In this document: positions 1-64,000 of the stretch, in pieces
Layout: each line of letters begins with the position of its first letter
How positions within the stretch are numbered: position 1 is the first letter of the stretch
DNA from: Blumeriella jaapii
Lineage: Eukaryota > Ascomycota > Leotiomycetes > Helotiales > Drepanopezizaceae
Assembly: GCA_009599575.1 (NCBI GenBank)
Contig: VWND01000051.1
Location: forward strand, 28,245-92,244
DNA: 64,000 nucleotides
Direction of reading: 5' to 3'
Program-made: the position numbers and the translations under genes
The notes under the pieces: generated by a model
Database searches by the model: none
Told to the model about the DNA's origin: nothing
The model's input: only the letters and a program-made list of their open reading frames with translations

Positions 1-2710
1 GCGTATTACTTTTCGGCTTTTCGAACGCATCAGCAACCTTTCAAGCGTATATTAATCAAGCTTTAGTCGGTTTAGTAAATATTACGTATATAATTTACTT
101 CGACGATATTTTAATATTTTCCGAAAACCCCGACGATTATATAAACGCGGTAAAAAAAATTCTCGAAAAACTTCGTATTAACAAACTTTACGAAAATCTG
201 AAAAAATATGCTTTCGATACGAATACGATTAAGTTCCTAAGCTTCGTCGTTACTTCTACGGAAATTAAAATGGACCCAGAAAAAGTAAATAATATTCGGA
301 AATGGCCATTTTTTATTACGTAGCGAAATATTCAAATGTTTTTGGGTTTTATTAACTTTTACAAACGTTTTATTAAAAACTACGCTAAGCTTTGCCGATT
401 TATTACAAATCTTCTAAAAAGAATATAACAAAAAAAAATGTCGGGCCCTTTTCGTTTCCTATTCGAAGCGAAGCTCGCTTTTTTACTTTTAAAAGAAAAG
501 TTTTGCTAAGCACCGATTCTACGCTATTTCGATCTTCGATTAAAAATCCAAATCGAAATAAACGCTTCGAAATTCGCTATAAGCGAAATATTATTCCAAT
601 TATTCGAGGAAAATACGGGGGCACGTTGGCATTTTATCGCATATTATTCGAAAAAGCTTTTTCTATAAAACAAAAATACGAAATTCACGACGCTAAGCTA
701 ATAGCTATAATTTACGCTTTCAAATAATAAAGCTAATATTTACGTAGCGCTTTCGACGTTATTATTATACGTATAAATTATTATAATCTGAAATACTTTT
801 TTACGAAAAAACGTCTAAACGAACGCTAAGCGAAATAAGCCGACGAATTAGCTAAATACGATTTTGCAATCGAATATAAAACAAAAGTTTTTAATCCGGC
901 GGATGGTTTTTTCCGCCGGCCAAATTTAAAAAAAGATTTAAAAAAAAATAACGAGCAGCTGCTTACGCTGCATCGTAAGCTAAAACTAGCTTATTTGAGA
1001 AATTCTAAAGTGTTTTCCGCAGTAAAAACACGCCTAAAATCGAAGTATAAACCATTTCGCGCCGATAAGTATTCGAAGCTTTTGTTAACGGAATTAAAAA
1101 ATAAAAAGCAAGCGGAAAAAAGCCAAATAAAAAGCTTTTTCGCCGGACTGTTTTTTGCTAATATTATTAATTACAAATAATATATACTACGAAGCGTAGC
1201 CGCTGTATTGCTACAATCCGAAACGGCTAATAACGAATTAGCAAAACCGATTTACAAAACTATTTTTAAATTGCAAAAATCTGATTTTTTTGTATTATAA
1301 AAAACGTACGAATCGGCTTCGCAAAGCAATCGAGCCGGGTCCGAAAAACATTAGCGTATAGACCAAAATGAATTATTACGTTACAAAAAACGTGCGTATA
1401 TTTCGAATAAAAGCGTTATTAAAAGCGAAATATTAAAAATTAATTACGACGATCCGACCGCCGATTATTAAAGCTTTCGGCGAACGCTAGAATTGGTCGA
1501 AAAAAAGTATTTCTGGCCTGGCTTACGAAGCGACGTAAAGCGTTACGTTAATACGTATGAAAAATGCCAGAAAAGCAAGTTTAGAAAACACCGATCCTAT
1601 AGCGAATTAGCCCCCTTTTCGATTTTTACGAAATCTTAGAAAAAAATAATTATAAATTTTATTACGAATTTATTTTTTAGCAAAAGACGAAGTCGTGTTT
1701 ACGATTTTATATTCGTTATAATAAACCGATATACGAAGCTGTCGAAATATATACCAATACAAAAAACGATTTCAGCCCCAGATTTGGCTAAGATATTTAT
1801 ATAATACGTTTACAAAGATTTTGGCTGCTTTAAAAAAATTATTATAAATAAAAAGTCAGTTTTTATTAGTAAATTCTGGTTTTTAATAATATTTTATTTA
1901 CAAATACGACGTCGATTAAGCACCGCTTTCCATTTTCAAACCGATAGCCAAACGAAACGTTAAAATCAAATTTTAGAATTTTATCTTCGCATATACTGCG
2001 ATTATCGATAAAACGATTAGGCTACGAAGCTTGCCTTAGCCGAATTTACGTATAATAACTCGATATACGCCTTTACGGATTCTATCCTCTTTCGCATGCT
2101 ATACGGCTTTCACTCAGAATTTAGCAGCAACGTCGAAAGCGACGTCGTAAAAAAAAAGGTACCGTCAGCGGAAAAACGAATTAAAATATTGCAAAAAAAA
2201 AAAAAAGTATTTAGTAAAAAGCTAAAAAAAGCTAACGCGAATTATAAAAGGTTTTACGACGCTAAACATAAAAAGATTAGATTTTAAATAAGCGACAAAG
2301 TATTATTATCGATTAAAAACTTCCGATAGCTGCGACTTTTTCGAAAGCTTTTAAATAAATATCTAAAGCTTTTCAAAATTAAGCGAATTATATACGAACA
2401 CGGCCAAGCTTACCAACTCGAGCTTTTTTTTTAATATCGTATTCACGATACTTTCTACGTTTTCTTACTAGAACTTTGGCAGAATCGGGACGACACCGAG
2501 CCGAAAAATAATATAATAAAATTCCAAAAACCCGAAAAATACGAGATTAAATTAATATAAGCTTATAAAAATACAAAAAGCCGATATTACTTGGTGCGAT
2601 AAAAAGGCTATTTACCAAGCGAAGATTTCTAGAAGCCAAAAAACCATTTTACGAACGCAAAAAAGGTTGTAAAAAAATACTTAAAAAATACAATAAATAA
2701 TAATAACGAA
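1..2710 (+). pseudogene. pol: Gypsy-A pol: RT end, RNase H, integrase, chromodomain (RIP-decayed)
   Basis: Polyprotein that would copy the element RNA and integrate the cDNA. The RT active-site box reads YFDDILIF at 96-119. RT thumb and RNase H follow (about 300-850). The integrase zinc region lies near 1370-1600 (KYFWPGLRSDVKRYV; C-x2-C as YEKCQKSK), and the catalytic core ends with a motif of the HPQTDGQTER type seen as FHFQTDSQTKR near 1940. The chromodomain at about 2575-2690 retains KGYLPSEDF and NAKKVVKKYLKNT; it is the part that in chromoviruses guides integration to modified histones. Many in-frame TAA and TAG codons sit where Gln or Trp is expected, plus frame slips. It cannot encode an intact product. 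Confidence 0.88.
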
Positions 2711-2759
2711 GCAATAACGAATGCGCGCCGCAAAAGCAAAAAAAAGAAAACAAAAACAC

Positions 2760-3870
2760 TTAAAAAACCTTAAAACCGCCGCTAAGCCAATTTATTTTTA
2801 TTGTTATTCTTTTTTTTATCGTTATCGCTATTTTTTTTAGATTCAGAAACAGCGGCAGGCTAAAAAAAATTAGTATTAAACGAATTCGCAGAATATTCGA
2901 CTTATTTCAATTAAAGCTTTTACAATAGCCGTAATCGAATCCTGAATTGCAACCACGATATGCTCGTAAAAATTCAGAATTTGATCCAATTAGTTAAAAT
3001 AGGTCCGAACGACGTTTTCGAAACATCGGAAAATACGTTTTATATTAGCGTCGTTAAATAAAAGGGCCGGCGCAGCCAAAGCCTCTAAAACAGCAGCAGC
3101 CGCTAAACCGGCAGAAACGGGCGCAGCAGCAGCAGCGGCAGCTTAAGCCGCGGCGCGATTCGCACGATTTCCGACTATTATAAAAGCCGAAGCGTTACTT
3201 TTTTTTTAAACGATTTATATAAGCGTTGTAAATAATAAAATCGACAAAAGTTTTAGCAAAAGCTTTGGCTTCGGCAGCAAAAGAAAAAAGGGCGGCAGCA
3301 GCGGTAGCAGCATCGAAACGATTTATAAAATCGTTAAGATCCGCAAAAAAAGTTTGCGCTTCGATAGCGCGTACGGCAAAAACCTGTAGCTAATTAAAAG
3401 CGAATTCGAATAAAAGTCTAAAGGATTTACAAAAAAGCATTAAATATGCGAAGCTTTGCAACGGTTGCATTTCACGCTGAAAAGCTCGAAAACGCAAAAA
3501 AGCAAAAAGTCCGCTATAATGCTTTCGCGTAAAATCAAACGGGCGCACCGAAAGCAGATAAAAGTCAAGGGCATTTTAAAAATTCGCGGCGAACGCGGCG
3601 AAAAACAATTGATTAAAATAAAAAAGAGTTAATAAAAAAATAAAAATAAAAAAGAAAAAAAAAAAATTGAGCAGGAAAATGGCGGCCATTTTAAAAAAAA
3701 AGGCTTTTTCAACGAAAATGCAAGCGTTACCGAAAACAAAAAAAACAGAACAGCAGAACAGCTATAATTCACGACCAAAAGCGGAAAAAACAGCTACAAT
3801 TCACGACCGAAAGCGAAAGAAACCGCACGTTATTTCGAAGGCGTAACGCACGCTATACGCATAAAAAAAT
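2760..3870 (+). pseudogene. Gypsy-A extra 3' ORF, Ala/Lys-rich, unknown
   Basis: About 1.1 kb between the chromodomain and the 3' LTR is conserved in all four Gypsy-A copies (also 9530-10620, 11730-12850, and reversed 14000-15110), so it belongs to the element. One frame gives Ala-rich text (for example AAKASKTAAAAKPAETGAAA near 3075), followed by a basic segment ending in RKQIKVKGILKIRGERGEKQ around 3540-3620. It is interrupted by RIP-type stops. I do not recognise the product. A coiled or nucleic-acid-binding accessory protein is only a guess from composition, and some of the conservation could be structural RNA instead. Confidence 0.5.
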
Positions 3871-3910
3871 CAGTCGCTTTTGGGGACCAAAGGCCTAGAG
3901 GGGGGGGTAA

Positions 3911-4323
3911 TGTCAGGAACCAATATTACGTATATAAGTCAGGTGATCCGCCAAGACCTTCTGCCTTTTACCAACCTTCGAATAGCATTTTTTGCGGATA
4001 GGCCGTAGGGGCCGGATAGTATTATAAGGGCTGAAAATAATATTTAAATAAAACATTTTATAGGAATGATTGCTAAAAAACCAGTTATTAGGGTTATATT
4101 AAAAAAGATTAAAAAAAGGTCGGGATAGGGGCTAAAGAGCATATTAAATGGGATTCGCCTGGTTTCCTGGGAAATACTTTTTTCGAGGGTTCTACCCCTT
4201 CTTTTGTACTTATACACGCCTTCTACTAGAAATGTAGAAGGTAGAAATCAGTCTGACTATTAATCCAACCTTATCTGAGCTCTATTGTCTGAACTAGTAT
4301 TTCCCTGCCTTTCAATCCTTACA
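3911..4323 (+). repeat. Gypsy-A LTR, shared by copies 1 and 2
   Basis: 413-bp LTR starting TGTCAGGAACC and ending CTTTCAATCCTTACA (TG...CA). It lies after the purine tract of copy 1 and directly before the interior of copy 2, so it serves as the 3' LTR of one and the 5' LTR of the other. It matches 10653-11065, 12868-13280 and, reversed, 13576-13996 and 20737-21161, with C-to-T and G-to-A differences. This copy is the least mutated of the family in the window. Confidence 0.92.
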
Positions 4324-4379
4324 ACTAAAGGTCGAAAATACCTTATTATCAAAGCGCGACGACTTTCCAATTCTTTTTA

Positions 4380-5780
4380 TTTAAAAAATCATTAAAAAAG
4401 GCCACGTTTAAAACGATTCGGAAAAATCTTCCACCGAAATTCTAATTTATTTGATTAATAAACGAATCCGCGCCGAACAAAAAAAAAACGATAAACGTAA
4501 AAAAATAAAAAAAATACGAGCTAAAATAAAACAGAAAAAAACTGAAAAAAAAATCTACGAAATAATTAAAAAATTCGAAAAAGCCAAAAAACGCCGAAAC
4601 GAACTTCGAAAAAAAATTAAACAATTTTAATAAAAACTTAACGCTTTCGAAAATATCGAAAAAAAGGTTTTTATATTTTTTAATACCGCCCCAATTAAGA
4701 AAAAAAAGAAAATAATTTAAGCTAGCGATTATTATAAAGTATTTTCGAAATATTATAATAATAATACTTATTAAAAACGATCTAGCATTTTTTTTAAGCA
4801 TATTATTTTTTTTGTAAAAAACACAGCGAATTCGAGCCGAAAAATACCAAAAATAAAAAACTTTCTAATATATCGAAAGAAAAATACTAAAAAAGCCTAA
4901 TTTTTTATTCGGCGTGCAAAGCGAAGTTTCCGCCAAAATAAAAAAGTAATATTTTATATTAATTAAAAAAAAAATTAACGTTTATGTTTTAGCTTTCGAC
5001 GATAAAATAAAAAAAAAATAAACCGGATACGAACGACGTTTTACGAATATTCGAACCATATAAAACGATTTTAAAAAATAAATATTAAACTTTTTAATAA
5101 ATGCGAAAAATCGAAAAATCGCGGCTTCGAATTTATACGATAAAGCGAAGTAAAAAAAGCATAAATCAATTAACGATTTCGTTTTTTATTTAAATAATTT
5201 CGAATAGCAATTGTAAATAACAAACGATGCGATTAGAAAAAAAATGCTTTTCGCAAAACTCCGACTTATTTTTCGAAAAAAAATTATTAAACGAAATAAT
5301 ATTACAATTATAAGCTTGTACGAAAAATTAATATTAATCGTTCGTTGTATCGAAAATACTAATAAAATTATCAGCGACGAAACGAAAAATAATAAACGAC
5401 GAAACGAACGCAAAAAAAAAAAAAAAAAAAAAAATTTATATTCACGATTAAAGCTTAAAAACTAAAACAAATACATATCGTTTTCGATTCGAAAATACGT
5501 TATAAAAAAAAAACGAAAGCGAAAAAACGACAATTCTAATAAAATCCTTTAGAATTCTAAAATTTTTAACGATTTTTTTTACTTTTCGAAATGCAGTCGC
5601 TATCAAAAAAAAAAGCATCGTATAATTAATTATTCAAAAATCGAATGCTATAAATATAACAGAAAAAAATATATAGCCTTAAATTGTTCCGAAGCTAACA
5701 AATCTAACAACTCGGAAAAAATTTCCGTTCGATTTTAATTTCGTCGCTGCTAATAAAATCGAACGAAAAAAAAAAGTGAA
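4380..5780 (+). pseudogene. gag: Gypsy-A gag with two zinc knuckles (decayed)
   Basis: Capsid-like polyprotein, decayed. The N-terminal part is highly charged and probably coiled (KFEKAKKRRNELRKKIKQF near 4570-4630). The central capsid region includes SINDFVFYLNNFE near 5163-5200. Around 5585-5700 two CCHC-type zinc knuckles can be recognised although several Cys are now Tyr (KCSRYQKKKHRIINY, then CYKYNRKKYIALNC), a change that C-to-T or G-to-A in TGC/TGT codons would give. Gag would form the virus-like particle and bind element RNA. Open frames on the opposite strand here are shadows. Confidence 0.7.
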
Positions 5781-5879
5781 AAATAATAATTTTAATCGAA
5801 ATTAAAAGCCAAAAGCGAAATTCGTACGAAACGAACTTTTATCGATTACGACGCGAAAAAAAACTGCGTAATTTAAAAG

Positions 5880-8800
5880 TTATTAATTAAATATAAATAA
5901 AAACCAATTTAAAAACGTATTAATTTATTTACGATTAAAAAAAAAAAGTAATTATTTACGACACGTATACGTAATTTATTCGCGCTATTAATAATTATAA
6001 AATAATTAAAAAAATACAAAGCGATTTCGTAGCTTGCGATATAAATATTCCAAAGATTTTATTTATTTTAGAATTCTTTTGGTTGCGAAATATCGACCCC
6101 GTTATAAACTTTCGAATTAAATCGTAGCGATATTTAATCGAACGCTTATAATTTAATTTCGTTATAATTAAACGTTTTAAAAAAAAGTTTAAAAAAAAGC
6201 AAGCGTTTTATATCGTTTTAAAAAAAGCTATTAAAAAACAGTATTAATTATCTTTTAAATACGACGACTACGCCGACGTGTTTAACGATACCGCCGCGGT
6301 TACCCTAGCTTTTTACTATTTTATAAAACATCGAATAGATTTCGCGAGAAAAAAAAACCTTTTTTAAAAACCAGTTTACTTTTTGTCGGAATTTAAATTC
6401 ATCGAATTACGCGAATATTTCGATTCGAACTTAGAAAAAAACTGAATAAAAAGATTTATTAGCCTTGCCGGCGCATCGATAATATTTATACCGAAAAAAA
6501 ACGAAAGTTTACGATTATGCGTCGATTATAAAAGTCTAAACGCAATTACGATTAAAAATCGAATTTTTTTATCTTTTATAAGCGAAATTTTAAATCGTTT
6601 AAAAAAAGCTAAAATATTTATTAAGCTAAACCTTATTTAGGCATACCACCGCTTTCGAATAAAAAAGAAAAATAAATGGAAAACTGCGTTTCGTATTCGT
6701 TACGAATATTTCGAGTATTGCGTATTACTTTTCGGCCTTTCGAACGTATTAACAACTTTTTAAACGTATATTAATCAAGCTTTAGTCGGTTTAGTAAATA
6801 TTACGTATATAATTTATTTCGACGATATTTTAATATTTTCCGAAAATCCCGACGATTATACAAACGCGATAAAAAAAGTTTTCGAAAAATTTCGTATTAA
6901 TAAACTTTACGAAAATCTGAAAAAATATGCTTTCGATACGAATACGATTAAGTTTCTAAGCTTCGTCGTTACTTTTACGAAAATTAAAATAAATTTAAGG
7001 AAAATAAATAATATTCGGAAATGGCCTTTTTTTATTACGTAGCGAAATATTTAAATGTTTTTAGATTTTATTAATTTTTATAAACGTTTTATTAAGAACT
7101 ACGCTAAGCTTTGCCGATTTATTACAAATTTTTTAAAAAAAAATGCAACGAAAAAAAATATCGGACCCTTTTCGTTTTTTATTCGAAACGAAAGTCGCTT
7201 TTTTACTTTTAAAAAAAAAGTTTTGCCGAGCACCGATTCTACGCTATTTCGATTTTCGATTAAAAATTCAAATCGAAACAAACGCTTCGAAATTCGTTAT
7301 AAACGGAATATTATTTTAATTATTCGGAAAAAGTACAAAGGTACGTTAGCATTTTATCGCGTATTATTCGAAAAAGCTTTTTTTTATAAAATAAAAATAC
7401 GAAATTTACGACGCTAAGCTAATAGCTATAATTTACGCTTTTAAATAATAAAACCAATATTTACGTAGCGCTTCCGACGTTATTATTATACGTATAAATT
7501 ATTACAATTTAAAATACTTTTTACGAAAAAACGTTTAAACGAACGCTAAGCGAAATGGGCCGACGAATTAATTAAATACGATTTTACAATCGAATATAAA
7601 ACAAAAGTTTTTAATCCGGCGGATAGTTTTTTTCGCCGGCCAAATTTAAAAAAAGATTTAAAAAAAAATAACGAACAGCTGCTTACGCTGCATCGGAAAT
7701 TAAAATTAGTTTATTTAAAAGATTTTAAAATGTTTTCCGTAATAAAAACACGCTTAAAATCGAAGTATAAATTATTTCGCGCCGATAAATATTCGAAGTT
7801 TTTATTAACGGAATTAAAAAATAAAAAGCAAGCGAAAAAAAACTAAATAAAAAGCTTTTTCGCCGGATTATTTTTTGCTAATATTATTAATTACAAATAA
7901 TATATATTATAAAGCGTAGCCGTTATGTTGCTATAATTCGAAACGGCTAATAACGAGCTAGCAAAACCGATTTATAAAACTATTTTTAAATTGCAAAAAT
8001 TTAATTTTTTTATATTATAAAAAACGTACGAATCGGCCTCGCAAAACAATCGAGCCGGGTTCGAAAAACATTGGCGTATAGGCCAAAATAAATTACTACG
8101 TTACAAAAAACGTGCGTATATTCCGAATAAAAACGCTATTAAAAGCGAAATATTAAAAATTAATTACAACGATCCGACCGCCGGCTATTAAAGCTTTCGG
8201 CGAACGTTAAAACTGGTCGAAAAAAAGTATTTCTGGCCTGGTTTACGAAGCGACGTAAAGCGTTACGTTAATACGTATGGAAAATGCCAGAAAAGCAAAT
8301 TTAAAAAGCACCGATTTTATAACGAATTAATTTTTTTTTCGACTTTTACGAAATCTTAAAAAAAAATAACCATAAATTTTATTACGAATTTATTTTTTAG
8401 CAAAAAACGAAATCGTATTTACGATTCGATATTTATTATAATAAACCGATATACGAAGCTGTTAAAATATATACCGATATAAAAAACGATTTCAGCTTTA
8501 GATTTAACTGAAATATTTATATAATACGTTTATAAAGATTTTAGCTGTTTTTAAAAAAATTATTATAAATAAAAAATTAATTTTTATTAATAAATTCTGG
8601 TTTTTAATAATATTTCATTTATAAATACGACGTCGATTAAACACCGCTTTTCATTTTTAAATAAATGGCTAAACGGAACGTTAAAATTAAGTTTTAAAAT
8701 TTTATTTGCGCACGTATTGCGATTATCGATAAAACGATTAAGCTACGAAGCTTATTTTAGCCGAGTTTACGTATAATAATTCGATATACGCTTTTACGGG

Positions 8801-9425
8801 TTTTATTTTTTTTCGCATATTATACGACTTTTATTTAAAACTTAATAGTAACGTCGAAAGCGACGTCGTAAAAAAAAAAGTATCGTCAGCGGAAAAACGA
8901 ATTAAAATATTGCAAAAAAAAAGAAAAGTATTTAATAAAAAGCTAAAAAAAACCAACGCGAATTACAAAAGGTTTTATAACGCTAAATATAAAAAAACTA
9001 GATTTTAAATAAGCGACAAAGTATTATTATCGATTAAAAATCTTCGATAGCTGCGATTTTTTCGAAAATTTTTAAATAAATATCTAAAGCTTTTTAAAAT
9101 CAAACGAATTATATACGAACACGGCCAAGCTTATTAATTCGAGCTTTTTTTCTAATATCGTATTCACGATATTTTTTACGTTTTTCTATTAAAACCTTAG
9201 CAAAATCGGAATAATACCGAGCCGAAAAATAATATAATAAAATTTTAAAAATCCGAAAAATACAAAATCAAATTAATATAAGCTTATAAAAATACAAAAA
9301 AAAGCCGATATTATTTGATACGATAAAAAAGCTATTTATTAAACGAAGATTTTTAAAAGCCAAAAAACTATTTTACGAACGCAAAAAAAATTATAAAAAA
9401 ATACTTAAAAAATACGATAAATAAT
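5880..9425 (+). pseudogene. pol: Gypsy-A pol copy 2 (protease, RT, RNase H, integrase, chromodomain; decayed)
   Basis: Second copy of the polyprotein. The protease region is too mutated to place its DSG triad. RT begins near 6400 and its catalytic box is near 6815-6840 (YFDDILIF, same spacing as copy 1). RNase H covers about 7130-7560, the integrase zinc region and core about 8090-8900, and the chromodomain region about 9296-9420, now almost unreadable. Short open stretches such as 7055-7417 are remnants of RT and RNase H rather than separate genes. Stops are mostly TAA at expected Gln codons. Confidence 0.85.
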
Positions 9426-9529
9426 AGCAACGGAGCAATAACGAATGCGCGTCGTAAAAGCAAAAAAAAAAAAACAAAAACATTTAAAAAATTCTAAAAT
9501 CGCCGCTAAAGCGATTTATTTTTCGTATT

Positions 9530-10620
9530 ATTATTATTATTTTTTATTTTATTTTTATCGCTATTTTTTTCAGATTTAAAAACAACGGCAAACTAAAAAA
9601 ATTAATACTAAACGAATTCGCAAAATATTCGATTTATTTTAATTAAAGCTTTTATAATAACCGTAATCGAATTTTAAATTGCAATTACGATATTTTCGTA
9701 AAAATTCAAAATTTAATTTAATTAATTAAAATAAATCCGAGCGACGTTTTCGAAATATCGGAAAATACGTTTTATATTAGCGTCGTTAAATAAAAGGGCC
9801 GGCGCAGCCAAAGCTTTTAAAATAGCAGCAGCCGCTAAACCGGCAAAAGCGAGCGCAGCAGCAACGGCGGCAATTTAAGCCGCGGCGCGATTCGCACGAT
9901 TTCCGATTATTATAAAAACCGAAGCGTTATTTTTTTTTAAACGATTTATATAAACGTCGTAAATAATAAAATCGATAAAAATTTTAATAAAAGCTTTAGC
10001 TTCGGTAACAAAAAAAAAAAAGCGGCAGCGGCGGTGGCAGCATCGAAACGATTTATAAAATCGTTAAGGCCCGCGAAAAAAATTTACGCTTCGATAACGC
10101 GTGCGATAAAAACTTATAATTAATTAAAAGCGAATTCGAATAAAAATCTAAAAGATTTATAAAAAAGTATTAAATATACGAAGCTTTGCAACGGTTGCAT
10201 TTTACGTTAAAAAGCTCGAAAACGCAAAAAAATAAAAAAGCCGCTGTAATGCTTTTGCGTAAAATCAAACGGATATACCGAAAGCAAATAAAAATTAAAA
10301 GCATTTTAAAAGCTCGCGGCGAACGCGGCGAAAAGCAATTAATTAAAATAAAAGAAAGCTGACGAAAAAAAAAAATAAAAAAAAAAATAAAAAAATTAAA
10401 CAGAAAAATAACGATTATTTTAAAGAAAAAGGCTTTTTCAAACGAAAATACGAGCGCTACCGAAAACAAAAAAAACAGAATAATAAAACAACCATAATTT
10501 ACGACCGAAAGCGAAAAAAACAGCTATAATTTACGATCAAAAACGGAAAAAACCGCACGTTATTTCGAAAGCGTAACGTACGCTATATACGAAAGCATAC
10601 GTATAAAAAAATCAATCGCT
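9530..10620 (+). pseudogene. Gypsy-A extra 3' ORF, copy 2
   Basis: Same post-pol region as at 2760-3870, more mutated. The Ala-coding GCA/GCG runs near 9800-9880 and the segment encoding the basic C-terminal part near 10190-10350 are conserved in position. The 99-residue frame on the opposite strand (10170-10469) is a shadow of this RIP-altered region. Confidence 0.45.
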
Positions 10621-10652
10621 TTTAAAAATTAAAAACCTAAAAAGAAAAGTAA

Positions 10653-11065
10653 TATTAAAAACCAATATTACGTGTATAAATTAAATAATCCGCCAAAACC
10701 TTTTGCTTTTTACTAATCTTCGAATAATACTTTTTGCGGATAGGCCGTAAAAGCCGGATAATATTATAAAAGCTGGAAATAATATTTAAGTAAAACATTT
10801 TATAAAAATAATTGTTAAAAAACCAATTATTAAAATTATATTAAAAAAAATAAGAAAAGGTGGGGATAAAAGCTGGAAAAGCATATTAAATAAAATTCGC
10901 CTGGTTTCCTAGGAAATACTTTTTTCGAGGGCTCTATTCTTTTTTTTGTATTTATACACGCTTTTTACTAAAAATGTAAAAGGTAGAAATCAGTCTGACT
11001 ATCAACCCAATTTTATCTGAGCTTTATTGTCTGAACTAGTGTTTCCCTGCCTTTCAATTTTTACA
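10653..11065 (+). repeat. Gypsy-A LTR (3' LTR of copy 2)
   Basis: 413 bp, the same length as 3911-4323, but its start has decayed from TGTCAGGAACC to TATTAAAAACC, purely by C-to-T and G-to-A changes; it ends TTTTTACA. Its right side joins directly to integrase-coding sequence of another Gypsy-A interior at 11066. Confidence 0.9.
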
Positions 11066-12867
11066 CAACGTCGAAAGCGACGTCGTAAAAAAAAAAGGTA
11101 CCGTCAGCGGAAAAACTAATTAAAATATTGCAAAAAGAAAAAAAAGTATTTAATAAAAAGCTAAAAAAAGCCAACGCGAATTATAAAAGGTTTTACGACG
11201 CTAAACATAAAAAAACTAGATTTTAAATAAGCGACAAAATATTATTATCGATTAAAAATCTTCGATAGCTGCGATTTTTTCGAAAACTTTTAAATAAATA
11301 TTTAAAGCTTTTCAAAATCAAACGAATTATATATAAGCACGGCCAAGTTTATTAATTCGAGCTTTATTTTTAATATTATATCTACGATATTTTTTACGTT
11401 TTTCTATAAAAACCTTAGTAAAATCGAAACGATATCGAGCCGAAAAATAATATAATAAAATTTTAAAAATCCGAAAAATACGAAATCAAATTAATACAAA
11501 TTTACAAAAATATAAAAAAAGGCCGATATTAGTTGATGCGATAAAAAGGTTATTTATTAAGCGAAAATTCGTAAAAGCTAGAAAAATCTTTTACGAACGT
11601 AAAAAAAAATTGTAAAAAAATATTTAAGAAATACGATAAATAATAATAACGGAGTAATAACGAATGCGCGTCGTAAAAATAAGAAAAAAAAAATAAAAGA
11701 ATTTAGAAAATCTTAAAATCGCCGCTAAAGCGATTTATTATTCGTATTATTATCGTTATTTTTATTTTTATTTTTATCGCTATTTTTTTTAAATTTAAAA
11801 GCAGCGGCAGACTAAAAAGAATTAATATTAAACGAATTCGCAGAATATTCGATTTATTTCAATTAAAGCTTTTACAATAGCCGTAATCGAATTTTAAATT
11901 GCAATTACGATATTTTCGTAAAAATCTAGAATTTGATTTAATTGGTCAGAATAAATTCGAGCGACGTTTTCGAAACGTCGGAAAATACGTTTTATATTAG
12001 CGTCGTTAAAAAAAAGGGCCGGCGCAGCCAAAGTTTTCAAAACAGCAGCAGCCGTTAAATCGGCAAAAGCGGGCGCAATAATAACGGCAGTTCGAGCCGC
12101 GGCGCGATTCGTACGATTTTCGATTATTATAAAAGCCGAAGCGTTACTTTTTTTAAAACGATTTATATAAGCGTCGTAAATAATAAAATTAATAAAAGTT
12201 TTAGCAAAAGCTTTAGCTTCGGCAGCAAAAAAAGAAAAAGCGGCAGCGGCGGTAACAGCATCGAAACGATTTATAAAATCGTTAAAGCTCGAAAAAAGAA
12301 TTTGCGCTTCGGCGGCGCGTACGGCAGAAACTTATAGCTAATTAAAAGCGAATCCGAGTAAAAGTCTAAAAGATTTACAGAAAAGCACTGAGTATACGAA
12401 GCTTTGCAGCGGTTGTATTTTACGTTAAAAAGCTCGAAAACGCAAAAAAGCAAAAAGGCCGCTGTAATACTTTCGCGTAAAATTAGGCGTGTATACCGAA
12501 AGCAAATAAAAATCAAAAGCATTTTGAGAATTCGCGGCGAACGCGGCGAAAAGCAATTGATTAGAATAAAAAAAAGCTAATGAAAAATAAAAATGAAAAA
12601 AAAAAAAAAAAAGTCGAGCAGGAAAATTGCGGCCATTTTAAAAAAAAAGCTTTTTTAAACGAAAATGCGAACGCTACCGAAAATAAAAAAAATAAAATAG
12701 TAAAACAATTATAATTTACGATCGAAAGCGGAAAAAACAGTTATAATTTACGACCGAAAGCGAAAGAAACCGTATATTATTTCGAAGGCGTAACGTACGC
12801 TATATACGAAAGCATACGTATAAAAGAATTAATCGCTTTTAGAAATCAAAAATTTAAAAAAAAAATT
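11066..12867 (+). mobile_element. Gypsy-A copy 3, 5'-truncated interior
   Basis: Starts abruptly at a point equal to about 2129 in copy 1 (the AACGTCGAAAGCGACG segment at the integrase C-terminus). It continues through the chromodomain region (about 11510-11640) and the extra 3' ORF (11730-12850) to the LTR at 12868. The missing 5' 4.5 kb and the direct LTR-to-integrase junction indicate a deletion or recombination product, which cannot move on its own. Confidence 0.85.
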
Positions 12868-13280
12868 TATCAGAAACCAATATTACGTATTTAAATCAGA
12901 TGATCAGCCAAAACCTTTTGCTTTTTACTAATCTTCGAATAATATTTTCTGCGGATAAGCCGTAAAAGCCGGATAATATTATAAAAGCTAAAAATAATAT
13001 TTAAATAAAATATTTTATAAAAATAATTGCTAAAAAAACCAGTTATTAAAATTATATTAAAATTAAAAAAAGGTCGGAATAAGGGCTGGAAAAGCATATT
13101 AAATAAGATTCGCTTGGTTTCCTGGGAAATATTTTTCTCGAGGGTTCCATCCCTTTTTTTTTGTATTTATATACGCTTTTTATTAGAGATATAAAAGGTA
13201 GAGATTAGTCTGATTATTAATCCAATTTTATTTGAGTTTTATTGTTTGAATTAGTGTTTCCCTGCCTTTTAATTCTTACA
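12868..13280 (+). repeat. Gypsy-A LTR, right end of tandem array
   Basis: 413 bp, beginning TATCAGAAACC and ending AATTCTTACA. It terminates the Gypsy-A array: the next base, 13281, is Gypsy-B gag sequence, so this is the right-hand insertion boundary. The matching left boundary lies outside the window, so the target duplication cannot be read. Confidence 0.88.
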
Positions 13281-13575
13281 GTTTCTGACGTTTTTATCGT
13301 TAAAAAAGTCTTAAGCGAGATTAATTAAAAAAAGTTGTTTTTACTTAGTCTTTCAACTAATATTCGTAACAAAATTATTAAGCATTTTAAAATTAATAAA
13401 CAAAATCTTAAAACTTTCGATTAATATTTCAAATTTGTAAAATTCGTTTTTAAATAAAACCAAAGCGAACGTATTATTAAAGATATAAATTAAAAGAAAT
13501 TTTTCTTTTTTATTTATAAAAAAGACGTGAAAGCTTTAATGCAAAAATATATCTAGCTATTAAAAGTTACCGAAA
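13281..13575 (+). pseudogene. gag: Gypsy-B gag fragment (host of the Gypsy-A insertions), left part
   Basis: Matches the gag region of Gypsy-B copy 1 at about 23105-23395 with RIP-type differences (for example the stretch encoding KAYYRIYTKVFNVF... in copy 1). It is cut on both sides by Gypsy-A elements: the array ending at 13280 and the complete minus-strand copy starting at 13576. The last five bases, CGAAA, are the target duplication repeated at 21162-21166. The fragment resumes there. Confidence 0.82.
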
Positions 13576-13996
13576 TATAAGGATTGAAAGGCAGGGAAAC
13601 ACTAGTTTAAATAATAGAGCTCAGATAAGGTTGGGTTGATAGTCAGACTGATTTCTACCTTTTATATCTTTAATAAAAAGCGCCTATAAATATAAAAAAA
13701 GAGTGGAGCCTTCGAAAAAAGTATTTCCCAGGAAACCAGGCGAATTTTATTTAATATGCTTTTCCAGCTTTTATTCCGACCTTTTTTTTTTCGTACTAAT
13801 TTTTTTAATATAATTTTAATAATTGGTTTTTTAGCAATTATTTTTATAAAATATTTTATTTAAATATTATTTTTAGCTTTTATAATATTATCCGGCTTTT
13901 ACGGCTTATCCGCAGAAAGTATTATTCGAAGATTAGTAAAAAGCAAAAGGTTTTGGCTGATCATCTGATTTAAATACGTAATATTGGTTTCTGATA
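13576..13996 (-). repeat. Gypsy-A 3' LTR of copy 4
   Basis: Reverse complement of the LTR at 3911-4323; on the plus strand it begins TATAAGGATTGAAAGG and ends GGTTTCTGATA. Directly flanked on the left by the CGAAA target duplication. Confidence 0.9.
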
Positions 13997-13999
13997 AAT

Positions 14000-15110
14000 T
14001 TTTTTTTTTAGGCTTTTGATTTTTAAAAGCGATTAATTTTTTTATGCGTATGCTTTCGTATATAGCGTACGTTACGCTTTCGAAATAATATACGGTTTTT
14101 TCCGTTTTCGATCGTAAATTGTAATTGTATTTTTTCGCTTTCGGTCGTAAATTATAGCTGTTTTGCTATTTTATTTTTTTTGTTTTCGGTAGCGTTCGTA
14201 TTTTCGTTTGAAAAAACTTTTTTTTTTAATAATCGCAATTTTCCTGCTTAATTTATTTTATTTTTTTTATTTTTTTTTTAATTTTTTTTTAATCAATTGC
14301 TTTTCGCCGCGTTCGCCGCGAACTTTTAAAATGCTTTTAATTTTTATTTGCTTTCGGTATGTACGCCTGATTTTACGCGAAAGCATTACGGCGGCCTTTT
14401 TGCTTTTTTGCGTTTTCGAGCTTTTTAGCGTAAAATACAACCGCTGCAAAGCTTCGTATATTTAATGCTTTTTTATAAGTTTTTTAGATTTTTATTCGGA
14501 TTCGTTTTTAATTAGCTATAAGTTTCTGTCGTACGCGCCGCCGAAACGCAATTTTTTTTTTCGGGTTTTAACGATTTTATAAATCGTTTCGATGCTGCTA
14601 CCGCCGCTGCCGCTTTTTGTTTTTTATTGCGAAAATCAAAGCTTTTGTTAAAACTTTTATTAATTTTATTATTTACGACGCTTATATAAATCGTTTCAAA
14701 AAATAACGCTTCGGCTTTTATAATAATCGGAAATCGTGCGAATCGCGCCGCGGCTCGGACTGCCGCTGCTGCTGCTACGCCCGCTTTTGCCGATTTGGCG
14801 GCTGCTGCTGTTTTAAAAGCTTTGGCTGCGCCGGCCTTTTTATTTAACGATGCAAATATAAAACGTATTTTTCGACGTTTCGAAATCGTCGTTCGGATTT
14901 ATTTTAATTAATTAAATTTAATTTTGAATTTTTACGAAAATATCGTAATTACAATTTAAAATTCGATTACGGCCATCGTAAAAGCTTTGATTAAAGTAAA
15001 TCGAATATTTTGCGAATTTGTTTAATATTAATTTTTTTAATTTGCCGCTGCTTTTAAATTTGAAAAAAATAGCGAAAAAAAAAAATCGATAATAATACGA
15101 ATAATAAATC
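14000..15110 (-). pseudogene. Gypsy-A extra 3' ORF, copy 4
   Basis: Minus-strand counterpart of the post-pol region at 2760-3870. A 60-residue open stretch (14449 down to 14267) reads MQRLYFTLKSSKTQKSKKAA and continues into the basic RKQIKIKSILKVRGERGEKQ segment, the best preserved part of the family. The Ala-coding GCN repeats lie near 14750-14830. Function not recognised. Confidence 0.48.
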
Positions 15111-15199
15111 GTTTTAAAAACGGTTTTAAAGTTTTTTAAATGTTTTTGTTTTTTTTTTTGCTTTTACGGCGCGTATTCGTTATTGCTTCGTTGCTATTA

Positions 15200-18100
15200 T
15201 CTATCGTATTTTTCAAGTATTTTTTTATAATTTTTTTTGCGTTCGTAAAATAATTTTTTAGTTTTTACGAATTTTCGCTTAATAAATAACTTTTTTATCG
15301 TATTAAATAATATCGGTCTTTTTTTGTATTTTTGTAAGCTTATATTAATTTGATTTCGTATTTTTCGGGTTTTTAGAATTTTATTATATTATTTTTCGGC
15401 TCGGTATCGTTCCGACCCTGTTAAAATTCTAATAAAAAAACGTAGAAAATATCGGAAATACGATGTTAAAAAAAAAGCTCGAATTAATAAATTTGGCCGT
15501 GCTTATATATAACTCGCTTAATTTTGAAAAGGTTTAAATATTAATTTAAAAGCTTTCGAAAAAACCGCAGCTGTCGAAGGGTTTTAATCGATAATAATAT
15601 CTTATCGCTTATTGAAAATCTAATTTTTTTATGTTTAACGTCGTAAAATCTTTTATAATTCGCGTTGGTTTTTTTTAACTTTTTATTAAAAAAATTCTTT
15701 TTGCAATATTTTAATTCGTTTTTTCGTTAACGATATTTTTTTTTACGACGTCGCTTTCGATATTACTGCTAAATTCTAAATAAAAGCCGTATAATATACG
15801 AAAAAAAATAGAATCCGTAAAAGCGTATATCGAGTTGTTATACGTAAACTCGGCTAAAGCAAGCTTTGTAGCCCAATCGTTTTGTCGACAATCGTAATAC
15901 GTACGAAAATAGAATTTTAAAATTTGATTTTAACGTTTCGTTTGGCTATCGGTTTAAAAATAAAAAGCGGTATTTAATCGACGTCGTATTTATAAATAAA
16001 ATATTATTAAAAATCAGAATTTTTTAATAAAAATTGATTTTTTGTTTATAATAATTCTTTTAAAACAGCCAAAATCTTTGTAAATATATTATATAAATAT
16101 TTCAGTTAAATTTAAAGCTGAAATTGTTTTTTATATCGGTATATATTTCGATAATTTCGTTTATCGGTTTATTATAACGAATATCGAATCGTAAATACGA
16201 TTTCGTTTTTTAATAAAAAATAGATTCGTAATAAAATTTATAATCATTTTTTCTTAAAGTTTCGTAAAAATCGAAAAAAAGTTAATTCGCTATAAGGTCG
16301 GTGCTTTTTAAATTTGCTTTTTTAGCATTTCGCATACGTATTAACGTAACGCTTTACGTCGCTTCGTAAACCAGGCCAGAAATACTTTTTTTTAATCAGT
16401 TCTAGCGTTCGCCGAAAACTTTAATAACCGGCGGTCGGATCGTCGTAATTAATTTTTAATATTTCGCTTTTAATAACGCTTTTATTCGAAATATACGTAC
16501 GTTTTTTATAATGTAATAATTTATTTCGGCTTATACGCTAATGTTTTTTGAATCCGGCTCGATTGCTTTGCGAAGCCGATTCGTATTATTTTTTATAATA
16601 TAAAAAAATTAGATTTTTGCAATTTAAAAATAGTTTTGTAAATCGGTTTTGCTAGCTCGTTATTAGCCGTTTTTAATTGTAATAATATAACGGCTACGCT
16701 TCGTAATATATATTATTTGCAATTAATAATATTAGCAAAAAACAATCCGGCGAAAAAGCTTTTTATTTGGCTTTTTCCCGTTTGCTATCCATTTTTTAAT
16801 TTTATTAATAAAAACTTCAAATATTTATCGGCGCGAAATAGTTTAAATTTCGATTTTAAGCGTGTTTTTATTACGAAAAACATTTTAGAATTTTTTATAC
16901 AAATTAATTTCAGCTTACGATATAGCGTAAGCAGTTGTTTATTAATTTTTTTTTTATTTTATTTTTTAATCTGGCCGGCGAAAAAAGCTATTCGCCGGGT
17001 TAAAAACTTTTGTTTTATATTCGATTGTAAAATCGTATTTAATTAGCTCGTCGGCCTATTTCGCTTAGCGTTCGTTTAAACGTTTTTCGTAAAAAAGTTT
17101 ATCAGATCATAATAATTTATACGTATAATAATAACGTCGGAAACGCTACGTAAATATTAATTCTATTATTTAAAAGCGTAAATTATAGCTATTAATTTAG
17201 CGTCGTAAACTTCGTATTTTTGTTTTATAAAAAAAAACTTTTTCGAATAATACGCGATAGAATATTAACGTGCTTTCGTATTTTTTCCGAATAATTAAAA
17301 TAATATTCCGTTTATAACGAATTTCGAAGCGTTTGTTTCGATTTGGATTTTTAATCGAAAGTCGAAATAGCGTAATATAAATATTTAACAAAACTTTTTT
17401 TTTAAAAAATAAAAAAGCGATTTTCGCTTCGAATAAAAAACGAAAAAAGCCCGACATTTTTTTTATTATATTTCTTTTAAAAAATCTGTAATAAATCGGC
17501 AAAGCTTAGCGTAGTTCTTAATAAAACGTTTGTAAAAGTTGGTAAAACCCAAAAACATTTGAATATTTCGTTATATAATAAAAAAAGGCTATTTCCGAAT
17601 ATTATTTATTTTTTTTAAATTTATTTTAATTTCCGTAAAAATAACGACGAAGCTTAAAAACTTAATCGTATTTGTATCGAAAACATATTTTTTCAGATTT
17701 CCGTAAAGTTTGTTAATACGAAGTTTTTCGAAAATCTTTTTTATCGCGTTTATATAATCGTCGGGGTTTCGAAAAATATTAAAATATCGTCGAAGTAAAT
17801 TATATACGTAATATTTATTAAACCGACTAAAGCTTAATTAATATACGTTTGGAAAATTGCTAATACGTTTAAAAAACCGAAAAGTAATACGTAATATTCG
17901 AAATATTCGTAACGAATGCGAAACGCAGTTTTTTATTTATTTTTCTTTTTTATTCGAAAGCGATGGTACGCTTAAATAGAATCTAGCTTAATAAATATTT
18001 TAGCTTTTTTTGAACGATTCAAAGTTTCGTTTATAAAAAATAAAAAAATTCGATTTTTAATCGTAATTGCGTTTAAATTTTTATAATCGACGTATAATCG

Positions 18101-19020
18101 TAAATGTGACGATCTAATCAGTCGGAGGGCTGGGAGATCAGTCAACTGGTCGCCGTGTTCACATGGTATGAGAAACGAGCCTTTGGTTCTGTAACAAGAT
18201 ATTCACTTAGAATCAACAACTGCAGAAGGCAGAGGTTGCTAAGGGGAAAGGGCCTTATATACATGAATAGTCTCCACAGTTGATGGGAGACCCACCAGGA
18301 GACCAGGGAGCTTGCAACTATACGTAGTTGCTGGGGTGACGCGAGGGGCAAACGAGTGAGTCGTCACAGTAAACTTCCGTTTTTTTTCTGTATAAATATT
18401 ACCGGTGCGCCGGCAATGCTAATAGATTTTTTGATTCGGTTTTTTTTTTTAATTCGAATCGAAATATTCGCGCAATTCGGTAAATTTAAATTCCGATAAA
18501 AAATAAATTAGTTTTCAAAAAAGATTTTTTTTTCGCGAAATTTATTCGATATTTTATAAAATAATAAAAAGCTAGGATAATCGCGGCGGTATCGTTAAAA
18601 ACGTCGGCGTAATCGTCGTATTTAAAAAGTAATTAATGCTGTTTTTTAATAGTTTTTTTTAAAACGATACAAAACGTTTGCTTTTTTTTGAATTTTTTTT
18701 AAAACGTTTAATTATAACGAAAATAAATTGTAAGCGTTCGATTGGATATCGCTACGATTTAGCTCGAAAGCTTATAACGGAATCGATATTTCGCAATCAA
18801 AAGATTTTTAAAATAAATAAAACTTTTAAAATATTGATATCGCAAGCTACGAAATCGCTTTATATTTTTTAAATTGTTTTATAATTATTAATAACGCGAA
18901 TAAATTGCGTATGCGTGTCGTAAATGATTACTTTTTGTTTTAATCGTAAATAAATTAATACGTTTTTAAATTGGTTTTTATTTATATTTAATTAATAATT
19001 TTTAAATTACGCAGTTTTTT
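15200..19020 (-). pseudogene. pol: Gypsy-A pol copy 4 (decayed, split by a solo LTR)
   Basis: Minus-strand pol. The protease region is about 18700-19000. RT runs from about 18560 down to 17580, with its catalytic box (YFDDILIF-like) near 17780-17810. RNase H covers about 17510-17060, integrase about 16760-15780 and the chromodomain region about 15330-15230. The RT is interrupted at 18105-18368 by an LTR-D copy with GTAAA target duplications; the frame before that insertion reads the LCVDYRSLNA-type motif. Plus-strand open frames within this block, such as 16717-17046, are shadows. Confidence 0.85.
18105..18368 (-). repeat. LTR-D solo LTR, unmutated, with 5-bp target duplication
   Basis: 264 bp starting TGTGACGATC and ending TCGTCACA, flanked by GTAAA at 18100-18104 and 18369-18373. 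No interior is attached, so it is a solo LTR left by LTR-LTR recombination. The sense orientation is minus, judged from a TATA-like CATGTATATAAGG on that strand. Its base composition is balanced, in sharp contrast to the RIP-altered Gypsy-A RT around it, so it arrived after RIP or escaped it. A mutated copy lies at 61339-61606. The 69-residue frame inside it is not a gene. Confidence 0.92.
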
Positions 19021-19049
19021 TTAGCGCCGCAATCGATAAACGCTTATTT

Positions 19050-20530
19050 TATACGAGTTTCGCTTTTGGCTTTGTTAATTTCGACTGAAATCATTATTTT
19101 TTGCCGTTTTTTTTCGCTCGATTTTATTAGCAGCGACGAAATTAAAATCGAACGAAAACTTTTTTCGAATTTTTAAATTTATTAGCTTCGGAATAGTTAA
19201 AAATTATATATCTTTTTTTATTACATTTACAATTTTCGATTTTTAAATAATTAATTATGCGATGCTTTGTTTTTTGGCAACGATTGCATTTCGAAAAATA
19301 AAAAAAATCGTTAAAAGTTTTAGGATTTTAAAGATTTTTGTTAGGGTTATCGTTTTTTCGCTTTCGTTTTCTTTATAAAGTATTTTCGAATCGAAAACGA
19401 TATGTATTTGTTTAGCTTTTAAGCTTTAATCGTAAATATAATTTTTTTTTTTTGCGTTCGTTTCGTCGTTTATTGTTTTTCGTTTCGTCGCTAATAATTT
19501 TATTAATATTTTCGATACGACGAACGATAAATATTAATTTTTCGTACGAATTTATAATTGCAATATTGCTTCGTTTGATAATTTTCTTTTCGAAAAATAA
19601 ATCGGAGTTTTGCGAAAAGCATTTTTTTTTAATCGTATCGTTTGTTATTTGCAATTGCTATTCGAAATTATTTAAATAAGCAACGAAATCGTTAATTAAT
19701 TTATATTTTTTTAATTTCGTTTTATCGTATAAATTCGAAGCGGCGATTTTTCGATTTCCCGCGTTTATTAAAAAGTCTAATATTTATTTTTTAAAATCGT
19801 TTTATATAATTCGAATATTCGTAAAACGTCGTTCGTATCCGGTCCACTTTTTATTTATTTTATTATCGAAAGCTAAAACATAAGCGTTAATTTTCTTTTA
19901 ATTAATATAAAATATTATTTTTTTATTTTAGCGGAAACTTCGCTTTGCACGCCGAATAAAAAATTAAGCTTTTTTAATATTTTTCCTTCGATATATTGGA
20001 AAATCTTTTATTTTTAATGCTTTTCGGCTCGAATTCGCTATGTTTTTTATAAAAAATATAATATATTCGGAAAAAATGCTAAATCGTTTTTAATAAACAT
20101 TATTATCGTAGTATTTCGAAAATATTTTATAATAATCGCCGGTTTTAAATTTTTTTTTTTAATTAGAACGATATTAAAAGATATAAAAATCTTTTTTTCG
20201 ATATTTTCGAAAGCGTTAAGTTTTTGTTAAAATTATTTAATTTTTTTTCGAAATTCGTTTCGGCGTTTTTTAGCTTTTTCAAAATTTTTGATTATTTCGT
20301 AAATTTTGTTCTTAGTTTTTTTCTGCTTTATTTTAATTCGTATTTTTTTTATTTTATTACGTTTATTGTTTTTTTTTATTCGGCGCGGATTCGTCTATCA
20401 ATCAATTAAATTAAGATTTCGGTAAAAAGCTTTTTCGAATCGCTTTAAGCGTGGCTTTTTTCAATAATTTTTTAAATAAAAAAAATTGAAAAGTCGTCGC
20501 GCTTTAGTAATAAGGTATTTTCGATTTTTA
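19050..20530 (-). pseudogene. gag: Gypsy-A gag copy 4 (decayed)
   Basis: Reverse-strand counterpart of 4380-5780. The zinc-knuckle region is at about 19190-19300 and the capsid-like region at 19400-19680 (80-residue stretch MQITNDTIKKKCFSQNS...). The charged N-terminal part is near 20230-20400. The leader between 20530 and the 5' LTR (20737) has no visible coding capacity. Confidence 0.68.
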
Positions 20531-20736
20531 ATAAAGCTAATAACGTCAGAAAAAACGATGGTACAAGGTTTTTTTAAACAGCCGAAAGCGCTGAGTTTTT
20601 TAAATAGCTGAAAATGCTTGTTCGCTGCGAATACGAAAAATTATAATATCGATAATAACGATATAAATATAATAATATAATAAAAGATTATTTTAATAAC
20701 ATCGAATTGCCGTTCCGATAAATAAAAAATTCAGAA

Positions 20737-21161
20737 TATAAAAATTGAAAAAGAGAAAAACATTAGTTTAAATAATAAAACTTAAATAAAATTAGGTTGA
20801 TAATCAAATTAATTTTTACCTTTTATATTTTTAATAAATAGCGCTTATAAATACGAAAAAAAAATAAAGCTTTCGAAAAAAGTATTTTTTTTTAAAAAAC
20901 CAGGCGAATTTTATTTAATATGTTTTTTCAGCTTTTATTCCGATCTTTTTCTTTTCGTACTAATTCTTTTTAATATAATTTTAATAACTGGTTTTTTAGC
21001 AATTATTTTTATAAAGTATTTTATTTAAATATTATCTTCAGCCTTTACAATATTATCCGGCTCCCACGGCCTATCCGCAGAAAATATTATTCGAGGATTG
21101 GTAAAAGGCAGAAGGTTTTGGCTGATCACCTGACTTATATACGTAATATTGGTTCCTGACA
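20737..21161 (-). repeat. Gypsy-A 5' LTR of copy 4
   Basis: 425 bp. On the plus strand it starts TATAAAAATTGAAAAAG and ends GGTTCCTGACA. The right 100 bp are hardly mutated (GCCTATCCGCAG, GGTTCCTGACA kept) while the left part is strongly RIP-altered, a sharp change within one LTR. Followed by the CGAAA target duplication. Confidence 0.9.
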
Positions 21162-21321
21162 CGAAAACGCTAAAAAACAATCAGTTATTATATTATTTAA
21201 CCGTTTTGCAAAACTTATTAATTTGGAAAAGCTTAATAAAAATATCGAAATTTTCGTATTAATATTTACTAATATTAAAATTTAAAAATTGCAAGTCAAA
21301 GTCGAAAGTTTTATACAATAG
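21162..21321 (+). pseudogene. gag: Gypsy-B gag fragment, right part
   Basis: Continuation of the fragment at 13281-13575 after the Gypsy-A copy 4 insertion; colinear with copy 1 at about 23396-23555 (encoding a stretch like LFNRFAKLIGLEKLDKN). It ends where the Gypsy-E LTR begins at 21322. Confidence 0.8.
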
Positions 21322-21561
21322 TGTCACAGCTAGCTTGAGGGTGATCGGGATGATATGGACCAAAAGGTACGCATGTAAATTGAAAGAAAAACACCGAGCT
21401 AGAATGCTCGGGGTCGCGAATTTTATATACAATGGGTTGCGCTTATAGGTCACGTGACTTAGCGCGAGGCCTAATGGCCGAGGTGGTCCGTGCCCAAACC
21501 TTATTCCAATACTACCGGCAATTATACCACTGGCATTTATATTATTAACAGAATCGTAATA
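21322..21561 (-). repeat. Gypsy-E LTR (3' LTR), 240 bp
   Basis: Begins TGTCACAGCTAGC and ends ATCGTAATA (from CGTAACA) on the plus strand; sense orientation is minus. It matches 50794-51033 over its full 240 bp. Its right side abuts a purine tract when read on the minus strand (AAAAGGGGGGATAG), the expected position for a 3' LTR. The core keeps CpA and GC-rich sequence (GCGAGGCCTAATGGCC) in both copies. Confidence 0.85.
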
Positions 21562-22483
21562 CTATCCCCCCTTTTCGAAAAACTGCGTTTTCGCAGTTGC
21601 AGTTATAGGTTTATCGTTTTTCAACTTCGTATAATTTTCTCTGTTTTTATTATAAGCTTGCAATCATACGGAAAGCGTTCGTAAAAAGCTTTTAGCGGTG
21701 GGATGCGATCGGTAAAATGCTTAAAAAATATAAAAGGCCGTTATAGCGTTAAAACAAAAATATTATTCGAGATTTTTATTAGCGCTTTTTTAATTAATCT
21801 GGTATTGCAATACTTTTTTATACAATTTCGAACTTACTATTTTTTCGATTTTTTATTCCGTTTATTCGAAAAATAATTAAATAAAAGTTGGTTCGGAGCG
21901 GCGTTGGCCAGGTAAAAGATTGTTAATATATTTTCGAAGCGAATATAAATGAAAAATTAAATAAATTAACTAGTTTGCGGAAAAATCAAATTTTCAATTT
22001 TTTTTTTTTTTATCGACGATTTTAATTAGCCGTATTATTTGTCCGAAAGCTTTCGGAAAGATCGGTCGAATTTTTAATTTTTAATATTTACTAATACTTC
22101 GTCGCTTATATTTCAATTTACCGGTTATTTATGCAAATTAGCGAAGCGTTTTATTTTGGCTTGTTATTGCGTAATAAACGATTATGCGTATTTTACAATT
22201 TTTTTAGCTCGAAAAGCTAAATGTAAAATTTCGTCGCTGTTAAGCTTTTCGATGGCCGAGCGAAAAAAACGGAGGTTGTTTATATTTTAAAATATACGAG
22301 CTTCGTATTTATTTAAAATTTAAAAAAAAAAAACGTTGCCGAAAGATTCGTACGGCAAAATTAGCTGTATAATATTTATCAAAAGTAAAAAGCGTTTTCA
22401 ATTGTTTTAGTAATAAAAGTTAAAAAAACGAAAACGTTAATTAATATATTAATTTATTATTTCGGTCTGCTTATCGATATTAA
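21562..22483 (-). pseudogene. pol: Gypsy-E integrase C-terminus and 3' untranslated region
   Basis: Minus-strand decayed coding sequence between the LTR and the start of Gypsy-B. Reading right to left, the text resembles the end of a Gypsy integrase and the following GPY-like or chromo-like region (short recognisable pieces only), then the purine tract before the LTR. The N-terminal integrase, RNase H and RT are absent here; a compatible RT-containing 5' half lies at 47164-50793. The plus-strand 64-residue frame at 21490 is not a gene. Confidence 0.5.
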
Positions 22484-22779
22484 AGTTGTACGCAGTAATT
22501 AATTTAATTAATTTATTAAAAAATAAGTTTTTTAATATATTATTTAAATATCTAAACGCAATCTTATTTTATTTAACTTTTTCAGAAAACACAAAAACTT
22601 TTTTAATAGCTCTTTTATTAAAAACGATTTTTTTTATATTAAAAACTTTTAATTTGCAATTTCAAAAAACATTTATTTATTTAATTCAAACCCTACTAAC
22701 ACTTTTACTAATATTATAAACAACGACGCTTTTCGTTTTCTTATACGAGGCCGCATATTCTTTCTGGCTTTTTTGGTGC

Positions 22780-24010
22780 ATTTTTATTCAATAGCGCCAA
22801 CGTGCCCGATTTAATCGAAAAATATAAAAAAACCTGTGAGGATTTCGAAGTTTCTGAAACTAAAATATTCGATAAACTTCCTCGCTATTATAACCCAATT
22901 ATTAAAAATATTATCAAATCGATAAATAAATAAAAGGTTATTAGAGCTCGAAACTAGCGTAAGCTAATTAAAACCTTGAAATCGGAATTCCGAAACTACG
23001 ATCGCTAGCAAATTTGCGATACTATCGCTTTTTTCAAACAGTTTATTATAATAATTCGCCAGGCTAAAAAACTCAAAGCTTATTATCGTATTTATACGAA
23101 AGTTTTTAACGTTTTCGTTAACAAAAAGGTTTTAAGCGAGATTAAGCAAAAAAAATTGTTTTTACTTGGCTTTTTAACCAGTATTCGTAACGAAACTATT
23201 AAACATTTTAAAATTAATAAACAAAACCTTAAAATCTTCGATTAGTATTTCAAATTTATAAAATTCGTTTTTAAATAAAACCAAAGCGAACGTATTATCG
23301 AAGTTATAAACCAAAAAAAATCTCTTTTTTTTACTTACAAAAAAGACGTGAAAGCTCTAGTACAAAAATATGTCCAGTTATTTAAAATTATCGAAACCGC
23401 TAAGAAATAATCAATTATTATATTATTTAATCGTTTTGCGAAGCTTATTGGTTTGGAAAAGCTTGATAAAAATATCGAAACTTTCGTATTAAAATTTACC
23501 GATATTAAAATTTAAAGATTTTAAAGCAAAGTCGAGGGTTTTATATAATAGCAGAAGAACTTTTTTACGTTAACTCGGATAATAAAAACGATTAAAATAG
23601 CTTTTATAATAACTACTTTTTTTAAAACGCGCGAAGCGATTAATTTCGCTAAGCTATTATAGAAATAATAATTGCCTAATAGCAACTTTTCCGTGCTAGC
23701 GATTAAAATTAGCGAAATATTAATTATAATAACGATTATCAAAGGCGAAAAGAAAACCAACGCGAAAACCAAAATCGCGGCTATTAAAATAATAAAAATA
23801 ATTATCAAAACAAATCCCGTAGCTTTAAAATATGGATTTTGTGATAATAAAAAAATTTATTGCGAAAAATTTTATATTCGCTTTAAATGCAAAGCATTTA
23901 ATTTTTATATAAATAATAATATTTGTTATATTAATAAGTACGAAGCGATTTGCCTCGGATCGGTGGAAGCAGAAATAAGCTTTTTTAACAAAGCTGAAAA
24001 TCAGAGCTGA
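22780..24010 (+). pseudogene. gag: Gypsy-B gag (decayed)
   Basis: Decayed gag coding region. The capsid-like part reads in pieces such as FKINKQNLKIFDQYFKF (Q at a TAG/TAA site) near 23205-23260 and LIGLEKLDKNIETFVLKF near 23447-23500. A Cys-containing stretch (YGFCDNKKIYCEKFYIRFKC, about 23827-23890) may be the nucleic-acid-binding region, though no clean CCHC knuckle is visible. The minus-strand frame at 23521-23808 is a shadow. The reversed copy at 52990-54450 confirms conservation. Confidence 0.65.
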
Positions 24011-24639
24011 TTAAATACTATTCGCTTAAAAATGAAAAGTACGGAATGGAACGACTGTTTGAAAAACAGAAAAAATGCGAAAACGATTTTTACTAATAAA
24101 AGAAAAAACATTCTAAAAAGCGTATTAATTAAAAAGAAAATCTTTACTTTAAGTATAAATAAAATTCAAATATATAAATGGAAAACAAATATATATATTA
24201 CTAATGCAATTATCGCATTTGCAAACATTATAGCTGTATAATCAAGCCAGCGAACCATAAGAAAGCAAAGTGCTTCTGTTTTATTCGTTAAATTAATTGG
24301 TGTGAAAAAAAACGTTAGAATCGAAAAGGAAAAAGATTTTGGAATTCGAAAAGGAACCGATAGAATTATTAAAAAAACGCTTATAATGGAAAAAATTGAC
24401 GACGATATAAAAAATATCGATACCGATATTCCGGTCCAAATCATTTAAAAAATACCAGCTTTTAAGCGCCTATTATTAATACGAAGCGAAAAATGAATCG
24501 ACAAATACATTAGCTCCGAAGCCGTCGACGAAATTATTAAAAAGATTATGGAACAAAAAATTAAATTGAAATTCAGCGATTTATTTAGCATAGAAAAAAG
24601 ATTCGACAAAATTATTAATAAACAAATCCTTGTATTAAA

Positions 24640-26136
24640 AAGAAACGAGAAAGTTGAAATCACCCGAAAAGAAAACGATTTTGAATTGGAGAAAAATTAA
24701 GAAAAGATTTATAATACCGCAGTTAATTTAGCCGATAAAAAGAAATTTTCGAAAGAAATTAGCTTTTGGCCTTTGTTATAAAAATTCAGAAATTAAAACG
24801 ACGAAACTGCTTTTATACGGCTATAAAAGCGCCAAAAATAAAAACTATGCTTAAAAAAAGTACAACCGCTTTTGTTTTATTCGATAATAAAGCCGAAGTT
24901 AATTATATAAATCAAAAAACAGCCGAAGCCAGTGATATTCCGATTATCACCGATAAGCGAATAATTTACATCACCGTTAATAAAAACACGATTAAGTTTA
25001 ATAAAATAATACGGAAAATAAAAATCGACGTTGAAAATATTATTATTTATAAAAACTTTTTAATAATAAAAAAATGTTTTTATTTTATTATTTTTGAAAT
25101 ACTTTGGATTTTGGAAAATCTCGTCAGCTTTAAATACATCGAAAACGGCCAGATAAAAGCTTTTTTCTGAAACTGAAACCGGTTTTTCTAAGGTCAAATC
25201 ACCGTCGCCGGCGATAAAGTTTTTTTAATCAACGTTTTATCGGAAAACGAATAGCCGGCTTTGGTCTCAGGATAAACGCTGGGTTATAACAAAACCTAGA
25301 AAATACTCGGTTAAAAACATTTACGTCGCTAATCGAAATAACACCGCGAATAAAATTAGCTAATATTAATATTTTTGGCTATTAATTCGGAAATAAAAAC
25401 TCCGAAGATTTCGTTTTTATATTAAACAAATCCGATTTATATATTTTATTTTTTTATATTAATATCAGCACTTTACAAACGCAAAACTGATAAAATACGA
25501 TTCGTAAATTTTAGCGAATCCGATGGAAATATTTTCGGAAAAATAAACGATTGGTTTAAAAAGAATAAAGCAACAAGACTATTTTAATCAGTTATTAGCG
25601 AACTCGAAGAATTTATTACCGGCCGATTTTTCAGCTTATTATCTGGCAGTCGATTTATAAAAAAACGATTTGATAATTTAGCAATCGGAACTTAATTTTT
25701 GCTAAAAAAAAAAAATATATTATACGAAATTTTACGCAACCGCGAAAAGGCTATAGCTTTCGATTTTACCGAAATAAGCTAATTCAGCTTTAATATTACG
25801 TTTTATATCGATATTAAAATCGTACTTTACAAAGCTTGGCAAAAAAAAACCTTTTTAGTTTTTAAAGCCTTTTAAAATAAAATAGTCGAAATGCTAAAAA
25901 AACGAATTAAGCAAAAGATCTTCGAATTTTGCTACGGCTTATATAAAAACAAATAATTTATTATTGCGAAAAAAAAAAAGCATTTACAAATTTATTATCG
26001 CAATCGTCGAAATAAACAAAATAACGATACGAAACGCTAACGTGCCATTTAACGTCGATTAATTTTTAAACGAATTCGCAAAATTAATAATTGCTTTATT
26101 TTTCGATTTGTTTTTCGGCTACGATTATTTAATGCT
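24640..26136 (+). pseudogene. pol: Gypsy-B protease and RT N-terminal half (decayed)
   Basis: An aspartic protease signature survives as VLFDNKAEVNYIN near 24871-24910, where family members usually have D-S/T-G-A. The RT fingers begin near 25740; pieces such as RIKQKIFEFCYGLYKNK (about 25895-25955) fit the RIxxGIxxPxxSP-type region. The sequence stops at IALFFDLFFGYDYLML, in the catalytic DxFxGYDQ region, where the outer TA element is inserted. The 134-residue open stretch at 24766-25170 is the protease remnant. Confidence 0.82.
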
Positions 26137-26138
26137 TA

Positions 26139-26375
26139 CTAAGGGGCGCCTATAGGTGGGATTACAACCGATTTAACACCGAGTTAAATCCGAGTTAACA
26201 CTTGGCGTAAAATTAACTCCGAGTATAATTAGAATTAATACGCGATTAAATAAAAATTAATTTTAAAGTTACTAAAGATTAATAGATATAATAGATTGTG
26301 TAATAATTCAAAACTTCGAGAAAAATACAAATTTTATACGAATTAGTTATTACCTTTTATCAACGCTTTTATTAA
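26139..26375 (+). repeat. TA-element L terminal region
   Basis: CTAAGGGGCGCC followed by GGATTACAACCGATT at 26159-26173, then about 200 bp ending in ATTACCTTTTATCAACGC. It is nearly identical, in reverse, to 39455-39694 and 63660-63904. The last two share the end GGCGCCCCTAAG, while this copy reads CTTAG when reversed. Confidence 0.88.
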
Positions 26376-27310
26376 TATTATTATTAACATTATTATTATC
26401 AACACTACTACCACCTCGTCGCCACCATTTCGTCGCTATTATTAATATTACAACCAATATTATTACCAACATCACCATCACTTCGTCGCCACCATTTCGT
26501 CGCCATTACTACTATTACTATTACCACTACTACCATTATTACTACTATTACCACCATTATTACTATTATTACCACCATCTCGCTGCCACCACTTCGCTGC
26601 CACTACTTCGCTGCCACCATTTTGCTGCCACCATTTCGTCGCTATTATTACTACTATTATTACCATTACTACCATTATTACCACCACTACTACCACTATT
26701 ACTACTACTACCACCATTTCGCTGCCACCATTTCGCTGCCACCATCTCGCTGCCACCACCTCGCTGCTACTATCTCGCTGCCACCACTTCGTCGCCATCA
26801 CTACTACTACTATTACCACCACTACCATTATTACCACCACCACCACCATTATCACTACTACTACCACCACCTCGCTGCCACCACCACCTCGCTGCCACCA
26901 CCTCTCTGCCACCACCTCGCTCGCTACCACCATCATCACCATCATCACTACCACTACAAAACCACTACTACCATTAGGACCACCACTACCATCACTCCCC
27001 ACTACTACCACCACTACCACTATCACCACCATTATTATTATTATTATTATTACCACTACCATTACTACCACCACTACCACCATTACCACTATTACCATCA
27101 TTACCACCACTACCACCATTACCACCACTACCACCACTACCACCACTACTACTACCCACCATTACCACCATTACTACCATTACCACCACTATCACCACTA
27201 CCACCACTATCACCACTACCATTATTACCACCATTACCACCACTACCACTACTACACCCACCACTACCATCATCACCACTATTATCACCACTACCACTAC
27301 TACTATTATT
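26376..27310 (+). repeat. CACC-type satellite arm of the outer TA element
   Basis: Mix of (CAC/TAC/ATT)n trinucleotides and 14-bp units of the form TTCGCTGCCACCAT. Very long open frames on both strands here encode only runs of Val, Tyr, His or Gly/Ser and are artefacts of the repeat. It reads CACC inward from the L end and is inverted relative to the arm at 27420-28114. Confidence 0.9.
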
Positions 27311-27410
27311 ATTATTTCGCTAATACTATTTTGCTAGAAAAATAACGAAAAGCCGAACAGCCGAACAGCCGAATAGCCGAACAGCCGAATAAGCTGGGTA
27401 ATTATAATAA
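27311..27410 (+). repeat. Hinge with GAACAGCC octamer array
   Basis: Non-satellite segment TTTCGCTAATACTATTTTGC, CTAGAAAAATAACGAAAAG, then about five copies of an 8-bp unit (CCGAACAG/CCGAATAG). It is conserved in the short copy at 62700-62790 in reverse. It marks the point where the satellite arms switch strand, so it is the centre of the foldback. Confidence 0.85.
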
Positions 27411-28114
27411 TAGCAGCGAAATAATAGCAGCGAGATGGTGGCAGCGAAATGGTGGCAGCGAAATAATAATAGTAATAATAATAATGGTAGTAATAATAGT
27501 AATGGTGGTATAGTAGTAGTAATAATAATAATAATAGTAATAATAGTAATAATAATAATAATAATAGTGGTAGTAATAATAATAGCAGCGAGATAGTGGC
27601 AGCGAAATGGTGGCAGCGAAATAGTAGCAGCGAGATAATAGCAGCGAAATAATGGCAGCGAAATAATAGCAGCGAAATAATAGCAGCGAAATAATAACAG
27701 CGAAATAATAGCAGCGAAATAATAGCAGCGAAATAATAACAGCGAAATAATGGCAGCGAAATAATAGCAGCGAAATAATAGCAGCGAAATAATAGCAGCG
27801 AAATAATAGCAGCGAAATAATAATATAGCGAAAATAATAGCAGCGAAATAATAGCAGCGAAATAATAGCAGCGAAATAATAGCAGCGAAGTGATAGCAGC
27901 GAAATAATAGCAGCGAAGTAATATTAGCGAAATAATAACAGCGAAATAATAGCAGCGAAATAGTAGCAGCGAAATAGTAATAATAAAATAATAGCAGCGA
28001 GATAGTAGCAGCGAAATAGTAGCAGCGAAATGGTGGCAGCGAAATAATGGCAGCGAGATAGTGGCAGCGAAATAATAGCAGCGAAATGGTAGCAGCGAAA
28101 TAATGGCAGCGAAA
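27411..28114 (-). repeat. 14-bp satellite arm (ATAATAGCAGCGAA units), RIP-altered
   Basis: About 50 units related to ATGGTGGCAGCGAA, most converted to ATAATAGCAGCGAA by G-to-A changes, in the opposite orientation to the arm at 26376-27310. The array resumes at 39697-39835 after the inner element. Open frames here are repeat artefacts. Confidence 0.9.
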
Positions 28115-28116
28115 TA

Positions 28117-28620
28117 CCGTACGGCTTATCTAGGGTCGGATCACAACCGATTATACCCGGTTGCAAAACCGGGTATACACCGATTATAATCGGTTTTAAA
28201 ACCGGGTATACACCGATTATAATCGGTTTTAAAACCGAGTATACACCGATTATAATCGGTTTTAAAACCGATTGTACACCGATTATCACCGGTTTTAATC
28301 GATTACAATCGGTTTTAAAACCGATTATAATCGGTGTATACCCGGTTTTAAAACCGGGTATAATCGGTTGCTAATCGGTGTCAACACCGAAGTGGCGCGG
28401 TTTACTCTCACATCGATGTGACGATTTTACACCGAGTATAATCGGTGTTATCGAGTATAATCGGTGTTATCGAGTATAATCGGTGTATAATCGGTGTTAA
28501 CACCAAAACAAAACCAAAACTTATAAATTTATTATATTAAATCGATATTTAATATTGATCAAACCTTCGAAAATATATTAAAAAACTTATATTAAATTAC
28601 TAGTACGTTTATTAAACACT
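28117..28620 (+). repeat. TA-element R terminal region with palindrome cluster (inner copy)
   Basis: After CCGTACGGCTTATCTAGG and GGATCACAACCGATT come many copies of self-complementary units such as CCGATTATAATCGG, joined by TTTTAAAACC and GGTATACACC, to about 28500. A short conserved island GTGGCGCGGTTTACTC...ACATCGATGTGACG sits at about 28391-28425. Same layout at 61613-62050 and reversed at 39950-40297. Such clusters could bind a transposase or form cruciforms; that is inference. Confidence 0.87.
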
Positions 28621-29507
28621 ACTTTTTAATATTAACCTCACCAACACTATCACCACCTCGCCGCCACCACCTCACTGTCGCCAATACCAACACCACCACC
28701 AACACTACCACCACCTCGTCGCCATCATCTCACTGTCGCTAACACCAACACCACCATCAAACACCACCACTACCAACACCACCACCACCATCACCACCAA
28801 CACCACCACCTTATTGTCGCCAACACCAACACCACCACCACCAACACCACCATTACCAACACCATCACCATCTCGTCGCTACCATCTCGTCGCCACCATC
28901 TCACTGTCGCCAATACCAATACCACCACCAACACCATCACCATCTCGTCGCCACCATTTCATTGTCGCCAACACTAACACCACCACCAATACCATTACTA
29001 TCAACACCATCACCACTATCACCACCACCACACCACCACCTCGTCGCCACCACCTCACTGTCGCCAACACCAACACCACCACCAACACTAATACCAACAC
29101 CACCATCAACACCAACACCAACACCACCACCAACACCACCACCACCTCGTCGCCACCATCTCGTCGCTACTACCACTACCATCATTATTACCACCATTAT
29201 TACCATCACCACCTCGTCGCCGCCATCTCGTCGCTACCACCTCGTCGCTATTATTATCACTACTATTACTACCATTACTACCACTAACACCACTATTTCG
29301 TCGCCGACACCTCGCCGCCACCACCTCGTCGCCATCTCGTCGCCACCATCATTACCATCACTATCACCACCACCATTACTATTATTATTACCACCTTGTC
29401 GCCGCCACTTCGTCGCCACCACCTCGTCGCCATTATTATCACCATTATCATCACCACCATCATCACCATTATCACCATCTCGTCGCCGCCACCATCACCT
29501 TTATCCC
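28621..29507 (+). repeat. CACC/CTCGTCGCCACC satellite arm of the inner TA element
   Basis: Dense ACC/CAC repeats with interspersed CTCGTCGCCACCA and CTCACTGTCGCCAACACC units. It retains a very high CpA content, unlike the RIP-altered arm just to its left. All open frames here (Thr/Pro/His/Val-rich) are repeat artefacts. Confidence 0.9.
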
Positions 29508-29760
29508 ATTATTATTTAGTATTACTATTATTCTTATTATTATTCCCAATATGCTTTCTATTATTTTTATTATAATACCTATTATTTTTATGATTATTTC
29601 TATTAACGTCGCCGTTATTTCTATTATTATTTTTATTATGCTTTTCATCTTTTTTATTATCATTTTTATTATGCTTCCCATTTTCCTTATTATTATTTTT
29701 ATTATTCTTATTATTTTTATTATTAATCTTATTATTCCTACCGTTATTCACGTTTATATA
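29508..29760 (+). repeat. (ATT/TTC)n low-complexity edge of the centre
   Basis: TTATT/ATTATT-rich run linking the CACC arm to the unique centre. Ile/Asn-rich open frames on both strands are composition artefacts. Confidence 0.7.
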
Positions 29761-32700
29761 TAATCAATCGACCAATCGCATATGTAATATAATTTATTTT
29801 TTAAATCTTTTTTATTTCATTCGTTTTTATTATTTATCGGACAAAATACCAAATAATTCTGGTCGTAATATAATTTAAGCAATTTAATAAATCTAATATT
29901 TCGAGCTATTCGTCAGATTTCCAAACTTAATATTTTATTTTCCATTGGATTTTCATTATTATTATTTATTTTTTCGACTTCGTAATATATAAAAAAGACG
30001 TAGGGTTTACTTTGAAACTGCGCGATGCAAAACTGAGCGATTTGGCAGATACGATTGTTATTGATATTGCTATTATTATCGCTATCGATTTAACAAAAGT
30101 TTTTAATATTAAAAGTGCGACGGCGACTATTCGAGAAAGTATATAATAGTCGTTGGTATTATATAATTCGATTTTTTTCGATTAAAAGTAATAATATTAT
30201 AAATTGCGTAGTTTATATATATCAGTCTGGATTTAAGAAAAGCATTATTTACCTTTGTTAAAAGCGCTTCGAAGTTGCTTATTAAAAACCTTAGGTGCAA
30301 TGGTTAATATAAATAAGCTTTTACTTATGCGTAATTTTCTTTCTGTTGTAATGCGAGATGCAGCGTAGCTTTTTACGTCGATATTAATTTTATTATAATA
30401 ATTAATATCCAGGCTGTGTTTTATTCCGGCTTTTTATCTTTTTTAAATCGTTCGAAAAAAGAAATAAAGCTTTGAATTAATTCGGAATAATATTTTTGAA
30501 TAATATTTAAAAGATCGTTTAATTCGGAATATATGTTTTTTTCTACGCGCCGGCGAATCCTAATCGGAATGATTATTATATATTATTCTTGGAAAAAAGA
30601 TAAGTTATAAAATTAAAAAGTGCTGCGATATCAACCTAATTTTTTCAATTATTAATAATAATAAACGTTGTTAGCATAGTGTTTTTATAATATTATTAGC
30701 AATTATGTGTTGATCATTTACTTGTGTTTAAACTTTCCGGCCAATACGTTTTTATTTATAATATGCGCATATTTTTTAGCGTTGTCGGATAAATAAAATT
30801 CGATATGAAAATTGAGTAAAATAAAAAGCTTATTTTATTTGTTCCGCTTTTTCGCTGGTCGGGCGTTTTCTGCGACGTTATTTTTATTTTTTATTTTTAT
30901 TTTGAGTATTAACGTTAAAAAGGTTGGGAATGCTTTTCCTAGCGTTGTTTGTATTCTTTTCCGATATAACTTTTTGCCCGGCCTTTTGTGTATTGCGAAG
31001 TAAGATATTATAAGCCATGCGAAACTTTCGCAAAAAGTAGTAAATATTTTTCGGTAGTATATATAAGATCTTCGAGTAAACTTTCGTAAAAATAACAGTA
31101 ATATAGCGAAATAAGCGTATTAGTTTTTTAATAAATGGGTTTTCGCTTTGTATACGCATTAATACATTCAAATAAAATAGCTTATATTAAGATTTTTTTC
31201 CGCGATATCGTAGGATAAAAAAAATTAGAATAATTGCTCGCCCGGTTTCTGAAAATAACTACGAGAATAAATAAAAAAGTGATTATATACGCGGCCAACC
31301 AAATGGAAACGGAAAGTTTTGTATAGTTTTAATAAATCCAGTAAAGCTTAGTTTCGTTAGAATAGTATTAAATAATAAATTAAATAAAATTTTATTTATT
31401 TTTTTCTATTTTGAATAAAATGCGTTATAAGTTCGTCCAAGAACCAGATCGAAAGCGGATGCGATAGAAAAGATATTTGGCTTATTTTTTCGCATATTAT
31501 AATCTGCGAAAAAAAACGGCTTCGCTAATGGTTGTTTATTTTTTGCTTACGCCGACGAAAGTGTATTATATTTTAATAATAACGTGAAAAATAAAAAAAG
31601 TCGAAATTTCAATCTTTTCGTTCGTATAATTATGTATAGCATGTTTTATATTCAAATACAGCGTTATAGCGTATAAATCCAAAGTTATCGGCTTATTAAA
31701 GCATATTTTTTAAAAAAACGATTAGGAAAACCTTTATTATAAATATTTTTATTATTAATTCGGATAAAAATACTTTTAGCAAGCTTGCTTATATCAGGCT
31801 TCAAATTGGCTACGACGTCCGATATCGCCGCTTTATATAGTTTTAAAATAAAAGTGAAATTGTTACTAGGTTTTCGGCGTTTTTTCGAAAATCAGATTCG
31901 CCGGTGTAATATAAAACCTTTTAATAACTTTGTAATTGTTGCGATATATTCCGAAGTCGTTTATAAACAAAGTAAGCGGGACAGATATACAGTGTTAAAA
32001 GCTAGCAAATTTTTTAAGATATTTCCGACCGTAAACACCGATTTTTAATTCGGCTTGTAAAAATGGGGTTTCTCGGATTTTTATTATAGTGGCTCGATTT
32101 AATCCGATAATATGCTTGATAAAAAATCTATTTATATAAATATTAGTTTTTTTTATATTATTAAATTTCTAAAAGATTGTAACAACGCTTCGGTATATAA
32201 TTTGCTCCGGAACAATTTCGAACGTTTTATTAAAAATAAAAAGCTTTTGATTTTCTAGATAAACGTTAATATTATCGGGTAACTTTTTTTCGAAAGCTAT
32301 TTTTATTATAGTAAAAATAATACTTTCGATAGCAGTAAAAAGTTTCGATCGATGCTTACGTTTAATAAACGTAATACGACTTTTGGAAAAGCTATTTATA
32401 AAGCTTATTAATTTAACGATATCTTTTGGCAAAAGGATATTACCGTTTAAATTTCGGGCAAAGTCTTCGGAAATCGTTAATACAAATATGCCTTAAGCTT
32501 TAAAATAATAAAAAACTCATAAGGTTTATTAATATACTAGGCCATGCCCAGGTGCATTTTGTTTATAATAACATTCGTTCGCATCAGATAGGCGATCAAA
32601 TCCATTGAATTATACTAATAATGCTACGTCTTTCTGATTATTCGTATACGCCCGGTCTTGCTTTTTTGCCTTTTTTCCAATATAGCCTGCTTTTTTAATA

Positions 32701-33100
32701 CGACAGTAATCGGTCGTTTTAATAAACGCAATAATAGAAGGTAGGCACGCATTTGTTTTTTTAAAATGTTTATTCTAAAAGGCAGCTTTAATACATTTTT
32801 TTATTTGAAAATAACGTTTTGGGCTATAAAAAAAAGCTGTCGAAGCTATTTATATACCGTCCGGGATATCGAGTTTTTTTCGCATTATAGCTTAATTGCA
32901 AAATGGAAAGATGATATAAGTTTTTTAGCTGTTGATACAGTAATAAATTCGAGATTTGATAGAACTGGTGAAAAAGATGGGCTGGAAACAGTAATAAATA
33001 AAATTGAATTGTGCGAAAAAACAATTAATTTAAATATATCGGAAAATACCATTTCAGTTTTATTTGAAGTTTGCATTGTATTTTATAATTGTTAGCATTA
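29761..33100. pseudogene. Decayed coding-like region in the inner TA element centre, strand uncertain
   Basis: About 3.3 kb with long frames broken mainly by TAA/TAG. On the plus strand one frame is continuous without frameshift from about 31590 to a stop at 33095, ending in an intact 109-residue stretch (32766-33095; KWKDDISFLAVDTVINSRFD). On the minus strand an equally long frame runs from about 32610 to 30884 with one slip near 32013 (FNGFDRLSDANE; LVLGRTYNAFYSK). Both are depleted of stops, so the true strand is unclear. I recognise no transposase signature. Being the only non-repetitive part of the largest copy, it is where a mobility gene would be expected. Confidence 0.4.
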
Positions 33101-33103
33101 TTT

Positions 33104-33910
33104 TTAAACGCGATATATACTTATATTATCGTAAAAACCTTTTAATTTTGTATTTTTCTTTTCGTTATTTATAATATCATTACGATCATTTGTATTATCG
33201 TTCTCGCCGTTTATAACGTTGCTATTTTTTTCGTTATTTATATTAACGTTCTTATTATTTACGTTGTTGTTTTTGTTATTTACGTTGTTATTTTCGTTAT
33301 CCACGTTATTATCTTTGTTATTTATATTAACGTTTTCGTTATTCACATTGATATTTTCGTTATTTACATTGATATTTTCGTTATTCACGTTATTATTCTC
33401 GTTATCCACGTTGTTATTTTCGTTATTTATACTAACGTCCTTGTTATTTATACTAATATTTTCGTTATTTATATTGATATTCTTGTTATCCACGTTATTA
33501 TTTTCGTTATTCACGTTGTTGTTTTCGTTATTTATATTAACGTTTTTGTTATTTACATTAACGTTTTTGTTATTTATATTAATATTCTCGTTATCTACGT
33601 TGTTGTTTTCGTTATCCACGTTATTGTTTTCGTTATTTATATTAACGTCCTTGTTATTTATATTAACGTTTTCGTTATTTATATTAATATTCTCGTTATT
33701 TATACTAATATTTTTGTTATTCATATTAATATCTTCGCTATTTATATTGTTATTTTTTATTATTTATATTATTGTTTTTATTATTTATATTAATATTTTC
33801 GTTATTTATATTAATATCTTCGTTATTTATATTAATATCTTCGCTATTTATATTATTATTTTCGTTATTTATATTATCGTTTTCGTTTTTATTATGCATA
33901 TCGGAATCGT
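33104..33910 (-). repeat. 21-bp minisatellite coding Asn-rich heptads on the minus strand
   Basis: More than 30 units of about 21 bp related to TTATTTATATTAACGTTTTCG. On the minus strand they read INNENVN/INNKDVN heptads without a stop from 33724 to 33104; further units extend to about 33900. The plus-strand Leu/Phe/Ser frame (33219-34094) is the antisense. It could be a low-complexity domain of an element protein, but may simply be a minisatellite. Confidence 0.7.
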
Positions 33911-34099
33911 TATTAATAACGGCTATGTTTTTATTTTAATTATTAGCATCGTATTTAACTTTGCATCCGGTTTTATTACCAATTTTATTCTTAGCTTTAT
34001 CGCGGTTTTTACTATCAGCTTTTTTTGTGTATGCGCTTATCGTAGTCGTTATAAATATAATCGTCGCCGTAGTCGGGATCGGAAAAAGCTGTAGGTATT

Positions 34100-35403
34100 G
34101 CAGAGGATAAGAATAAGGACGAGGGTGATGAAAAGAAAGATTCGTTAACCGATTGTTGCTAGATAAATAATCGCGTTGTATTAGAACGTCGTATTATTGT
34201 AACGACTGGTATATTATTATCGCAGTAGTAGTGGGTATATGTAGCAAAGAAGATGGATACTGCTAGTAAGAAAATGCAAAATGCAAACGCATAAAAGAAT
34301 AAAGGAATTAAGGTAAGCGCATATTATTTATATAAAACCGCGTTCCGCCGCGATAAAACGCGGGGCATAAGGCGAACAAAATTCGGTATTTGTATGGATA
34401 GTATATATTTACTTTTTTTATATGCTATTATTTTCCGTCTGCTTTTTCGGACGCTAAAATTAAATGGATATCATATATTTCCAAAGCATTAATATTAATA
34501 TTAGTCGTCCGAAAATTAATAATTAAGTATTATTTTTTATTTTAATTTATTTTATTATTATCAAGCCTATTAATTTTTTTATTAATTTTAAATTGTTAAG
34601 TGTTTTCGTTAGTATTCGCGAAAAAGTTATTATTTACGGCCATATTTTGGTTCTGATTAAAATCGATAACTTTGCGGATCTGGCGTTTTAATAAAATGGA
34701 AACTGCGTTGAATGGAAAGTCGTTTATTGATAAAGTATTTAAAAACAGCCAGTTTATAAAAGCTATTAAATACGGCTAGCTGATAATAACGAATAAACTT
34801 CGAAAGTTTGTCGTTTTTAGTTTTATTATAAATGCGAGTAAAACGCTCGTGAATTATAATATAAACAACGGAATCTAAAAGTTTAAGTAAGTTATATTTA
34901 GTATTTTAATATGCAAAAGGCCAGGCAAGTAAACTTATAACGTAAAAAATTGAATTTTAGTTCGAATATATTAGCAATATCGATCGCCGAAGAAAAAACA
35001 GAAAATAATAATTCGATTTAATATGCCTAGAATCGCGAGTTAATCGCATTTTTTAAGAATCCGTAATTCGTGCTTTGTGTTAAAGTTTTATTATAACGAT
35101 TGTTTTTAAATAAACTCTTGGTGAAAATATATGTTTTGCGGAAAATTAAACTTTTTTAATTTTTGAAATCGGAGTTCGATTTATAAACGCAATTCTTAAA
35201 TATAGTATTAATGTTCGATAAGCCCGGAAAAACCTTTTGTACCGGTATATAGGATTTGTTTCGATCGAGCTCTGTTATATAAACCCGGCGGTTCTAGAGT
35301 TTTTTAATTTAGCCATAGCTTTATTTTCGGTTTTGGTATATTCGATAAATACTTTTCTAGCTGCTTTTTGCTGTATCTTCTTGGATTCGGAGGCTTTTAG
35401 GTA
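34100..35403 (-). pseudogene. Decayed continuation of the minus-strand ORF, unknown
   Basis: Downstream of the stop of the 35404-36198 ORF the same frame continues for about 60 codons (ASESKKIQQKAARKVFIEYT; KAMAKLKNSRTAGFI), then pieces in other frames (about 34700-34800, KLSKFIRYYQLAVFNSFYKL). This suggests that the 264-residue ORF is only the front of a longer, now broken protein. No family recognised. The part from 34100 to 34600 is AT-rich without clear coding. Confidence 0.35.
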
Positions 35404-36198
35404 TTAGAAGATATTGGATTTGCGCTTTCGCTTTTTGACTTTCTGTCTATTATTTTCGTTTTCGTCAGATGGAGGGGTTATAAGTGTTTTAAAAAAGCTC
35501 TTTTCCATTTTTAGCTTTGGTTTGCGTCTGCTTCGGGGCAGTGGCAATGGCAGTAGCAATGGCAGTGAAAGCAGCAGATGCAATATATGTAGAAAGCCGT
35601 TCTGGAGAATTGAATTGCGACCGAGAAAATAAATTGGACTGCGACTAAGATAAAAAGGGCTATGATTAAGAAGCACGTAGGTTTGCCTGCGAGCCGGTTG
35701 TCCTCGAAAATGCCTGCGAGCCGGTTGCTCTCGAAAATGCCTGCGAGCCGGTTGCCCTCGAAAATGCCTGCGAGCCGGTTGCTCTCGACGCTGGTTGGAT
35801 ATTACTATTGCTTTTGCTTTATGGTCGGTAAAAAGGGTTGTTAACAGCCTTTTTAACAGGTTTCGCTTTCGTCGCAGGCTGGGAATAAGTTTTTTAGTAA
35901 AGCTATCGTTAGCTATTAAATAATATATAATAATAATACTAAGATCGTGATACGAATATACTTTTGCATTTTTAATTCGAATAAGGCTATTATATATTAA
36001 GCCATTTGTATTATTTTTATTATCGCTATCGAAAATTTTTATATTTCGCTTGCGATTGCTAATATTCGTTCGTTTTAATTTATCCGTTTTTCGTATATAA
36101 ATTTGAGAATCTTTTATAATTTCATCGGAAATTCCTGGTTTATCGGGTGTATTTTCGCGAAAGACCTTTTTGCGCTTTTTGAAAAGCTGAGATAGCAT
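35404..36198 (-). CDS. 264-residue ORF with a 9-residue tandem repeat, unknown
   Basis: Longest intact ORF that is not satellite. It starts ATG at 36198 (MLSQLFKKRKKVFRENTPDK) and has a charged N-terminal region. Four to five copies of a 27-bp repeat (35683-35790) encode RREQPARRHF/RGQPARRHF, followed by a Leu/Pro-rich part and a basic tail KVKKRKRKSNIF like a nuclear signal. It is less RIP-altered than the surroundings. The TAA at its end reads through into similar coding text, so it may be truncated by mutation. Unknown function; possibly an accessory protein of the TA element. Confidence 0.4.
   Translation of the reverse strand: MLSQLFKKRKKVFRENTPDKPGISDEIIKDSQIYIRKTDKLKRTNISNRKRNIKIFDSDNKNNTNGLIYNSLIRIKNAKVYSYHDLSIIIIYYLIANDSFTKKLIPSLRRKRNLLKRLLTTLFTDHKAKAIVISNQRREQPARRHFRGQPARRHFREQPARRHFRGQPARRQTYVLLNHSPFYLSRSPIYFLGRNSILQNGFLHILHLLLSLPLLLPLPLPRSRRKPKLKMEKSFFKTLITPPSDENENNRQKVKKRKRKSNIF
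35683..35790 (-). repeat. 27-bp tandem repeat inside the 264-residue ORF
   Basis: Four near-identical units of TGCCTGCGAGCCGGTTG plus CTCTCGAAAA, high in CpG and free of RIP damage. In frame with the minus-strand ORF (Arg/Gln/Pro/Ala-rich). Confidence 0.85.
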
Positions 36199-36335
36199 AA
36201 TAATAGTGGATTGATTAGATTGGCTAGACCAATAATCAAAATTAGATATGTTGAATAGCGCGCTGGTAGTAATAAATAGTAAAAGGTGTGATGAACGTAA
36301 TATATAAGTATGCTAATTAAGATGAATAGGTATAG

Positions 36336-36689
36336 TTAGTGATTTATTTTCGTTAGTATCGGGATCCGAGTATATACGAAAATTAGGCTCAGGCGTATGA
36401 TATGAACGAGGGCAGCGAACGAACTGGTTGCTACCTGCGTTGCTATTGTTAGTTCACAGGGTTCTGTAAAAGGCGGGGCTGGGAAAGGCATTTTACCTGT
36501 ATCAAAAGGTTCCGGAATGCCTGTGGTACCTATAGCAGCCAATGCCGGCGACGAGTAAATGTCGTATTGCATCGGTTGTAGAATAGTATTGTGAAAGATT
36601 TGAAAAGATGCAGGTGTTGAAACGGTATATAAGAAAGATGCATACCGGTGTACAAATAAAGTATTGTGCGAATTACCCCTTATATTCAA
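36336..36689 (-). CDS. 117-residue ORF, unknown, nearly free of RIP
   Basis: Minus-strand frame with balanced composition (QPMQYDIYSSPALAAIGTTG, then IPEPFDTGKMPFPAPPFTEP). It lies directly upstream of the 35404-36198 ORF on the same strand, so it could be a first exon or leader ORF of the same gene; a GT-containing junction is possible near the end but I cannot place an intron. No recognisable domain. The sequence between the two ORFs (36199-36335) shows nothing definite. Confidence 0.3.
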   Translation of the reverse strand: MNIRGNSHNTLFVHRYASFLYTVSTPASFQIFHNTILQPMQYDIYSSPALAAIGTTGIPEPFDTGKMPFPAPPFTEPCELTIATQVATSSFAALVHIIRLSLIFVYTRIPILTKINH

Positions 36690-37110
36690 AAAGGCTTAGC
36701 GTAGCCGTATACGCGAGGCTTCAAAAAGCAGTCTTCGCGCAAAAAGCAATTTTCCGCGCAAAAAGCAGTTTCCGCGCAAAAAGCAGTTTTTATATACGGA
36801 AGTCCCGCGCAAAAAGCAGTTTTTACATATAAAGGTCCCGCGTAAAAAGCAGTCCTCGCGCAAAAAGCAATTCCCGCGCAAGAAGCAGTTTTTATATACG
36901 GAAATCCCGCGCAAAAAGCAGTTTTTTATATACAAAAGTCCCGCGTAAAAAGCAGTCCCCGCGCTAAAAGCAGTTTTTGCGCAAAAAGCAGTCTCCGCGC
37001 ATAAAGCAGTTTTTATATACGGAAGTCCCGCGCAAAAAGCAGTTTTTTTATATACGGAGGTCTTACGCAAAAGGCAATTTTTATATACGAAGGTTTTACG
37101 CAAAATAGCT
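36690..37110 (+). repeat. Array of GCGCAAAAAGCAGT motifs
   Basis: About fifteen or more copies of CGCGCAAAAAGCAGT/TTTT, many followed by TATATACGGAAGTCC, spaced irregularly at roughly 16-35 bp. It is flanked by the minus-strand ORFs on the left and the satellite arm on the right. It resembles a subterminal binding-site array or an upstream regulatory array; the open frame across it (KNCFLRG...) is a repeat artefact. CpG is retained and RIP is weak. Confidence 0.75.
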
Positions 37111-37149
37111 TTTTCGATGAATTTTATTAATTTACTTAATCGAGAATTC

Positions 37150-37912
37150 GATATCGACGAATAAAAATAGAAAGGGAAATGGTGGCGACAGCGAGATAGT
37201 AGCGGCGAGATGGAAATGATAATAATAATATTAATAATAATATTGGTAATAATAGCAATAGCGAAGTGGTAGCGATAAGGTAATGACGGCGAAGTGGTGG
37301 TGGTGGTGGTGATGATGGTGGTGGTGGTGATAGCGACGAGGTGATGGTGATAGTGTTGGTAGTAGTATTAATAATAGTGGCGGTAGTAAGATGGTGGCGG
37401 CGAAGTGGAAATGATAATAATAGTTTTGATAGTAGTATTAGTGATAATAGCAATAGCGAGATGGTAGCAATAAGATGGTGACGGCGAAGTGGTGGTAGTA
37501 GTGGTGATAATAAAATTGGTAGTAATAATGTTAATAGTGATATTAATAGTGATATTGATAATGATGGCGGTAGTAAAGTGGTGGCGGCGAAGTGGAAATG
37601 ATAATAATAATGTTAATAATAGTGTTAGTAATAATAGCAATAGCGAGGTGGTAGCGATAAAGTGATAACGGCGAAATGGTAGTGGTAGTGGTAATATTAA
37701 AATTGGTAGTGGTGGTATTAGTAGTGGTATTGATAATGATAGCGGTAGTAAAGTGATGGCGGCGAAGTGGAAATGATAATAATAATGTTAATAATAGTGT
37801 TGGTAATAATGGCAATAGCGAGGTGGTAGCGACAAAGTGGTGGCGGCGAAGTGGTAATAGTAGTGGTGATAATAATATTAGTAGTAATAGTGTTAATAGT
37901 AATATTAATAAT
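37150..37912 (-). repeat. 175-bp higher-order repeat in the GTGG arm
   Basis: About four tandem copies of a unit of about 175 bp beginning near GGCGGCGAAGTGGAAATGATAA. Frames inside it repeat at exactly 175-bp offsets (37368, 37543, 37718). Internally it is made of GGTGGCGGCGAAGTGG-like satellite and AAT/GTT trinucleotides. Confidence 0.8.
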
Positions 37913-37913
37913 T

Positions 37914-38402
37914 GTAAGAATTAAAAGGTAAGAAAACATTAATTCAGACAATAATTGGGTTGATAGTCAGACTAATTTTTACCTTTTTCATTTTTAGTAA
38001 AAGGCGCTTATAAATACAAAAGGAGGAGTAATAATAATAATAATGATATTGTTTAACGTTTGGAAGGGGCAGTGAAACTGCGCTACCTCAAGCTTTCCGA
38101 AAGGCATTAGAAACGTGCTAAGCTGGGGATTTTTATATACAAAAGACTTTTGAGAAAGCAGTTATATAAAAGAAATGTGTGACAAAGGTTCGCAAAAGAA
38201 GGAGTAGAGCCTTCGAGAAAAGTATTTCTTAAGAAACCAGGCGAATTTCATTTAGTATGCTTTTTTAATCCTTATTCCGACCTTTTTTCAATTTTTTTTA
38301 ATATAATTTTAATAACTGGTTTCTTAGCAATCACTCTTATAAAGTGTTTTATCTAAATGTTATTTCTAGCTCTCATAGTATTATCCGGCCCTTACGGCCT
38401 AG
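37914..38402 (-). repeat. Gypsy-A LTR, truncated, inside the satellite arm, with a small insertion
   Basis: Reverse-oriented Gypsy-A LTR from TGTAAGAATTAAAAGG (37914) to TTACGGCCTAGG, missing the last 90 bp or so, which end GGTTCCTGACA in other copies. Less RIP-mutated than the full elements. Split by the insertion at 38031-38204. It shows that the inner TA element was a target for Gypsy-A. Confidence 0.82.
38031..38190 (-). mobile_element. Small insertion with 14-bp target duplication (SINE-like)
   Basis: About 160-175 bp not present in other LTR copies, flanked by CAAAAGGAGGAGTA (38017-38030) and CAAAAGAAGGAGTA (about 38193-38206), a 14-bp duplication with one difference. On the minus strand it ends in an (ATT)n-like tail. 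Long duplication plus simple tail fits target-primed retrotransposition of a SINE or a LINE fragment. A segment GTAGCGCAGTTTCACTG faintly resembles a pol III A box, but no B box is certain. Confidence 0.6.
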
Positions 38403-39454
38403 GCGACGAGGTAGTGGTGTTAATGGTGTTAGTGGTGGTGGCGACGAGGTGGCGGCGACGAGATGTTGGTGGTAGTGTTGGTGGTGGTATTGGTGGTGAT
38501 ATTGGTGGTAGTGTTGATGGTGTTGGTAGTGGTGGCGGCGACGAGGTGGTGGTGGTGGTGGTGGTGTTGGTGGTGGTGGTGTTGGTGGTGTGTGGTGGTG
38601 GTGTTAGTGGTGGTGTTGGTGATGGTGTTGGTGATAGCGATAATAAGATGTGGCGGCGGCGAGGTGGTGGTGGTGGTAGTGGTGGTGTTGGTGGTGGTGG
38701 TGATGGCGACGAGGTGGCGGCGCGACGAGGTGGTGGTGGTGGTGGTGGTGGTGGTGGTGGTGTTGGTGGTGTTGGTGGTGGTGGCGACGAGGTGGCGGCG
38801 ACGAAGTGGTGTTGGTAGTGGTGGTGGCGACGAGGTGGCGGCGACGAGGTGGTGGTGGTGTTAGTAATGGTGTTGATAATGGTGTTGGTGGTGGCGACAG
38901 TAAAGATGTGGCGGCGAGATGGTGGTGGTGTTTGGTGGTGGTGGTGTTAGTAGTGGTGGTGATAGCGACGAGGTGGCGGCGACGAGATGGTGGTGGTGGT
39001 GGTGGTGGTGGTGTTGGTGGTGGTGGTGTTGGTGTGGTGGTGGTGGCGACGAGGTGGCGGCGACGAGGTGGTGGTGGTGGTGGTGGTGGTATTGGTGGTG
39101 GTGTTGGTGGTGTTGGTGGTGGTGGGTGGCGACGAGGTGGCGGCGACGAGGTGGTGGTGGTGTTGGTAATGGTGTTGATAATGGTGTTGGTGGTAGCGAC
39201 AGTAAGGATATGGCGGCGAGATGGTGGTGGTGTTGGTGATGGTGGTGTTAGTGGTGGTGTTAATAGTAGTGTTGGTGATGGTGTTGGTGATAGCGACAGT
39301 AAGATGGTGGCGGCGAGGTGGTGGTGGTGTTAGTAGTGGTGGTGTTAATGGTGTTGGTGGTGGCGATAGTGAGATGGTGGCGGCGAGGTGGTGGTGGTGT
39401 TGGTGTTGATGGTGGTGTTGGTGGTGATGGCAGCGAAATGGTGGCAGCGAAGTG
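38403..39454 (-). repeat. GTGG/GGCGACGAGG satellite arm of the inner TA element
   Basis: Inverted counterpart of 28621-29507: (GGT)n with GGCGACGAGGTGGCGGCGAC units and little RIP damage. The Val/Trp/Gly/Arg-rich open frames up to 175 residues are artefacts of the repeat. Confidence 0.9.
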
Positions 39455-39694
39455 GTGTTAATAAAAGCGTTGATAAAGGGTAATAACTAATTCGTATAAG
39501 ATTTGTATTTTTTTCGAAGCTTTAAATTATTATACAACCTATCGTATTTATTAATTTTTAATAACTTTAAGATTAATTTTTATTTAATCGCGTGTTAATT
39601 TTGATTATATTCGGAGTTAATTTTACGCCAAATGTTAACTCGGATTTGACTCGGTGTTGAATCGGTTGTAATCCCATCCACAGGCGCCCCTAAG
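39455..39694 (-). repeat. TA-element L terminal region (inner copy)
   Basis: Reverse of 26139-26375 ending ATCCCATCCACAGGCGCCCC then TAAG. Followed by TA and the resumed 14-bp satellite of the outer element. Confidence 0.88.
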
Positions 39695-39696
39695 TA

Positions 39697-39840
39697 ATAA
39701 CAGCGAAATAATAGCAGCGAAATGATAGCAGCGAAATAATAGCAGCGAAATAATAGCAGCGAGGTGGTGGCAGCGAAATGATAGCAGCGAGATGATAGCA
39801 GCGAAATAATAGCAGCGAAGTAGTGTTAGCGAAAATATTA
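39697..39840 (-). repeat. 14-bp satellite of the outer element, resumed
   Basis: About ten AGCAGCGAAATAAT-type units continuing the array cut at 28114, then transition to the AT-rich part of the R region. Confidence 0.88.
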
Positions 39841-40297
39841 TTTAATATAATATTAAATAAACGTGGTTTAATATAAAATTTTTAATTTAAATTCGAAAAG
39901 TTTAATATATATTAAATATCGAATTAATTTAATTATATAAATTTGTTTCGGTGTTAATATCGAATATAATCGATATTAATACCGATTATATTCGATATTA
40001 CCGATTATATTCGGTGTTAAATCGTTATATCGATGTAAAAATAAACCGCGCCATTTCGGTATTAACACCGATTAGCAACCGATTATATTCGGTTTTAAAA
40101 CCGATTATAATCGATTATAATCGAATTAAAACCGGTTATAATCGGTGTATAATCGATTATAATCGGTGTATAATCGGTTTTAAAACCGATTATAATCGAT
40201 ATATATTCGGTTTTTTAAAACCGATTATAATCGGTGTATATCCCGTTTTGCAACCGGATATAATCGGTTATGATCCGATCCTAGATAAGCCGTACGG
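39841..40297 (-). repeat. TA-element R terminal region (outer copy)
   Basis: Reverse of 28117-28620: AT-rich part, TTTCGGTGTTAATATCG, the CCGATTATAATCGG palindrome cluster, then ATCCTAGATAAGCCGTACGG at the end. More C-to-T/G-to-A altered than the inner copy. The 147-residue frame across it is a repeat artefact. Confidence 0.87.
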
Positions 40298-40299
40298 TA

Positions 40300-43040
40300 A
40301 CCTACGATTTCGAAATATAACGGCAATTCAAATACTAATCGGTTTGCTGCGTATAACGAAAGTATTTATAAAAGCTATTAATTCAGTCGCTTAATTCGTA
40401 AAAGTCGTATATAAGGTTTTTATAATTTGCATTTCTGATATTGCTTTTTTTTACGTTAACGACGTCGAAGTAAAAAGCCCTAAATTATATTATAATAATA
40501 AATTTTTTTTTTTTAAAATTCGACGTTATATAATAAAATATATTCAAAACATCGATAAAATTATAATCTGCTTCGAAAAAGCCAAAGCTATTATTGGCCC
40601 TCGATTAAAATTTTGTATGCCCGAAATAAATATCGTCGGCTATATAATTAACAGCGCTGGCCGCTATTTTTAACGAAAGAAAATTGAAAAAATCTGCGAA
40701 TAAAAAAAATATAAAAATATTACCGAGGCCAAAGCTTTTATTAGCGTTATGATTTACTACCGCAATTAAATTAAAAACTTTTTTCAAAAAGCTGCATTTA
40801 TTTACGTTATAATAAAAAAAAAATCGATTTCGTTTAGAAAAAAAAGCAGAGCAAAATTATAAAAGTTTTTAAAAACGACTTTTTATCGGCTTTATCGCTT
40901 ATACGGATCGATTATAATCCAAACGCAAAAAAAATCATTTTAACTATCGACGCTAATATTTTCGGTTGGAAAGCTGTATTATAACAAATCGATAAAAACA
41001 AAAAACGGTATTTTTTACGATTCGAAAGCGGCTTATAATTCTTCGCGAAAGCACGCTACGACGCTATTAAACGAAAATATCGAAGCGCTTTTAAAACAAT
41101 AAAAAAAATAAAAAGCGAATTGTACGGCGTATATTTCATTTTGAAAATAAACGCAAAAGTTTTTATCGATTAATTAAACGGAAAAGCTAATAATTTATCA
41201 AAAACGCTCGTTATTAATTAAATAGCTTAAATACGATTTATAAATTTCGAAATCAGGCATATTAAAAAAACAATTAATACAGCGGCAAACGGCCTTTCTA
41301 AACGAAAACGCTTTTATTCGTTTGATTTCGCTAAACGAAGCGAACAAAACATCGACGAATAAATCGCTAACGAAATCGGCTGTTTTGTTATTTGCGCTTT
41401 GGGTTTTACAAAGCCGAAACTATTCGCGTTGCTATTTCGGCTGGCATTGCGAATAAAAAATATTAATTTTCGGGCCGAAAAAACATTCGCGTTATTATTT
41501 CGGCTGGCACCGCGAATAAATTTGACCGAAAACGATCGAAATAAGCCGATTAACGACGAAAATAAACTTTTGATCGATAATTACAAAACCGAAGATTTTT
41601 ATTTAATCGCATATTATTTAATTATTTTAGCCAAATTATTTAACGTGCTAAATTATTAATTCAAATTATTTAAAAACTAGGCTTTCGATTATATTTTAGC
41701 CGATAGGAAATTATACAAAATAAAAAATAATATATATTAAAAACGCTTAATAATAAATAATAAAGCCGATAAATTTCAAATTATAAAAAAAGCTTACGAA
41801 AAAGTGTTTTATAAAAAAACTAAAGCTATTTATTACCGAATCAAAAATAATTTCTGATAAAAAAAATGCTTCGAAAATTGCAAAGCTTTTGTTAAAAGCT
41901 GCGTTTTTTGCCAAAAACGAAAGCTTGGCCGAAAAAAAAACTTATTATATTCGACGTGGTTTTCTGGAATTTAAAAAAAAGTTAATTTCGACGTTATACG
42001 CGTATTAATTACCGATCGCGGCTATATATGCTTTGTATTCGCTATTAACGATTTATTTGAATAGCCTGAAAAGCGATTTCTTCGAAACGCTATTTTCGAA
42101 GCTATAGCGATTTTTTTTTTAAAAAAAACGTTGTATATCGATACGGTTTGTTTGGCAAATTAAACGTCGATAATAAATTCGAAAACAAAAGCGTTGTCGA
42201 GACTTTTACAAAAAAATACGGCATTTAGCGCATTTAAATTTTAGCCTACAATTCGAAAAGCAACGGATCCGTTAAACGAAACTATAAAAATATTTTTGAC
42301 GGCTTTTTAAAAGCTATTCGAAAAAGCTATAAGCGTTGGTCGCGGAAATTCTCGGAAATACTTTTTGCTATGCGTATATACATATACGTTTCTACTAAAA
42401 TAATTCTATTTTTTATTTAATACGGCAAAAACGCTCGATTATTTTTAAAAACAAAATGGCTTGTATAAAAGTTTTATAACGTAGTTAAAATAAAAACGAA
42501 AGCAGACTTATTAGCAATAAGATTTAAATAATTAAATTACCGCGATATAAATATAGAAAAAATAATTTTTAAAAAAAAAAGTATAGGAAAGCAATTAAAA
42601 AAGTCTGGAATAAAACCAAAATTTTAAAAAAACGCTAATTAAAAAAGGAAATTTGGTTTTAATTTACGACGTTTAGCGCGCTATTAATAAATCGGCCGAT
42701 ATTAAACTTAATTATAAATGGCTCGGACTTTACGAAGTATACGAGGCCGAATTAAATAAAAGCTATTACAAGCTTACGGAACTCGATAAAACAAAACTAA
42801 AAAAAACGTTCGCCGCCAACCGGTTAAAACGATTTTATAAAAAGAATTAGCAAATTTATTTTTCAGATTTTAATTCAGATAGCGATTCCGATTTTAGCGA
42901 ATTCGACGACGATTCCGACCAAAGCGATTATATATTTAAAAAAAAAAACCTTTTGAAAAGGTTTGGAAACAACCGAACGATAATCTCGTTATTAAAAGCA
43001 TAATTTAAATCGTGATTTTATTTATAACCGAAAAAAAAAA
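40300..43040 (+). pseudogene. pol: Gypsy-B RT palm, RNase H, integrase (continuation after insertion)
   Basis: Continues the RT in the same frame once the TA element and one TA are removed. The catalytic box is FFYVNDVEV at about 40446-40475, where YVDD has become YVND, a G-to-A change. RT connection follows (ITEAKAFISVMIYYRN near 40720-40770), then RNase H near 40930-41200 (STLIFSVGKLYY). The integrase zinc motif CVFCQKRK is near 41906-41930, followed by the core (LITDRGYICFVFAINDL near 42007-42060). An acidic C-terminal tail (DFSEFDDDSDQSD, about 42890-42930) ends pol. The 86-residue open stretch at 41399 is internal to pol, not a gene. Confidence 0.85.
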
Positions 43041-43555
43041 AGTGTATACAAAATTGTTTACTAACGGTTTTATTATTTTTATTATTTATTATTTTCTTTT
43101 TATTGTATATTATTTTACTGTTTTTGTTTTGCTTTATTTGTATACAATTTAATTATTTTGTTTTATATATATTATTTATTTTTGAAATTTTTTTTTATAT
43201 TATTTAAAACATTTATTATATTTTTCTTTGTTTAATTATATTTTTATTTACTAGAACAAAAGCTTTGTATATGTTTGAGCCGCATATTTAATACATTTAT
43301 ATTGCTTGCACGTTTTACGAAAAACTATTTTTTATGCATTTTATTATTTGCTACTTTTTATATTATTTATTTTTTTCGTTGTTTTAAACAAATGCCTGCC
43401 TAAACAATTATAATTTATTAAAAAAACAGCATGCGGATTTCCGTGACTTTTAAATACAAATATTTTATAATTTTCGAATTTTTTTTTAATTATTTTTTAA
43501 CAAATATAATACACTTTTTTAATTAACAAACTTATTAATATTATATCGTTTTTTA
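43041..43555 (+). other. Gypsy-B inter-ORF spacer
   Basis: About 500 bp of extremely AT-rich sequence between pol and the extra ORF, conserved in reverse at about 60560-61070. No coding signal. It could hold a promoter or a subgenomic start for the downstream ORF, but nothing specific is visible. Confidence 0.5.
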
Positions 43556-46500
43556 AGCAAAGCGTTGCTAAACCTAGCAAATTTATTTTTAATTTATTTT
43601 GGAACGGAATTATTATACGTAATTTTTCCGAATTTAAGCAGATATATAATACCGCTATCCTAAATTAATAAACAGCTTTCGTAAAAATATTTATAAAACA
43701 ATTCGATATAATAACTGAAAACGTTAACGAATTTTTATTCGATTACAAAAGTTTTATTAAAGCTGAATTCGTTCGCAAAAACTTTAATTACGACAAATTT
43801 TTGCTAAATTACGATAACGTTTTAAAAGCTTTCGCCGAAGCAAAAAAAGTTCGAAATAATAAAAAAAAAATGACGGATCGAATTTTGCGTTTTTTGCCAA
43901 ATCAACGAAAAAAAAAAATTTAAAAATACGTTTTTAGCAAAATTACCGGTATTATTTTATTTCGGCATTTCGCTCGCTTTTTCGAAATTATTACTTTTAC
44001 GAAAAAAAAAATTTGAATACTAAACGCTTATATTTTTAAAGCGCAAATCCTAAAAGCTAATAATCCAAGAGTTCGCAGATTCACAGGCTTTTTTATAGCT
44101 GTTTGCAAATTGGTCGACGACGTTATGCAATCGCTAAAAAAAGTTTAATCGGCTGCGAAACTTTAAATCTAAGTTTTTTGCAAAGCAAAAAATTAAGCGT
44201 CGTCAAATGCGGCATTTTTATATCGAAAAAAAAACGACGCTATTCCGATATTTTAAATTTACGAAAACGAAAAAAACGAGGAAGTTAATATTATTTTCGT
44301 TTAATTCGAAAAGATATACGCGGTAGCAACCAATATTTTTAAAACAGCTAAGATTATTCGGCGATTTTTATTTTTAATTATCGAAAACGAATTCGAAAAC
44401 GAAATCAAAAGCGTAATAGCAAATAACCGTTTATTCGAATATAAGAAATTTATTATATTTATAAAAACGATTTCGAAAAAAATAAAAACAGAAAACGTAA
44501 AAAAGCGCGCCGATATTTCCGAAATCTTTTTTATTCGAAAAAAAAAATTATTCGCGTCGTTAGCAAAAAAGACATCGCGAATAAAAACAGCCGGAAATCG
44601 ACGCCGAATTATAGCTTTTAAGCTAATTAATAAAAAACGCGACGATTTTACGAAATCAGATTTAAAAAACGCCGGTATTCCGAAAAAAAAAGATTTAAAC
44701 GATTTTAAATTTGATTTTTCGAAACTAAATACGCAAATATCAAAAACGCTTGCTGCGTTTAAAAACGTCGTATTACTACCGCTAATATTTCGGATTTTAA
44801 TAAAAGCATTTAAAATCTCGATTATTACACGATTCGATCGAAAAGACTTAAAAGGAAATATCGAAGTTATTACGGAAAAAATTATATAAAAAATACAAAA
44901 TCAAATTACTTTATTTAAAACTTTCGCTTTCGACGACGATACGATTTAAAAATTTTATTTCGATACTTTTATATAAAAATCAAATAAATCCGTCAGCTTT
45001 TTTTTTTTTGCTTCGAACGAAAATTAAACTAAGCTTTTTTCGGAAAACTGCAAGTATAATACGCTAAAGCAAATAAAAAAGATTTTTAAAAACGGTAACC
45101 CGTTTTTGCTCGAGTTTTTTTTCGCTGAAAAACTCCGATTTTTTAATTTCGTTTTTACGAATAACGTTAACGCCAGAAAAAACGGCAAGTTTTGTTATTT
45201 TTACGTACGCTATTACGCGTCGTACTGCGATTTAATTATAAAAAAAATCGACGTTATCGGCTTTGCTAATCGATTCGCTATTATCAGAAATTTAAATTAC
45301 GACGTGTTCGAAATTAATTTTAATAACCAATTTATATTCCGACGAAAAATTGCGAAAATTATTAAAACGCGTGCTAAAGCTTATTTAAGCTACGCAAATT
45401 TCAAAACAGATTTTAAAACTTTTAGCGCGATTATAAAACTCGATTAAAATAAAAAAAAATAAAAACAACGAGTATTTTCAAAAGCCGACTTTTTTGGCCT
45501 TTCGACCGAAAGTATATTTTAAAATTTATTTAAATTAAATTGCGAATTCGTTAATTACGTAGGGTTTTACAACGAAGAAAACAAATTACTGCTGTATTTT
45601 ATAAAAAAAAAAATAGTTATATATAAGTATTATTTCCGATTGGTTAAAACCCAAAAAGCGCTTACAGCTTTTTCGCTAATATATTTTATAGTTTTATTTA
45701 ATAAGCGCTTAGAATGCATCCCGGCCTTTATTTCGCTGCTTTGATTATTCGGAATTTCGGAAACTGCTGCCTTGTAGCTTATTTTGACGTTCCGATCGCC
45801 CCAAGCTTCGCTAGTTCCGACCGTATTATACTTATAAAATTCGATATCGCCGATTTTTAAAAAAAAAGAAAAATCGAAAACCTTATCGACGCTATTTTCG
45901 ATTATTACGTTTTGTTTGCATTTGTATATAATTCGAGAATAATCGAAGCTTATTTGCAATCGCACCACGACGCCAAGCTGATTAAAACCATTCAGAAAAA
46001 CCCAGCTTTTTCGTATTTCAGCGCGTTTAAAACAATGGTTTTAGTTATTTTATCGGATTACGAAACCGAAAGTTACGAAATAAAAAATAAAATAACTTTT
46101 ATTAGCTTTTCGACTAAGCAAAAGGTTTTCGTCAGATTTAAAACCTAAAAAACCGACGGCGCGATATTAATTTATTTAAATAATTATACGGCGCAAAAAT
46201 ACAAAAATCATTTCGAAAACAACGCTCCGATAAATAATCTAATATTATTTGTTTTACGACGAAAGCAATTATAATATTTTCGGTGGTTTCGATTGCAAAC
46301 GATTATTTCCGAACCATTTCGTAAAATAAATTTTTTTTATAAGCTTCGAAGCTTTTTCCGAAGCATTCGTCGATAAATAATTGTAATTCGATCTATCAGT
46401 TTTACGCGAAGCGAAAGCGTTAATCGGTTTTAATTACGACGAATTAATCGATTATTTTTACGATTTTAATATAAGATTTTTTAGCGCTTTTTGCAAAGCG

Positions 46501-46800
46501 TAGAACCACGTTTAAAAGCTGGAATTTATTATTTACGGAAAAAAATCGTAAAAAGCATTCGTCGCAGCGATATTTAATAATATTATCGACGAAAAAGCTA
46601 TTAAAACGTTTGTAAATTTAAACGATATTTCGATTAATATTTTATCGAGCTATTTTTTAAAAAAGCAAGATAAATAAAATAATTTAAACGATAAGCGAAA
46701 CGCTACCCTTTCGCAAAAGCTAATAGCAAAAAGGCTAAAAACGGATTAGAAGACCGAAAGAATATAAAACTAAAAAGTTCGGTTTTTGGTTAATTGGTTT
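43556..46800 (+). pseudogene. Gypsy-B extra ORF (ORF2), about 1,050 codons, unknown
   Basis: Long decayed reading frame between pol and the 3' LTR, present at the same position in the reversed copy at 57300-60540. The N-terminal part reads EFLFDYKSFIKAEFVRKNFN and NYDKFLLNYDNVLKAFAEAK (43730-43840). Two open stretches remain: 45106-45447 (with FCYFYVRYYASYCDLI) and 45912-46148 (AYLQSHHDAKLIKTIQKN). Stops are mostly at expected Gln positions. I recognise no retroviral domain, transmembrane pattern or enzyme motif. An accessory or captured protein is possible; the minus-strand frame at 45630-45968 is most likely a shadow. Confidence 0.6.
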
Positions 46801-46895
46801 TTAAATTATATAAAATAAATTAAATTGCATTTATTAAAGTTATGTTTTTTTTTGGTCGTAATCAGAAACGATTACGTATATTATTTGGGACAGAA

Positions 46896-47163
46896 TATAA
46901 AACGATAATACTTTGTATTAATAAAAGTTGGTAGTTTTAGCTATGGTCGAGGCATGAACCCTTTAGAAACCTTTTGCTACTGATTACTTTCAACAGATAT
47001 AAAAGCAAAGCACCTTTTTAAATAATACTATAAGCATACAGTTCATTTATATTTTTTTTTTTTTTTTTTTTTTTCTTTTTTCAGTTTTTTCTAGAAATTC
47101 CCTAGACTATCTTACCCACCGACATATGGCCGTATCAGTCTGGTTTTCCTACCTACTTTTACA
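46896..47163 (+). repeat. LTR C, 3' LTR of Gypsy-B copy 1
   Basis: 268 bp from TATAAAACGATAATAC (originally TG...) to CCTACTTTTACA, preceded by a purine-rich TTTGGGACAGAA as the likely priming tract. It contains a run of about 24 T at 47050-47075. Matches 55148-55413 and 56961-57225 in reverse. Its right side abuts Gypsy-E RT sequence at 47164. Confidence 0.85.
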
Positions 47164-50100
47164 ATAAAAGCATTTAGCAAAATTTTGCGCAATGTTTTTT
47201 ATACGTTTTTCTGTTTTTTTTCGAATACGAAAAAAACGTTTTTGTTTGTGAAAACAGTGAAAAAGCGGCAAATACGGCTGTAGCCGGCTATAAAGCGTTT
47301 GTAAAAATTGTAAAAGCTTAAAAAGCTTTGCACGCTTCGTATATTCGCTGCATATTATCAGTTTTTAATAAAAGCGATTTTTTTCGGATTTATTTTAATA
47401 CTTTGGATATTAATAACGAAATTTAGAAATTTAATTTTCGTAATATTAAATTCGCATTTTTTAATATTAGCTTTTAGGCGGTGTTTTTTTAAAATCGATA
47501 AAATCTTTTTAACGTAAATTTTATATTTTAAATTATTCGCGAAATAAATAAAAATATTATTAAAATACGCCGAGCAGAAATTATTCAAATGTTTTATAAA
47601 AATATTATTAATAAAACGTTGAAATATAACGGGTTTATTAATAAAGCCGAACGGAAAAACTTTATATTTGTATATATCGTATCGAATGCGGAAATTAATT
47701 AGTTTTTTAAATTTTTCGAATATCCGGATTCGATTAAATACTTATTAAATCTTAATTTTCGTAAATAATTTGGTTTTAATAATTCGCGCTAGCATTTCGT
47801 TAATTAAAAATAAAAAATAAATATTTTTTTCGTAAGATCGTTAAATTTGTGATAATCGATATATAAGCGCATAAAACCGTCTGATTTTTTAATAAATAAA
47901 ATCGGAGCAGCGAAAAAAGTATTAAAAAGTTTAATAAAGTTTTTGTGCAAATTATCGAAAATATAGTTTTTAATTTTTGTAAGCTGTTAATTCGTAAAGC
48001 GTTTGAATAGTTTTATAAAAAGCGTATTTTCCGTGGTTAAATATATTTTATAATTTATATCGAAGCGGCGGAAAGCGAATTTATCGCTTTTCTGTTTATA
48101 AATTTTTTTTTCGAACTTCGAATATTAAATTAAAAAAAGCTTTTTTATAAAAACTACGTTGTCGTTATATTTAATTTGCAAAGCGTCGAAAACAAAAATG
48201 CTTTTTACTGCCGCGAATTATATAACTTTTTCAGATTCGGCGATTTTCGCGCGGCGAAAATGTTTTTTGTTTATATTATATACAAAAGCGATAAACGTGC
48301 AATCGCTGAATAATATTAATTTTTTTTTTTCGCGGTACGTATCCGTTTTTCGTAACGTATTTATAAAACGCTAAATACAAAAGCGGAAATATAACTGATA
48401 TTGCAATTGAAAATAAAAGAAATAGCAATTGGCCCGGTTGGAAGAACCGGCTTGGTCGGTTTAAAGCTGCTAATAAAAAACTTTTTTATTTTATGCAAAC
48501 TGCTTTTAAAATTTCGCATAAACGTAAAAAATCTATTACTTTTAAAATTTAAATAAGCTTTTTTAATCGTCGTAGAAATATTAGCAGAAGTATATAAAAC
48601 TTTTATTACGCTGTTTCGTTTGTTTGCATTTTTTTAATATATGCGACTAAGCATTTTAGGCTTTTTTCGCTAATTAAAATCGACGAATAACTGTTTATTA
48701 AAATAAAAAATAACAAATATATCGAATAGCTAAAATTTTTTTTTTTTTAATTATACGCTTATTTTAAATCGTAGTGTTATAGAAATTTGCGATTAATAAA
48801 AACGTCGGTAAAGCTCAGGTTTATAATTAAAAAAGGAAAATTTATACGACGTCGGTTAAGAATAAAAAAAAAAATAGCAAAAAAAAAATAGATTTTTCCG
48901 GCTCGCTATTATAGCCGGTAGATATAATAAGTTTGTATAACCGAATAAAACTTATTTCGAAACGTTAAGAAAATTAATACGCTAAAAGAATTTTAATCGC
49001 ATCGAAAATATTAGCTTCGCTATCGATATATATAAATGTTTTGATATATAATTTATTACGTATTAGTTTTATAAAAATTAAAAACTGTCGTTTTTTTATT
49101 AAAAAACGCTGGTTAAATTTTAAATTCTTTTATAAATCGAATTTTTTATTATAATAAAAGTTTTTGCCACGGCTTAAAAATTTTTTAATAAATCGTTTTG
49201 CTTTTTATCGATAATTATTTCGGCGATTTTGCGATTAAACTTAGCGTCGAAGCAAACGTTTGCGAAATAGCCGGATTTGCCGCAGTTATAATAAACGCTA
49301 AAAAACGCGCAGCCAAGCGGAAAAAACCGGAAATAGCAAAAGTAGCAATTACACGCTCGTAAGAATTTTTATTAAAAAAAGAAAAAGCTATGCGAACAGA
49401 AAAAGCTAAAAAAATAAAACGTTATAAAGTTTTAAAAATACCGGAAATACGCCTAGAGTTTTAGTTAGCAAAAGCTATAGCAAAGGAAAAATAGCTTATG
49501 CGACGGGCAGAAGCTATTTTTTCAGCTCGGATATTACGTGACTTTGGATTCGCAACGGCCAAAAACTCGTTCAAAGCAATATAATTATTATTTATTTTAT
49601 ACTTTTTTATTCGGAAATCGTATTTAAAAATAAAAATAACTTTTTCGTATATATTTTAAATTAACGGTTTTTAGCAATTTTGCTAATAATTACGTAGCGG
49701 ATAAACAAAAAACGAAAATTATTTTAAATTTGACCGTTGTTTATATAAAATTTATTATATTGCAATTTAGCAGACTGAACGCGATTGTAATTAAAAAAGC
49801 GCTAATTAAAAATGCGAAAAACGTTTCGGGCCGATTAGGCTTGGTCGTGGAACTCGGGGTTTAAATATTTTAAAATAATAGTTTTTGCTTTTTTAATAAT
49901 ATATTTAAAATATGCTTTAGCTTGGTTTATATTTTATATAAAATTTCTTAAGTATTTTTTAATAAATAGCTTTATTTTTATTTTTTATGCGTTATATTTA
50001 ATTTTTTTTTAATAATCGCTGAAAGCGTAGCGAAAGTATTTGATTTTGAATAGTTCGATTCGAAAAATAGCTAGGTCGAGAACGAAAAGGTAATATTCGG

Positions 50101-50793
50101 GAATTAATTGAAAATCTGCCGTAAAAGCGCGAAACTCGAAGTAAAAAAAAAGCGTCGCGAGCGATATTAACGAAAGCTGGAAAGCGAGCGGCGGCGATAG
50201 CTTAAACGATTATTTAAGCGATTTAAAACTGCTGAATCGTAATAAATTTTTTAACGTTAGCAAATATGCTAAATAATCGGTTTAAAAATATTCGTCGATT
50301 TAAAAGTATTGAAATATCAGCGTTGTACAATTCGATTTTAAATTCGATAATAAAGCGAAAAAATCCAGCAGATAATTATAATATAATAAAAAAGTCGTAG
50401 AATAAAAATTCGCTATTAAAATCGTCGAAAAAGCTTGAAACGAATAAAAATTCGGAAGCGCTAAAAGCAGAAGCAAAAAGTGGAAATGCTGATTCGAAGC
50501 CGAATCGTACGGATTGCGTTCGTTTTCGGATGCCGCGTCGATTTATAAAAAAAGCATAAAATATATTATAATATTAAAAAAAACGATTCGAATTGCAAAG
50601 GCAAATCGAATTAATAAGAAAAAAAGACTCTAGCTTTTTTTGAAAATAAAATTAATAAAAAGAAATTCTGATTAAAGCATCGATAAATAAACGTCGGTAC
50701 GAGCGGCCTGAAAGAAGTTCGAGTTGTAAAGGCAGATCGAGTTTTTAACCGTAGATATAAAGCTTTTTAACGAAAGTTGTTTGGTTTTTTTTA
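47164..50793 (-). pseudogene. pol: Gypsy-E 5' half: gag, protease, RT (decayed)
   Basis: Minus-strand element body downstream (reading leftward) of the LTR at 50794-51033. A gag zinc knuckle remains as YYNCGKSGYFANVC near 49270-49310 (first Cys now Tyr). The protease site reads YISIDSEAN near 49000. RT has its box as YFNNIFIY (from Y-x-D-D) in the open stretch 47588-47358, followed by KKCEFN and INPKKIAFIK, then the RT connection to RNase H (NFYKRFIAGYSRI). It breaks off at 47164 against LTR C, lacking most of RNase H and integrase. Confidence 0.75.
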
Positions 50794-51033
50794 TATTATA
50801 GCTAGTTTAAAAATGATCGGGATAATATAAACCAAAAGATACGCATATAAATTGAAAAAAAAACACCGAGCTAGAATACTCGGGGTCGCGAATTTTATAT
50901 ATAATAGGTTGCGCTTATGGGTCACGTGACTTAGCGCGAGGCCTAATGGCCGAGGTGGTCCGTGCCCAAACCTTATTCCAACACCACCGGCAATCATACC
51001 ACTGGCACCTATACCACTGGCAGGATCGTAACA
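50794..51033 (-). repeat. Gypsy-E LTR (5' LTR), 240 bp
   Basis: Same 240 bp as 21322-21561, starting TATTATAGCTAG (from TGTCACAGCTAG) and ending GGATCGTAACA on the plus strand. It interrupts the RT of the minus-strand Gypsy-B copy at 51034. The right half is little mutated (CATACCACTGGCACC). Confidence 0.86.
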
Positions 51034-54000
51034 TCAATTCTGCGAATTCGTTTGAAAACTGATCGACGTTAAATAGCACGTTAGCGTTTCGTATCGTTAT
51101 TTTGTTTATTTCGACGATTGCGATAATAAATTTGTAAATGCTTTTTTTTTTCGCAACGATAAACCATTTGTTTTTGTATAAGCCGTGGCAAAATTCGAAA
51201 ATCTTTTATTTAATTCGTTTTTTTAGCATTTCGATTATTTTATTCTAGAGGATTTTAAAAATTAAAAAGGTTTTTTTTTGCCAAACTTCGTAAAATACGG
51301 TTTTAATATCGATATAAAGCGTAACGTCAAAACTAAATTAGCTTATTTCGGTAAAATCTAAAGCTATAGCTTTTTCTCGGTTGCGTAAAACTTCGTATAA
51401 AAAAATTTTTTTTTTCGATAAAAATTAAATTCCGATTGCTAAATTATTAAATCGTTTTTTTATAAATCGGCTGCTAAATAATAAGCTGGAAAATCGGCCG
51501 GTAATAAGTTTTTCGAATTCGCTAATAATTAATTAAAATAATTTTATTGCTTCGTTTTTTTCGAATCAATCGTTTATTTTTTCGAAAATATTTCCATCGG
51601 ATTTACTAAGATTTACGAATCGTATTTTATCAGCTTTACACTTATAAAAAATGCTGATATTAATATAAAAAAGTAGAATATATAAATCGGGTTTATTTAA
51701 TACGAAAACGAAATCTTAGGAATTTTTATTCCCTAATTAATTACTAAAAATATTAATATTAGCTATTTTTATTCGCGGTATTATTTCGATTAGCGACGTA
51801 AATGCTTTTAGCCGAGTATTTTCCAGGTTTTATTATAGCTTAGCGTTTATTTTAAAGCCAAAGCCGATTATTTGTTTTCCGATAAAACGTCGAATAAAAA
51901 AACTTTGTCGCCGGCGACGGTAATTTAATTTTAAAAAAATCGATTTCAGTTTTAAAAAAAAACTTTTATTTGGCCGTTTTCGGTGTATTTAAAGCTGACG
52001 AAACTTTCCAAAATTCAAAGCATTTTAAAAATAATAAAATAAAAGTATTTTTTTATTATTAAGAAGTTTTTATAAATAATAATATTTTCAACGTCGATTT
52101 TTATATTTCGTACAATTTTATCAAATTTAATAATATTTTTATTAACGGTCGTATAAATTATTCGCTTATCGGTGTTAATCGAAATATTATTAGCTTCGGC
52201 TGTTTTTTGGTTTATGTAATTAACTTCGGCTTTATTATCGAATAAAACGAAGGCGGTCGTACTTTTTTTTAAGCATTATTTTTCTTTTTAATACTTTTAT
52301 AGCCGTGTAAAAGCAGTTTCGTCGTTTTGATTTTTAAGTTTTATAATAAAAATCAAAAGGCTGATTTTTTCCGAGAATTTTTTTTTATCGACTATATTAA
52401 CTGCGATGTTATAAATTTCTTTTTGATTTTTTTCCAATTTAAAATCGTTTTTTTTTTCATATAATTTTAACTTTTTCGTTTTTTTAATATAAGAATTTGT
52501 TTATTAATAATTTTATCGAATTTTTTTTTGTATTAAATAAATCGCTGAATTTTAATTTAATTTTTTGTTTTATGGTTTTTTTAATAGCTTCGTCGACGGC
52601 TTCGAAGCTAATATATTTATCGATTTATTTTTCGCTTCGCATTAATAATAGGCGTTTAAAAGCTGGTATTTTCTAAATAATTTAAAACGGAATATAGGTA
52701 TCGATATCTTTTATATCGTCGTTAATTTTTTCTGCTATAAGCGTTTTTTTAATAATTTCATCGGTTTTTTTTCGAATTTTAAAATATTATATTTTTTCGA
52801 TTTTAACGTTTTTTTTTATATTAGTCGGCTTAGCGAATAAAACAAAAGCATTTTGCTTTTTTATAATTCGCTGGCTTGATTATGCAGCTATAATATTTGC
52901 AAATGCGATAATCGTATTAGCAATATATATGTTTGTTTTTTATTTATTCACTTAGACTTTATTTACACTTAAGGTAAAGGTTTTTTTTTAATTAGTACGC
53001 TTTTAGAAATGTTTTTTCTTTTATTAATAAAAATTGTTTTCGCATTTTTTCTGTTTTTTAAATAATCGTTCTATTTCGTACTTTTTATTTTCAAGCGAAT
53101 AGTATTTAATCAGCTTTGATTTTCAGCTTTAATAAAAAAGCTTATTTCTGCTTTCACCGGTTCGAGGTAAATCGCTTCGTATTTATTAATATAATAAATT
53201 TTATTATTTATACAGAAATTAAATGCTTTGCATTTAAAGCGAATATAAGGTTTTTCGCAGTAAATTTTTCTGTTATTACAAAACTTATATTTAAGGCCAC
53301 GAGATTTGTTTTAATAATTATTTTTACTATTTTAATAGCCGCGATTTTGGTTTTCGCGTTGGTTTTTTTTTTTTTTTTATAATCGTTATTATAATTAATA
53401 TTTCGCTAATCCTGATCGCTAATACAAAAAGAATGCTATTAGGCAGCTATTACTTTTACGATAGCTTAGCGAAGATAATCGCTTCGCGTATTTTAAAAAA
53501 AATAATTATTATAAAAGCCGTTTTGATCGTTTTTATTATTCGAATTAACGTAAAAAAGTTTTTTTTGTTTTTGCATAAAGCTTTCGATTTTGCTTTGCAA
53601 TTTTTAAATTTTAATATCGGTAAATTTTAATACGAAAGTTTCGATATTTTTGTCAAGCTTTTCCAAACTAATAAATTTTGCAAAACGATTAAATAATATA
53701 ATCACTGGTTGTTTCTTAGCGATTTCGGTAATTTTCAGTGGCTGGGCATGTTTTTGCGTTAAAACTTCCACGTTTTTTTTGTAAATAAAAGAAAAAGATT
53801 TCTTTTAATTTATAATTTTAATAATACGTTCGCTTTGGTTTTGTTTAAAAACGAATTTCACAAATTTGAAATATTAATCGAAAGTTTCAGAGTTTTGTTT
53901 ATTAATCTTAAAATGCTTAATGGTTTTATTACGAATGCTAATTAAAAAGCTAAATAAAAACATTTTTTTTTTATTTAATTTCGCTTAAAACTTTTTTGTT

Positions 54001-54645
54001 AACGAAAACGTTAGAAACTTTTGTATAAATACGATAATAAGCTTTAAGTTTTTTAGCTTAGCGAATTGTTATAATAAATTATTTAAAAAAAAGCGATAAT
54101 ATCGCGGATCTGCTAGCGATCGTGGTTTCGGAATTCCGATTTTAAAACTTTAACTAGCTTACGCTAATCTCGGGCCTTAATAGTCTTTTATTTATTTATC
54201 GAATTAATAATATTTTTAATAATAGGGCTATAATAACGAGAAAGTTTGTCGAATATTTTAATTTTAAAAACTTTAAAATTCTTACAGGTTTTTATATTTT
54301 TCGATAAAATCGGTAACGTTGGCGCTACTAAATAAAAATATATCAGAAAAGCCAAAAAGAGGCATGCGGCTTCGCATAAAAAACGAAAAGCGTCGTTATT
54401 TATAATATTAATGAAAATGTTGGTAGGGTTTGAATTAAATAAATAAGTGTTTTCTGAAATTACAAATAGAAAATCTTTAATATAAAAAAAATCGTTATTA
54501 ATAAAAGAGCTAATAAAAAAGTTTTTATGTTTTTTAAAAAAATTAAATAAAATAAAATTGCGTTTAAATATTTAAATAATATATTAAAAAACCTGTTTTT
54601 TAATAAATTAATTAAATTAATATAATATTGCTGTATAATCTACAG
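51034..54645 (-). mobile_element. Gypsy-B copy 2, 5' half (leader, gag, protease, RT start)
   Basis: Reverse-strand match to 22484-26100. The leader ends near 54645, gag spans about 54420-53000 and the protease region is near 52230-52280. The RT fingers are near 51060-51400, and the sequence stops at the segment encoding FKRIR, 40-50 bp before the catalytic region, where Gypsy-E begins. Plus-strand frames at 53116-53630 are shadows of gag. Confidence 0.82.
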
Positions 54646-54649
54646 TTTC

Positions 54650-56960
54650 GATATTTTATGGCTCAGGCCAATGCACGTATAGCTATTTCCTTATTACTTT
54701 TAATAAAAAGCTGCAAATTATAATTGCTTCAATCACAAGGCGTAAAATCAAAAGATTAAGTTTTCGCCAAGCGTTTAATCAAAAAAGATTTAATTTAAAA
54801 AGGCCGAGCGCCGCGGTCGAAGCGTACGAATTAATATTCGATTTGTTATTTTTAAATAAAAAAGCGATTTTCGAGTTTTGAACTTCGCACGGTTCAGAAT
54901 TGCCTAACCGTAATTTCAAACGTTTTTAAAATATATTGCACTTTTATAATCCAATAATTATACGCAAAATAAAAAAAACCATTAAAAATCTTTTATATAA
55001 TACAGCTGCGAACAACACTATATAAAAAATCTTTTAAGCCGTAATAGCGAAATATCGAAATCGATTTTGATTATAAATTTGAAAAATGCATCGGCGAATA
55101 TATAAAAACGAAACACCGAAATTTAAATCCCTGCGTAAATTATTAAATATAAAAATAAATAAAAAAATCAAACTGATACGGCCAAATATCGGTGTGTAAA
55201 ATAGTTTAGAAAATCCTTAGAAAAGATTAAAAAAAGAAAAAAGAATTAAGTAAAAGTATGAATTAAAATGCGTGCTTATAATATTATCTAAAAGGGTGCT
55301 TTGCTTTTATACCTGTTGAAAGTAGTTAGTAGCAGGGGGTCTCGGAGGGGTCCATGCCTCGATCATAGCTAAAACTACCAAATCCTATTAATACAAAGTA
55401 TCACCGTTTTATACTAAACGAATTTTATACGCGAATCGCTTTTTAATCAAATTTATTATTTATTAAAATAATCAGTTTTTTATTAAAGTATATTACGAAT
55501 TAAATCGTACGTACGAAAGTCATTTATATGTTTTATAAGCTTTTTTTCAGCCTTTTATTATTTTTCCTTTTTTTTTTACGCCAAAACGTTTGTTTAGCGT
55601 TTTTTTTTTCGATCGGTCTAACGACAACACTTATTTTTTATTTCATATCAGAAAATTCAAAAAGGCCAGTTTGCACGATTCTCTACGGGCCGATTTTCGG
55701 TTTTATTTGAAAACCTTTTTGAATTAATAAATATAAACGAGGTCGAACCGGCCGAAAACTCGCCTTTTGATAATAATAATAAAAATAAAAACTTTTTTTA
55801 AACGATTTTTAAAACGTTTACGAAAAAGTTAAAAGCTTTTCCGCTAATCGAAAAAACGCTTAAATCTAAGCAAAGCCTTTTTTTAAGCGTATTGCGCGAT
55901 ATACGTTATTTTGACGTTCGAAAGCTTTTTGATAGCGATTTATTAATAATTCTTATTATATTTATTAAAAATAGCTTTTCGTACAAAATAAAAGCGCTCG
56001 CCGATTTTAAAGCGAACGGTTACGCGTTAATCGATTCGGCGCTGATTAAATCTTTTTTTTTTTTAAAACTTTTGATTCAACTTTTCCCGGCTTTTTTTTC
56101 CGTAAAAAAATATAATAAAGCTCGTAGCTATTTAATTATATATTTTACGCTTTTTAATTTTATTGTTAATAATCGAATACAATCGTTTATTATTTTTTTA
56201 ATTACCAATTTCGGAAATTTTAATATGATTTTAAAAAAAGCTTGGCTGGCCGAACATCAAGTTTTATTAAATTGTAATAAACGCAAGCTTTATTAGCCGA
56301 AGTTTTACTTTTTTATAGTTTTTTACGCTCGTTGCATTAAAGTTTTTTATTTGCATCTTCGAAAAATTTAATTTCGCTATTAAAACGACGCTGTAAAACG
56401 TAACAAAAACTTTAATTAATTATAGCAGATTTACAACGCTGTGCGGAGCGGGAAAAAATCGAATTTCATTCGCGTTGCTAATTTCGATAGCAACGCTAAT
56501 AAAATAATTTAAAAAATTATACTACCGCTTTTTTAGGCTGCCGATCCTTTTTTTTTCGTTATTTATTTTTCTTTTTTTTTTCGTTAGAACAGCTTTTTCG
56601 TTTTACGAAAAATAGTTATATTAAAAACCGAAGAAAAGTCTTCGCCGCGATGGCCTTTCAGCTTAATATAATCGATAATTTAAATAAGCCACTTTTTTCT
56701 AAACCTTTTAAACGACCAGTTCGAAAACAAATTCCTTAATTTATTGTTTATTTAATTATCATCTGCCAGATTATTATATACGCTTTTAAACTGATTTTCA
56801 GAAAAAAAGCAATTAAAATGTTTTTATTTTTTTTTTTACGAAATCGATCAAATACTAAACGACCTAACGTATAATACTTTTTTTAAAACCCAATTGCACA
56901 GTTTTTTCGAACGTTTCAAAACCAACGAAATATCGATTTCGATCCTTTTAATCAGCCTAG
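54650..56960 (+). mobile_element. Element F fragment: gag/protease of another Gypsy-type element
   Basis: Plus-strand decayed coding sequence between two Gypsy-B pieces, itself split by a solo LTR C (55148-55413). The open stretch 55892-56296 contains KALADFKANGYALIDS (55991-56038), the aspartic protease D-S/T-G pattern, and MILKKAWLAEHQVLLNC further on, typical of Ty3/Gypsy proteases. Downstream, near 56815-56960, LYEID-like sequence (FYEIDQILND) marks the start of the RT linker. No LTR of its own is seen, so family membership beyond Gypsy is open. Confidence 0.65.
55148..55413 (-). repeat. Solo LTR C with target duplication
   Basis: 266 bp from TATAAAAATAAATAAA to ACCGTTTTATA. Flanked by TTAAA (55143-55147) and CTAAA (55414-55418), which are identical apart from one C-to-T difference attributable to RIP. 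Removing it rejoins the element F reading frame region. The core is less mutated (CAGGGGGTCTCGGAGGGG). Confidence 0.82.
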
Positions 56961-57225
56961 TGTAAAAGTAGGTAGGAAAACCAGACTGATACGGCCATAT
57001 GTCGGTGGGTAAAATAGTCTAGGGAATTCTTAAGAGAAACAAAAAAAAAAAAAAAAAAAAAAAAAAGTATGAATGAAAACTGCGTGCTTGTGGTACTATT
57101 TAAAGGAATGCTTTGCTTTTATACCTGTTAAAAATAATTAATAGCAGAAGGTTTCGAAAAAGTTTATGCTTCGATTATAGCTAAAACTATTTAATCCTAT
57201 TAATATAAAATATCACCGTTTTATA
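56961..57225 (-). repeat. LTR C, 3' LTR of Gypsy-B copy 3
   Basis: 265 bp starting TGTAAAAGTAGGTAGG and ending CCGTTTTATA, reverse of 46896-47163. It includes an A-run of about 25 at 57040-57066. The left part keeps TG and CpA while the right part is RIP-altered. Abuts element F at 56960. Confidence 0.85.
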
Positions 57226-60200
57226 TTTTGTTTCAAATAATATACGTAATCTTTTTTGATTACAACCGAAAAAAAACATAATTTTAATAAATGCAATTTA
57301 ATTTATTTTATATAATTTAAAAATTAATTAATTAAAAACCGAACTTTTTAATTTTATATTTTTTTAGTTTTTTAACCCGTTTTTAGGTTTTTTGCTATTA
57401 GCTTTTGTAAAAAGATAGCGTTTCGCTTATCGTATAAATTATTTTGTTTATTTTGCTTTTTTGAAAAATGGCTCGATAAAACGTCAATCGAAGTATCGTT
57501 TTAATTTACGAACGTTCTGATAGCTTTTTCGTCGATAATATTATTAAACGTCGCGGCGACGAAAATTTTTTACGATTTTTTTTCGTAAATAAAAAATTTC
57601 AGCTTTTAAACGTTGTTTTACGTTTTGCAAAAAGCGTTAAAAAGTTTTATATTAAAATCGTAAAAATAATCGATTAATTCGTCGTAATTAAAACCGATTA
57701 ACGCTTTAGCTTCGCGTAAAACTAATAAATCGAATTACGGTTATTTACCGACGAATATTTTCAAAAAAGCTTCGAAATTTGTAAAAAAAATTATTTTACG
57801 AAATAGTTCGAAAATAGTCGTTTGCAATCGAAATTATCGAAAATGCTGTAATTACTTTCGTTGCAAAACAAATAATATTAAATTGTTTATCGAAGCGTCG
57901 TTTTCGAAGTAATTTTTATATTTTTACGCCGTATAATTATTCGAATAAATTAATATCGCGCCGTCGGTTTTTTAAATCTTAAATTTAACGAATACTTTTT
58001 GTTTAATCGAAAAACTAACAGAAGTTATTGCGTTTCTTATTTCGTAGCTTTCGGTTTCGTAATTCGATAAAATAGCTAAGGCTATTGTTTTAGACGCGCT
58101 AAAATACGAAAAAGCTGGGCTTTTTTAAATAATTTTAATTAATTTGGCGTCGTGGTATAATTGCAAATAAATTTCGATTATTTCCGAATTATATGCGAAT
58201 GCAAGCAAAACGTAGTAATCGAAAATAACGTCGATAAGATTTTCGATTTTTTTTTTTTCTAAAAGTCGGCGATATCGAGTTTTATAATTGTAATACGATC
58301 GGAATTAACGAAATTTAAAGCGATCGGAACGTTAAAATATATTACGAAGCAGCAGTTTCCGAGGTTTCGAATAATTAAAGCAGCGAAGTAAAAGCCGGGA
58401 TGCATTTTGAAAATTTATTAAATAAAATTATAAAATATATTAGCGAAAAAAGCTGTAAACGCTTTTTGGGTTTTAATTAATCGAAAATAATACTTATATA
58501 TAATTTTTTTTTTTATAAAATACAGCAGTAATTTGTTTTTTCCGTTGTAGACCTTTACGTAATTAACGAATTCGCAGTTTAATTTAAGTAAATTTTAAAA
58601 TATATTTTCGGTCGAAAAGCTAAAAAAATCGGGTTTTAAAAATATTTGTTGTTTCCATTTTTTTTTATTTTAATTCAGTTTTATAATCGCGTTAAAAACC
58701 TTAAGGTTTGTTTTAAAATTTACGTAATTTAAATAAGCTTTAACACGCGCTTTAATAATTTTCGCAGTTTTTCGTCGGAATATAAATTAATTATTAAAAT
58801 TAATTTCGAATACGTCGTAATCCGAATTTTTAATAGCAGCGAATCGATTAGCGAAGCCGATAACGTCGATTTTTTTAATAATTAAATCGCAATACGCCGC
58901 GTAACAACATACGTAAAAATAGCAAAACTTGCCGTTTTTTTTAGCGTTAATATTATTTGTAAAAACGAAATTAAAAAATCGGAGTTTTTCAACGAAAAAA
59001 AACTCGAATAAAAACGGGTTACCGTTTTCAAAAGTTTTTTTTTTATTTGCTTTAGCGTATTATATTTGCAGTTTTTCGAAAAGAATTTGATTTAGTTTTT
59101 ATTCGAAGCCAAAAAAAAAAGCTGACGGATTTATTTAGTTTTTGCGTAAAAGTATTAAAATAAAATTTTTAAATCGTAACGTCGTCGAAAGCGAAAGTTT
59201 TAAATAAAATAATTTAATTTTATGCTTTTTATATAATTTTTTTCGTAATAATTTCGATATTTTTTTTTAAGCTTTTTTGATCGAATCGTATAATAATCGA
59301 AATCTTAAATGCTTTTATTAAAATCTGAAATATTAACGGTAATAATACGACGTTTTTAAACGCAGCAAGCGTTTTTAACGTTTGCGTATTTAATTTCGAA
59401 AAATCAAAATTAAAATCGTTGAAATCTTTTTTTTTCGGAATGCCGAGATTTTTTAAATTTGATTTTGTAAAATCGTCGCGTTTTTTATTAATTAATTTAA
59501 AAGCTATAATGCGGCGTCGATTTCCGGCTGTTTTTATTCGCGGTGTTTTTTTTGCTAACGACGCGAATAATTTTTTTTCCGAATAAAAAAAGTTTCGAAA
59601 ATATCGGCGCGCTTTTTTGCGTTTTTTGTTTTTATTTTTTCCGGAATCGTTTTTATAAATATAATAGATTTTTTTTATTCGAATAAGCGATTGTTTATTA
59701 TTACGCTTTTGATTTCGTTTTCGAATTCGTTTTCGATAATTAAAAATAAAAATCGCCGAATTGTTTTAATTATTTTAAAATATTAATTACTACCGCGTAT
59801 GTTTTTTCGAATTAAACGAAAATAATATTAGCTTTTTCGTTTTTTTCGTTATCGTAGATTTAAAACGTCGAAATAGCGTCGTTTTTTTTTCGATATAAAA
59901 ATGCCGCATTTAGCGACGCTTAGTTTTTTGCTTTAAAAAAAAGTCAGATTTAAAATTTCGCAGCCGATTAAATTTTTTTTTGGCGATTGTATAGCGTCGT
60001 TAATTAATTTATAAACAATTGTAAAAAAGCTTATGAATTTGCGAGCTTTTGGATTGTTAGCTTTTAAAGTTTGCGTTTTGAAAATATAAGCGTTTAATAC
60101 CTAGACATTTTTTTAATAAAAGTAATAGTTTCGAAAAAGCGAGCGAAATGCCGAAATAAAATAATACCGATAATTTTATTAAAAACGTATTTTTAAATGT

Positions 60201-61338
60201 TCTTTTTTCGTTGCTTTAATAAAAAGCGCAAAACCCGATTTATTACTTTTTTTTTGTTATTTCGAGCTTTTTTTGCTTCGGCGAAAGCTTTTGAAGCGTT
60301 ATCGTAATTTAACAGAAATTTGTCGTAATTAAAACTTTTGCGAACGAATTCAGCTTTAACGAAGCTTTCGTAATCGAATAAAAATTCGTTAACGTTTTTA
60401 ATTATTATATCGAATTGTTTTATAAATATTTTTACAAAAGTTATTTATTAATTTGAAATAGCGATATTATATATTCGCTTAAATTCGGAAAGATTGCGTA
60501 TAATAGTATCGTTTTAAAATAAATTAAAAATAAATTTGCTAGATTTGGCAACGTTTTGCTTAAAAAACGATATAATATCGATAGGTTTATTAATTAAAAA
60601 AACGTGTTGTATTTATTAAAAAATAATTTAAAAAAATTGGGAAATTGTAAAATATTTGTATTTAAAAGTCATAGGAATTCGCATGCTGTTTTTTTAATAA
60701 ATTATAATTATTTAAGCAAGCATTCGTTTAAAACAACGAAAAAAATAAACAGTACAAAAAGTAGCAAATAATAAAATGTATAAAAAATAGTTTTCGTAAA
60801 ATATGCGAGTAATATAAGTATATTAAATATATAATTCAAATATATACAAAGCTTTTGTTTTGATAAATGAAAGTATAATCAAACAAAAAAAAGTATAATA
60901 AATATTTTAAATAATATAAAGAAAGGTTTTAAAAATAAATAATATATATAAAACAAAATAATTAAATTATATATAAGCAAAATAAAACAAAAACAGTAAA
61001 ACAAAATATAATAAAAGGAAAAACAGTAAATAATAAAAACAATAAAACAGTAACTAAATAATTCTATATATATTTTTTTTTTTCGGTTATAAATGGAATT
61101 ACGATTTAAACCGTATTTTTAATAGCAGCGTTATTATTTTGTTAATGCCAAACTTTTTCAAAAGATTTTTTTTTAAAAATATAATCGTTTTGATCGAAGT
61201 CGTCGTCGAAATCGCTGAAATCGAAATTATTATTTAAATCAGAATTTAAAAAATAAATTTGCTAATTTCTTTTGTAAAATCGTTTTAACCGATTGGCGGT
61301 GAACGTTTCTTTCAGTTATGTTTTATCGAATTCCGTAA
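57226..61338 (-). mobile_element. Gypsy-B copy 3, 3' half (end of pol, spacer, extra ORF)
   Basis: Reverse-strand match to 42780-46895: end of pol with the acidic tail at about 61080-61338, AT-rich spacer at about 60560-61080, extra ORF at 57300-60540 and the priming tract before LTR C. Cut on its 5' side by LTR D at 61339, inside the ACGGAACTCGAT pol sequence. Confidence 0.84.
57300..60540 (-). pseudogene. Gypsy-B extra ORF (ORF2), copy 3
   Basis: Second copy of the unidentified post-pol ORF, more mutated than 43556-46800, with no open stretch left above 60 residues. Its value is comparative: the positions and order of recognisable pieces match copy 1, which supports a real coding unit of the element. 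Confidence 0.58.
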
Positions 61339-61606
61339 TGTAACGACTCATTCTTTTGCCACCTCTCGTATCACCCCAGCAACTACGTGTAGCTGCAAGC
61401 TCCCTGGTTTCCTGGTGGGTCTTTCCATTAACTATGAAGACTATTTATATATATAAAGCTTTTTTTTTTAGCAACTTTTGCATTTTGCAATTATTAATTT
61501 TAAATAAATATTTTTGTTATAAAACTAAAAGCTCGTTTTTCATATTATATAAACACGGCGGCCAATTAATTAATTTTCTAGCCTTTCGACTAATTAAATA
61601 GTTATA
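61339..61606 (+). repeat. LTR D (5' LTR of an element leaving the window)
   Basis: 268 bp, TGTAACGACTC to TAGTTATA, matching the solo LTR at 18105-18368 in reverse with RIP-type changes. Inserted in Gypsy-B copy 3 pol. No matching target duplication follows at 61607, so this is a 5' LTR and its interior continues to the right. The 81-residue frame across it is not a gene. Confidence 0.85.
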
Positions 61607-61612
61607 TTATTA

Positions 61613-62150
61613 CCGTACGGCTTATCTAGGGTCGGATTACAACCGATTATACCCGGTTGCAAAACCGGGTATACACCGATTATAATCGGTTTTAAAACCG
61701 GGTATACACCGATTGTAATCGGTTTCAAAACCGATTATACACCGATTATAATCGATTATAAACCGATTATAATCGATTATACACCGATTATAACCGGTTT
61801 TTTAATTCGATTATAATCGATTATAATCGGTTTTAACCGATTATAATCGGTATATAATCGGTTTTAAAACCGGGTATAATCGGTTGCTAATCGGTGTCAA
61901 TACCGAAGTGGCGCGGTTTACTTTTACATCGATGTGACGATTTAACACCGAGTATAATCGGTATTACCGAATATAATCGGTATTAATACCGATTATATTC
62001 GGTGTTAACACCGATTATATTCGGTGTTAACACCCGAAACAAATTTATACAATTAAATTAAATCGATATTTAATATATATTAAATTTTTCGAATTTAAAT
62101 TAAAAATCTTATATTAAACTACGTTTATTTAATATTACATTTAATAATAT
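61613..62150 (+). repeat. R terminal region with palindrome cluster (short copy)
   Basis: GGATTACAACCGATT at 61634-61648, then repeated CCGATTATAATCGG-type palindromes to about 62030, including the GTGGCGCGGTTTACTT and ACATCGATGTGACG island near 61908-61940, then an AT-rich stretch. Confidence 0.88.
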
Positions 62151-62695
62151 TTTTATTAATATTATTTCGCTGCCACCATTTCGCTGCCACCATCTCGCTG
62201 CTACCACCTCGCTGCCACCATCTCGCTGCTACCATCTCGCTGCCACCACCTCGTCGCCACCACCTCGTCGCCACCACCACTACCATCACCATCATTACCA
62301 CCACCACCACCACCATCACTACTATCACCACCACCTCGCTGCCACCATCTCGCTGCCACCATCTCGTCGCCACCATTATTACCACCACTACCATTATTAC
62401 TACCATTACCACCATTACCACCACCACCACTATTACCACCACCACCATCACCACGATCACCACCATCACCACCACTACCATCACCACCACCACCACGATC
62501 ATTATTATCACCACCATCACCACCACCACTATCACCATCATTATCACCACCATTATCATTACCATCATTATCACCACCACCACCATTATTATCATTATTA
62601 TCATTATTATCATTATTATTATCATTATTATCACTACCACCACTACCATCACCACTACTATTATTATCACCACCATTTTCCTGCCACCATTGTAA
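62151..62695 (+). repeat. CACC satellite arm (short copy)
   Basis: TTCGCTGCCACCAT-type units followed by (CAC/ATC/ATT)n. Reads CACC inward; mirrored by the GGTGG arm after the hinge. The 183-residue Val/Met frame on the minus strand is an artefact. Confidence 0.9.
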
Positions 62696-62790
62696 CTATT
62701 CAGCTTATTCGGCTGTTCGGCTATTCGGCTGTTCGGCTGTTCGGCTTTTCGTTATTTTTTCTAGCAAAATAATATTAGCGAAATAATAAT
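62696..62790 (-). repeat. Hinge with octamer array (short copy)
   Basis: Reverse of 27311-27410: about five CGGCTGTT/CGGCTATT units, then CTTTTCGTTATTTTTTCTAG and GCAAAATAATATTAGCGAAA. Near-identical between copies that are otherwise variable satellites. Confidence 0.85.
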
Positions 62791-63660
62791 AATAGCAGCG
62801 AAGTGGTGGCAGCGAGAGATGGTGGCAGCGAAAATGGTAGCAGCGAAGTGGTGGCAGCGAGATAGTAGTGGGTAGTAGTGGTGGTGATAGTGGTGATAAT
62901 GGTAATAATAATAATGGTAGTAATAATGGTGGTGGCGACAATAATAGCAGCGAAGTGATGGCAGCGAGATGGTGGCAGCGAGATGGTAGCAGCGAAGTGG
63001 TGGCAGCGAGATGGTGATAATAGTAATAGTAATAATGGTGATGATGATGATAATAATAGTAATAATAGTAGTGATAATAGCGACGAGGTGGCGCTAGCGA
63101 GGTGGTGGCAGCGAGATGGTGATGATAGTAGTGGGTGGTGGTAGTGGTGGTGATAGTGGTGGCGACGAGGTGGTGGCAGCGAGGTGGTGGCAGCGAGGTG
63201 GTGGCAGCGAGGTGGTGGTGGTGGTAGTAATGATAATAGTGGTGGTGGTGGTAATAGTAATAATAGTAATAATAGTAGTGGTGGTAATAATGGTGGCGAC
63301 GAGATGATGATAGTAATAGTGATAATGGTGGTAGTAATAGTAGTCGTAATGGTGGTAGTAGCGACGAGATGGTGGTAGTAATAATGGTGGTGGTGGTGGT
63401 GGTGGTGGTGGTGGTGGTGGTGGCGACGGTGAAGTGGTGGCGGCGAGGTGGTGGTAGTAGTGTTAATAAAGTGGTGGTGATAATGATGGTGTTGATGGTA
63501 ATGTTAGTGATAGTGTTGATAGCGACGAGATGACGGCGACGAGGTGGGTGGTAGTGTTGGTAATAGTGTTGGTTGTGGTGTTGGTAGTAGCGATAGCGAG
63601 GTGGTGGCGACGAAGTGGTGGCGACGAGGTGGTGATGGTGTTGGTAGTAGTGGTGTTGAT
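62791..63660 (-). repeat. GGTGG/GCAGCGA satellite arm (short copy)
   Basis: AGTGGTGGCAGCGAGATGG units and (GGT/AAT/GAT)n, ending GATGGTGGTGTTAATAAAAGC. Inverted relative to 62151-62695. Confidence 0.9.
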
Positions 63661-63904
63661 GGTGGTGTTAATAAAAGCGTTGATAAAAGGTAATAATTAA
63701 TTCGTATAAGATTTGTATTTTTTTCGAAGCTTTGAATTATTACATAACCTATTGTATTTATTAATTTTTAATAATTTTAAGATTAATTTTCATTTAATCG
63801 CGTGTTAACTTTGATTATACTCGAAGTTAATTTTACGCCAAGTGTTAACTCGGATTTGACTCGGTGTTGAATCGGTTGTAATCTTATCCACAGGCGCCCC
63901 TAAG
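63661..63904 (-). repeat. L terminal region (short copy)
   Basis: Reverse of 26139-26375; ends ATCTTATCCACAGGCGCCCC then TAAG before the TA duplication. Confidence 0.88.
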
Positions 63905-64000
63905 TAATAACTTTTTTTTTACGCTAGCGACGGCGTAAACTATTTTTTTCTTCGAATTTCTTACGAATTATACCAAGATGATCGACCGATTGTAAAAAAA

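Follow-up and report, generated by a model that had tools for sequence, protein, structure and literature searches.

Foldback elements with satellite-built arms have a well-described representative in Tm1 of root-knot nematodes, which, according to the available part of its description (PMC3169594), has unequal 7-bp end motifs lying outside an inverted repeat made mostly of 14-bp tandem repeats, is flanked by duplications of 8-10 bp in 45 of 53 cases and depends on a Mutator (Phantom) transposase. As far as that part of the source goes, Tm1 is the closest architectural precedent that we found for the family presented here. On the side of the enzyme, the closest described group is the CACTA/EnSpm-Mirage-Chapaev-Transib (CMCT) clade, with the transposase motif order D..D..C(2)C..H(3-4)H..E, target duplications of 2-5 bp and fungal members (Kojima 2025, PMC12730594). 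The CMCT termini are 5'-CA..TG-3' "in most cases" (PMC12730594), and because of that wording CA..TG is not taken as an absolute requirement of the clade; ESTA has TA duplications and PlavakaA has 2-bp ones (PMC12730594). No foldback family in the CMCT clade or in fungi was found in the open-licence literature, searched by title and start of abstract.

The window analysed here is a 64,000-nucleotide stretch of the genome of the ascomycete Blumeriella jaapii, and it is part of the same assembly (47.4 Mb in 91 contigs) in which all genome-wide searches were made. We consider it very likely that the satellite-armed elements of this window belong to a cut-and-paste DNA transposon family in which long copies once encoded a RAG1-like DDE transposase of the CMCT kind, and short foldback-type copies were passengers moved in trans. 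The short, hinge-type element which gave rise to the study lies on the plus strand at 61613-63904 (2292 bp); CCGTACGG begins at its first base and CCCCTAAG finishes at its last one, with a TA adjoining both sides, and the limits proposed in a first-pass annotation are thus exact to the base. We call P the left end of this element (CCGTACGGCTTATCTAGGGTCGGAT...) and Q its right end, read inward (CTTAGGGGCGCC...), and the element is therefore read from P to Q. The motif GGATTACAACCGATT, announced as common to both ends about 20 bp inside, has six matches in the window with up to two mismatches, versus 0.15 expected, and none of 100 shuffles reached that number. The cluster of palindromes that had been assigned to the R end is real, but it lies in the P end, at the left of the named copy.

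The inverted satellite arms were borne out in the elements of the window, and the octamer hinge is present in the named element and in a second one (Table 1). The first-pass annotation had counted three copies, one of them with a coding centre and another one with a hinge. Both exist in addition to the named element, but they are not separate: they form one nest, in which an 11,578-bp long element is inserted into a 2.58-kb element. The outer element extends from 26139 to 40297 (2.58 kb without the insert), with the two copies of its TA duplication found at 26137-26138 and at 40298-40299, and the insertion site of the inner one is the right-hand 14-bp (14-mer) satellite of the outer one. The satellites that make up these arms can be explained not as free arrays but as parts of mobile elements. 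The long body contains a satellite of its own (CCGCGCAAAAAGCAGT type) at 36722-37089, which further long copies also have, in different lengths. Elsewhere in the window, a 32-base unit (AACAGCTACAATTCACGACCAAAAGCGAAA type) forms three short tandem pairs (3757-3823, 10485-10553 and 12702-12770), apparently unrelated to the elements.

Table 1. Coordinates of the features of the named element and of the nested pair in the window.
Feature	Position	Strand	Remarks
Left TA target-site duplication, named element	61611..61612		
P end, named element	61613..62166	+	terminal CCGTACGG, subterminal GGATTACAACCGATT at 61634, palindromic ACCGATTATAATCGGT cluster, then AT-rich stretch
Left satellite arm, named element	62167..62690	+	TCGCTGCCACCATC 14-mers and CCA-type triplets; C-rich
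Octamer hinge, named element	62706..62745	+	(TATTCGGC/TGTTCGGC)x5
Right satellite arm, named element	62790..63670	+	G-rich, inverted relative of left arm
Q end, named element	63671..63904	-	terminal CTTAGGGGCGCC on minus strand, AGATTACAACCGATT inside
Right TA target-site duplication, named element	63905..63906		
Outer element, Q-end part	26139..28116	-	hinge at 27352-27391
Inner long element, P to Q	28117..39694	+	11,578 bp; TA duplication 28115-28116, 39695-39696
Left satellite arm, inner long element	28640..29500	+	
Transposase remnant, inner long element	30534..32995	-	many stops; acidic catalytic residues lost
Asn/acid-rich tandem-repeat reading frame	33104..33763	-	
302-aa open frame	35407..36312	-	counterparts in other long copies
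Right satellite arm, inner long element	38400..39460	+	
Outer element, remainder with P end	39695..40297	-	

The search of the genome with up to three mismatches returned 75 P and 66 Q ends, and none with the reversed-pattern control; the conservation of the ends therefore reaches beyond the three copies from which the family had been proposed. Bracket matching of these ends, with one Q end of the window added by hand and twelve ends left unpaired, gave 65 P-Q elements, 51 of them of 1.6-3.5 kb and 14 larger, nests included. Sequence conservation among copies extends over about 560 bp at P and about 240 bp at Q, and the first 120 bases of P show 92-100% agreement in 38 copies that were chosen by their outer 25 bases. 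The flanking 2 bp are identical in 64 of the 65 pairs (57 TA, 5 TT, 1 AA and 1 CG), the only pair without matching flanks being C65:1142620-1145241, and a match of 3 bp was observed in only two of the 65. With these pairs, the proposal of one plan shared by a multi-copy, foldback-like family is upheld at the scale of the genome. At one locus of 8.6 kb (L071), P ends on either side suggested an autonomous copy of symmetric build; this was rejected, as the locus consists of two short elements facing each other around DNA which, by eye, resembles retrotransposon remains.

Related empty sites could be identified for two nested insertions in non-satellite DNA, C12:148856-150641 (four homologues) and C76:59429-73066 (five homologues). 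Each of these nine homologues presents a single copy of the dinucleotide, which is TA in four and TG or CA, one transition away, in five; in one homologue there is a gap of a single base near the site. For the satellite-embedded insertions of C16 and C51 no unique empty site was found, because the satellite matches itself many times. The matching 2-bp flanks, together with the single dinucleotide in the empty sites, fix the target duplication at 2 bp with a strong preference for TA, and not strictly TA. Therefore, the TA duplication described at first stands for 57 of the 64 matched cases and has to be widened for the other seven. Those 57 cases would agree with an origin from a Tc1/mariner or pogo (Fot1) element, which duplicates TA and whose non-autonomous members turned foldback-like, and five DDE_1 hits (PF03184, pogo-type) do exist in the genome. 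However, a strict TA duplication is expected of Tc1/mariner/pogo elements and seven of the 64 are not TA, none of the five DDE_1 hits is at a P-Q element, and the transposase of the long body is of another kind, so that we regard this origin as very unlikely. Helitrons make no target duplication, and this class was rejected since the 2-bp duplications and the empty sites contradict it.

The two ends form an imperfect inverted repeat: their 60-bp alignment scores 13, versus a maximum of -1 in 2000 shuffles. This alignment, made with the T variant of P, owes its score to the inner GGATYACAACCGATT. Between the outermost 21 bp of the two ends there is no significant likeness, with 10% of the shuffles reaching their score, and therefore there is no classical terminal inverted repeat. 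The P consensus contains 17 occurrences of the heptamer ACCGATT or its complement AATCGGT, and Q a single one. By analogy, this looks like a group of clustered subterminal sites which a transposase may bind; clustered subterminal repeats are typical of CACTA elements.

To compare the forms of the family we used the 38 of the 65 elements that are readable whole. Thirty-two of these have the octamer hinge; of the six without it, five carry a shared 8-kb coding body instead and one short copy has neither. The long form comprises six elements, and the five that are readable whole measure 11.2-16.7 kb after removal of nested copies. The short form is mostly of 1.6-3.5 kb, with ends and arms as in the long form, and five more large copies (C8:22962, C91:1439826, C65:1126527, C76:59429 and C12:64188) have the hinge and no body. 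GC skew is negative in the left arm of 37 of the 38 copies and positive in the right arm of all 38. Exact hinge arrays amount to 52 in the genome, and the 46 located inside pairs are all oriented from P to Q; at least one of the six outside pairs lies in an element whose Q end is too diverged to be paired. Hinge-like sequences with one mismatch were also seen outside P-Q elements, at C3:284465 and 286118 and at C5:1064426 and 1066078, in both cases on the same strand and about 1.65 kb apart. With long inverted tandem-repeat arms around a short or coding centre, the family has the build that defines the foldback structural class.

In the 26 short copies compared, the left arm has more 12-mers in common with its own reversed right arm than with those of other copies: the fraction is 0.455, versus a mean of 0.367 and a maximum of 0.423 in 20,000 permutations, and 0.02 in the same-strand control. 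This excess suggests that the arms were partly homogenised or expanded within single copies. In only five of the 26 does the left arm find its best match in the right arm of its own copy, and the longest exact arm-to-arm matches are of 24-116 bp.

The coding body (30000-36300 in the window) matches six elements only in the whole genome, located on C51, C16, C62, C5, C12 and C76: all 13 matches above 1000 bits fall in these six long elements, and the other 17 are below 91 bits. The long bodies are about 81-86% identical over stretches of more than 2.5 kb. Among five aligned bodies, 7648 of the 8023 pairwise differences (95%) are transitions, the signature of repeat-induced point mutation (RIP), which caused most of the change in them. 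A column call over the five bodies placed on the minus strand eight of the 11 frames of at least 110 aa, and two of the three plus-strand frames lie opposite the Asn-rich repeat. The 964-aa minus-strand read-through of this call, with X at stops, matched a protein of 1288 aa (P0001) with an E value of 1.6e-149 and 32% identity over 95% of the query, and single copies match it too. The same search also found P0002, and a profile search added six relatives, one of which (P0003) is a hypothetical protein of Coleophoma cylindrospora. Seven pieces of the copy in the window, interrupted by stops, align with P0001 directly, and this copy keeps only part of the D, D, CxxC, HxxxH, E motif set. The Asn/acid-rich frame of Table 1 is perhaps the N-terminal region of the transposase. 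Genome-wide there are 23 hits of P0001, 19 of them within the six long elements and 21 with stops; all transposase copies found in the assembly are damaged, and none that is intact or active was found. More distant relatives, all with stops and away from the P and Q ends identified here, are located at C18:468075-469013, C2:987070-987708, C73:1183542-1183835 and C78:358523-358834, and perhaps represent sister families.

It could be argued that this RAG1-like gene is passenger cargo captured by six copies and that the true mover is elsewhere, considering that the gene is in only six of the 65 pairs, in none of them intact, and that five other large copies carry the hinge without the RAG1-like body. 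We find this improbable, since the body is nowhere else in the genome at the DNA level, it is common to the long copies along most of its length, and the 2-bp duplication fits a CMCT enzyme. Furthermore, DDE_Tnp_4 (PF13359), which would have indicated a PIF/Harbinger-ISL2EU element, had no hits in the genome, and PF03184 had none at the elements.

Among the eight relatives (P0001-P0008), D, D and CRxC are present in all, and HxxxH and the final GE in six; the two that lack them end before that point. From this motif order we would place the family near the CMCT clade, and a place inside the clade is not claimed. In Pfam, the eight relatives gave no family above the cut-off, with neither Transposase_21 nor MULE detected, and none of eight pieces taken from the column call reached it. 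The scan of 111 stop-to-stop pieces (from 248 candidates in ten large copies) gave reverse transcriptase in two members and scattered weak hits, and tyrosine recombinase, the enzyme expected inside a Crypton or Starship, was absent among the 17 families found. Nothing relevant was found in the PDB by sequence, and a comparison with viral contigs gave nine pattern matches and no relative. A Mutator-type foldback family like nematode Tm1 would explain the similar build, that is, unequal end motifs, 14-bp satellites, and coding and non-coding centres; nevertheless, the duplication is of 2 bp and not of 8-10, and the relatives have no MULE match, which leaves that affiliation a very slim chance.

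Two fold models of relatives were obtained with low confidence (mean pLDDT of 50.6 and 58.8). In Foldseek, RAG1, accompanied by HzTransib for the first model, was the only transposase among the best 50 matches listed per model. It was BAH domains, and not RAG1, that topped both lists, and the RAG1 alignments have an rmsd of about 11-12 on these low-confidence models. By structure comparison only, a BAH-like region appears to lie ahead of the catalytic part, at residues 200-332 of P0004 and 80-239 of P0006, and its equivalent in the window would be at about 32.05-32.45 kb on the minus strand. According to the models, then, the relatives probably carry a BAH histone-reading domain. A mention of BAH in a Fusarium paper (PMC3599309) was set aside because it concerns a non-transposon gene.

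Regarding the genomic setting, the DNA outside paired elements at the first 30 loci read averages 27.8% GC (41,817 bases, overlaps counted twice), and three polymerase-gene loci have 51-52%. Two polymerase-subunit loci (C49:7828-8706 and C11:65136-66014) gave identical scores on different contigs, perhaps due to a duplicated contig in the assembly. For RPB2, among the 120 matches listed of 5081, Orbilia oligospora reaches 89% identity and another entry 93%, and the one with the highest score bears the label Marasmius, at 78%; the host was judged from this to be probably a filamentous ascomycete. In the nine contigs of known length with at least three elements (C51 left out), the elements span 3-21% of the contig. 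Fewer than one in 200 random placements were as tight in eight of the nine, and 4.8% in C17, figures that exaggerate the clustering since nested copies were counted separately. Such a distribution is compatible with elements that insert into silent AT-rich blocks or that survive there. Clustering on most of the contigs tested, and arms made of tandem repeats, would also be seen if satellite or centromere arrays had been copied by recombination with no transposition, but the defined ends, the 2-bp duplications in 64 of 65 pairs and the precise empty sites leave hardly any room for that reading, and we maintain that of a transposon family.

The ratio of observed to expected CpA plus TpG amounts to 0.45 for the P end, 0.77 for Q, 0.78 for the body as column-called and 1.41 for the arms, and to 0.52-0.63 for single damaged bodies. 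The palindrome array of the P end (28146-28298 and 61642-61754) has few such sites, the value of 0.45 corresponding to bases 1-430 of P, and therefore offers little for RIP to act on. As single damaged bodies also reach 0.52-0.63, the P end may have already been RIPped in the past. Under RIP, an end with few target sites would be maintained. A further-reaching proposal is that of a separate RAG1-like transposon lineage in filamentous ascomycetes, in which the BAH domain aims the copies at silent AT-rich chromatin and the passengers, having evolved foldback arms of satellites and ends that offer RIP few CpA sites, could spread despite RIP, to which the coding copies were lost. We put this forward tentatively, and at present we would rather doubt it than assume it. 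In any case, the probable BAH domain suggests an explanation, open to testing, for the accumulation of such elements in silent blocks.

The mechanism that we propose starts from what was observed directly (the ends, the 2-bp duplication, the empty sites, the split between hinge and body, the damage and the transposase relationship). The long form would have provided a RAG1-like DDE transposase of the CMCT kind, which presumably bound the subterminal repeats at the unequal P and Q ends that share the inner inverted motif. After excision by this enzyme, the element would have been joined to a target cut with a 2-bp stagger, with TA preferred, and a 2-bp duplication would be the consequence. The short form, with the same ends and arms and the octamer hinge in place of the gene, would have been moved in trans. 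The mirror-image arms consist of 14-bp and 3-bp satellites, which would grow, shrink and be partly homogenised within the copy. Further work on the family can draw on its 65 paired copies, on the nested insertions and their empty sites, and on the transposase with its probable chromatin-reading domain.

Compared with known systems, the P-Q family resembles the CMCT clade in the motif order of the relatives and in a 2-bp duplication (64 of 65 pairs), within the range of 2-5 bp, and it resembles ESTA in having TA in 57 of the 64 matched duplications, the rest being TT, AA or CG. It differs from the clade in its termini, which are CCG.. (CCGTACGG) and CTTAGGGG.. instead of CA..TG, and in presenting unequal ends, long satellite arms, octamer-hinged passengers and a probable BAH domain; nor are its termini the TGT..ACA or CATCA..TGATG of Plavaka (A or B). 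The SmTRC1-type relatives, as the accessible part of PMC1636069 describes them, are CACTA-like with 2-bp duplications (seven of 14 Schistosoma copies) and have reported fungal members, but they present CCC termini, terminal inverted repeats and a Transposase_21 domain, which was undetected in the relatives studied here. Regarding the build, the available portion of PMC4079207 describes Galileo (Drosophila, P superfamily) and Tetris with a foldback organization and internal tandem repeats in the arms. Galileo is a case of this build inside a transposase-bearing superfamily, although with a P-type transposase; for Tetris no transposase was found, Mutator being suggested, and the duplication is of 8-10 bp. 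Tm1, in the accessible text of PMC3169594, shares the unequal end motifs outside the inverted repeat, the 14-bp satellites and the coding and non-coding classes, and it differs in its 8-10 bp duplications, its Mutator enzyme, its non-coding copies mostly of about 0.9 kb or less and its animal host. The initial impression that the elements match no known family holds for the exact combination of features, but the transposase remains of the long copies would place them near the CACTA/EnSpm-Plavaka-ESTA-Transib (CMCT) group, and Tm1, as far as its source goes, has much the same build. The P-Q family agrees with the idea that the foldback build arose repeatedly, and adds to the cases of it a fungal host and a transposase close to the RAG1-related CMCT clade.
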